Notes: generated by a model from the letters alone, not told the origin. Counted from the first letter of the stretch, positions 1 through 36,997 are shown. The stretch: 36,997 nt of DNA from Bdellovibrionales bacterium GWB1_55_8 (GCA_001769835.1 MEPR01000081.1:40146-77142); one strand, 5' to 3'. Program-made: numbers and translations.

Positions 1-517
1 CGGGTGCGTACTTTCGCATCAGTTCGGCGAGAATCGTGCGAAGTGCCATGACCTCGGCCTCGCTGCCCAGAATGCACCTTCGCCCGTCATCCTGATTGAA
101 CTCGTAAACGACGACCTCCCCGCCTTCCAAGGGGGTCAATGTCACCGCCTCGGTCGCGACCAGAGGACCGGGACCCGCAACACCCTCACATTGAAAAGGG
201 TCATCCAGGTTGTCGCGAACAGCATTGGCCGCGGCATCCAAAGACGCCCGTTCTTCAACAGTCAGCTGACCGGTTATGGCCGTGTTCGAGAAGATAAAGC
301 GACCTTCCTGAGTGACGATGAACTTTCCGGCGGTGCAGACGCCCGATCCGTCATTCCCCGCCGCGCATCGGACCCTGCGCGACGTCTCCAGCCATTGGGT
401 AGCCGTGCCAGGCTGATCCGGATTCACGCCCGGCAGAGCATCGTCATCATCTCCGCAGGAGGTCGCGCCCACCATGAGCGCACTGCTGACCAAAGCCCAC
501 AAATAGAATCTCCGCAT
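1..517 (-). CDS. Lipoprotein of unknown function, C-terminus cut off by the window edge
   Basis: The reverse strand reads open from an ATG at 517 to the left edge, about 172 codons. The N-terminus is a lipoprotein signal peptide: a basic start, a hydrophobic stretch and a lipobox ending VGATSC, with the modified Cys followed by GDDDD. An AGGA-type ribosome site lies about 9 nt upstream. The rest has scattered Cys residues and no domain I recognise. It is divergent from the HAD gene at 590, sharing a 72-nt promoter region. The CGDDDD start is shared with the cupredoxin lipoprotein at 4740. The overlapping forward frame that opens at 191 is the non-coding upstream extension of the HAD gene. The lipoprotein call is firm; the function is unknown. 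Confidence 0.8.
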   Translation of the reverse strand, partial: MRRFYLWALVSSALMVGATSCGDDDDALPGVNPDQPGTATQWLETSRRVRCAAGNDGSGVCTAGKFIVTQEGRFIFSNTAITGQLTVEERASLDAAANAVRDNLDDPFQCEGVAGPGPLVATEAVTLTPLEGGEVVVYEFNQDDGRRCILGSEAEVMALRTILAELMRKYAP

Positions 518-589
518 AAAATCATTTCCTTTGTTGCTTGTTCTGCAATCCAGGTTCCCGACTCATGCGTCACTGGTTATACTTGGGTC

Positions 590-1330
590 ATGAGCTCCGA
601 AAACCCGGTCACCGGTGCACCCATCAAAAATCTTCTCGTCGATCTTGACGGCACGCTGCTTGGAAATCGAAGCGTCTTTCTGTCGCTCGATTTCGTGGGA
701 AAAGCGGTGTCCACATTGAAAATGTATGGAAGTTGGAGCACGGCAGCGAGGACGCTGCTCGCTATTTACCGTGAATTCCGAGTTCCTTCGGCACAGCTCA
801 CGAACGACGTCCGCGTCATTGAACTCTTTTCGAAGAGAATGAAACTCGAGCCCACCGAAGGCCGGCGGGTACTCCGGGAGGCGGTTCAGGCGATTTTCCC
901 TCAGCTCGAAAAGCACTTCTTTCCCATCGAGGGTGCGCGCGAATTTCTGGATTGGGCGAAGGAGCACTACCCACTCACCCTTGCCACCAATCCGGTCTGG
1001 CCATCCGAGATCATGAATCTGCGCTTGAAGTGGGCTGGTATCGATCCCGAGGTATTTTCTTTCGTGACCGATGTCCGAATCATGCAGGCGTGCAAACCGT
1101 CGCCGGCATACTATCAGCAGATACTCAAGAATCGCGAGTACCGGGCCGAAGACTGCCTTCTCATCGGCAATGATCTTAAAATGGACCTTCCCGCCTCACG
1201 AGTGGGTATCCGCGTTTTCATCGTCGGCAATTTCGAGACGATGGAGGAACTTCCAGTGCCCACTGGGTCGGCAAAAGCGTGGAAGGGGAACTATTCGCAT
1301 CTGAAAACCCTGTTGGCGGGAATGACATGA
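590..1330 (+). CDS. HAD-superfamily hydrolase (phosphatase-like)
   Basis: This is a 246-residue cytoplasmic HAD hydrolase, probably acting on a small phosphorylated metabolite that cannot be named from sequence. Motif I is DLDGTLL with nucleophile Asp18 and acid/base Asp20. Motif II is the Thr in the strand ending LATNPVWPS. Motif III is the Lys in ACKPSP, and motif IV is IGNDLKMD. A helical cap of about 80 residues lies between motifs I and II. The frame stays open upstream to 191, but that part is antisense to the lipoprotein gene. ATG 590 places motif I near the N-terminus as usual for the family, so it is preferred. No strong Shine-Dalgarno is visible. It stands alone; the next gene starts 175 nt downstream. 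Confidence 0.85.
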   Translation: MSSENPVTGAPIKNLLVDLDGTLLGNRSVFLSLDFVGKAVSTLKMYGSWSTAARTLLAIYREFRVPSAQLTNDVRVIELFSKRMKLEPTEGRRVLREAVQAIFPQLEKHFFPIEGAREFLDWAKEHYPLTLATNPVWPSEIMNLRLKWAGIDPEVFSFVTDVRIMQACKPSPAYYQQILKNREYRAEDCLLIGNDLKMDLPASRVGIRVFIVGNFETMEELPVPTGSAKAWKGNYSHLKTLLAGMT

Positions 1331-1352
1331 GCTACTCGTCCCAGTCGACCTG

Positions 1353-1394
1353 CTCAACTCACTCAACACCTGTCAAAATACTCAACAGAGTGAG
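1353..1394. repeat. Three CTCAAC repeats inside a 7-bp dyad
   Basis: CTCAAC occurs at 1353, 1362 and 1381. The segment also carries the inverted pair CTCACTC (1358-1364) and GAGTGAG (1388-1394). It lies between the HAD stop and the lipoprotein start at 1506, so it may be an operator, or a weak terminator for the HAD gene. No T-run follows directly. Confidence 0.35.
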
Positions 1395-1505
1395 CTCAGT
1401 GGCTAAGATAAAAAGTCATTAAAATTCAGCCATTTAAACACTATCCTCTCGCTTTCCGACTGGCCTGTTTGTTGCGTATAGACCTTCAGAGAGATTGAGG
1501 TCTTT

Positions 1506-2099
1506 ATGAAAAAATTTTTCGTTCTGGTTCTTGTGAGTTCAACAATGATCGCAGGCTGCGGAAAAGATGAAGTCTCGTTCAGCGATGAAGGCCAGGCACT
1601 GCAGGACAATGCCGCGACACCGGTTGCCGTACCGGTCCTTCCCGCGACCCCCGCAATAGCCGAAGCGCCAGCCACCCGCTGCGCGATCACGGTTTTCGAT
1701 CGAAATCGCATTTCTCAGGACCAGGTCTGGAGCGCGCGATCGGGCAGCACCGATGCGGCACTGCTGGCGAAAATCGAAGCAACCCGGCTCACGTATTATC
1801 CGGTCTGTCTCGGGCCCCAGGACGAAGGCGAATGGGAAGTGGATGACAGCCTCATCGACGACACCGATAAAGGGCGCGAGGTATTCCTGAAGGGCTTGAT
1901 CAGCAACGATCCAGCGCGCTTCAGCGTCAGATTCTTTTACCTCGGCAAACAGCTTCTTCCGACCTCGGGCTCCATTTTGGTCGGGCGCAACGAAGCTGCA
2001 ATCGCTGAATCCGCGAATTACATTTACGAGATCCGCTGCAACCTCACCGCCAGCGAATGTGATCCAGCGGCGTATTCCTCGAAATACCCGAGGCGTTAA
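1506..2099 (+). CDS. Lipoprotein of unknown function
   Basis: The 197-residue product starts with a lipoprotein signal peptide (MKKFF, hydrophobic core, lipobox MIAGC), with Cys18 followed by GKDE. After it comes a Pro/Ala/Val-rich low-complexity linker (about residues 38-56) and a mature domain with four Cys residues (about 59, 99, 175, 182) that could form disulfides outside the cytoplasm. I recognise no family. The start is favoured by a GAGG element upstream and the perfectly placed signal peptide. Its TAA stop (2097-2099) overlaps the TAA of the convergent helicase gene in a shared TTAA. Confidence 0.8.
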
Positions 2100-4642
2100 G
2101 CCACCACTGGGCCAATTCGAAGCAGATGAAGAACCGGCCTGAGCGCCTCACGTGACGACTCAAGATCGAGTTCCAGCTCGACAACCCAGTCGTTATGCGA
2201 TTCCGGGTCAATCATCATCTGATGAATGCTCATCTTTCCGCCCTCGATCGGAGACAGATGAAGATGTTGAGGGGCGCGCGCGACGTTATCGGTTCGAAGG
2301 CGTGAATGCTCCGAGGCGTAATAGCCCTTCATGACGTCATCGAGTTTGTCCCGCGACCAATTCGGATCGTCTCCGACCAGCGCCAGCGCCGCTTCGTAAT
2401 CGCCGGACGCCAGCGCCTTGATGAAGCGGAAGATCTCATTCCTGAGCAATACCTGAAAAGCACGTTTGTTCCGGACAGGATCCGGGAAGCCTTCGCTGAC
2501 CTGCGGCTCCGCGCCGCTGCCCTCACCTGCCGTCACTTCACGCTTCGCGGCGAACGCGGGGTTTCGCATGCGTTCCCATTCTTCAAGAAGGCTCGAATCG
2601 ACGGAACGAACCATGGTCCCGAAGTATGTCTGCATGAGTTCGATCTCATCGTTTTTCGCGTAAGCGGGAACGGTCTGAACCAGCACCTTGTAGAGGTCGA
2701 ATAAATAACGCAGCAGCAGCCCCTCACCGCGATGCAGGTCGTACTCGCGAATGTAATCCGCGAACGAATGATAAAATTCGTACATCTCGCGTCCAATCGA
2801 TTTCGGGCGGATGTTTTCCTGACCTACCCAGGGGTGTTTGGCGGAGAACTCATTGAAAGTGTCGTAGATGAATTCGCGATTCGGTTTCGGATACTCGAGC
2901 TTGTCCAGCTCCTCGATTCGCTCGTCATATTCCACGCCGGCGAATTTCATCTCGGCCATTTTTTCCGTCTTGATGCGATCGAGCTGCTTCCGCAGCACAA
3001 GGTCCGGGTCCTCAAGAATAGATTCCACCAGAGTCAGGGCATCCAGCGCGTAATCAGGGTGTTCCGGATTCAGCAGCTTCAGCGTATCGATGAGATAAAG
3101 CGCCAGAGTCTGATTCAGCGAGAAATCCTCCTGCAGATCGACATTCACCCGCAGCGGATTCAATTCGATGAGCTTTCGATCCACCAGTGACCGGAAAAGC
3201 TGAAACGCGGTCTTCCCGAGGTATTTTCTCGTGCTCGGTCCCTCGTGACATTTTCGGATGATAGTCGCCATCGCACGGCACCCGTCCTCATCCTTCCGGT
3301 CCAGCACCTGAAGCAGCATGGCATGCGAAACCTTGAAACGGGATACGAGCTGCTCGGGTTGGCCATTCACGAGGCGATCGAAGGTCTCGCGATTCCATGG
3401 CACATAACCCTTGTCCGGAGGCTTTCTCTTCACCAGCTTCTTCAACTTCTTGGGATCATCGGCCGCTTTCTGCTCGAGCCTGAGGTTTTCAACCACGTGC
3501 TCGGGCGCTTGCACCACGACCGTACCCTGCTCATCGAAACCCTTGCGTCCGGCGCGTCCGCTGATCTGTTTGAAGTCACGAACGCTGAGAATCGTGGTTT
3601 TCTGGCCGTCAAATTTGCACAGTTTCGTGAAAAGGACGGTACGTATCGGGACATTCACGCCGACCCCCAGGGTATCGGTGCCAAAGATGATCTTAAGGAG
3701 GCCTCTTTGAGCCAGTTTTTCGACGAGCACCCGGTACTTCGGAAGAAGTCCCGCATGATGCAGTCCAAGCCCGTGTTTCAGGAACTTCTGAAACTCCTTG
3801 CCGTAGGGGCTGGAGAACTTGAAGCCTTCAAGAGCTTCCGCTATCGCGCGTTTTTCCTCTTTCGTGCAAAGGTCCACGCTCATGAAATTCTGCGCCTCTT
3901 CCGCGCAACCTCTCTGCGTGAAACTGACGAGATAAATCGGCGCCCGGTTCGCCGCGACAAGTTTCGCCACGGCTTCGTGGACGGGAATCTCGCTGTATTG
4001 AAATTCCAAAGGCACGGGACGCTGCTCGGAACGGACTGTCACGGTCTCTTTGCCGTTAAGTGTAGTGAGTTCCCTCTCGAAAAAAGCGGTCTCGCCAAGC
4101 GTGGCGGACATCAGCAGGAAACGTGATTGCGAAAGTGTGAGAAGAGGTACCTGCCATGCCACTCCCCTGTCGCGATCCGCGTAATAATGAAACTCATCCA
4201 TGATGATGTCGTCAATCGGGGTACGAGCCCCCATTCTAAGCGCATCGTTCGCAAGGATTTCGGCGGTGCAACAAAGAATCGGTGCATCGGGATTCACCGT
4301 GGCATCACCGGTGATCATACCCACCTGATCGGGACCGAAATCCCTGCAAAGCGCCAGAAACTTTTCGTTCACCAGGGCTTTGATCGGGCAGGTATAGATC
4401 GAACGCCGCCCTTGCGCCAGGGACAGAGAATGAAGCCCCGCTGCGACCAGGGATTTCCCGGACCCGGTCGGCGTATTTAAAATGACGTTCTTTCCCGAGA
4501 ATAGCTCGAGCAGTGCCTCTTCCTGCGCGGGGTAAAGCTCAAGACCTTTTTCGCGAACGTATTCGAGGAACCGGTCAAAGACCTGTTCAGAGGAGAGCGA
4601 TGGAAAGTAGAGAGGCCAATTGCCGGGTTCTGCAGGTGACAC
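2096..4642 (-). CDS. DEAD/DEAH-box helicase, Ski2-like DUF3516 family
   Basis: An 848-residue superfamily 2 ATPase. Visible motifs are Walker A TPTGSGKS (57-64), a DEFH box (149-152) in place of DEAH, SATLG (179-183), and motif VI with [15 protein letters not shown] further on. The core sequence, including [16 protein letters not shown], matches the DUF3516 helicases known from actinobacteria and myxobacteria, whose long C-terminal region has no assigned catalytic role. It presumably unwinds RNA or structured nucleic acid in the cytoplasm; the substrate is unknown. The start codon is GTG at 4642. A GGGAG element lies about 16 nt upstream, which is a poor distance, so the exact start is uncertain. 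It is a single gene, convergent with the lipoprotein at 1506 and divergent from the cupredoxin gene. Confidence 0.9.
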
Positions 4643-4739
4643 CGTGAATTAAGTATCACTCCCTGATTTTTTTTGAGAGCGGATTCTGAGGGCACCCCCG
4701 TTGCATGAGCATGTCCCTATTCCAGGAGGCCTGTTTCTC

Positions 4740-5369
4740 ATGCGCAACATAATTCGGAATAGCTTTGCCATCATGTTGACCGGCGCCGTTCTCGGCCTGG
4801 TTTCCTGCGGCGACGATGACGATACACAGCAGATCATCACCCCGTCACCCCAGCCGGCCGCGGTTCCGGAACTCATCATCACGATCCCCGAAGGTGCGAG
4901 CACACTCACAACAGACGCCTATAACCCCAGCTTCGCGCGAGTGAACCCTGAGACCAGGGTAACCTGGGTCAACAATGATTCGGTTGAACACACCGCCACC
5001 GCCGACAATGGTGCCTTTGACACTGGAATCATTCCGCCCGCTGGTCGCGCTTCGATCATAGCAAACACCGCTGGAACGTTCCCTTACCACTGCACGATTC
5101 ATCCGAACATGGTCGGTACATTACAGGTCGGCCAACCTGCGGTGATCGAACCGTCTCCGTCTCCAACGATTTCACCGACCCCAGAACCCAGTCCCAGTCC
5201 CAGTCCAAGTCCGAGTCCGAGTCCGAGCCCGTTTCCATGCGCCGGCGTTCCTGACGGAACCGCCTGTGATGGGGGGTGTCAGCCCTGTACGGCGGGATGT
5301 GACCGAACTGAGGCCCTGGCCTGCTCAGACGGAAGCTGCGGGCCGACACAGTTCACCTGTGTTCCGTAA
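4740..5369 (+). CDS. Cupredoxin-domain lipoprotein with Ser-Pro linker and Cys-rich tail
   Basis: A 209-residue lipoprotein. ATG 4740 follows AGGAGG (4724-4729) with 10-nt spacing and begins a signal peptide ending in lipobox GLVSC, then GDDDD. An upstream in-frame ATG at 4701 would spoil the signal peptide. The plastocyanin/azurin-like domain (about 45-135) keeps a complete type 1 copper set: His84 (VEHTA), Cys118, His121 and Met124 (YHCTIHPNM). A (Ser-Pro)n linker and a short domain with eight Cys follow. The copper domain suggests periplasmic or surface electron transfer or copper handling. The Cys-rich tail is not recognised and may be a small disulfide-bonded anchor or binding module. 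No terminator is obvious before the clostripain gene 63 nt on. Confidence 0.85.
   Translation: MRNIIRNSFAIMLTGAVLGLVSCGDDDDTQQIITPSPQPAAVPELIITIPEGASTLTTDAYNPSFARVNPETRVTWVNNDSVEHTATADNGAFDTGIIPPAGRASIIANTAGTFPYHCTIHPNMVGTLQVGQPAVIEPSPSPTISPTPEPSPSPSPSPSPSPSPFPCAGVPDGTACDGGCQPCTAGCDRTEALACSDGSCGPTQFTCVP
5188..5232 (+). repeat. 6-bp coding tandem repeat for a Ser-Pro linker
   Basis: About seven or eight imperfect copies of AGTCC(C/G/A) encode the Ser-Pro linker of the cupredoxin lipoprotein. Replication slippage could change linker length between strains without breaking the frame. Confidence 0.7.
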
Positions 5370-5432
5370 TTGCCGCAGGTCCTGCGGTCCTGACCGCTCG
5401 CTTCGCCGGAAAAGATCGACTATGCTGCAGTC

Positions 5433-6671
5433 ATGATTGCCAGCTTCCGGTTCTTTCATCCGATCGCGCTTGCTCTCTCCGCGCTCTTGCTCCTTGCTCC
5501 TGAATGGTCAAGGGCAGGGTCTGACGCCCTGGTCCGCTCTGGCCTGAAAGAATGGACATTCCTCACCTACCTGAATGGGAACAATAATCTGGATCCTTAT
5601 GGCGGGATCAATGTCAACCAGATGGAAACGGTCGGCTCCACGGCTCAGGTGAACGTCGTGGTTCAGTGGGCCAGTGAAAGCGCAAAATCGGCCCGCAGAC
5701 TTTACATCACGCGTGACACGGACCGCCGGAAGGTCACCTCACCCGTCCTCCAGGAACTGAAGGGTTTGGACATGGGTGACTGGCGGAATCTCGTCGAGTT
5801 CATTCGCTGGGGTGTCGAGCAATATCCAGCCAAACGCTATTTCGTGAATATCTGGAGCCACGGCACCGGATGGCGCGAGCCCGAAATGCAACAGGTCTTC
5901 GAGACCGGCGTTTCTCCCTTCGATATCAGTCCTGATGACCTGAGCGGAAACGCGATCACCACTCGTCAATTGGGCATGGCGATGACTGAAGCTTCGCGAA
6001 TCATCGGACGAAAGATTGATATTTACGGAAGCGACGCCTGCCTGATGGGAATGCTCGAGATCGCGGCCGAGATGTCTGACTCAGTCGAGTATTTCATTGG
6101 CTCCCAAGCGACTGAACCCGGCGACGGCTGGCCGTATCAGGCATTTCTCTCTCGGTGGACGGCAAAGCCCGATATTGACGCAGCAACCGTTTCGAAACTT
6201 CTCGCGCGAACGTACATTGAAACGTATTCGGGTCCAGACGGCCCCAAGAAAGACGCCACCCTCTCGGCTTTCGATTTGAAGAACATCTCACCCGTCACCA
6301 CTTCTTTGCGCGCGTTTTCCACGACCCTTCAGGACGTTGTTCGGCAGAGCCGGAAAGAGGTTCTTCGCTCGGCACGGTCTTCACTTCAATTCACATTGAC
6401 GGACTATGTGGACCTGGGGGATTTCCTGGCGCACCTGAGGAATTCCGCCGCCTCCGCGCAACTCGAAGCCCATTCCGCCCGGCTTCGCGAGGCGCTTTCA
6501 TCGTTCATCGTGGCGAATCAGGCGACTCCACGTTTTCAGCGGGCCTCAGGAGTTTCCATCTGGATTCCAACGAATCGTGACCTCTGGGATCGGTTTGGCA
6601 GGGAATACGAGCGTCTGAGGTTTCATGCGGACACAGGCTGGGGAACAACTCTTCGGTCTCTTGCTCAATAG
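5433..6671 (+). CDS. Clostripain-like cysteine peptidase (family C11), exported
   Basis: The 412-residue product has an N-terminal signal peptide (about residues 1-28, ending SRAGS) and a family C11 caspase-fold catalytic domain. The N-terminal strand reads WTFLTYLNGNNNLD, as in clostripains. The catalytic His is His143 in WSHGTGW, and the nucleophile is Cys203 in SDACLMGMLEIA. C11 enzymes cleave after Arg or Lys and often self-activate. Here it would act in the periplasm or outside the cell, suiting a proteolytic or predatory lifestyle. ATG 5433 is the only start that keeps the whole signal peptide. It is probably monocistronic; rubrerythrin follows 59 nt later with its own ribosome site. 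Confidence 0.9.
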   Translation: MIASFRFFHPIALALSALLLLAPEWSRAGSDALVRSGLKEWTFLTYLNGNNNLDPYGGINVNQMETVGSTAQVNVVVQWASESAKSARRLYITRDTDRRKVTSPVLQELKGLDMGDWRNLVEFIRWGVEQYPAKRYFVNIWSHGTGWREPEMQQVFETGVSPFDISPDDLSGNAITTRQLGMAMTEASRIIGRKIDIYGSDACLMGMLEIAAEMSDSVEYFIGSQATEPGDGWPYQAFLSRWTAKPDIDAATVSKLLARTYIETYSGPDGPKKDATLSAFDLKNISPVTTSLRAFSTTLQDVVRQSRKEVLRSARSSLQFTLTDYVDLGDFLAHLRNSAASAQLEAHSARLREALSSFIVANQATPRFQRASGVSIWIPTNRDLWDRFGREYERLRFHADTGWGTTLRSLAQ

Positions 6672-6730
6672 CACCTTGACCCCGCGTGTCTTTCAAGTAC
6701 ATTTCGGACATAATCAAAGGAGCCCCTGCC

Positions 6731-7228
6731 ATGCCTACACAAGAAAATCTGAAAATCGCTTTCGCCGGCGAAAGCCAGGCCAACCGTAAATACCTCGCTT
6801 TCGCGAAGAAAGCCGATCTGGAAGGTTTTTCTCAGATCGCGACTCTCTTTCGCGCGGCCGCTGAGGCTGAAACGATTCACGCTCTCGCCCACTTTCAAAA
6901 TATGGGCGGAGTCCAGAGCACTCTCGAGAACCTGAAATCAGCCGTAGCGGGCGAAACGCATGAAGCGGAGGAAATGTACCCTCCCATGGTCGATGAAGCG
7001 AAGGCCGAGGGACATCGCGCGAAGACCATGCTCGAGTACGCGCTGGGCGCGGAAAAGGTCCATGCACGCCTTTACGAGACGGCCCTCGAAGCCGTGAAAC
7101 AAGGCAAGGACCTGAGCAAGATGGAAATTTATATCTGCCCGGTTTGCGGAGACCTCGAATTCGGCATGCCGACCGAGGATTGCCACATTTGCGGGGCGAA
7201 ACCCTCGAAGTACCGTCTGGTCCACTAA
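6731..7228 (+). CDS. rbr: Rubrerythrin
   Basis: A 165-residue non-haem iron protein that reduces hydrogen peroxide in the cytoplasm using electrons from rubredoxin or NAD(P)H-linked reductases. The N-terminal ferritin-like four-helix domain carries the diiron Glu/His pattern (AGES, AETIHALAH, GETHEAEE, GAEKVHARLY). The C-terminal rubredoxin-like Fe(Cys)4 knuckles are Cys136-x2-Cys139 and Cys151-x2-Cys154. The start is fixed by AAAGGAG (6716-6722), 8 nt before ATG 6731; the in-frame ATG at 6686 adds a non-conserved extension. The length is normal for short rubrerythrins with the diiron domain first. It is convergent with the HAD gene at 7333, leaving 104 nt with no clear terminator. Confidence 0.95.
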   Translation: MPTQENLKIAFAGESQANRKYLAFAKKADLEGFSQIATLFRAAAEAETIHALAHFQNMGGVQSTLENLKSAVAGETHEAEEMYPPMVDEAKAEGHRAKTMLEYALGAEKVHARLYETALEAVKQGKDLSKMEIYICPVCGDLEFGMPTEDCHICGAKPSKYRLVH

Positions 7229-7332
7229 TACGTCGATTGAAAAAGCATGAACGCGCATGCAATCGCGCATAGGACCGGCCTCATCCATTCTCTTTTCGGA
7301 TAGCCGGCCGCATTCCTTGAATAAGAATTTTC

Positions 7333-8013
7333 TCAAATAAAACGGCTTTTCAACACTCGTTCGTGCAGCAGACTGAGGCGCCCATAACTCTGGTGCCCAT
7401 CGGCCACCAGAAGAGCGCTGATGCCAAGCTCTTTGGCAACTTCAAGATCATGATTCGTGTCCCCGATCAGTAGCGTCTGTTCGCGGGGAAATCCTGCGCG
7501 TTTCATCAAGTCACGGCCCCGCTCCACTTTGCTTGCAGCATACTGGTTCTCTATTCCGCAGATTTCGGTGAAATGCCCCCGTATTCCAAAATGTGAGGTC
7601 ACCTGGTCCAGATCCCACTGCGAGGCTGCGGACAAAATCCATTGCCGGGTTCCGCGGTTCTGAAGGGCATCGAGCATCTCGGGGACTCCATCGAACAAAC
7701 GGGCGGCGGTCACCCGCTCGGAGTACCGGGTGATGAAGCGATCACCCACGGTTTCAAATGGCACCTTCTCAAAATCAAATCCCAGCTTTTTGTAATACTC
7801 GATCACTGGAAACGAGAAAACTTCACGGTAATGCTCGAGTGAAATCGGATCGAGCGAATACTCAGACAAAACCTCACCAATCACTTCAGTGCATAAACCT
7901 GCATCGTCCAGCAGGGTTCCGTTCCAATCCCATATCAGGTGGCTATAATTCCCGATCGCCGCAAGAAGTGTGCGCCTTGCACCCTCCGCGCGCGAGATCT
8001 TTAAATGTTCCAT
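7333..8013 (-). CDS. HAD-superfamily phosphatase, phosphoglycolate phosphatase-like
   Basis: A 226-residue HAD hydrolase of the Gph-like class with a helical cap (about 40-110). Motif I is WDWNGTLLDD, so nucleophile Asp29 is followed at +2 by Asn31 instead of the usual acid/base Asp. This DWNGT form recurs in a subgroup of the family. Motif II is the Ser in ILSAAS, motif III the Lys of AASKVERG, and motif IV is LIGDTNHD. ATG 8013 is chosen because the upstream extension to 8109 runs into the neighbouring DoxX-like gene. No good Shine-Dalgarno is visible. It is 31 nt downstream of that gene on the same strand, so the two may be co-transcribed. The substrate is unknown. Confidence 0.85.
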   Translation of the reverse strand: MEHLKISRAEGARRTLLAAIGNYSHLIWDWNGTLLDDAGLCTEVIGEVLSEYSLDPISLEHYREVFSFPVIEYYKKLGFDFEKVPFETVGDRFITRYSERVTAARLFDGVPEMLDALQNRGTRQWILSAASQWDLDQVTSHFGIRGHFTEICGIENQYAASKVERGRDLMKRAGFPREQTLLIGDTNHDLEVAKELGISALLVADGHQSYGRLSLLHERVLKSRFI

Positions 8014-8044
8014 CCTGGCTTTATGGCAGTTTTCAGCTCGGAAT

Positions 8045-8530
8045 TCAAACAGACCAGGAACGGAGAGACCTATAGCGGGAGGACGCCAGGCGACCCAATG
8101 CGAAAGCACCGAGCGCCAGTCCGAAATCCCGAAGCGCGATATCGTAATAGTTCTGCTGAATCAGAAGGTTCCCAACAATGCCGAAAAGCCATAGGCAAAG
8201 TACATAGGCGAAGATCCTCGGTTTGAGGGCCACTCCGACGCCGACGATCACTTCAATCACACCCACTCCCTGCATGAAAGAGGGGCCGCTTACTCCCAGC
8301 AAAGCGGGTACCTGAGGCGCAAGGTAAAGATCCCAGTTCACGAGCACGTGAAAGAACTTGTCCAATCCTGCTATGATCGGCGCCGCCGTAAAACCGAACC
8401 GGAGTACGGCAAAAGCCTGCTCACTTGTATCTCGTCGCAAAGGCTCTGGCGGCCGCAGTACCTTGGGCTCGGATCGGGGCAAATAGTAGGGTCGGTCGAT
8501 CAGTTCGTCTTTTCTCAGGGGTTCCGCCAT
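8045..8530 (-). CDS. DoxX-like integral membrane protein
   Basis: A 161-residue protein with a polar, Pro/Arg-rich N-terminus (about 1-38) followed by four hydrophobic segments. These include one ending AGLDKFFH and a Gly/Val-rich helix (GVIEVIVGVGVAL), the layout of the DoxX/SURF4-type membrane family. It probably sits in the inner membrane; its biochemical role is unknown. ATG 8530 lacks a clear ribosome site. A GTG at 8578 in the same frame is just preceded by CGGAG and would add a signal-like 16-residue stretch, so the start is uncertain. It is followed 31 nt later by the HAD gene and is divergent from the SDR gene. Confidence 0.65.
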   Translation of the reverse strand: MAEPLRKDELIDRPYYLPRSEPKVLRPPEPLRRDTSEQAFAVLRFGFTAAPIIAGLDKFFHVLVNWDLYLAPQVPALLGVSGPSFMQGVGVIEVIVGVGVALKPRIFAYVLCLWLFGIVGNLLIQQNYYDIALRDFGLALGAFALGRLASSRYRSLRSWSV

Positions 8531-8640
8531 GACCCAGGGGGTTGCAAGGCATATTCCGACTAGGGCAACAGGCAGCACCTCCGAGGTCCCTGCTCTTCAT
8601 GGGTTCGGTCCTTGCAATTTCCACTAGTCGAGGGCTTGCA

Positions 8641-9645
8641 ATGCGTCTCGTAAAAAAAAACCGGTCCATCGTCGTGATCACTGGTGCATCGGCCGGGGTC
8701 GGACGAGCCGTGGTACGTGAGTTCGCAAAAAGAGGAGCCCGCATCGGTTTGATCGCCCGGGGTATCGACCGACTGGACGAAACGCGTGCGGAGGTGGAGA
8801 AACTCGGCGGAGAGGCTTTGATCTTGCCAGCCGATGTTGCTGATCCGGAGGCGATCAGCGAGTGTGCGAAGAAAGTCGAGAGTGCGTATGGTCCCATCGA
8901 TATATGGATCAACAACGCCATGGTTTCCGTCTACGCTCCAATCAAGGAGACGCCACCGGAAGAGTTCCGTCGCGTAATGGAAGTCACTTTTCTGGGTTAT
9001 GTGAACGGCACAAAAGCGGCATTATCCTCGATGCTCCCGCGCGACCGGGGTACGATTGTCCAGGTCGGATCCGCACTGTCATACCGAAGCATCCCGCTGC
9101 AATCCGCTTATTGTGCCGCCAAACACGCGATCCTCGGATTCACCAATTCCTTGCACTCAGAGCTTATTCACGACAGGAGCAACCTGAAGCTCACGACCGT
9201 TCACCTGCCTGCGGTGAATACACCTCAATTTCAGTGGGCAAAGTCCCGTCTTTCCCATCTACCACGCCCCGTCTCCCCAGTTTTTCAACCCGAGATTGTC
9301 GAAAAAAGCATTTTTTACGCCGCTTATCATCCAAAACGCGAATACTGGATCGGACTTCCCACGACCAAGGCGATCCTCGTCGAGAAATTCCTCCCGCGTC
9401 TCGGAGACTGGTTCCTTGGAAAAAGGGGCTACTCCGCCCAGGAGACTTCGTCACAGCCGACTCGTGCATCTTCAGAAGGAAATCTCTGGGAGTCCGTTCC
9501 TGGCTCGCTTCAAACGCATGGGCCCTTCGATTTCGAGGCACACTCCTTCAGCCTGCCTATGTGGTTGGGACGTCACCGCCGCTCGGGATTGCTGACGGTT
9601 GCAGCCGCCGGCCTGGCTGCATTCTCTATGCGGCTTAGGTCTTGA
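8641..9645 (+). CDS. Short-chain dehydrogenase/reductase (SDR)
   Basis: A 334-residue classical-type SDR with an extended C-terminus. The Rossmann motif TGASAGVG lies at residues 14-21, a DVAD cofactor-loop motif and an NNA motif follow, and the catalytic YxxxK is Tyr157/Lys161 (AYCAAK). After the ~250-residue catalytic domain come about 80 residues ending in a hydrophobic segment (LLTVAAAGLAAF) and a basic tail, so the enzyme may be anchored to the membrane. ATG 8641 places the Rossmann motif at the usual distance; an upstream in-frame ATG at 8599 is possible. The substrate cannot be predicted. A 53-aa gene follows. Confidence 0.85.
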   Translation: MRLVKKNRSIVVITGASAGVGRAVVREFAKRGARIGLIARGIDRLDETRAEVEKLGGEALILPADVADPEAISECAKKVESAYGPIDIWINNAMVSVYAPIKETPPEEFRRVMEVTFLGYVNGTKAALSSMLPRDRGTIVQVGSALSYRSIPLQSAYCAAKHAILGFTNSLHSELIHDRSNLKLTTVHLPAVNTPQFQWAKSRLSHLPRPVSPVFQPEIVEKSIFYAAYHPKREYWIGLPTTKAILVEKFLPRLGDWFLGKRGYSAQETSSQPTRASSEGNLWESVPGSLQTHGPFDFEAHSFSLPMWLGRHRRSGLLTVAAAGLAAFSMRLRS

Positions 9646-9691
9646 ATGACTTATTTTAATTTTGTTTATTTAATAAAAGGAGGAATCCTAC

Positions 9692-9853
9692 ATGGGATTT
9701 TTTTCGAAATACGCCACCTATAAAACCATAAAATCTTTCAGCAGGCGCGGACGGTTCAGTTCGCTCTTCATTCTCGCGCTTCTGCCGGTCGCTCGGAAGG
9801 CCTTCAGGCAGTACCGTTACAGACGCAGTGAAAAAGTCGGTCGCGCCGCCTAA
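9692..9853 (+). CDS. Small basic membrane-associated protein (53 aa), unknown function
   Basis: A short frame with an excellent ribosome site (AAAAGGAGG, 9675-9683, 8 nt before the ATG) downstream of an A/T-rich stretch that may hold a promoter. The product starts MGFFSKYATYKTIKSF and has a Ser/Arg-rich part, one hydrophobic segment (about residues 22-33, SSLFILALLPVA) and a strongly basic C-terminus rich in Arg and Tyr. It could be a small membrane-peripheral protein or a toxin-like peptide; I recognise no family. It ends just before the terminator-like hairpin at 9869. The coding call rests on the ribosome site, the ATG and the composition. Confidence 0.65.
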   Translation: MGFFSKYATYKTIKSFSRRGRFSSLFILALLPVARKAFRQYRYRRSEKVGRAA

Positions 9854-9868
9854 ACGACACCCTGCGAT

Positions 9869-9896
9869 GGACCAGGTTATGCATCTAGGTCCTTTT
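9869..9896 (+). terminator. Weak intrinsic terminator-like hairpin after the 53-aa gene
   Basis: GGACC (9869-9873) pairs with GGTCC (9888-9892), with partial inner pairing, and is followed by TTTT. It starts 16 nt after the stop codon of the small gene. The stem is short, so efficiency is doubtful. Confidence 0.4.
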
Positions 9897-10026
9897 AACT
9901 TAAGGCGATTTGAGGGTTTGATCAGTCAGGTAGGACATTTACCTGTTTTAAGAGAGCGAACGGTGCTAAGTTAGTACCGCAAGTTCTTCTGCTACTAAAC
10001 GAGACTGAGGGCAATAGGGCCCAATT

Positions 10027-10058
10027 CCTCTTTAGCGGCTCCCAACGCCTTAAGGAGG
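10027..10058 (+). promoter_or_regulatory. Hairpin that sequesters the Shine-Dalgarno of the RRM gene
   Basis: CCTCTTTA (10027-10034) can pair along its full length, with one G-U, to TAAGGAGG (10051-10058), the full-strength ribosome site 4 nt before ATG 10063. An inner GCG/CGC stem (10035-10037 with 10046-10048) closes a loop of eight. With the site paired, translation should be low; opening by temperature change, a protein or a ribosome would switch it on. Confidence 0.6.
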
Positions 10059-10062
10059 TCTC

Positions 10063-10434
10063 ATGGGTAAGAAACTGTACGTAGGAAATCTTCCGTTCTC
10101 AGCAACCGACCAGATTCTGCAGGACACGTTCGCGCAATGTGGAACCGTGGAATCGGCCAAGATCATCACCGATCGTGACACCGGCCGCAGCAAAGGTTTC
10201 GGCTTCGTCGAAATGTCGACGGATGCGGAAGCTGCCGATGCGATCAGCAAGTTCAATGGCGCTGATTACGACGGCCGCGCGATGACGGTCAACGAAGCCC
10301 GCCCGATGGCGCCTCGCGAGAACCGTGGCGGCGGCGGCGGCGGTGGCTTTGGTGGCGGCGGCGGTGGTCGCGGCGGCTTCGGCGGCGGCGGCGGTCGTGG
10401 TGGTCGCGGCGGCGGCGGCGGCGGTCGTTACTAA
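10063..10434 (+). CDS. Glycine-rich RNA-binding protein with one RRM domain
   Basis: A 123-residue cytoplasmic RNA-binding protein. The single RRM (about residues 3-80) has RNP2 KLYVGNLPF and RNP1 KGFGFVEM with the aromatic RNA-stacking residues in place. The C-terminal ~40 residues are nearly all Gly with spaced Phe and Arg (FGGGGGGRGGF type), a disordered RGG-like tail. Bacterial members (cyanobacterial Rbp and others) are often cold-induced and bind single-stranded RNA. The tail is encoded by GGC-type triplet runs (about 10327-10430) that could vary in length. The gene is flanked by a structured leader with a masked ribosome site and a strong terminator, so it forms its own unit. Confidence 0.93.
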   Translation: MGKKLYVGNLPFSATDQILQDTFAQCGTVESAKIITDRDTGRSKGFGFVEMSTDAEAADAISKFNGADYDGRAMTVNEARPMAPRENRGGGGGGGFGGGGGGRGGFGGGGGRGGRGGGGGGRY

Positions 10435-10460
10435 TTTCGCCCGACTCGCATTTTAGAAAA

Positions 10461-10490
10461 GGGGCGGCCCTAGGGCCGTCCCTTTTTTTT
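10461..10490 (+). terminator. Strong intrinsic terminator of the RRM gene
   Basis: GGGGCGGCCC (10461-10470) pairs with GGGCCGTCCC (10473-10482) around a TA loop and is followed by eight T (10483-10490), 26 nt after the RRM stop codon. Confidence 0.93.
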
Positions 10491-10564
10491 CTGCCTCCCC
10501 TCACCGAGCGGGACGTACCTCTATTCTCTCGACATCCTCCCAGGCGTTTTCTATATTTTTTTCA

Positions 10565-11860
10565 ATGAAATCTCGTGACGCCTGCTGGTTCGCGATTGCC
10601 TGGATCGCGTCTGGATTATTCATGTCTTACAGGGCTTCCGCGGAAACCCTCGACTGGCAGGCCGCCGTGGATCAGGCGAGAAAAAACAATTCTCAACTGA
10701 CCTCTGCTCGCGAAAGTTACGAAGCGGCACGTTTGCGGTCGAACGGTGGGTATGCGCCGTTTCTTCCGAAACTTGCGGGAAACCTGTCCTACAGCCGCGG
10801 CAACACCGGTACCGCGCGTGCAGGCGGCGAACTAGTGACGGGAACCGACCAGATCAGGGACTCCTACGCGGCCACGATTGATTTCGATCAGAATCTTTTC
10901 AACGGGTATTCGGATGCGGCAGCACTGCGCGAAGCCAAAGCGAATGAGGCGCAGCAGAAGGCAAATCTCGATTCCACCCGCGCTCAGGTGAGCTTTGATC
11001 TCAAATCCGCCTTTTCCGGGATGAAATATGCGCAGGACACAACCACCCTGGCCGACGCCATTGTGGAACGCCGACGCGATAACATGCGCCTGGTGGAACT
11101 TCGGTTCGAAGGGGGTCGCGAGAACAAGGGTTCCGTTCTCCTCTCGAAAGCCGCCCTGACCCAGGCTCATTACGAAGCCTTGCAAGCCCGCCAGAACCTG
11201 AGACTGGCCGGGCGCGAACTGGCCCGCATTCTAGGTCAGGAAGGAAACGAAAATCTCAACATCCGCGGAAAAGTTCCCCTTTCTTCGTTCAACGATGAAC
11301 CGGACCTGAGGGCGCTTGCGCTCGATACTCCGGCGTACCGCCAAGCACTTGCGCAGACCGAACTGGCTGACGCAAGACTCGGCAAAGCGCGTGCGAGATT
11401 TTTTCCGACACTGGACCTTTCCGGCAGCATAGGACGACTGGACGACCGGTTTTTTCCGGAGAACGAACGCTGGTCGGTCGGACTGAACATCCGCATTCCC
11501 CTGCTCCGGGGAGGAGCCGATTATTTCGCGAGCAGGTCCGCCGCCCGTGACCTCTCCGCTGCGAATGCGCAGCAGACCGGTACAGCACACGAAGCCCTGG
11601 TGACGCTTGAGGAATCCAGGAACAATTTACTGCTCGCGATCAAGAAAATAGAAGTCGACTCAGATTTTCTGAAAGCAGCGGAAGTCCGCGCGGAAATCGC
11701 GCGAAATCGTTACAATACGGGTCTCCTCACGTTTGAGGACTGGGATTTGATCGAGAACGACTTGATTCAAAGGCAAAAAGCCGTCCTTCAGAGCGAACGC
11801 GACCGTGTTGTCGCGGAAGGTTCCTGGGAAAAGGCGCTGGGCAAGGGAGTGATTGAATGA
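10565..11860 (+). CDS. TolC-family outer membrane efflux channel
   Basis: A 431-residue outer membrane factor, the exit duct of the exporter encoded with the next two genes. It begins with a signal peptide (about 1-27, cut after SYRASA). Two repeats of the OEP fold follow, with long helices such as LDWQAAVDQARKNNSQL near the N-terminus and a matching second half beginning near residue 260 (ALAQTELADARLGKARAR). Length and architecture fit the TolC/NodT/CusC group. No Shine-Dalgarno is clear before ATG 10565, but the signal peptide supports it. The stop overlaps the next start as ATGA (11857-11860), which implies translational coupling. A promoter should lie in 10491-10564. Confidence 0.92.
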   Translation: MKSRDACWFAIAWIASGLFMSYRASAETLDWQAAVDQARKNNSQLTSARESYEAARLRSNGGYAPFLPKLAGNLSYSRGNTGTARAGGELVTGTDQIRDSYAATIDFDQNLFNGYSDAAALREAKANEAQQKANLDSTRAQVSFDLKSAFSGMKYAQDTTTLADAIVERRRDNMRLVELRFEGGRENKGSVLLSKAALTQAHYEALQARQNLRLAGRELARILGQEGNENLNIRGKVPLSSFNDEPDLRALALDTPAYRQALAQTELADARLGKARARFFPTLDLSGSIGRLDDRFFPENERWSVGLNIRIPLLRGGADYFASRSAARDLSAANAQQTGTAHEALVTLEESRNNLLLAIKKIEVDSDFLKAAEVRAEIARNRYNTGLLTFEDWDLIENDLIQRQKAVLQSERDRVVAEGSWEKALGKGVIE

Positions 11861-12813
11861 AGAAGAAGTGGATACTATCGGCCGTACTCCTGGTCGCGAT
11901 GGTGGTCGGCATTTCTCTCTGGGCCAGGAAGAAAAACACATTGGACCTGGACGTTCGCGAGGTCCCGGTCGCCCGTGGGGACATCAATGTCACCATTCTG
12001 GCAACCGGCATCGTGCAACCGAAGAATCGCCTGGAGATCAAACCACCAGTCGCGGGCCGAGCCGAGAAGATTCTTGCGCGGGAAGGCGAACGGGTAAGAA
12101 AGGGGCAGATTCTGGCTTGGATGAGTTCGACGGAACGAGCGGCGCTTCTGGATGCCGCTCGGGCCAAGGGACAGGAGGAAGTCACCCGCTGGGAGGAGTA
12201 TTACAAGCCCACACCCGTGGTGGCGCCCATTGATGGCACCATCATTCTCAGAAACATTGAATCCGGGCAAAGCTTCACGAATCAGGACGCGATTTTCGTG
12301 ATGTCCGATCGATTGAGCGTGAAGGCCCAGGTGGATGAAACGGATCTTGCTCAAATCCGCCTGGGGCAGCCGGCCATCGTCACTCTCGATGCCTACCCTT
12401 CCGATGAGATCGAGGCAGCTGTCCGTCAGATCGCCTTTGACGCCAAAACAGTGAATAACGTGACCACTTACATCGTCGATGTCATCCCGGAGAGGACCCC
12501 TCCTCACATGCGGAGCGGAATGACGGCAAATGTCCGCTTTGACGTTTCATCCGCCGAGAATGTCCTGTTCGCCCCCACCGAGGCCATACGGCTCAGCGGG
12601 GACAAGCAGGTGGTTCGGGTGCGTGGACCGAAAAACGCATCGATCGAGCGCGAAGTCGCGACCGGACTCACCGATGGCAAGCGCACCGAAGTCCTGAGCG
12701 GCTTGCAGGAAGGCGACATTCTCCTGATCACTGGAATCAAATCCGGGAACAAGCCGCCAGAGACATCCCCGTTTTCTCCGATGCGCCGACGTTCGGGCGG
12801 GGCCCGTCGGTGA
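11857..12813 (+). CDS. MacA/HlyD-like periplasmic adaptor, short form
   Basis: A 318-residue membrane fusion protein linking the MacB-like pump to the TolC-like channel. It has an N-terminal signal-anchor (about 5-22), a first lipoyl half (GRAEKILAREGERVRKGQIL, about 66-86), a second half (PVVAPIDGTII, about 120-130), a beta-barrel domain and a membrane-proximal domain. Only about 35 residues separate the lipoyl halves, too few for the long coiled-coil hairpin of typical MacA. A short helix rich in Ala, Arg and Glu takes its place. The C-terminus is a Pro/Arg-rich tail. It overlaps the TolC stop by 4 nt and the MacB GTG start by 4 nt. Confidence 0.9.
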   Translation: MKKKWILSAVLLVAMVVGISLWARKKNTLDLDVREVPVARGDINVTILATGIVQPKNRLEIKPPVAGRAEKILAREGERVRKGQILAWMSSTERAALLDAARAKGQEEVTRWEEYYKPTPVVAPIDGTIILRNIESGQSFTNQDAIFVMSDRLSVKAQVDETDLAQIRLGQPAIVTLDAYPSDEIEAAVRQIAFDAKTVNNVTTYIVDVIPERTPPHMRSGMTANVRFDVSSAENVLFAPTEAIRLSGDKQVVRVRGPKNASIEREVATGLTDGKRTEVLSGLQEGDILLITGIKSGNKPPETSPFSPMRRRSGGARR

Positions 12814-14786
12814 CCGGGAACGCTCCTCCTATAATTCGCCTCAACGAGGTAACAAAAACCTATCAGATGGGCGACACGACCGTTCACGCTCTGCGCGAAG
12901 TCTCGCTTGAAATCGCGGCCGGCGACTTTGTGGCGATCATGGGGCCATCGGGTTCCGGAAAATCAACCCTGATGAACGTCCTTGGCCTTCTCGACACCCC
13001 TGACTCCGGCGTGTATCGCCTTTCAGGAAAAGCCGTCTCCGGTCTCGATGAGGACGAACTTGCGGTGCTCCGGCGCGAAACGATCGGCTTCGTGTTTCAG
13101 CAATTCCATTTGCTTCCAAGGATGAGCGCGCTGGAAAACGTCGCGCTGCCGCTGCTCTATTCGAAACGTTCGCTCGATCTCGAAAGCGCCGGGCATTATC
13201 TTGAAAAAGTGGATCTTGCCGACAGAGTCCACCACCGCACGAATGAACTCTCTGGAGGACAGCAGCAGCGGGTCGCGATCGCGAGGTCATTGATCAATTC
13301 ACCTCGCATCCTGTTCGCTGACGAGCCCACCGGAAATCTCGACTCTGCCAGTGAAAAGGAAATCATCGCCCTCCTCAAAAAGCTGAACGAAGATGGCATC
13401 ACCATTATTCTGGTGACCCACGAGGAGGAGATCGGCAGGCAGGCCAAGCGCCTGATCCGTATGCGCGACGGTTTCATCCTGTCGGATGAACGACTCGAGG
13501 ATCTGCAGGGGAACGCAATATCAACATCCCTCCCCCTTTCGAGGGAGACGGGCGCCTCTTTCAGATTACTCGAATTCGCTGTCCATCTGCAGCAGGGATT
13601 CAAGACGCTCGCCGCGAACAAGGTGCGGACCGCGCTCTCGATGCTCGGGGTCCTGATCGGCGTTGCCGCCGTCATCGCGATGCTCGCCCTCGGTCAGGGT
13701 GCTCAACGGGCGATCGAGAGCCAGCTTGCTTCACTCGGCTCCAATCTCCTTGTGCTTCGCTCCGGAGCCCTGCGGACAGGTGGCGTGGCACGTGAATCAG
13801 GCACGACAACACGACTCAGCCTGGAAGACGCGCAAGCCATCAGACAAGAGATACCCGGCGTGGAAGTTTCCGCTCCGATGGTTCAAGGAAGAGGCCAGAT
13901 CGCCTTTTCGAACAAAAACTGGAACACACAGATCACGGGCGCCGGTCCGAGTTATGCCCGTATCCATGCCGCAGAACCCGTGGCCGGCAGATTTTTCACG
14001 GAAGAGGAAAACCGAAAACGTCTTCGGGTCGCGGTCATCGGCGCCACGCTCGTGCAGGAGCTGTTCGCTACGGCAAATCCGATCGGGGAAATGATCAAGA
14101 TCAACAAGGTGAATTTTCAGGTCATCGGGGTCTTGCCGGAGAAAGGTTCGGCTGGCTGGCGAAATCAGGATGACGTGGTGATCGTGCCGGTTATGACAGC
14201 CATGCGACGTCTGCTCGGAAAAAATTACGTCGACAGCATCGAAATCGAAGTCGCCTCACGGGAAGACCTCCCCTCGGTGGAAGGCGCGCTTGAAGAACTG
14301 ATGATCTCGCGACACCGGGTTCCGCCTTCACAGCAACAGGATGCGTTCCGGGTTCATAACATGGCCGAAATCCAGCAGGCGCTCACGACAAGCAGCCGGA
14401 CAATGTCCATGCTTCTGGCGTCGATCGCCGCGATCTCACTTCTCGTGGGAGGTATTGGAATCATGAATATCATGCTGGTGTCCGTCACGGAGCGGACTCG
14501 GGAAATCGGCTTGAGAAAAGCAGTCGGCGCAAGGCGCTCGGACATCCTGATTCAGTTTCTTGTGGAATCCGTAGTGGTGAGCGCGATCGGGGGGCTCAGT
14601 GGGATCGCTCTGGGATGGCTCGTTACGGTGCTTCTCTCGATGATCGCGGGCTGGACCACTTCCGTTTCGCCGGCGTCCGCTCTGCTCTCATTCGCCTTTT
14701 CGGCGTCAATCGGGATTATTTTCGGGATCTATCCGGCAAGAAAAGCCGCACTGCTGGATCCGATCGAAGCCTTGCGGCGGGAATAG
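12810..14786 (+). CDS. macB: MacB-like ABC transporter, fused ATPase and permease
   Basis: A 658-residue inner-membrane ABC exporter of type VII (MacB) architecture. The N-terminal ATPase (about 1-225) has Walker A GPSGSGKS (about 44-51), Q-loop FQQFHL, signature LSGGQQQ (about 147-153), Walker B ILFADEP with catalytic Glu, and a switch His in VTHE. One membrane helix (about 278-297) follows, then a periplasmic MacB_PCD domain and a C-terminal FtsX domain with three helices (about 530-640). Such pumps drive periplasmic substrates (macrolides, lipopeptides, toxins) through TolC by mechanotransmission. The substrate is unknown. GTG 12810 overlaps the adaptor stop (GTGA), so all three genes are coupled. 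It converges with the sigma factor gene, 9 nt away. Confidence 0.93.
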   Translation: MTGNAPPIIRLNEVTKTYQMGDTTVHALREVSLEIAAGDFVAIMGPSGSGKSTLMNVLGLLDTPDSGVYRLSGKAVSGLDEDELAVLRRETIGFVFQQFHLLPRMSALENVALPLLYSKRSLDLESAGHYLEKVDLADRVHHRTNELSGGQQQRVAIARSLINSPRILFADEPTGNLDSASEKEIIALLKKLNEDGITIILVTHEEEIGRQAKRLIRMRDGFILSDERLEDLQGNAISTSLPLSRETGASFRLLEFAVHLQQGFKTLAANKVRTALSMLGVLIGVAAVIAMLALGQGAQRAIESQLASLGSNLLVLRSGALRTGGVARESGTTTRLSLEDAQAIRQEIPGVEVSAPMVQGRGQIAFSNKNWNTQITGAGPSYARIHAAEPVAGRFFTEEENRKRLRVAVIGATLVQELFATANPIGEMIKINKVNFQVIGVLPEKGSAGWRNQDDVVIVPVMTAMRRLLGKNYVDSIEIEVASREDLPSVEGALEELMISRHRVPPSQQQDAFRVHNMAEIQQALTTSSRTMSMLLASIAAISLLVGGIGIMNIMLVSVTERTREIGLRKAVGARRSDILIQFLVESVVVSAIGGLSGIALGWLVTVLLSMIAGWTTSVSPASALLSFAFSASIGIIFGIYPARKAALLDPIEALRRE

Positions 14787-14795
14787 AGTCCCTGC

Positions 14796-15365
14796 TCAGA
14801 TCACCGTCATCATTTGCAGATGATTTTCAGCGGAAATCCGCGCCCGGTACATCGCGCATTTCACTGCGGAGAGGCTGATATCGAGCTGTTCGGCTATTTC
14901 CGAGCACGATAGCTGATGAACCACCCTGAGCCAGAGAACGCGTCGTTGAAGCCGGGTCAGTTTCGACAAGGCTCGGCGAAGCGTCCTCAATTTGCCGTCT
15001 TGCAGGAGAAGTCGCTCCGCATTCGGCTTCGAGCACGGGAATTCCTCGACAGGAACGATCGGCGTCTGACTCGAGCCGAACGGCTCGTCGCCCGGGTTCC
15101 TGGGCTTTTCTTTTTTCCTCCAGTCCGTCGTGGCGTTTCGAACAATGGTCCAGAGCCAACTCGTGAAGCGGAACGAAGGGTCATATCCCTGGCGGAACCG
15201 GTAGATCTTGAGAAAGATCTCCTGCGTCACATCCTCGGAGGCCTCACGGTTTCCGATCCGGCCGCGCACGTAGTGAAAAATCGGGTTCCGGAACTTCCGG
15301 GCCAGCTCAAGAAAAACCCACTCCTCGCCCTTTTGAAAAGCCGGCACAAAATTCGGATCTTCCAT
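14796..15365 (-). CDS. ECF-type RNA polymerase sigma factor
   Basis: A 189-residue sigma-70-family factor with only regions 2 and 4. Region 2 includes PIFHYVRGRIGNREASEDVTQE and the following FLKIYRF helix. After a Pro/Glu-rich linker, region 4 has a helix-turn-helix (LSCSEIAEQLDISLSAVKCA). The frame is open far upstream to 15770 and crosses the divergent lipoprotein gene, so a later start is required. ATG 15365 puts region 2 at the usual distance from the N-terminus. GTG 15482 would add an acidic tail and cannot be excluded. No anti-sigma gene adjoins it. The likely target is the divergent metzincin lipoprotein (see 15528), which is inference. Confidence 0.88.
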   Translation of the reverse strand: MEDPNFVPAFQKGEEWVFLELARKFRNPIFHYVRGRIGNREASEDVTQEIFLKIYRFRQGYDPSFRFTSWLWTIVRNATTDWRKKEKPRNPGDEPFGSSQTPIVPVEEFPCSKPNAERLLLQDGKLRTLRRALSKLTRLQRRVLWLRVVHQLSCSEIAEQLDISLSAVKCAMYRARISAENHLQMMTVI

Positions 15366-15488
15366 AGTCGGATCATCATCATAGGTTGCGACATCAGTCA
15401 CAACATCCGGCGTGATATCAGGAGGGACATTAGTCAGAACGGAAAAATTTGTTATCGAGGGATTGTACTGCTCTAACTGCACGGAAAA

Positions 15489-15516
15489 ATCATAAACGGA
15501 TTCTTTTTTATAGCAA
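15489..15516 (-). promoter_or_regulatory. Candidate sigma-70-like promoter for the ECF sigma gene
   Basis: On the reverse strand TTGCTA (15511-15516) and TATGAT (15489-15494) are 16 nt apart. Transcription would start near 15480, giving ATG 15365 a leader of about 115 nt and making the GTG at 15482 unlikely as a start. Confidence 0.4.
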
Positions 15517-15527
15517 TAGCATTTAAC

Positions 15528-15553
15528 GAAACTTTTTTTGTTTGCGATCGTAC
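15528..15553 (+). promoter_or_regulatory. Candidate ECF-sigma promoter for the metzincin lipoprotein
   Basis: GAAAC (15528-15532), exactly 16 nt, then CGTAC (15549-15553). This resembles the usual ECF layout of an AAC-containing -35 and a CGT-containing -10. The predicted transcript would start near 15560, just before AGGAG (15567-15571) and GTG 15578. The sigma gene is immediately divergent. Confidence 0.45.
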
Positions 15554-15577
15554 TCCTTGAAAACACAGGAGTTACTC

Positions 15578-16333
15578 GTGAAATTACCTCTCGTTCTCTG
15601 GCCTTTGATGATGTCCATTTTTTTGCTGGCCGGTTGCGACGGTTCTGACGCGGATCCGCTCGCCGGATTTCCGCTTGGACAGGATCACGTGCAGGGAACC
15701 CCGCAGCCCGTTCCACCGGACGCGAACTCCCCTCTTCCGCCCGCAGACCCATCCAGGCCCTCTTCCGCAAAACTCGGGGAAAGCTGCGCGGGCTCGGGAA
15801 ATCTCTGTCTCTCCATCCGGACCGTCATCTACAAGGACGAGCAGGGAAAGCCGGTCGTCAGCGAAACGGACACTCTCGAGAATCTTGCGCAGATCAATCG
15901 GATCTGGGCTCAGTGCTCCATCGCATTCGAAATCGGCGAGTATCATCCCGTGGACCCCCGCGACTTCGGACTGAATTTCAACACCAGCACGACAGCCGAG
16001 CTCACAGGTATCCGGCAGACTTTCGGCGATCCGGCGATGCTCGTTGTGGTCACCACGGGTGCCTGGGCGGGAACGCTGGGTGCTGGCGCGGCGAATGCGT
16101 GGACCATGATGCCTGGTGGTGGTGATTACGGCGTGGTCCTGGAAAGCATCGTCGGAACCTACCCGAATATCATCGCGCACGAGCTCGGACATTATCTGAA
16201 CCTCGGACATGTGAGCGACACAACAGATGTCATGAACGCGATCATCTATCAGGGGTCCACGAGCCTCACGGCGACCCAGTGCAGCCAGGCGCGTGCGGCC
16301 GCGGCCTACTACTGGAAATCCATGTACCGCTAG
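15578..16333 (+). CDS. Metzincin-type zinc metalloprotease lipoprotein
   Basis: A 251-residue lipoprotein. GTG 15578 follows AGGAG with 6-nt spacing and opens a signal peptide with lipobox LLAGC followed by DGSD. After a Pro-rich linker comes a catalytic domain with zinc ligands His201, His205 and His211, general base Glu202 (HELGH-YLNLG-H) and a Met-turn at Met219 (DVMNA). That combination defines metzincins. Asn sits at the eighth position of the motif where most have Gly. Cys residues near the domain start (SCAGSGNLC) and late in the protein may form disulfides. It probably acts at the cell surface or in the periplasm. Its stop overlaps that of the CDF gene (CTAG). Confidence 0.88.
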   Translation: MKLPLVLWPLMMSIFLLAGCDGSDADPLAGFPLGQDHVQGTPQPVPPDANSPLPPADPSRPSSAKLGESCAGSGNLCLSIRTVIYKDEQGKPVVSETDTLENLAQINRIWAQCSIAFEIGEYHPVDPRDFGLNFNTSTTAELTGIRQTFGDPAMLVVVTTGAWAGTLGAGAANAWTMMPGGGDYGVVLESIVGTYPNIIAHELGHYLNLGHVSDTTDVMNAIIYQGSTSLTATQCSQARAAAAYYWKSMYR

Positions 16334-16998
16334 TCCGCCTTGCAGTCGCAGCAGCAACCGCCTGTGAAATGTTCGCTTCGAGCGGCGCGAATGGCACCCA
16401 AACCTTCGCGGGCGATCAGCACTGAAAGCACCAGCGCGGCCGCGCTGTCCACCCAGTACAATGCCGGAAAAACGAGATAGGTTACGCTGCCCGCAAACAA
16501 CACGAGTGAGAGCTGGATGCAGGCCATGGAACAAGCCGCGTCCTGAAGAACCGTTTTGCTGTCGACCGCAAGGCCCACTTTACGTTTTGCTTTCCACAGG
16601 AAGAACATGAAGCTCAAGCTCAATGCGGAGATAATCAAGCCCGGCAAGGTGGTTTCGGGATGGCGGCCAGTCGCGATCTGGTAGATGGACACGATTGCCG
16701 TGGACGTGGCAAGCACAAGAAAAAGGCCTCCGATCACCCAGGTTGCCTTCCGTTCCTTCGCCAGTTCCACCGCTGCGATCTCCTTGTCCGCCAGTTCAGT
16801 GCGGAAGCGCCAAAGAACCGCGATTGCGGAAAACACTTCAACGAAGCTGTCCAGTCCGAAGCCAAAAAGCGCGATTGAATTTTCTTCGACGCCGAAAAAG
16901 ACGGAAACGAGTCCCTCAATCAGGTTATAGCCGATCGTCAGCCAACCAAGGAGAATGGCGCGGGAAATCCAGTAAGTGCGTCCTGATTGAGATGGCAT
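16330..16998 (-). CDS. Cation diffusion facilitator-like transporter with Cys-rich tail
   Basis: A 222-residue inner-membrane protein with about six hydrophobic helices, matching the transmembrane domain of the cation efflux family that exchanges divalent metals for protons. The first metal-site motif is GFGLDSFVE in helix 2, the form seen in a divergent CDF subgroup. A second acidic site may be VDSAAA in helix 5 (YWVDSAAALVLS). There is no large cytoplasmic C-terminal domain. The protein ends in a cluster of four Cys (GGCCCDC) that could bind a soft metal. ATG 16998 is preferred over TTG 17034, which abuts the upstream stop. It follows the DUF3943 gene on the same strand by 36 nt. Confidence 0.85.
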   Translation of the reverse strand: MPSQSGRTYWISRAILLGWLTIGYNLIEGLVSVFFGVEENSIALFGFGLDSFVEVFSAIAVLWRFRTELADKEIAAVELAKERKATWVIGGLFLVLATSTAIVSIYQIATGRHPETTLPGLIISALSLSFMFFLWKAKRKVGLAVDSKTVLQDAACSMACIQLSLVLFAGSVTYLVFPALYWVDSAAALVLSVLIAREGLGAIRAARSEHFTGGCCCDCKAD

Positions 16999-17034
16999 GA
17001 GGGGCAAACTACGCTCTTCGCGCTCCCGGATCAA

Positions 17035-18018
17035 TTACCAACTGAAACCGATTCGAATACCGACATAATCAGCCGAGTCACCCTCGCGATCAGGAAGGAA
17101 ATAATCCGGCCTGAAATTCGTGCTCGTTTCAATTCCAAGGAACGGATGGATACTCTTCAGGTACTTTTCGCCGGCCAAGCCTTTCAAGCCTTCGACCATG
17201 TAGATGGCCGGATTCATGATCAGTCGCGCCGCGGTCCCGAGTTTTTTGGAACCAAGAAGTTTACCTTCATTTTCCGTGATTCTTTTATCCGCCCGATGAA
17301 ACAACTCGCCCAGGATGGAGCCGACAATAGGAGTGATGAGCAGGTCTTGAATGGAAGGCCGCTCGACGGTCGACTCAAGGCCGTACTCCCACAGGAAGGT
17401 CGACATCAGAACGGCATAACCGAAAGAACCCATGATCCCGGTACCGTTGTGCCGGGCGATCCCATAAGCAGCTGCTCCGGATAGCGGATGGCCGACAAGA
17501 TTGATGGCCCAGCCATCTTTGTCCATGACAGGAGAGCTGGAAGCATTTTTCTGCCAGTTGCTCGGCATATTTCGGATCAAATCGGATTTACTTCCTTCCC
17601 AGTTCATCATGTCGCCGGGAAGCGCCAGCATCACGCCGAACATTCCGAAAGCCAGAACGCTGTAGTAACCGCTATCGGTCACCATCTCGCGCGCCGCCGG
17701 ATCTCGCGGGAGGTGAATTGGCTTTCGAATGACAACACGGCCGGTCAGACGATCTTCCGTCATGCCATCTGCGGAATCCTGAACGGGCTCGACCCTGAAA
17801 ATCGAAACCATCGGTCGATCATCATCGCGAACGCAGATATCCGCGACGTTTCCCAGGGCGTCCTGGATCTGCTCCTGTATTCCGTAGCAGGCCTCGGAAT
17901 CTCGCGTGTCGACGGTGAGCACCGTCGCTTTCACGTCCATGGCATGAGCGCTGGGTGTGATCCACAGCGCCGCAGCCACTCCAATCATATGAAGAACCTT
18001 ACTCAGCGACCGTTCCAT
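17035..18018 (-). CDS. Exported DUF3943-family protein
   Basis: A 327-residue protein with a signal peptide (about 1-26, cut near SAHA). The central part (about 145-245) matches DUF3943. It contains WAINLVGHPLSGAAAYGIAR, then LWEYGLES and PSIQDLLITPIVGSILGE, a family of probable outer-membrane or envelope proteins of unknown role. The C-terminus ends in an aromatic residue (IGFSW), as beta-barrel strands often do. ATG 18018 is chosen because GGAG lies 6 nt upstream; the in-frame ATG at 18024 touches that GGAG. The CDF gene is 36 nt downstream, so they may form an operon. Any metal-related role is speculation. Confidence 0.8.
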   Translation of the reverse strand: MERSLSKVLHMIGVAAALWITPSAHAMDVKATVLTVDTRDSEACYGIQEQIQDALGNVADICVRDDDRPMVSIFRVEPVQDSADGMTEDRLTGRVVIRKPIHLPRDPAAREMVTDSGYYSVLAFGMFGVMLALPGDMMNWEGSKSDLIRNMPSNWQKNASSSPVMDKDGWAINLVGHPLSGAAAYGIARHNGTGIMGSFGYAVLMSTFLWEYGLESTVERPSIQDLLITPIVGSILGELFHRADKRITENEGKLLGSKKLGTAARLIMNPAIYMVEGLKGLAGEKYLKSIHPFLGIETSTNFRPDYFLPDREGDSADYVGIRIGFSW

Positions 18019-18179
18019 ATCCATCTCCGATGTCTAATACCCGAGAAGCGCAGTCGGTTTTAACACGTTGCGCTAGAATTACAAGCACTTAAGAAAGAAG
18101 TAAACAAATCAAGTATTTAATTGAATAACAACCCGGTCGGTCATTGACGAACGGAACTTCGAAATCCTAAGTTGATGAA

Positions 18180-18737
18180 ATGGTGGATATGGATTGGTTC
18201 AAAAACGGGAATCGCTTTCAAGCTTGGTACCCGGTTTTAGCTTGCACACTTGCTGCTGCTCTTATGATGGATTTTCGCTCTGCACATGGGGCTGCCCTTT
18301 CCATCTATGCCGGGCCGAGCGTCGCAATGCGGGCCTTATCCCCGAACTTCGGAGCGGAAGTCAGCTATGGAATCCGGGGTTACTTTGAGGCGGGCCTCTT
18401 TCTTGATGAAACGCTGCAGACCAGTTCTTCCTCGGGCGGCAGCGGAAGTATTTCCTTCTATGGCGGCTTGCTCCGGCTCGGGACGGGATTTCTCTCCTCG
18501 GCCTTCCTTGATTTCAAAACCGGTTTTGCGCGCTCCTCGATCCACCTGCTGCGTTCGAACACCTCAATGGGTTTCGGAACCGCGTTGGGATACCGGCACC
18601 AAATCGCACCCTTCCTCCAGTTAAGCCCCCGGCTTGGATATCGATGGATTCCTCAGTCGTTCACAGGCACAGGCGGTCCATCCGGAAGGGCCGCTTCTTT
18701 CCTGGATTTTAACCTTCTTCTTTCAGTGGGATTTTGA
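18180..18737 (+). CDS. Small outer-membrane beta-barrel-like protein
   Basis: A 185-residue product with an N-terminal signal sequence (about 14-38, ending SAHGAA). The mature chain alternates polar and hydrophobic residues, is rich in Gly, Ser and aromatics, and ends in Phe (LLLSVGF), the standard C-terminal signature of outer-membrane barrels. About eight strands would fit the length. No specific family is recognised. The start is uncertain: ATG 18180 and ATG 18189 are both in frame with weak ribosome sites. It is divergent from the DUF3943 gene (155-nt spacer). Its 3' end overlaps the convergent Rrf2 gene by 15 nt. Confidence 0.65.
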   Translation: MVDMDWFKNGNRFQAWYPVLACTLAAALMMDFRSAHGAALSIYAGPSVAMRALSPNFGAEVSYGIRGYFEAGLFLDETLQTSSSSGGSGSISFYGGLLRLGTGFLSSAFLDFKTGFARSSIHLLRSNTSMGFGTALGYRHQIAPFLQLSPRLGYRWIPQSFTGTGGPSGRAASFLDFNLLLSVGF

Positions 18738-19163
18738 AAGTAAAGCGTCGCCAGCTTTTGAAACCGGTGTGCTCATCTCGCGCAGACTGAGTTCATTGAG
18801 CGCTTTCAGCATGGCGCCGTTGATTTTCTGCCAGTGACCACGAGCAGGGCAATCGCGCATGAATCCGCAGCCACCTCCATGCCCGCTGCAATCGGTCAGC
18901 GCTATGGGGCCTTCAAAAAGCGAGATGACTTCTGCCGCTGAAATCTTCTCTGAAGATCGCGCCAGACGATAACCACCGCGCACGCCGCGTTGGGACACCA
19001 GAATTTCAGCCCTTGAAAACAGCTTTAAAATCTTGCCTACGGTGGGAAGCGGGATGTGCGAGCGAGCCGCAAGTTCCCTTGCGCTCAGACTCGCGCTCTC
19101 GTCCTGCGTGAAATAGGTCAGAAGAATGATGCCGTAATCAGTCAGCTTGCTTATTCGAATCAT
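18723..19163 (-). CDS. Rrf2-family transcriptional regulator, SUF-regulator-like
   Basis: A 146-residue winged-helix repressor. The N-terminus MIRISKLTDYGIILL and the recognition helix (SHIPLPTVGKILKLFS) resemble the Rrf2 subgroup annotated as SUF Fe-S assembly regulators. The wing has RGVRGGYRLAR. Three Cys (Cys92, Cys99, Cys105) are placed like the cluster ligands of IscR and NsrR, so it probably senses iron-sulfur status, oxygen or nitric oxide. No suf or isc genes are in the window. The 25-bp palindrome at 19212-19236, about 50 bp before its start, is the likely autoregulatory operator. The FadL-like gene lies upstream on the same strand. Confidence 0.9.
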   Translation of the reverse strand: MIRISKLTDYGIILLTYFTQDESASLSARELAARSHIPLPTVGKILKLFSRAEILVSQRGVRGGYRLARSSEKISAAEVISLFEGPIALTDCSGHGGGCGFMRDCPARGHWQKINGAMLKALNELSLREMSTPVSKAGDALLSKSH

Positions 19164-19181
19164 GAAACTTCTCGAGCCAAG

Positions 19182-19207
19182 GATACTTACCCAGGCCCGA
19201 TAGTATC
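19182..19207. repeat. Inverted repeat GATACT...AGTATC in the Rrf2 promoter region
   Basis: GATACT (19182-19187) and AGTATC (19202-19207) flank a 14-nt spacer between the Rrf2 start and the larger palindrome. It may be a second regulatory site or chance. Confidence 0.35.
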
Positions 19208-19211
19208 AGCC

Positions 19212-19236
19212 AAATAGTACTTGTCTAGTTCTATTT
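19212..19236. promoter_or_regulatory. Probable Rrf2 operator: 25-bp interrupted palindrome
   Basis: The left half reads AAATAGtACTtG and the right half is its complement with only two mismatched positions per half-site plus the centre (half pattern AAATAG-n-ACT-n-G). It lies between the FadL-like stop (19240) and the Rrf2 start (19163). Rrf2 regulators bind palindromes of roughly this size, so autoregulation is likely. Confidence 0.6.
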
Positions 19237-19239
19237 AAT

Positions 19240-20556
19240 TCAGAAGTGAAATCCCACTCCCACATGAGCCGTATACGCATGGGTCGAGTACTCGCCCGTC
19301 AGAGCCTGCTCGGTCGTTACATCGCCGGAAGCGGCACTGTACTCCACAGCACCGTCCAAATCCCAAGCGTCGGCGAACTGGGTGCCTGCCCCGACGGTGA
19401 GCGTGTAAGCAGCTCCGGGTGACGAAAAGGTCGCACGCGCATTCGCCTCAGGAGTCACCTTTGACGTATACGCATACCCCGCGCGGAGCACGACGTCTTC
19501 GACACCGCGGAACTCAGTGCCGAAACGCATGTTGATCTGGTTGGACCAGTTCTGATCAATTGAGCGCGTGACACTCACACCGTTCAAGGCGGCAAAGGGG
19601 CCTACAAAGCCAGCGAGCGGGAGACTTCCTGACACCTCGAGGCGCTGATTCACGCTGTACTCGGTCCAGGCAAACTCAGCAATGAACCGGAGAAGATCAG
19701 GCGCAACATCATAGAAACCGCCAATCGTCACCTGAGACGGGAAGGTATTTGTGGCGGAAACCGGAGCTGCATCAGCTCTTCCAGTCACACCAAGACCGCC
19801 GATCTCAGCCTGCGCCTCGCCCGTGCCTTCCGCTGTAAACTGCACAGGGGTACGCCAATTGGCCCCCAAACCCCACAGCTTGCTCTCCGGAAGATACTGC
19901 GCGCCCAGACGGAACCCGTTCCATTTCGTCTTCGAGAGATCATTCAGCTGAACCGCCGTAAGCATCGTGGCTCCGCCCGGCACCGGCGCTATCGCCGCAG
20001 AAGAAAGTGAAGCACTCACCATCACCGCGCGCCACGAGAGCCCAAGTGCCAATCCTGGAAGCAGCTCGTAACCAACGCCCGCTGAGAACTCAACGACATT
20101 CAGATCAGATTTCACCTCTGGCTTCAGGCCTGGAAACGCGGCACCGAAATCAACATTTTCGTAAATGGCTTTCGTTCCGCCACTGACAAAAGCGCCGAAG
20201 CCAAGACCGAGATCATCGCTTAGCCGATAAGAACCCACGGCGCCGAAAATTGGCGAAAAGCTCCTTTTGGATTCAGAGATATTCCCAGCTGAAACGATCG
20301 GGCCTTCATACTTCGCGAACGTAGGAGAGAAGTTCAGACTGATTTCGCCCGACTTGCCCTGAGCACCCCGCGCGAGACCGGCGGGATTGAAATACAATGA
20401 CTGAGCGCCCGTGACATTCGATGTAGCAGCCCCTGCAACGCCGGCATACTCGCCGGACCACATGATCACTTTCTCGAAACCTGCAGACATGGCTTGCTGA
20501 GCGAAAAATAAAGCACCAGCTGCGGCCATGAAGATACCACGAAGATGCGTTTTCAC
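19240..20556 (-). CDS. OmpP1/FadL-family outer membrane transporter
   Basis: A 438-residue outer-membrane channel for hydrophobic molecules such as long-chain fatty acids. The signal peptide (about 1-24) ends in AMSA. The N-terminal hatch includes the family motif AGVAGAATSN...SLYFNPAGLARG. The barrel consists of alternating strands and ends in Phe (VGVGFHF). The start is GTG 20556, well supported by AAGGAGG 6 nt upstream. Members in this family are often found with lipid or aromatic hydrocarbon degradation genes, but none are adjacent here. The leader carries a stable hairpin (20578-20596) before the ribosome site. The Rrf2 gene follows downstream on the same strand after 76 nt. Confidence 0.9.
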   Translation of the reverse strand: MKTHLRGIFMAAAGALFFAQQAMSAGFEKVIMWSGEYAGVAGAATSNVTGAQSLYFNPAGLARGAQGKSGEISLNFSPTFAKYEGPIVSAGNISESKRSFSPIFGAVGSYRLSDDLGLGFGAFVSGGTKAIYENVDFGAAFPGLKPEVKSDLNVVEFSAGVGYELLPGLALGLSWRAVMVSASLSSAAIAPVPGGATMLTAVQLNDLSKTKWNGFRLGAQYLPESKLWGLGANWRTPVQFTAEGTGEAQAEIGGLGVTGRADAAPVSATNTFPSQVTIGGFYDVAPDLLRFIAEFAWTEYSVNQRLEVSGSLPLAGFVGPFAALNGVSVTRSIDQNWSNQINMRFGTEFRGVEDVVLRAGYAYTSKVTPEANARATFSSPGAAYTLTVGAGTQFADAWDLDGAVEYSAASGDVTTEQALTGEYSTHAYTAHVGVGFHF

Positions 20557-20577
20557 GTCAAACCTCCTTGATTTTTG

Positions 20578-20596
20578 CGACCGCTCGCTGCGGTCG
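20578..20596 (-). promoter_or_regulatory. 7-bp GC-rich hairpin in the FadL leader
   Basis: CGACCGC (20578-20584) and GCGGTCG (20590-20596) are perfect complements around a 5-nt loop. On the reverse strand the stem ends about 10 nt before the ribosome site of the FadL-like gene. No U-run follows, so it looks like a 5' stabiliser or a binding site more than a terminator. Confidence 0.45.
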
Positions 20597-20687
20597 TTCG
20601 CAAAGCTTCTATCCCGGTTAAAGCTTCCGTGACAATCAGCGCCCCGTCATGAACATCAACACGGCGCGGCAGCACACAGAACAAAGT

Positions 20688-20716
20688 TTGACAAACCATC
20701 GCTATGGATTTAATCG
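20688..20716 (+). promoter_or_regulatory. Candidate sigma-70 promoter for the secreted protein at 20849
   Basis: A consensus -35 TTGACA (20688-20693), 17 nt, then TAATCG (20711-20716). The predicted leader of about 125 nt holds a GATTGCC/GGCAATC dyad (20790-20796 with 20820-20826) just before the ribosome site AGGAGA. Confidence 0.4.
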
Positions 20717-20848
20717 GAAATGCAGCCTTGTTGTGGACAGATCTGAGTCGAAGAACGCTGGCGTGATTTTCGCAGATCATGCGTCCCCCGATTGCCTGAG
20801 GTCACTTCATCTGAACGCGGGCAATCTCAAACAGGAGAAAGAACCTAT

Positions 20849-21250
20849 ATGAACACGAACCTGAAAAAAATCTTGAATGCCCTTTTCGCCGCCTCCCTTT
20901 TGTTGCAGGCATCCGGAGCAGGCGCGGTTTCCGTGAACGCAGACGAGGAAATTCTCATCGAATGCTCAAGTGTGCGGGCTCGGACACACGTGTATCAGGT
21001 GATCTCGTACAAGAATAAATTCTACTTTGATGTGATGTCACAGAACGGCCATCTGCTGCAGCGCATACTTGTCAATCAGCCTTACATATTCGGCAACACG
21101 TTCATTGTGACTGCCGGCAAAGGGCCGGGCGGCTACGTTCACCTGTACCATAGCGGCAAGACGAGCTTGATTGACGTAAATCTGGTCGATAACGACCTGA
21201 TCAGCACCGAGGCCGCCCTGACTGACTTCAGCTGCCAGAAGCTCGATTAG
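20849..21250 (+). CDS. Secreted protein of unknown function
   Basis: A 133-residue product with a classical signal peptide (MNTNLKKI, hydrophobic core, ASGAGA, about 1-25). The mature part is about 108 residues with two Cys near each end (IECSSVRA and FSCQKLD), probably a disulfide. It is predicted to be mostly beta-sheet from its alternating pattern. I recognise no family. ATG 20849 follows AGGAGA with about 10-nt spacing; the frame is open to 20792 but an earlier start would place polar residues before the signal peptide. The PRC-barrel gene begins 51 nt downstream, so it may be co-transcribed with it. Confidence 0.75.
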   Translation: MNTNLKKILNALFAASLLLQASGAGAVSVNADEEILIECSSVRARTHVYQVISYKNKFYFDVMSQNGHLLQRILVNQPYIFGNTFIVTAGKGPGGYVHLYHSGKTSLIDVNLVDNDLISTEAALTDFSCQKLD

Positions 21251-21301
21251 GCGGAGGACTTGCAGCGTCTTTGATCGCGAGCAAAAGGGGCTTGCGACAA
21301 G

Positions 21302-21955
21302 ATGCCTCAACTCAGCTGCAAACAAGTCATCGGCTGCCCGGTTTTTGACGAGTTCAATCGCCGGATCGGGCGGATTCAGGACATCCTCTTTCATGACGAA
21401 AGCTGGAGCGTCCACGCGCTGGCACTCGAACGGGATATTTTCATTCCCGCGTCTTCCCTGAACTCCATCGATGAACCCGGCAAAGTGCGAGCCTCCTTGC
21501 GTTCGACCGCAGTCGGAGCCGCTCCCCTTTCCGCACAGCTGAAAAAGCGCTACTTTGGTCGTGGTATTCTGCCCTTCTATTGGGCCAACGCGGGGATATT
21601 CGGAACCACCCCTTATCCAGGAATGATGAGCCGACCGGGAGGAAGATTCGAAGCTGCGAATCTCACAACTCAAGACCGGATAACTTCCCACCTTCATTCC
21701 GTATCAGAAAGTGTGGGTTACAGCCTCCGAACCGCGAACGGGAAATTCGGAACTGTGAAAGATTTCCTCATAAGCCCGAGCCCTGGGACTGCGGCAGGCT
21801 GGGTCCTGAGCGGGATCGTGGTCCGGAAACGTGATTGGCGCCCCTGGCACTCTGAAGAGCGAATCATGCCCATGAACCGGATTCATTCCATCAGCTGGTT
21901 TGCGCGCACCTTCCATGTCGAGCAGGCCGCCCAGAAAATTCTCAGGACAGGTTAG
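21302..21955 (+). CDS. PRC-barrel domain protein with two barrels
   Basis: A 217-residue cytoplasmic or membrane-peripheral protein. Residues about 5-60 form a PRC-barrel (VIGCPVFDEFNRRIGRIQDI, then LERDIFIPASSL). A second copy lies at about 135-200 (GYSLRTANGKFGTVKDFLI, then ERIMPMNRI). Paired PRC-barrel proteins of this kind are common in bacterial general-stress clusters, next to DoxX and YqjD-like genes as here, but their biochemical role is unclear. It is the first gene of a tight six-cistron set running to 24715. ATG 21302 has AAAGGGG about 11 nt upstream, so expression may be moderate. Confidence 0.85.
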   Translation: MPQLSCKQVIGCPVFDEFNRRIGRIQDILFHDESWSVHALALERDIFIPASSLNSIDEPGKVRASLRSTAVGAAPLSAQLKKRYFGRGILPFYWANAGIFGTTPYPGMMSRPGGRFEAANLTTQDRITSHLHSVSESVGYSLRTANGKFGTVKDFLISPSPGTAAGWVLSGIVVRKRDWRPWHSEERIMPMNRIHSISWFARTFHVEQAAQKILRTG

Positions 21956-21966
21956 CAGGAGGAATC

Positions 21967-22437
21967 ATGCGTGAACATCTGAACAGACAATCCTTCGGAA
22001 CGATCGCCCTGGTAGGACGAATCCTGCTGGCGATCATCTTCATCACAAGCGGGCTTGCGAAGATTCCGGGCTGGAGCGAAAATGTTCAATACATGCAATC
22101 CCGCGGCATTCCGGCCGTGCCCGTTTTCCTTTTCCCTGCGATCTTCATAGAAGTGATCGGCGGATTTTCGGTCCTGCTCGGATTCAAGGCACGGCTGGGT
22201 GCGGCGGCCCTTGCGATATTTCTGATTCCGACGTCCCTGATTTTTCATAATTTCTGGGCTCTAGAAGGCATCGAGCAGCAGATGCAGCTGGTCAATTTCC
22301 TGAAAAACCTGGCCATAATGGGCGGGTTACTTCAAATTATCGCCAACGGCGCTGGTGGAGCAAGCCTTGATCACTGGATGCAACGAAGGTCCACGAAAGG
22401 ACAAAGGGACGTACCACCCATTCGCGAGGTTTCGTGA
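21967..22437 (+). CDS. DoxX-family membrane protein
   Basis: A 156-residue integral membrane protein with four helices. The N-terminal motif VGRILLAIIFITSGLAKIPG is the DoxX hallmark. IEVIGGFSVLLGFKARLGA and the helix around IPTSLIFHNFWAL follow the family pattern. DoxX proteins sit in the inner membrane and are tied to thiol or redox stress and to quinone-linked oxidation, without a single agreed activity. The start is well supported by GCAGGAGGAATC ahead of ATG 21967, 11 nt after the PRC-barrel stop. Its stop overlaps the GTG start of the polyketide synthase remnant (GTGA, 22434-22437). Confidence 0.92.
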   Translation: MREHLNRQSFGTIALVGRILLAIIFITSGLAKIPGWSENVQYMQSRGIPAVPVFLFPAIFIEVIGGFSVLLGFKARLGAAALAIFLIPTSLIFHNFWALEGIEQQMQLVNFLKNLAIMGGLLQIIANGAGGASLDHWMQRRSTKGQRDVPPIREVS

Positions 22438-22904
22438 AAAAAACGTTCGTTGCGAATTTCAAACCTATTCGCCCTCGCTACGAGAGCTCTCAGGAACACT
22501 CGCTTGAATGGATAGCGCGAGCGCACGCGCAGGCCAACGTCACGAAGGAATCAAACGCTCAGGAAGATCTCGAAAAGATGAGGCGATTTGCGAATCGGTT
22601 CGGCTGCAGTCCACGCCACATATTCGAACGGGGTCATGAGCTCGAGGATTTTCTTCATCATGACTGGGAGCGAATGCGGCTCTACCAGCTTTTAAGGACT
22701 CCCTCCGGACCTGATTCAAGCGAAAGAACCCGGGTCTTCGAAGAACTTGCCAAGGACATGTTCGATCGTGCCTACTCGTCGCGGGACGAGGGCTGCCCCG
22801 CACACCTCATTCATGTGACCTGCACGGGCTATGTATCTCCGAGCGCTGCACAAATCACCTATTGGAGCTTCATATGGCGAACGCCCAGAAAAGACCCGGG
22901 GTAA
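22434..22904 (+). pseudogene. Truncated type III polyketide synthase (N-terminal remnant)
   Basis: The 156-codon frame begins with GTG 22434. Its first ~140 residues look like the N-terminus of a bacterial type III polyketide synthase (chalcone/alkylresorcinol synthase-like): IRPRYESSQEHSLEW near the start and HLIHVTCTGYVSPSAAQ near residue 130. Real enzymes are about 350-400 residues. Homology appears to stop at about 22857, before the region holding the catalytic Cys, His and Asn. The frame then reads 16 unrelated residues into the methyltransferase start. This points to an internal deletion of roughly 650-750 bp. Translation may survive through coupling to DoxX and pass to the methyltransferase. 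It cannot make polyketides alone. Confidence 0.65.
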
Positions 22905-23638
22905 ACAATGAGTTCTACAACGAGCTTGGCAAGGATTGGATAATCGCCTCGGATCATCCTGTCGCGCTTCTGAGGGCCGAAGCTCCGACGAAATTGAAGT
23001 TCGTACTGGAGGAGATTCATGCCCGATTCGGTCCCGAGAATGTGGAAATTCTGGACCTCGGGTGCGGCGCGGGTTTTCTGGCGAATTCGCTCTCCGAACA
23101 CGGCTACAATGTGACAGGGGTGGACCGGTCGCCCGGAAGCCTGGAAGTCGCGCGTCAGCAGGACCTGACTCGCCGCGTGCGGTACCAGGTCGGCGATGCC
23201 TATGACCTGGGATTCCATAGCCGCAGTTTCGATGTTGTTTGCGCGATGGATCTTCTTGAACATGTGGAGGATCCCGCCCACGTCGTACGAGAGTGCGCAC
23301 GGGTCCTCTCGCCTGGCGGTGTCCTTATCTTTCATACTTTCAACCGGACTGTCCTGTCGTGGCTTCTGGCAGTGAAGGGGCTCGAGTGGTTCGTGGCAAA
23401 TTCGCCACCGCGGGTGCACCTGCTGCGACTTTTCATACGTCCTTCGGAATTGGATCAGATGTGTCGGGCAGCGGGATTGCATATCGAGCGCCTGACCGGA
23501 ATACGTCCGGCGCTGTCGATCGGGTTACTTCGTCTGATCGCCACACGACGCGTTCCAGAGGATGTCCGGTTTCGCACCACACGCGGCACTTCGCTGGGCT
23601 ACATGGGCTCTGCCGTGCGATTTCCGCACCCGGCCTGA
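22874..23638 (+). CDS. UbiG-like SAM-dependent methyltransferase
   Basis: A 254-residue class I methyltransferase resembling UbiG/COG2227 O-methyltransferases. Residues about 1-45 match the UbiG start (VNNEFYNELGKDWI). The SAM motif I is ILDLGCGAGFLAN (about 58-70), motif post I ends GVDRS, and motif II/III lies around FDVVCAMDLLEHVEDP. UbiG-like enzymes beside type III polyketide synthases methylate phenolic lipids such as alkylresorcinols, so that is the likely original role. With the synthase truncated the present substrate is uncertain. ATG 22874 follows GGAG (22864-22867) by 6 nt, inside the synthase remnant. The next gene starts 34 nt after its stop. Confidence 0.85.
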   Translation: MANAQKRPGVNNEFYNELGKDWIIASDHPVALLRAEAPTKLKFVLEEIHARFGPENVEILDLGCGAGFLANSLSEHGYNVTGVDRSPGSLEVARQQDLTRRVRYQVGDAYDLGFHSRSFDVVCAMDLLEHVEDPAHVVRECARVLSPGGVLIFHTFNRTVLSWLLAVKGLEWFVANSPPRVHLLRLFIRPSELDQMCRAAGLHIERLTGIRPALSIGLLRLIATRRVPEDVRFRTTRGTSLGYMGSAVRFPHPA

Positions 23639-23672
23639 GCCTTGCACCATCTCAGGGCGGAGGATTTTACCT

Positions 23673-24215
23673 ATGCAAGAAATCCGCAAGAATGATCCCG
23701 GCAGGACGGACGCAGATACCGGAGTGGAGTTCGAGAGAGATACGTCCACCTCTGTGAATCCTCCCCTGTTTCGGGATGTATCTGTAGAAAAGAAACACGA
23801 GGGCGAGCTTGCGTCCTGGCGGCGCGCTGCGCAGGAGCTTTCGGGAAGCTTGTTTGATCTGGCCAGGAGTGACATTCGACTTGCGGCCAACGAAATCAAG
23901 GCGGCCCGGCACAGTGTCCAAAAGCATGCAATTCAGATGGCCATATTCAGCGCCATCGCAGCGATCGGCGTTCTGCCTTTCATAGCGTTCCTGGTCGTGG
24001 GGCTCGGCGATCTGATCGATAATTACTGGTTGAGCGCTCTCATCGTATCGGTGCTCTGTTTCGCCATCGGCGGTCTTGTGGCATACCGCGCTCTGAAAAA
24101 TATTCAGGAGCAGGATTTCAGCATGACCGAAACCCGCCGGATGCTCGATCGGCAAATGCATTCCATCGAGCGAAAGCTCACCGAATCCAATCAAAATGGC
24201 AGGAGGGCCGCATGA
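23673..24215 (+). CDS. Putative holin-X/YqjE-like (DUF1469) membrane protein
   Basis: A 180-residue inner-membrane protein. It has a charged N-terminus, an amphipathic helix (LFDLARSDIRLAANEIKAAR, about 70-89), two adjacent hydrophobic helices (about 98-122 and 127-149) and a charged C-terminus. This arrangement matches the DUF1469/phage holin superfamily III proteins, including E. coli YqjE, which are made in stress and not for lysis. ATG 23673 follows GGAGG (23659-23663) by 9 nt; an upstream extension to 23562 overlaps the methyltransferase and is rejected. Its stop overlaps the next start (ATGA, 24212-24215). The pair resembles the yqjD-yqjE arrangement with the order reversed. Confidence 0.8.
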   Translation: MQEIRKNDPGRTDADTGVEFERDTSTSVNPPLFRDVSVEKKHEGELASWRRAAQELSGSLFDLARSDIRLAANEIKAARHSVQKHAIQMAIFSAIAAIGVLPFIAFLVVGLGDLIDNYWLSALIVSVLCFAIGGLVAYRALKNIQEQDFSMTETRRMLDRQMHSIERKLTESNQNGRRAA

Positions 24216-24715
24216 AAAGTGACCGCATACGCACGAATGAAGACGTTCGCAGATCCCAGCGTGAGGTTGAGGAAAACACCCAGCGCGTCGAAAACGCAAT
24301 GGATCGATTTTCCGCTAAAATCAGCGAGGGTACGGACAAGATAACCGGTCGGGTTGGTGAATTCACGGAAAGCGTGAAGCGCCCGCAGGAGGTCATTGAG
24401 GAGTACGTCGGTGAAACCCGGCATTCGATCGAACGCTATGTGGACGAAGCCAAGAACCAGGCGGAAGGTTTCATGCGGTCAGCAAGATCCCAGGCAAACC
24501 GTGTGATTGATGATGTGCAGAAAACCGCAGAGCGGAGCCTGAATTTCATCGAGGAGCGGCCGCTTGGAACCTGGATGACGGTGTTCTTCAGCGGCTATCT
24601 TCTCGGGGTGTATGCAATGCGCCAACGAAGTGCGCGTCGCGTGCCGCTCAGGGACGTCTCCCGGACTGAACTTCCGAGCGAACCCGTCGTTCCCCTCCAG
24701 AAAACCGGGACCTGA
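24212..24715 (+). CDS. ElaB/YqjD-like membrane-anchored stress protein
   Basis: A 167-residue protein, mostly long charged helices with heptad-like spacing (about 5-115), typical of DUF883/YtxH-like coiled-coil proteins. One C-terminal membrane segment follows the conserved-looking ERPLGTWMTVFFSGYLLGVY (about 115-134), then a basic tail. YqjD/ElaB proteins are C-tail-anchored inner-membrane proteins that can bind ribosomes in stationary phase; that role is suggested by architecture, not shown. It is the last gene of the 21302-24715 operon. A hairpin (24736-24765) follows within 25 nt but has a poor U-run on this strand. Confidence 0.75.
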   Translation: MKSDRIRTNEDVRRSQREVEENTQRVENAMDRFSAKISEGTDKITGRVGEFTESVKRPQEVIEEYVGETRHSIERYVDEAKNQAEGFMRSARSQANRVIDDVQKTAERSLNFIEERPLGTWMTVFFSGYLLGVYAMRQRSARRVPLRDVSRTELPSEPVVPLQKTGT

Positions 24716-24728
24716 CCACCACCCCCGG

Positions 24729-24765
24729 AAAAAAAAACGCCCCGCGAGCGAAGCTCCGGGGCGTT
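24729..24765 (-). terminator. Intrinsic terminator, stronger on the minus strand
   Basis: AACGCCCCG (24736-24744) pairs with CGGGGCGTT (24757-24765), and an inner GAGC/GCTC stem closes a GAA loop. On the minus strand the stem runs into nine consecutive U (complement of the A-run 24729-24737). On the plus strand it is followed by ATGTTTTT, weaker but usable for the operon ending at 24715. Confidence 0.85.
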
Positions 24766-24979
24766 ATGTTTTTGGCCTCACGTGACCGTGGGCAAAGTAG
24801 TTCTTTATGTCGGTCGCAAGACCGAAAGACTTATTCAGTTGTTCTGACCAGCTGTCGCATGCCGCCCCGGCCGAGGAAGCATCTGACAGTTCACGAGCAC
24901 CGCAGGTACCGGCGGCGCGCTCATGCTAGGCTAACTTCGGAGGCCCAGTATCCAGAACCAAGAGATTTCGAAGTATCAT
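24764..24979 (-). pseudogene. Small minus-strand frame with an internal amber codon (72 codons)
   Basis: ATG 24979 is preceded by a near-ideal GGGAGGA ribosome site (about 24985-24991). The frame runs MILRNLLVLDTGPPKLA, meets TAG at codon 18 (24926-24928), and continues in the same frame to a TAA at 24764-24766 with a coding-like composition (for example DSWSEQLNKSFGLATDIKNY). The TAA abuts a minus-strand terminator. Together these suggest a small gene inactivated by one stop, a 17-residue peptide unit, or an RNA gene. I recognise no family. It fills most of the 376-nt gap between 24716 and 25091; nothing else in that gap looks like a gene. Confidence 0.35.
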
Positions 24980-25091
24980 CAAACGTCCTCCCTTCGATAA
25001 ATCCAGGCTATCGCAGCTCGTTCGCCTCGTGAATGTGTCAAATTGAAAATATTTTTTGTTCAGGAACTCAAGCCGACAAAGGTCGGAGAAA

Positions 25092-25784
25092 TCAAAGCTT
25101 TGGGCGGGGGATATCAAAAATTCCAGAAGTCTTCCCGTAGCTGAAACCGGCCAATCGCGAGAGCGGCCGGAGTTCCTCAATGCGAATCCGCCCGTTGTCG
25201 TAAGCCCTCTCGTGGATATGCATCGTGACAATCCGCCCCACAACGATCGTTGAAGACCCGGGCCGACCATCCCCGACTTCCATCGTGTTGTAGAGTTCGC
25301 ACTCAAGGTGGATCGGCGACTCCTTCACCCGCGGAGGCTTCACTGTCAGAGATGGGATCGGCGTCAGACCCACCTGCTCCATTTCATCCACCTCATAAGG
25401 GAAATCAGCGGAACAGTAGTTCATGGGTTCCGCCATCCATTCGGAAACCGAATTCACTACGAATTGCCGGGTCGCTTCGATATTTCGAAGCGTATCTTTT
25501 TTCCCGCCATCGGGCTTCCGCGTGATCGCAACCATGATGCAGGGGGGATCGCTCGATACTCCGTTGAAGAAGCTGAAAGGCGCCAGGTTCCCCTTGCCTT
25601 CAGGACTTACCGTACTGATGAACGCGATAGGCCTGGGAACAATCGCCCCGATCAGGAGCTTGTAGATCGGAGTGGATGCCATGGTTCGCAAATCCAGGCT
25701 GACCATCTGATCCACGGGAGAATGAATCTTCGACCCACGCTGCCATTCCGGATTCGGTGCCGGGCCGCGAAGTTCGTCTGTCAT
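25092..25784 (-). CDS. Flavin reductase-like (FMN-binding split-barrel) protein
   Basis: A 230-residue cytoplasmic flavoprotein of the flavin reductase-like domain family. The split barrel starts with the FMN-binding stretch around LIGAIVPRPIAFISTVSPEG and LAPFSFFNGVSSDPP (about 43-82), followed by KDTLRNIEATRQFVVN. The family includes NAD(P)H:FMN oxidoreductases and related enzymes of unknown substrate. Its ATG at 25784 overlaps the stop of the upstream nucleotidase gene (ATGA, 25781-25784), so translation is coupled and this start is preferred over the internal Met at residue 35. It ends 112 nt before the small frame at 24979. Confidence 0.88.
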   Translation of the reverse strand: MTDELRGPAPNPEWQRGSKIHSPVDQMVSLDLRTMASTPIYKLLIGAIVPRPIAFISTVSPEGKGNLAPFSFFNGVSSDPPCIMVAITRKPDGGKKDTLRNIEATRQFVVNSVSEWMAEPMNYCSADFPYEVDEMEQVGLTPIPSLTVKPPRVKESPIHLECELYNTMEVGDGRPGSSTIVVGRIVTMHIHERAYDNGRIRIEELRPLSRLAGFSYGKTSGIFDIPRPKL

Positions 25785-27232
25785 TCCTGAAACCCTTTCA
25801 CGGGAGCCCGGTCATGCGGCAGATCGCCTCGCGGAGATCGAAGATAGATGTACGGTGTCGCATGAAGAAGGTTCGACACGCGGGACGTGTAAATATCCGC
25901 ATAGCGCTCCACCTGACGTGCCAGATGACTCTTGTCGTTCCCGGCACGCATCAGCGGCCCCCAGGCCGAGTTGTTCAACTCTCCGGCGGCCTTCGCGAGC
26001 GGACCAACCGTCTGGTCAAGTTCCGCCAGCCGCGACTTCAACTTGCCGAGCGCGCTCTGAAGTTCCTGCTCCGCTTCCGGCAACTGCGGACCATAGCCCC
26101 CCCGCTTGCGTTGAATCGCGATCCGAATGGAGCAGACCTCCGCTTCGAGCGCCTCCTTTTCCTTCATCAGATGCTCAAGCTCGATCTCCTTCACATCGAA
26201 AGAGCGAAGAGCCACGATTTCCTCTTCCAGTTCACGAAGAATCAGCGCGGTTCGCCAGCGCAGGACATTCTTGGTCACGTGCACGTCACCAAACATGTGA
26301 TCGCCAACATAGAGGATCTCATCGCCCGAAAGACCGAGATACTCCTCCGTCTGCTGAGCACTACCCCCGAGATAAGCGGTCCCAAGCTGCATCTTGCCGA
26401 TGGTCGGACGCAGCAGGCCCTCTTCCGTAACGACTTCAAAAAACGGGCTTCTCGTCGTGAAAAATTCGGGCTTTCTCGCACCAACGATGACGACATCAAA
26501 CAGATCACGCCATTTCATTCCTTCGGGAAGAAACCGGTCAAACGAATAACTCATGATGGCAGCCGTGTAGCTCCACTCAGAGTTGGTGATCAGGAGCAGT
26601 TTCTTGCCCGCGTGGCGCTGATCCAGGAGCGTGAGAGGGACCTCCGGATCCAGTACGATGAAACGGTCCGGGTCCGCGAGAATCTCGCCCTTCAGCCGTC
26701 CTTCCATATGTGCGGTATCGAGGGTTTTCCGGACCTTGCGATAAAGTTCCTCGTAGCCCAGCACCTCGGTCAGTTTCCGTTCATCCAGAAGATCGACGAG
26801 CTGGGCATACATGCACGCTTCCGAGAGCGAAAACAATGTATTCAGAAACACCCACCGGCGATCCGCCAGATCCACCATCGTCCTCGAATAAGCCTCGCGC
26901 TGTTTATCGAACTCAAGCGCCCGCGTACCGTGAAAAGCCCGTTTCACAAAACCGAAACGATTTGCCTTCACGAGATTGCCGGTCTCCGTATCGACGATGA
27001 GACCGCGCGTGACCATCTCAGGCTGAAATTCCAGATGCGCGATCGGCCATCCGCGGGACAGGAAGTGCTTCTTCATGTAGTCGTAAGCACGGCGTTCCCA
27101 CTCCTCCACGCGGTAGTGGATGAGCGTATAGTCCATGTCATACCCCACCGCTTTGATCGCCCTCATGTTCAAGGTACGATTGCAAAACAGGCCCCTTTCG
27201 GGCGGAATTCCAGGCGCATATTTTCCAGACAT
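25781..27232 (-). CDS. HAD-IG family 5'-nucleotidase (cN-II-like)
   Basis: A 483-residue enzyme of the purine 5'-nucleotidase family (HAD-IG), which dephosphorylates nucleoside monophosphates such as IMP or GMP in the cytosol. Motif I is DMDYTL with Asp32 and Asp34. Motif II is the Thr in LLLITNSEWSYT, motif III the Lys in ARKPEFF, and motif IV is ILYVGDHMFGDV. A long helical region (about 360-450) rich in Glu, Lys and Leu, likely a coiled coil, follows. ATG 27232 has AAGGAG 8 nt upstream; the open extension to 27361 runs into the divergent AEC gene. It is the first gene of a two-gene operon with the flavin reductase-like gene. Confidence 0.9.
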   Translation of the reverse strand: MSGKYAPGIPPERGLFCNRTLNMRAIKAVGYDMDYTLIHYRVEEWERRAYDYMKKHFLSRGWPIAHLEFQPEMVTRGLIVDTETGNLVKANRFGFVKRAFHGTRALEFDKQREAYSRTMVDLADRRWVFLNTLFSLSEACMYAQLVDLLDERKLTEVLGYEELYRKVRKTLDTAHMEGRLKGEILADPDRFIVLDPEVPLTLLDQRHAGKKLLLITNSEWSYTAAIMSYSFDRFLPEGMKWRDLFDVVIVGARKPEFFTTRSPFFEVVTEEGLLRPTIGKMQLGTAYLGGSAQQTEEYLGLSGDEILYVGDHMFGDVHVTKNVLRWRTALILRELEEEIVALRSFDVKEIELEHLMKEKEALEAEVCSIRIAIQRKRGGYGPQLPEAEQELQSALGKLKSRLAELDQTVGPLAKAAGELNNSAWGPLMRAGNDKSHLARQVERYADIYTSRVSNLLHATPYIYLRSPRGDLPHDRAPVKGFQE

Positions 27233-27302
27233 TTCAAACTCCTTGCTTTCGTGAGTATTACGCTCGCCCGAAGGGAAGTCCAAATGATATGCAACAAATC
27301 CG

Positions 27303-28229
27303 ATGGGCCAGTTCGCTTTCATTCTCTTCACACTAGGAATCGGAGCACTCCTTCGCCGCACGCGGACTCTTCCTTCTGGAACGCACCGCGTCCTGAATGC
27401 CGTGGTCGTGAACCTTTCACTTCCGGCGTTTACGTTGCTGCACCTGCATCGGCTCCCCTTCGATTCGCAGGCTCTTTTCCCGATCGCGATGGCTTGGATT
27501 CTTTTTCTATCGGGGGCGGGTTTTATCTTTCTCCTGGGCAGGGCACGAGATTGGTCGCCTCAGACGATGGGTGCGCTGATCCTCACGGGCGGTCTTGCGA
27601 ACACCTCATTCGTCGGCTTTCCGATGCTCGAGGCTCTTTTCGGTCCCGAAGCGCTTTCGGTAGGTGTGCTGACGGATCAGCCCGGCAGCTTTCTCGTTCT
27701 CTCGACGCTTGGGGTCGGGGTCGCATCCCTTGCGGCATCAACTGAACTTTCCCTGAGCCAGACATTGAGACAAACGCTCCGTCGTGTTTTGTCGTTTCCG
27801 GCTTTCCATGCGATGGTCGCGGCACTCGCTTTGAGCCGCTACGATTACCCCGAAGCGATTTCCATCACGCTGGAACGATTCAGCGTCACGCTCGTGCCAC
27901 TGGCGCTACTTTCCGTCGGGCTTCAGCTTGAAATCAACGGAGCCCGCCTGAAGTTTCATACGCCCAGAATCGTGGCAGGGCTTCTTTTCAAGCTGGTACT
28001 CGGCCCAGCGCTGATAGCCCTGCTCTACCTGCGCGCCTTCGGTGCCCAGGGCACGGAAATATCCATATCCATTATCCAGGCGGCGATGCCGCCGATGATC
28101 ATGGGGGCGGTACTGGCCAATGATTATGACCTCGAGCCCGAATTGGCGAATCTGATGGTTGGAATTGGAATTCCAATATCGTTTTTAACTGTTCCCGCCT
28201 GGTACTGGCTGCTTCAACGGCTGAATTAG
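27303..28229 (+). CDS. AEC-family (auxin efflux carrier) transporter
   Basis: A 308-residue inner-membrane permease with about ten hydrophobic helices in two five-helix repeats. Family marks include NLSLPAFTLLHLHRLP in the first repeat, GGLANTSFVGFPMLEALFG in the N-terminal half and QAAMPPMIMGAVLANDYDLEP in the second. Prokaryotic AEC proteins carry malate, malonate and other small organic acids; the substrate here is unknown. The start has no good ribosome site. ATG 27303 leaves only a short first helix, so an alternative upstream start is possible but none is in frame with support. Its TAG overlaps the TAA of the convergent clpP paralogue in TTAG. Confidence 0.88.
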   Translation: MGQFAFILFTLGIGALLRRTRTLPSGTHRVLNAVVVNLSLPAFTLLHLHRLPFDSQALFPIAMAWILFLSGAGFIFLLGRARDWSPQTMGALILTGGLANTSFVGFPMLEALFGPEALSVGVLTDQPGSFLVLSTLGVGVASLAASTELSLSQTLRQTLRRVLSFPAFHAMVAALALSRYDYPEAISITLERFSVTLVPLALLSVGLQLEINGARLKFHTPRIVAGLLFKLVLGPALIALLYLRAFGAQGTEISISIIQAAMPPMIMGAVLANDYDLEPELANLMVGIGIPISFLTVPAWYWLLQRLN

Positions 28230-28795
28230 ATTTCCGCGCGCGTTTTCACGATCCGGCTGATCAAGCCGAAATCGAGCGCTTCCTGCGCGGTCATCCAGGT
28301 ATCACGATCCGTGAAACGCGAAATTTCCTCGACGGACTTGCCGGTCTCGTCCGCATAAATGCGGTTGATCTTGGCTTTCGTGCGAAGAATCTCTTTCGCA
28401 TTGATTTCAAGGTCAGAGGCCGACCCCTGGATCGCACCTGAAATCAGAGGCTGGTGGATCAGGAATTTGCTGTTCGGGAGCGACAGGCGTCTTTCCTTCG
28501 GCGCACAGAGCGCGATCAAAGAGCCCATGCTGGCGGCAAGCCCGCAAACGACCGTGTAAACCTCCGGCTTGATGAAACGAGCGGTATCGTAAATCGCGAA
28601 TCCGGAGTTAATCTCCCCGCCGGGGCTGTTGATGTAAAGGTAAACAGGAGCACTTGAATCCGCCTTTTCAAGCGCCAGCAAGGTTCTGGTCACCTGATAC
28701 GCGAGCTCGGACCCCACGGCCCCCCCGACCTGAACAATGCGACTTTCAAAGATGGCCTGATCAATGGGTGTAAAGAACGGGAAAGCGTTTTTCAT
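28226..28795 (-). CDS. clpP: ClpP-family serine peptidase
   Basis: A 189-residue ClpP-like subunit. The triad is Ser89 (GLAASMGS), His114 (FLIHQPL) and Asp165 (FTDRDTWM). The handle region (SASDLEINAKEILRTK) and the oligomerisation sequence INSPGGEINSGFAIYD are present. Such subunits form a double heptameric barrel that degrades unfolded proteins delivered by ClpX or ClpA. No clpX or tig gene is adjacent, and substrate-position residues differ from typical housekeeping ClpP (PLISGAIQG in place of the usual PLGGAQGQA), so it may be a second paralogue. GGGAGGA lies about 14 nt before ATG 28795. Confidence 0.92.
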   Translation of the reverse strand: MKNAFPFFTPIDQAIFESRIVQVGGAVGSELAYQVTRTLLALEKADSSAPVYLYINSPGGEINSGFAIYDTARFIKPEVYTVVCGLAASMGSLIALCAPKERRLSLPNSKFLIHQPLISGAIQGSASDLEINAKEILRTKAKINRIYADETGKSVEEISRFTDRDTWMTAQEALDFGLISRIVKTRAEI

Positions 28796-28935
28796 GCTCG
28801 AAGTTTAATCCTCCCTTTTAGAAAGTTCAACGACACAAACAGCACGCGGGGCAACGAGACGGATCCGGCCCCTGGTGCCCTGGGTCAAGGTTTTCCTCGC
28901 CCCGCGTCCCCGTTTTGCCTTAGAATGTAAACAGT

Positions 28936-30288
28936 ATGGAGAACAAGAACGGCTACTCCGCTCTCATCATCAATTCGAGTAAGATTCAAAGTGTCTCCTC
29001 GGCTGTGCCGCTGACGTTTGTCACAACGGGCAAAGCGGCGCGAGGCGCCATCCTGGATCCGGCCCGACGCTTTGCCGCGATCTTCCTGGACCCGGTTTTT
29101 CCGCAGGACAGCGGGCTTGAGCTGATCTCGCTGGCTCACAGGTATCGCCCAGCCACTCCGATTTACCTCCTTCACGATGGCCGGGTCCCCTTCACGATTG
29201 ACGAAATGAAACGACTGGGACTTCAAGGCGCCGTGCAGCTGCCGTTGTCCTCGTCGCATGTGAAAGAACGAATCTCTCAGGAAATTTTCGACAACTATTT
29301 TGAAGAAACGACGCAAGCGCCGCAAATCCTCACCCATTCCGCGGAGGACCCGCATTTTCTCCCGGTCCCCGCTGCTGACTTCCTGACCGGAGTCCCCTCA
29401 CTCTTTGATGTATACGTACGTTTGCCTTCGGGCCGCTATTTCAAGATCCTGAACGCCAAGGACAACTTCGCCCCGAGCCGGGTACTGGGTTACGTCGAGA
29501 AGGGCCTGACCCATTTCTACCTTCGTAAGGAAAGCCAGCAACGTTGCCTGACTTACTGTGATCTGATCGCGCATTACCTGCTCACGCATCGAAATATCTC
29601 GTTCGAAATGAAAGTCTCGAATGTGTATCAGCGTGGGGAAAAGGTCATTCAGGCGATCAGACAAAGAGGCCTCACCCCAGACCACCTGGATTTCGCACTT
29701 ACGTGTGTCTCGGACATTCGTACGCTGATTCGCCAGACGAATCTCGAGAACCAGGGTCATATCAAAGCGTTCCTGGAAAACATCACGGCATACGATCGCG
29801 CAGTGAGCACCACCATGATCGCGGCGTTGATTGCCTTGCCTTTGGAGATTCAGACTGAAACCGCTTTCCGCGCGGTGGGGCTCGCGGCGCTGCTGCATGA
29901 TATCGGTCTTTATCAGATGCCGCCTGACGCACAGCTTGGGAATGAGGACACGATGTCACCCGAGGTCCGGCGCCTGTACCGAACCCATCCGGTGGTCGGC
30001 GCTGAAATGCTCTCTCAGCTCAAGGCTGTCGATTCAGTCACGATCCAAGCGGTCGCCCAACATCATGAAAGACGTCACAACCGCGGCTTCCCGGGGAAAG
30101 CCGCTCCGGACGAAATCAATCGCGTAGCGGAGATCGTCGGGATCTCAGATGAATTCATCGATCTTTTGATCAAAGCGGAGTTTGACCCATCACTCGACCC
30201 ATTGCGCGAAATGGAGAAGTCCGTCTTCGCGGGATTCTCCTTCCCGATCATTCAGAGCTTCCGTACTGTCTTTAAACCGGCGAAATAG
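28936..30288 (+). CDS. HD-GYP-like phosphohydrolase with degenerate receiver domain
   Basis: A 450-residue cytoplasmic signalling protein. Residues about 8-115 resemble a response-regulator receiver: Asp52 (FLDPVFPQDSG) sits where the phosphoacceptor would be, but the N-terminal acidic pair (IINSS) and the conserved Lys are missing. A middle domain (about 125-260) is unrecognised. The C-terminal HD domain has HD at 321-322 (LLHDIGLY), then THPVVGAEML and HHERRHNRGFPGK from about 376, where HD-GYP proteins have HHE...GYP. It may degrade cyclic-di-GMP or related dinucleotides, though Phe for Tyr and neighbouring changes make activity uncertain. It is divergent from the clpP gene. Confidence 0.8.
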   Translation: MENKNGYSALIINSSKIQSVSSAVPLTFVTTGKAARGAILDPARRFAAIFLDPVFPQDSGLELISLAHRYRPATPIYLLHDGRVPFTIDEMKRLGLQGAVQLPLSSSHVKERISQEIFDNYFEETTQAPQILTHSAEDPHFLPVPAADFLTGVPSLFDVYVRLPSGRYFKILNAKDNFAPSRVLGYVEKGLTHFYLRKESQQRCLTYCDLIAHYLLTHRNISFEMKVSNVYQRGEKVIQAIRQRGLTPDHLDFALTCVSDIRTLIRQTNLENQGHIKAFLENITAYDRAVSTTMIAALIALPLEIQTETAFRAVGLAALLHDIGLYQMPPDAQLGNEDTMSPEVRRLYRTHPVVGAEMLSQLKAVDSVTIQAVAQHHERRHNRGFPGKAAPDEINRVAEIVGISDEFIDLLIKAEFDPSLDPLREMEKSVFAGFSFPIIQSFRTVFKPAK

Positions 30289-30380
30289 ATTGGCATCTCG
30301 ACAGCCCTAAATTGTGAGCCTTTCTTATCAACCCCGCCGGATGATCTATTTTCCTTAACAAATAACCTAAAGCTTGACCA

Positions 30381-30400
30381 TTTTGCTCCGATAAGCAAAA
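30381..30400 (+). promoter_or_regulatory. TTTTGCT/AGCAAAA dyad directly before the nucleotidase start
   Basis: TTTTGCT (30381-30387) and AGCAAAA (30394-30400) are exact complements with a 6-nt loop ending one base before ATG 30402. No Shine-Dalgarno is present, so this dyad occupies the ribosome-binding zone and may be a repressor site or a translational control hairpin. Confidence 0.4.
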
Positions 30401-30401
30401 C

Positions 30402-31925
30402 ATGCGTACTTGTCCCACCATAAGCCGCATCGTCATTGGGTTACTTGCAACCATCTCGTGGCCCAGTGCATCATTTGCGGAACTCCTCCAAATCATTCAT
30501 ACCAACGACCTCCATGCTTACTTCGAGCGTTCAGATAACCCTGATCGCGGGGGCTACGCCCAGGTAAAAGCGGTGATCGATTCCATTCGCCAGAAAGCCG
30601 CTGACGAAGGCATTGAAAGCCTCGTCCTCGACGGCGGCGACTTCTCGGATGGCACCATTTACCGCTATGCGGATCGCGGCACCGCGCCCTACGTCGTCAT
30701 GGACGCCATGGGATACGACGCAGTAGCCATTGGGAACCATGACTGGCTCATCGGCGCAGAGCAGTTGGACCGCCTGTTAGGCAGCGTTCGTCCGAACACA
30801 CCTTTGCTCGGCGCCAACTTTGCTTTCGATCGTGACAAGAAAAACCTCGCCCAGCACATTCGCCCCTACATTTCAGTCGAACGAGCCAAGACCAAGATCG
30901 CGGTGGTCGGCCTCACAACAGATCAATTCATCTACAAATGGGCCGTGGACGATGGAACGATCGTTTCAGCGGAAGACACGGCGGATGCATACATCGACAT
31001 GCTCCGGAAAAACCATGATCGCGTGATCCTGCTCTCACATCTCGGATATAAAGCCGATAAAAAGCTGGCCGATGCTGAACCGGCGCTTGACCTCATCATC
31101 GGCGCCCACTCCCACACTCTTCTTGAGAAACCAACCCACCAGTCGAAGCGCGCCATTCCGATTGTTCAGACCGGTGCGCACGGAGATTTCGTCGGAGACC
31201 TCCTGGTTGATCTTCAGCCCGGAAAACCTTTGAAGATCGTTCGGTATCAACTCGTGGAAGTTCGTGCGGACGGACCCAAGGATCCAGTGATCGCTGGACT
31301 GGTCTCACAGGCTCGCGACCGCCTTCATCACGACTACGGATCCGGCTGGCTCGACGAGGTCATCGGATTCACCGAGGTGCCGATGTCAACCCCGGCGGGA
31401 GGAGCGACGGTCTGGGGAACGCTCTACGCGGAAACGATTCGCGAAGTGGCCCGCGCTCCGGCTGCCCTGGATATGTCGGAATTCTATGGCACCTCTCAAC
31501 CAGCAGGGCCTGTCACTCGTGAATCGCTTTACAACTATTATCCGCGGACATTCGATATAGACAAACCCCTGGGCTGGAACGTCTGGAAAGCGAGGATGCC
31601 AGGCTGGCTGATCAAGCTGGTGATCGAGCAAGCGGCCAAAATGGGCTCTCACGTCAACACCGCAGGCATCACTTACAAAGCAAAATGGAAAAAAGGGAAA
31701 CCGAAATTTTCGAAATTCCGGATCAACGGAAAACCCCTGCGCTCGGTCAAGACGTACACGATCGGGGTCTCAGAAGGGCTTGGACGTGGAACCAGCGAAA
31801 TCAGCTTCCTTCTTCGTGCGTTCTTCAAGCCACACGACACCGGCGTTCCGATCTGGCGCGCGGTGGAAGAAAAGCTACGCAGAACGGGACCCATCCTCGC
31901 CCCGGTAGCCCCTGGGCTGCACTAA
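30402..31925 (+). CDS. Periplasmic 5'-nucleotidase/metallophosphatase (UshA-like)
   Basis: A 507-residue exported enzyme. The signal peptide (about 1-26) ends SASFA. The calcineurin-like catalytic domain has the dimetal ligand motifs IIHTNDLH (His33, Asp36, His38), LDGGDFSDGT (Asp77, Asp80), GNHDW (111-115), LLSHLG and GAHSH. From about residue 330 a C-terminal 5'-nucleotidase domain provides the nucleotide-binding part. Members hydrolyse extracellular nucleotides or UDP-sugars so that nucleosides can be taken up. The start is supported by the signal peptide; no ribosome site is seen and a dyad lies just upstream. It ends 5 nt before the convergent wrbA stop. Confidence 0.88.
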   Translation: MRTCPTISRIVIGLLATISWPSASFAELLQIIHTNDLHAYFERSDNPDRGGYAQVKAVIDSIRQKAADEGIESLVLDGGDFSDGTIYRYADRGTAPYVVMDAMGYDAVAIGNHDWLIGAEQLDRLLGSVRPNTPLLGANFAFDRDKKNLAQHIRPYISVERAKTKIAVVGLTTDQFIYKWAVDDGTIVSAEDTADAYIDMLRKNHDRVILLSHLGYKADKKLADAEPALDLIIGAHSHTLLEKPTHQSKRAIPIVQTGAHGDFVGDLLVDLQPGKPLKIVRYQLVEVRADGPKDPVIAGLVSQARDRLHHDYGSGWLDEVIGFTEVPMSTPAGGATVWGTLYAETIREVARAPAALDMSEFYGTSQPAGPVTRESLYNYYPRTFDIDKPLGWNVWKARMPGWLIKLVIEQAAKMGSHVNTAGITYKAKWKKGKPKFSKFRINGKPLRSVKTYTIGVSEGLGRGTSEISFLLRAFFKPHDTGVPIWRAVEEKLRRTGPILAPVAPGLH

Positions 31926-31930
31926 ACGAC

Positions 31931-32566
31931 TCAGGCAACCTGATCTGCTGCAGGCTTTTCAGCCACCTTAGCCGCGAGTTTCGCAAGTCGTCGACCCACT
32001 GCCCGCGCAAGCTCCAGATCGGTCTCGGTTGCCGCCCGGTTCGATTCAGGGCCGGACACCGACGACACGCCGTAGGGTGACCCTCCATGGATATCGTCCA
32101 TCGACATCTGAAGCTGCTCGGCATAGGGCAAACCCATGACCACGTAGCCCAGGTGAAATAGCGGCGCCATCATGGAAAGAAGGGTGCTTTCCTGGCCGCC
32201 ATGCTGAGTGGCAGTCGAAGTGAACACGGAAGCGACTTTCCCGACAAGCGAACCCTCCATCCAAAGCTTCCCGGTTCCATCAATGAATTGCTTCAACTGG
32301 GACGACATATTGCCGTAACGCGTAGGAGAACCGAAAGCGACGCCGTCGGCCCAGATCAGGTCGTCGTTCGTCGCAAAAGGCACATCCTTCAGGGCTTCTT
32401 TGGTGCGCCGGATTTCAGGGCGGCTCTGAACGGCTGACTCAGGCATGAGCTCCTTTACCTGCCTGAGCCGCACCGCAGCCCCCTCTTCTTGCGCGCCTTT
32501 GGCGATCGCGCGCGCCAAGGCTGCCGTGTTCCCGGTCATGCTATAAAACACCACGAGAATATTCAT
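31931..32566 (-). CDS. wrbA: NAD(P)H:quinone oxidoreductase WrbA
   Basis: A 211-residue flavodoxin-like enzyme that reduces quinones in the cytoplasm with two electrons and so avoids semiquinone radicals. The FMN phosphate loop YSMTGNTAALA is at about 8-18. The WrbA marks DGVAFGSPTRYGNMSSQLKQF (about 74-94), STATQHGGQESTLLSM (about 117-132) and GGSPYGVSS (about 161-169) are intact. Length is close to the family norm of about 200, with an extra Ala/Lys-rich C-terminal tail. ATG 32566 follows GAGGAGG closely. It is a single gene, convergent with the nucleotidase and upstream of tRNA-Glu. Confidence 0.95.
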   Translation of the reverse strand: MNILVVFYSMTGNTAALARAIAKGAQEEGAAVRLRQVKELMPESAVQSRPEIRRTKEALKDVPFATNDDLIWADGVAFGSPTRYGNMSSQLKQFIDGTGKLWMEGSLVGKVASVFTSTATQHGGQESTLLSMMAPLFHLGYVVMGLPYAEQLQMSMDDIHGGSPYGVSSVSGPESNRAATETDLELARAVGRRLAKLAAKVAEKPAADQVA

Positions 32567-32630
32567 GCCTCCTCAAGGCAGCAAAGCGCATGCCCTCGGG
32601 AGAAAAAAACGTCTGACGCGATTTTTCAGA

Positions 32631-32659
32631 TTGAAAACCAAACGAGTTGCGGGTAATCG
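32631..32659 (+). promoter_or_regulatory. Candidate promoter of tRNA-Glu
   Basis: TTGAAA (32631-32636), 17 nt, then TAATCG (32654-32659), about 20 nt before the tRNA 5' end. The same TAATCG hexamer follows the -35 at 20688. This is pattern matching only. Confidence 0.4.
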
Positions 32660-32679
32660 TGTCAATTCCTCTTGAGCAC

Positions 32680-32755
32680 GTCCCTATCGTCTAGAGGCCT
32701 AGGACACTGCCCTTTCACGGCGGCGACCGGGGTTCGAATCCCCGTGGGGACGCCA
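32680..32755 (+). tRNA. tRNA-Glu, anticodon UUC
   Basis: A complete cloverleaf. The acceptor stem is GTCCCTA (32680-32686) with TGGGGAC (32745-32751), followed by discriminator G and an encoded CCA (32753-32755). The anticodon stem-loop CTGCC-CTTTCAC-GGCGG puts TTC at 32714-32716. The T-arm has GGTTCGAATC. Like many tRNA genes this is a plausible integration site; the gene's 3' end faces the A/T-rich accessory region. Confidence 0.97.
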
Positions 32756-32763
32756 ATAAAAAT

Positions 32764-32794
32764 GCCTGAATCCATTGCGGATTCGGGCTTTTTT
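32764..32794 (+). terminator. Intrinsic terminator of tRNA-Glu
   Basis: GCCTGAATCC (32764-32773) pairs with GGATTCGGGC (32779-32788, one G-U) around a 5-nt loop, followed by six T (32789-32794). Confidence 0.9.
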
Positions 32795-32824
32795 GTTTCT
32801 GGAGATCACACCTAAACAGACCCA

Positions 32825-32846
32825 TGTCGCGCAGGTGTCGCGCGGG
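32825..32846 (+). repeat. 11-bp tandem duplication TGTCGCGCRGG
   Basis: Two adjacent copies of TGTCGCGC(A/G)GG lie about 70 nt beyond the tRNA CCA end, at the switch from G/C-rich to A/T-rich DNA. They may be a recombinase arm-type site or a scar; no function is shown. Confidence 0.4.
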
Positions 32847-32858
32847 CATCACAACCAC

Positions 32859-34013
32859 TCAACGGATCTTCAGTTGTTTTGCCGGTCCAATTGTAGCGAC
32901 GTCAATTATGTCTGAAGAATGAATATACCGTCCCGAAACCTCCACCCTGGTTTCAGAGGTCATAAATTCAAGGATTTCCTCTTCGGTAATCTCCTGCCCA
33001 AACGGCAAACCCTCAAGATCGAGCTGACATTTGACCTGTTTCAGTTGCAGCTTATTTCTAGAATCTAAGTCGATGTTGCGCAGGAAAAAAGTTTCCTCGT
33101 CCATGTCCCACGTTCGAACCAGACCGCAAAGAAGCACATTTGTAGCAAGATCCTCTACTTTCTTAATATGCAATGCTAGTCTTTCGCGAACTTCCTTATT
33201 AACCGCCACGCTTACGTCTACCCGCTTTTCTGTAGATGCGATCACGCCTTTCAATTCTATCGAATCAAAATTGAACACCTTGCTTCGCGGATTCGGCGCA
33301 AGCGAATACATTTCTTGTCGAACAGTAGTAACGACATCCTGATGCACATTGGCAAGATTCGTCTCACTAATGACGTCCTGAATAGTCTCAACTGCTTTTG
33401 CCAAAAGAGGATTGTAGTCCATTGGTTTGAGCTTTAACTCAACACTACCAGGAGCAACCCCAGTCAAAGCCATTAGCGGCGTGGACTGATAGTTCTCCAT
33501 TTCAGGAAGGTGTTTCTTTAGCTCCTTCATGACTTTCTTCAATGAGCGGTGAAAACCAGAAATAACTTTTGTAACAGCGCTTTCCTGAAAACTAGCGGGA
33601 CTAATTCCATCCTTGTTTATCTTAAGGGTTAACTCCGAGACAGGACTCTCCAACCTAACCTCTTCGTCGGGAACGTACTCTTCCGGAATTTCTTCAAACA
33701 TGGATCGTCTTGGACTTCCGACAACCTGATTTTGACCGTTCACAGTCACAAGATATGCGATCAAGGAAAGCTTGAAGAACTCACGGATCGTTACCTGGTC
33801 CTGAGTGAACTTCTCCAACAGGAAATTATTAGTTGGGAAATAGAGCCATGTTGAACTGTTAGCGGCTTGCTCGCAAAAGTAAGCAAGATAGAAGTCATTC
33901 GTTTTCGTAAGAAACGAAAAGATCTTCGGCCCATCATAGTAATCGAACACATCTACAATCCGCGGATTGTCGAAGTAGCCTGGATCATTTGGAAACAAAA
34001 TGCCAGAAGTCAT
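32859..34013 (-). CDS. Unknown 384-aa protein, tentatively with a DUF6575-like N-terminus
   Basis: The N-terminal ~100 residues (VFDYYDGPKIFSFLTK, DFYLAYFCEQ, then TWLYFPTNN) remind me of the uncharacterised DUF6575 domain; I cannot confirm this here. An acidic linker (EEIPEEYVPDEE, about 103-118) follows, then a Lys/Glu-rich helical part and a C-terminal beta-rich region. No catalytic motif, signal peptide or membrane helix is visible. The DNA is more A/T-rich than the chromosome upstream of the tRNA and codon use differs, consistent with transfer. Its ATG overlaps the stop of the 124-aa gene (ATGA, 34010-34013), so the two are translated together. The nature of the activity is unknown. Confidence 0.75.
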   Translation of the reverse strand: MTSGILFPNDPGYFDNPRIVDVFDYYDGPKIFSFLTKTNDFYLAYFCEQAANSSTWLYFPTNNFLLEKFTQDQVTIREFFKLSLIAYLVTVNGQNQVVGSPRRSMFEEIPEEYVPDEEVRLESPVSELTLKINKDGISPASFQESAVTKVISGFHRSLKKVMKELKKHLPEMENYQSTPLMALTGVAPGSVELKLKPMDYNPLLAKAVETIQDVISETNLANVHQDVVTTVRQEMYSLAPNPRSKVFNFDSIELKGVIASTEKRVDVSVAVNKEVRERLALHIKKVEDLATNVLLCGLVRTWDMDEETFFLRNIDLDSRNKLQLKQVKCQLDLEGLPFGQEITEEEILEFMTSETRVEVSGRYIHSSDIIDVATIGPAKQLKIR

Positions 34014-34384
34014 ATTGCTTCCTCCTCTGCGATTTCAGCTACTACACACGGATCTAGACTAACAGGATGCCACCAGTTCACATGCGTTGCCTTATCCTGC
34101 AGCAACACGCCATGTTCTTCCTTAAGCGAAATTTTCGCGATTGCGCCGTCTCCAAACCCTTTCTTGAACCGCCTCATCAACCCCTTAGCCGCTGCAAGCG
34201 TTGTACACAACGACAAAGCCAAATCAGAGCAGACCGGATTAGGTTTCAAACCAAGCCGAGCCTGAGATTGAAAATTTGCCACCTCCACTCGCCCCGATTT
34301 CATAACGCGAAAAAACACCCCATTGCATGGCTTTGCATCAGGCGGAGGGCACTGCGGGAGTTCTGAACCTATATAGTTGGACAT
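34010..34384 (-). CDS. Unknown 124-aa partner of the 384-aa protein
   Basis: A small soluble protein: basic centre (KGLMRRFKKGFGDGAIAKI), then HGVLLQDKATHVNWWHPVSL with two adjacent Trp and three His, then an acidic end (AEIAEEEAI). Four Cys are scattered. No family is recognised. It is the upstream cistron of a pair, overlapping the 384-aa gene by 4 nt. ATG 34384 has no strong ribosome site, so an internal start is possible. Two-gene units of a small and a larger unknown protein next to a tRNA gene are typical of accessory or defence modules, but nothing in the sequence assigns that role. Confidence 0.65.
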   Translation of the reverse strand: MSNYIGSELPQCPPPDAKPCNGVFFRVMKSGRVEVANFQSQARLGLKPNPVCSDLALSLCTTLAAAKGLMRRFKKGFGDGAIAKISLKEEHGVLLQDKATHVNWWHPVSLDPCVVAEIAEEEAI

Positions 34385-35151
34385 TGATCGGCTAGTTCTT
34401 ACCCTAGTCTAACAAGGGAACGGCCTTATCATCATTAGGTATTTTCGACCTATAGCATTCTTTTGCCCGGCATCAAGTGCCTTGCAAATCAAGCCGCTTT
34501 GCGGACAAGAGACAAACGACCGAACTCTGGAGGGGCAGAATTCTTGACGCAAGACATGAATCGATTCACCAGATTCAGTGGCGGATCAATCTTCGCGAGT
34601 CTAGATCGTTTTCCAGAACCAACATGACTGCATTCGATAAAGATACGTTTTGGTAGATCCGCGCGGGTTTGCAACACAGTCCGAAAGGCTCGTCGCGAGC
34701 GGCTCTCAAGGAACCACTTCCAGCCCGCGCGGAATTGCATGGGTAGCGGAACTCATGGGTCAAGTCAAGGCGGCTCAGGTAAGTTCCCGTTCTTACAATA
34801 TCAGGATTATCTCCGCAGATCCGTCCGGTTCGATCCAGCGGGCGCCAGGGTATGCTTTTCAAGACGGTCGATTTCGCCACATTCCTGCACGAATTTACGC
34901 ATATTTGGCACCGAACGAGACACTCGATTCATCAATCATGAGGCAAAGCTCAGTCCTGTGACGTAAAAACCGCCTATCGCTGCCAGAATGGCTAAAGTTC
35001 ACCTGAATCAGGATCCCCTGACGGGAAGCTTCTATTTGGAGTCCCACATGTGTCTGAGGTTCGCCGACCTGATGTAGACACTATATCCCAGTGAACACTT
35101 TGGGTTCATTTCAGGTAATCAGGTGAAATCGGCCAACTTTCTTTTTTAATC
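34385..35151. other. 767-nt stretch without a convincing gene
   Basis: Several short frames are open on both strands (for example minus 34489-34740 and 34575-34880, plus 34650-34961 from TTG), but none has a ribosome site and they exclude each other. The composition is mixed and more G/C-rich than the flanking genes. The right part holds the inverted-repeat unit 34998-35127. It looks like decayed mobile DNA; the promoter of the 124-aa gene should lie at its left end. Confidence 0.5.
34998..35127. repeat. 130-bp unit bounded by 9-bp inverted repeats, possible mobile element remnant
   Basis: TTCACCTGA (34998-35006) and TCAGGTGAA (35119-35127) are perfect inverted repeats; pairing weakens further in. 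No target duplication is visible and no transposase frame lies inside. It could be a non-autonomous element or the end of a degraded insertion sequence. Confidence 0.35.
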
Positions 35152-35469
35152 TTACGAGATTCGCAACGCGTTTCGTTTTGAATCCAGAAACGCTTCGACT
35201 CTGCCTATTTCATCATGTTCGTACTTCCCGAATTCCACCTCCAGCGGCAGATTTACATCAATTTTGCTGAGTGAGGCCAAGTCAACCAGGTTGGCGATTC
35301 TTTTCCCTTCGTCTGCTAGGGATTCGAGAAGTGTGCCAACTCCAGTCATAGCTTCAGCATCTCGATCTCGAGAACCGGTAGATTTGTATCCCAAAAACAG
35401 AAGCCCCAGCCCGTCAATCTTGTACGCCAAATCAGAAAGTTTTCTGTTAATGAAATTCTGGAACGTCAT
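35152..35469 (-). CDS. Unknown 105-aa protein
   Basis: A soluble, mostly helical acidic protein (MTFQNFINRKLSDLAYKIDG at the start, then a Gly-rich turn and a charged C-terminal half with PLEVEFGKYEHDEIGRVEAF). There is no signal peptide or membrane helix, and no family is recognised. A GGGAGA ribosome site precedes ATG 35469 by about 8 nt, and the gene begins 18 nt after the stop of the nuclease-like gene, so they form an operon. As a short partner of a nuclease-like protein it could be an immunity protein, an antitoxin or a subunit; this is inference from position only. Confidence 0.7.
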   Translation of the reverse strand: MTFQNFINRKLSDLAYKIDGLGLLFLGYKSTGSRDRDAEAMTGVGTLLESLADEGKRIANLVDLASLSKIDVNLPLEVEFGKYEHDEIGRVEAFLDSKRNALRIS

Positions 35470-35487
35470 AGATAGATCTCCCTTGTG

Positions 35488-35928
35488 TTAAATAGCCGTA
35501 TCCAGCATCCGAAAGACTTCCTCAGGCGGCTGAACACCCCTGAGGTTATAAAGAAAAGTAACGTACTGGCGTTCATTCATCATTCTGCGATCAGGGAGAG
35601 TTCGCTTAGCGAAGAAGTTCAATGGAACAACTCGGAACCAGGTGAAGTCGTGGGCGTACCTAACGGCGAATACTGGTATTTCCGCACGCTCTCCCATATC
35701 AGCAATAGCAAGGTAGCTCGGGTGCGTGGCAACCTGAGGCTGCGCAAGTTCACCTTTATATTCAAAAATTGCTGAAACTTTCGCCCGATTCATTTCGACG
35801 AGGACTAGGTCCAGATCCATAGCCGGGCATCCCACCCCCCACTGCCGATGGCGCTGACTCAGATTCTGATCTCTCCATCCTGTCCGCTCGGGCCTCGGGA
35901 GGATCTGCTTGCTTCTACGCTCGCCCAT
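35488..35928 (-). CDS. PD-(D/E)XK nuclease-like protein of unknown function
   Basis: A 146-residue protein. The segment GWRDQNLSQRHRQWG is followed by MDLDLVLVEMNRAKVSAIFEYKGE, that is an Asp on one strand, a turn, and E-Y-K on the next. This is the core pattern of PD-(D/E)XK nucleases, here Asp then Glu-x-Lys, with a later basic and aromatic helix region. I recall similar short unknown proteins in other bacteria, but cannot name the family. ATG 35928 is chosen because the extension to 36048 would run through the ATAGCGC repeats and lacks a ribosome site. It is the first cistron before the 105-aa gene and divergent from the RHH gene. Confidence 0.65.
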   Translation of the reverse strand: MGERRSKQILPRPERTGWRDQNLSQRHRQWGVGCPAMDLDLVLVEMNRAKVSAIFEYKGELAQPQVATHPSYLAIADMGERAEIPVFAVRYAHDFTWFRVVPLNFFAKRTLPDRRMMNERQYVTFLYNLRGVQPPEEVFRMLDTAI

Positions 35929-35979
35929 ATTTCTCGTCCGTTCTTGATGATCCAAGCGCGAATCCTGCCTAGGACTTCT

Positions 35980-36038
35980 ATAGCGCAAGTCGTCAATGAC
36001 GGCGTGATAGCGCAATGCGCATACTATTTCAATAGCGC
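35980..36038. promoter_or_regulatory. Three ATAGCGC direct repeats in a divergent promoter region
   Basis: ATAGCGC occurs at 35980-35986, 36007-36013 and 36032-36038, spaced 27 and 25 bp, in the 159-bp gap between the nuclease-like gene and the ribbon-helix-helix gene. The first two extend to ATAGCGCAA. Such evenly phased short repeats are the usual operator type for RHH repressors, and the RHH gene is adjacent. Confidence 0.55.
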
Positions 36039-36087
36039 TGTATGACATTTGTTGTACAGCTCATCGGCCACGCCATAAGCTATTGGA

Positions 36088-36321
36088 ATGCTCAAATTCA
36101 ATATCCCCAACCGAGTGTACTGCCATGGACCCAAGAAACTGGTCTCCTATAGATTTCCAGAGCGGCTGATCAAGGAATTTGAGTCCCTGGCGAAGACAAA
36201 AGGGTGGACGACCACTGACCTCATCACGACGGCTCTTGATCAGTACGTTCAGTGGGATGCGTCACAAACGCCAAAGAAAAAGGGGCAGTCACGAAAACGT
36301 AACCGCGACCAAAACTTTTAG
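36088..36321 (+). CDS. Ribbon-helix-helix (CopG/Arc-like) DNA-binding protein
   Basis: A 77-residue protein. Residues about 17-55 have the RHH pattern: a short strand (KLVSYRFPERL) whose side chains would enter the major groove, helix 1 (IKEFESLAKTKG), a turn, and helix 2 (TTTDLITTALDQYVQ). A strongly basic tail (KKKGQSRKRNRDQ) follows. RHH dimers bind short direct or inverted repeats and often repress their own operon, as in toxin-antitoxin loci. The three ATAGCGC repeats just upstream are likely targets. The ribosome site is weak (TTGGA). A 55-codon frame begins 11 nt after its stop and may be co-expressed. Confidence 0.78.
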   Translation: MLKFNIPNRVYCHGPKKLVSYRFPERLIKEFESLAKTKGWTTTDLITTALDQYVQWDASQTPKKKGQSRKRNRDQNF

Positions 36322-36332
36322 TTATTGAGTCA

Positions 36333-36500
36333 TTGTCGGTCGATGCAAGGGAGGCCAGAGAGAATCTCCAGCCCCCCCAACACCTTAAATTACCTGAAGA
36401 AAATGATTACGATTACGACAATCTGGATAATCATCCCGGGCTCTATTACTATAGACATGACGAACACCTGCCTTTCTGGCGGTACGGGGTTGCCATCTGA
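36333..36500 (+). CDS. Possible 55-aa small protein after the RHH gene
   Basis: An open frame from TTG 36333 to TGA 36498-36500. The product is acidic and aromatic: LKLPEENDYDYDNLDNHPG followed by LYYYRHDEHLPFWRYGVAI, unlike random translation. Its stop lies inside the stem of the terminator at 36486, as expected for the last gene of a transcript. The start is weak: there is no ribosome site and only a TTG. The frame is -1 relative to the RHH gene and stays open back to 36300, overlapping its 3' end, so a frameshifted fusion is an alternative. It competes with an 84-aa frame (36325-36579) that runs past the terminator and looks like a shadow. Confidence 0.4.
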   Translation: MSVDAREARENLQPPQHLKLPEENDYDYDNLDNHPGLYYYRHDEHLPFWRYGVAI

Positions 36501-36519
36501 TCATGGCAGCCCCTTTTTT
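36486..36519 (+). terminator. Intrinsic terminator of the RHH transcript
   Basis: GGGGTTGCCA (36486-36495) pairs with TGGCAGCCCC (36504-36513, one G-U) around an 8-nt loop, followed by six T (36514-36519). Confidence 0.9.
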
Positions 36520-36997
36520 GTTTCAGGGCTATTCCAGCCGCTCCACTGGCCCCTGCTAAAAAACGCAAATTCGATTTAAAACCGCAGCCTCTATATTCAG
36601 TTGTTAAAATTTCAGTCTCCTTTCTGATTTTTCTGAAAATTATTCGTCAAAAAACAGCATCCGCGTGCTCCTGATTTTGCACCAAGCGTTTTTTTCACCT
36701 CCATTGCTTATTATACCCAGCGCTCTCAGTATTCTGGGCTGCGTGCGTGTCTCAGGAACCGCTTTTAAGCGGCCTTTTTAGGCTGACAGCAGCGGCCGTC
36801 GGCTTCAAACGACCGAAATATTTACTGAATATTAAATGGTAGGTTTGAGGAAAAATTCAGAAAACTAACGCGAAAAGGTTGCGCTAGATGCGGACCTGGA
36901 TAGGGAAATCGGCGGTATTCGCTTGATCATGAGACGTGGAGCTCTTGAACGGGGCATTTCTCGTATCCGCTTTCGAGAAACTAAAAGACCCACCATA
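36520..36997. other. A/T-rich end of the window without a supported gene
   Basis: Up to about 36870 the DNA is A/T-rich with stops in all frames. From about 36870 to the edge several frames are open on both strands, so a gene may begin or end there, but none has a ribosome site or recognisable motif. No tRNA-Glu 3'-end repeat or integrase sequence was seen. Confidence 0.5.
36759..36779 (+). terminator. Possible intrinsic terminator
   Basis: The palindrome CCGCTTTTAAGCGG (36759-36772) is followed by CCTTTTT. The loop is very small and no plus-strand gene is clearly upstream. Confidence 0.4.

Follow-up and report, generated by a model that had tools for sequence, protein, structure and literature searches.

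Two described systems are close to the locus analysed here. PICIs, for which a size of 12-15 kb is given, are recognised by an integrase, a replication module and a transcriptional regulator in a conserved layout, by having no structural or lysis genes, and by an att site never used by prophages; helper-phage induction, interference, packaging and orthology to other PICI genes are further marks, and the Gram-negative set is int-alpA-rep-terS (PMC6092414). PD-T4-10 of E. coli consists of a toxin, B, and the antitoxin A that neutralises it, and gives abortive-infection protection against T-even phages (PMC9519451). The locus is probably a complete PICI-like phage satellite that carries a PD-T4-10-like toxin-antitoxin abortive-infection pair as cargo.

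Insertion site and extent of the element

The window, that is, the whole stretch of 36,997 nucleotides analysed, corresponds to C81:40146-77142 of genome G000 (3.78 Mb, 96 contigs) and ends at a 22-base run of N. Contig C81 continues past it for about 7 kb, to 83972. This continuation is numbered as L004 (C81:72600-83972), and a window position equals the L004 position plus 32454. The features in the window are as follows.

32680..32755, plus strand: tRNA-Glu(TTC), integration site, gene intact at attL (ARAGORN; Rfam tRNA 54.9 bits)
32699..32762, plus strand: attL, 64-bp direct repeat whose partner attR lies outside the window, at C81:83177-83240
32764..32788, plus strand: terminator brought by the element
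32825..32842, plus strand: TGTCGCGCAGGTGTCGCG, candidate integrase/Xis arm-type site, with a second copy at L004:10463-10480 near attR
32859..34013, minus strand: B, 384 aa, toxin candidate, with a DUF6575/PD-T4-10_B N-terminal domain and a divergent C-terminal part
34010..34384, minus strand: A, 124 aa, antitoxin candidate, PD-T4-10_A-like
35152..35469, minus strand: 105-aa protein with no family match, adjoining the nuclease-like gene
35488..35928 (full ORF to 36048), minus strand: nuclease-like protein with relatives in phages and a predicted PD-(D/E)XK-like fold
36088..36321, plus strand: divergent RHH regulator, 77 aa (PHROG CopG/Arc-like, 6.5e-6)
36486..36513, plus strand: strong intrinsic terminator after the RHH gene

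The sequence-only reading had placed an integrative element to the right of tRNA-Glu, starting with a change in composition and an 11-bp tandem repeat, and each of these points was borne out. GC is about 55-56% before the end of the tRNA gene and 44-50% directly after it, and GC3 is 0.47-0.62 in the cargo genes versus 0.60-0.67 in ten host genes. The contig extension contains both an integrase and a repeat of the tRNA 3′ end. The two att repeats, each a copy of the 3′ part of tRNA-Glu, are identical at 60 of 64 positions, including all of the last 54 bp; they lie at L004 245-308 and 10578-10641, a spacing of 10,333 bp. The element therefore extends beyond the window, to C81:83240, and a tyrosine integrase of 428 aa (PF00589, 1.1e-27) closes it beside attR. 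The tandem repeat, TGTCGCGCAGG/TGTCGCGCGGG, starts at 32825 and recurs at the other end of the element, about 97 bp inside attR. When TGTCGCGCARRTGTCGCG was searched with at most 3 mismatches, these two places were the only matches, and none of 200 shuffled sequences yielded two. The pattern known from other tyrosine integrases makes the arm-like repeats at both ends candidate arm-type sites.

Comparison of the tRNA-Glu locus in relatives, another step proposed from the sequence, covered wrbA, the tRNA and its terminator, as the relatives' contigs stop before the right-hand gene. In G002, which belongs to the same family but another genus, wrbA-tRNA-terminator formed one unbroken match to the joined G000 flanks, and G006 had a near-identical tRNA-terminator unit. 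In G000 the tRNA's own terminator has ended up beyond attR, and the terminator that now follows the tRNA came with the element. Because the unit is uninterrupted in G002 and its terminator is displaced beyond attR in G000, the site reads as empty in the former and occupied in the latter. By these comparisons, the segment after tRNA-Glu is the tRNA-proximal accessory (cargo) end of a complete integrated element of 10.33 kb.

Conserved synteny throughout the lineage, which would speak against mobility, was not found, because the element genes appear sporadic in the phylum and family. B and the nuclease-like gene each occurred in one of 369 phylum genomes, the replication initiator in two of the 369, and the integrase in one of 35 family genomes; no comparable element was present in the 369. 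A second DUF6575 match in the phylum (G238) fell in an adenylate-cyclase-like protein and was discarded. Single-sequence searches of the genome and viral contigs with B or with the nuclease-like protein returned nothing, and alignments were needed.

The A/B gene pair

The 124-aa and 384-aa genes, taken before as unrecognisable and as part of a possibly undescribed system, proved recognisable by Pfam and PADLOC as PD-T4-10-like. The defence function predicted for the segment thereby gained support for one gene pair, and the idea of an undescribed system held only in part: on sequence grounds, A/B belongs to a described kind of system, as a new variant and not a new kind. A and B are both on the minus strand and overlap by 4 bp (ATGA, 34010-34013). 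B matched DUF6575 (Pfam, 2.3e-12) and PADLOC PD-T4-10_B (2e-11), the latter over residues 25-124 only (profile 25-123 of 353). A matched PD-T4-10_A throughout (4-102, 1.5e-5). The A proteins of relatives matched the same model at 8e-8 to 6e-3, and no other PADLOC model matched them. The pair is filed as PD-T4-10-like because B matches PD-T4-10_B only in its N-terminal part.

The expected co-occurrence across genomes was seen. A and B lie together, in the order A then B, in all four other full-length loci: on a Rhodococcus plasmid, in a Bacillota MAG and in two further genomes. When 338 genomes were searched with the A alignment, A was found in exactly the three genomes holding B and in no others. 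From reading the sequences, the neighbours of the relatives' loci are in part prophage lysis-type genes, and a conjugation coupling protein is also among them. Against HMMs built from the four relatives, A scored 4e-13 and B 1e-19, but B only over residues ~13-151; its C-terminal part scored like shuffled sequence. Because A and the N-terminus of B fit the relatives while the C-terminal parts differ, a constant A/N-terminal unit with changing effectors is suggested.

Two observations were made at related loci. To judge by its sequence, a 723-aa protein upstream of the Rhodococcus pair (L033:1034-3205) may be of the TerD type, with a nuclease-like motif. Two large viral contigs (L040:7977-8943; L041:7977-8937) carry the DUF6575 N-terminal domain as a stand-alone protein of 133-135 aa, without A and followed by a leucine-rich-repeat-like protein.

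A/B is most likely a PD-T4-10-like toxin-antitoxin abortive-infection system. In uninfected cells A would neutralise B; phage infection would free B, and the cell would be stopped before the phage cycle is completed. Judging by conservation only, the DUF6575 domain conserved at the N-terminus of B is probably what A engages, and toxicity would reside in the divergent C-terminal part. The AlphaFold model of B was poor (pLDDT 41) and we make no claim about its fold. Matches to solved structures (B to WD40; A to recoverin and to one zinc-finger fragment) were discarded as unconvincing.

A wider reading can be offered tentatively. A modular toxin-antitoxin family might combine a conserved A and a DUF6575 adaptor with varied C-terminal effectors, and travel on satellites, prophages, plasmids and conjugative elements; the stand-alone viral DUF6575 proteins may be counterparts. 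The effectors would then perhaps be of the E. coli PD-T4-10 type, the PDC-M63B type and the type in this element.

The same stand-alone viral proteins, together with a C-terminal part of B that shows no detectable relationship to the same part of its relatives, would also fit a reading in which A/B is not a toxin-antitoxin pair at all, DUF6575 being a general module in non-toxic functions and A plus B another two-part system; the related candidate PDC-M63AB did not act in defence in the E. coli host from which it comes (PMC12409345). We regard this as rather unlikely, since A and B occurred together in every full-length locus found, as in PD-T4-10, where toxicity and neutralisation were demonstrated (PMC9519451).

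Backbone genes and remaining cargo

From attR inward, the genes are int, a 277-aa protein, AlpA (PF05930, 1.3e-14), a replication initiator (phrog_16167, 4.2e-30), its 188-aa partner, a radical-SAM protein, the terminase small subunit TerS (PF03592, 2.6e-41) and the cargo. This is the PICI layout, int-x-alpA-rep-...-terS-cargo. The backbone forms a single, densely packed operon-like block of intact genes. The initiator resembles phage O proteins in its C-terminal part, and the initiator gene contains iteron-like repeats CACGTGCGTGCATGTG (L004:7508-7695) with four matches, a number reached in none of 200 shuffles; these repeats are a candidate origin, as in the lambda-like origin inside gene O. 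The gene for the 277-aa protein (L004:8313-9146) overlaps the integrase gene by 4 bp, and its product matched no family in any of the libraries.

The scan covered every plausible gene between the att repeats, with a 22-base assembly gap remaining, and found none for a large terminase, a portal, a capsid, a tail or lysis. TerS is the only packaging gene inside the repeats, and a TerL of the phrog_2 family is absent from the whole G000 genome. Neither a relaxase or conjugation gene nor a primase or Stl/Rpr-type repressor was recognised in the element.

The radical-SAM gene, which separates the replication module from terS, lies outside the window (L004:5425-6531 = C81:78024-79130) and is unusual cargo for a satellite. 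Its product has an HMPTM-type zinc ribbon and is closest to the TrsS and tetraether synthase (Tes) models. An identification as viperin was rejected (31 bits against a cut-off of 180); the PADLOC pVip match (1.4e-10) spans the radical-SAM core only.

We call the element PICI-like rather than a PICI because its 10.33 kb is below 12-15 kb. This size, the radical-SAM gene, and the lack of a recognised primase and Stl/Rpr-type repressor count against the satellite reading. As a satellite, it would be induced by a helper phage through an AlpA-type switch and excised by its integrase; replication would start from the origin inside the O-like gene, and TerS would steer the element DNA into helper capsids.

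Every backbone gene is phage-like, and the pair of O-like initiator and partner gene recurs in a true prophage of the same phylum, in G312, beside TerS, TerL, portal and capsid genes. These features also fit the alternative of a lambda-like prophage that decayed to int, alpA, replication genes and terS, losing those for structure, TerL and lysis, and then gained moron-type cargo. The intact and compact backbone, with no broken TerL, portal or tail fragments, the preservation of both att repeats, and the agreement of int-alpA-rep-terS with the PICI set (PMC6092414) make such decay unlikely. In the G312 prophage (L045 = G312:C52:8100-28000), a ParB-methyltransferase was also seen beside TerS/TerL.

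The remaining cargo follows the A/B operon after 767 bp (34385-35151) in which no recognisable gene, Rfam match or phage DNA match was found. The nuclease-like ORF has 186 codons for amino acids; by alignment with relatives, its probable start is M41, giving a protein of ~146 aa. Its relatives are phage genes, with 49% identity in L049 and 41-53% in L050-L053 (all IMG/VR), and 308-aa proteins of Streptomyces phages are related to it in their N-terminal half. D-x-D and E-Y-K are conserved in the short forms. The AF2 model had a pLDDT of 73, and Foldseek matched it to many restriction-endonuclease-like folds (splicing endonuclease, Hjc, RecU, DpnI), but all at E >= 0.003.

Of the five short-form contigs, four were inspected (L049, L050, L051 and L053), and in each a ParB-DPPY DNA methyltransferase gene lies directly upstream of the nuclease-like gene. 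This pair was located at L049:1089-2715 and, in L050, L051 and L053, around 3769-5447; in contigs of the L050 type its two genes overlap by 4 bp. Methyltransferase and PD-(D/E)XK-like gene are possibly a phage-borne restriction-modification-like unit.

The pairing of the nuclease-like and 105-aa genes proposed in the sequence-only reading was not supported: no relative of the 105-aa protein was found beside relatives of the nuclease-like gene, and on this comparison it does not appear to be a conserved partner. That the two genes form a second defence or toxin-antitoxin system is accordingly improbable in our estimate. Their adjacency and the predicted fold with its conserved D-x-D and E-Y-K speak for it; against it, the phage relatives lack the 105-aa gene and mostly follow the methyltransferase instead, and the Foldseek E-values are all >0.001. 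As individual genes, these two, the A/B pair and the divergent RHH gene all stand. The 55-codon frame (36333-36500, TTG start), listed with them as a gene, is unsupported; it runs into the strong terminator at 36486-36513.

That the whole is an ordinary tRNA-integrated genomic island with acquired phage genes, moving without phage particles, would fit the tRNA-Glu site, the integrase and the mixed cargo, and is very improbable given a TerS and a phage initiator with iteron-like repeats, whose use outside a phage-like cycle is not obvious, and no recognised relaxase or conjugation gene.

Comparison with known systems

Like the Gram-negative PICIs (e.g. EcCICFT073; PMC6092414), the element has an integrase at one end, AlpA, its own replication module, the optional terS, accessory genes at the far end and a specific att site, and has no virion or lysis genes. 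It differs in having a lambda O-like initiator and partner gene where PICIs have pri-rep, in its size of 10.3 kb, in the radical-SAM gene between the replication module and terS, and in that no homologous element was found in the host family or phylum. On the satellite reading, the range of PICI-like satellites, here with what looks like a lambda O-like replication module, would extend to a bacterial lineage without another copy in this search.

The nuclease-like gene shares with the phage genes (L049-L053 and the 308-aa Streptomyces phage proteins) the core TGWRD...HRxWG...D-x-D...E-Y-K, at the identities to the short forms given above. This element has no methyltransferase, and the 105-aa gene follows instead.

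Among PADLOC candidates, PDC-M63 is similar in that the C-terminal parts of the four B relatives match PDC-M63B; these models (~309 aa) align from about position 40 onward and do not take in the DUF6575 part. The B of this element has a weak match to PDC-M32A (0.0034, residues 262-315).

With PD-T4-10 (PMC9519451), the pair shares the arrangement of A ahead of an overlapping B, the homology of A to PD-T4-10_A, and that of B to PD-T4-10_B and DUF6575. Compared via profiles, the homology of B is limited to the N-terminal ~125 residues, and the C-terminal two thirds are divergent and unmatched. Here the PD-T4-10-like pair would be satellite cargo, and the split conservation of its B, a constant N-terminal domain and partner with a changing C-terminus, points to which part A may recognise and which part may kill.
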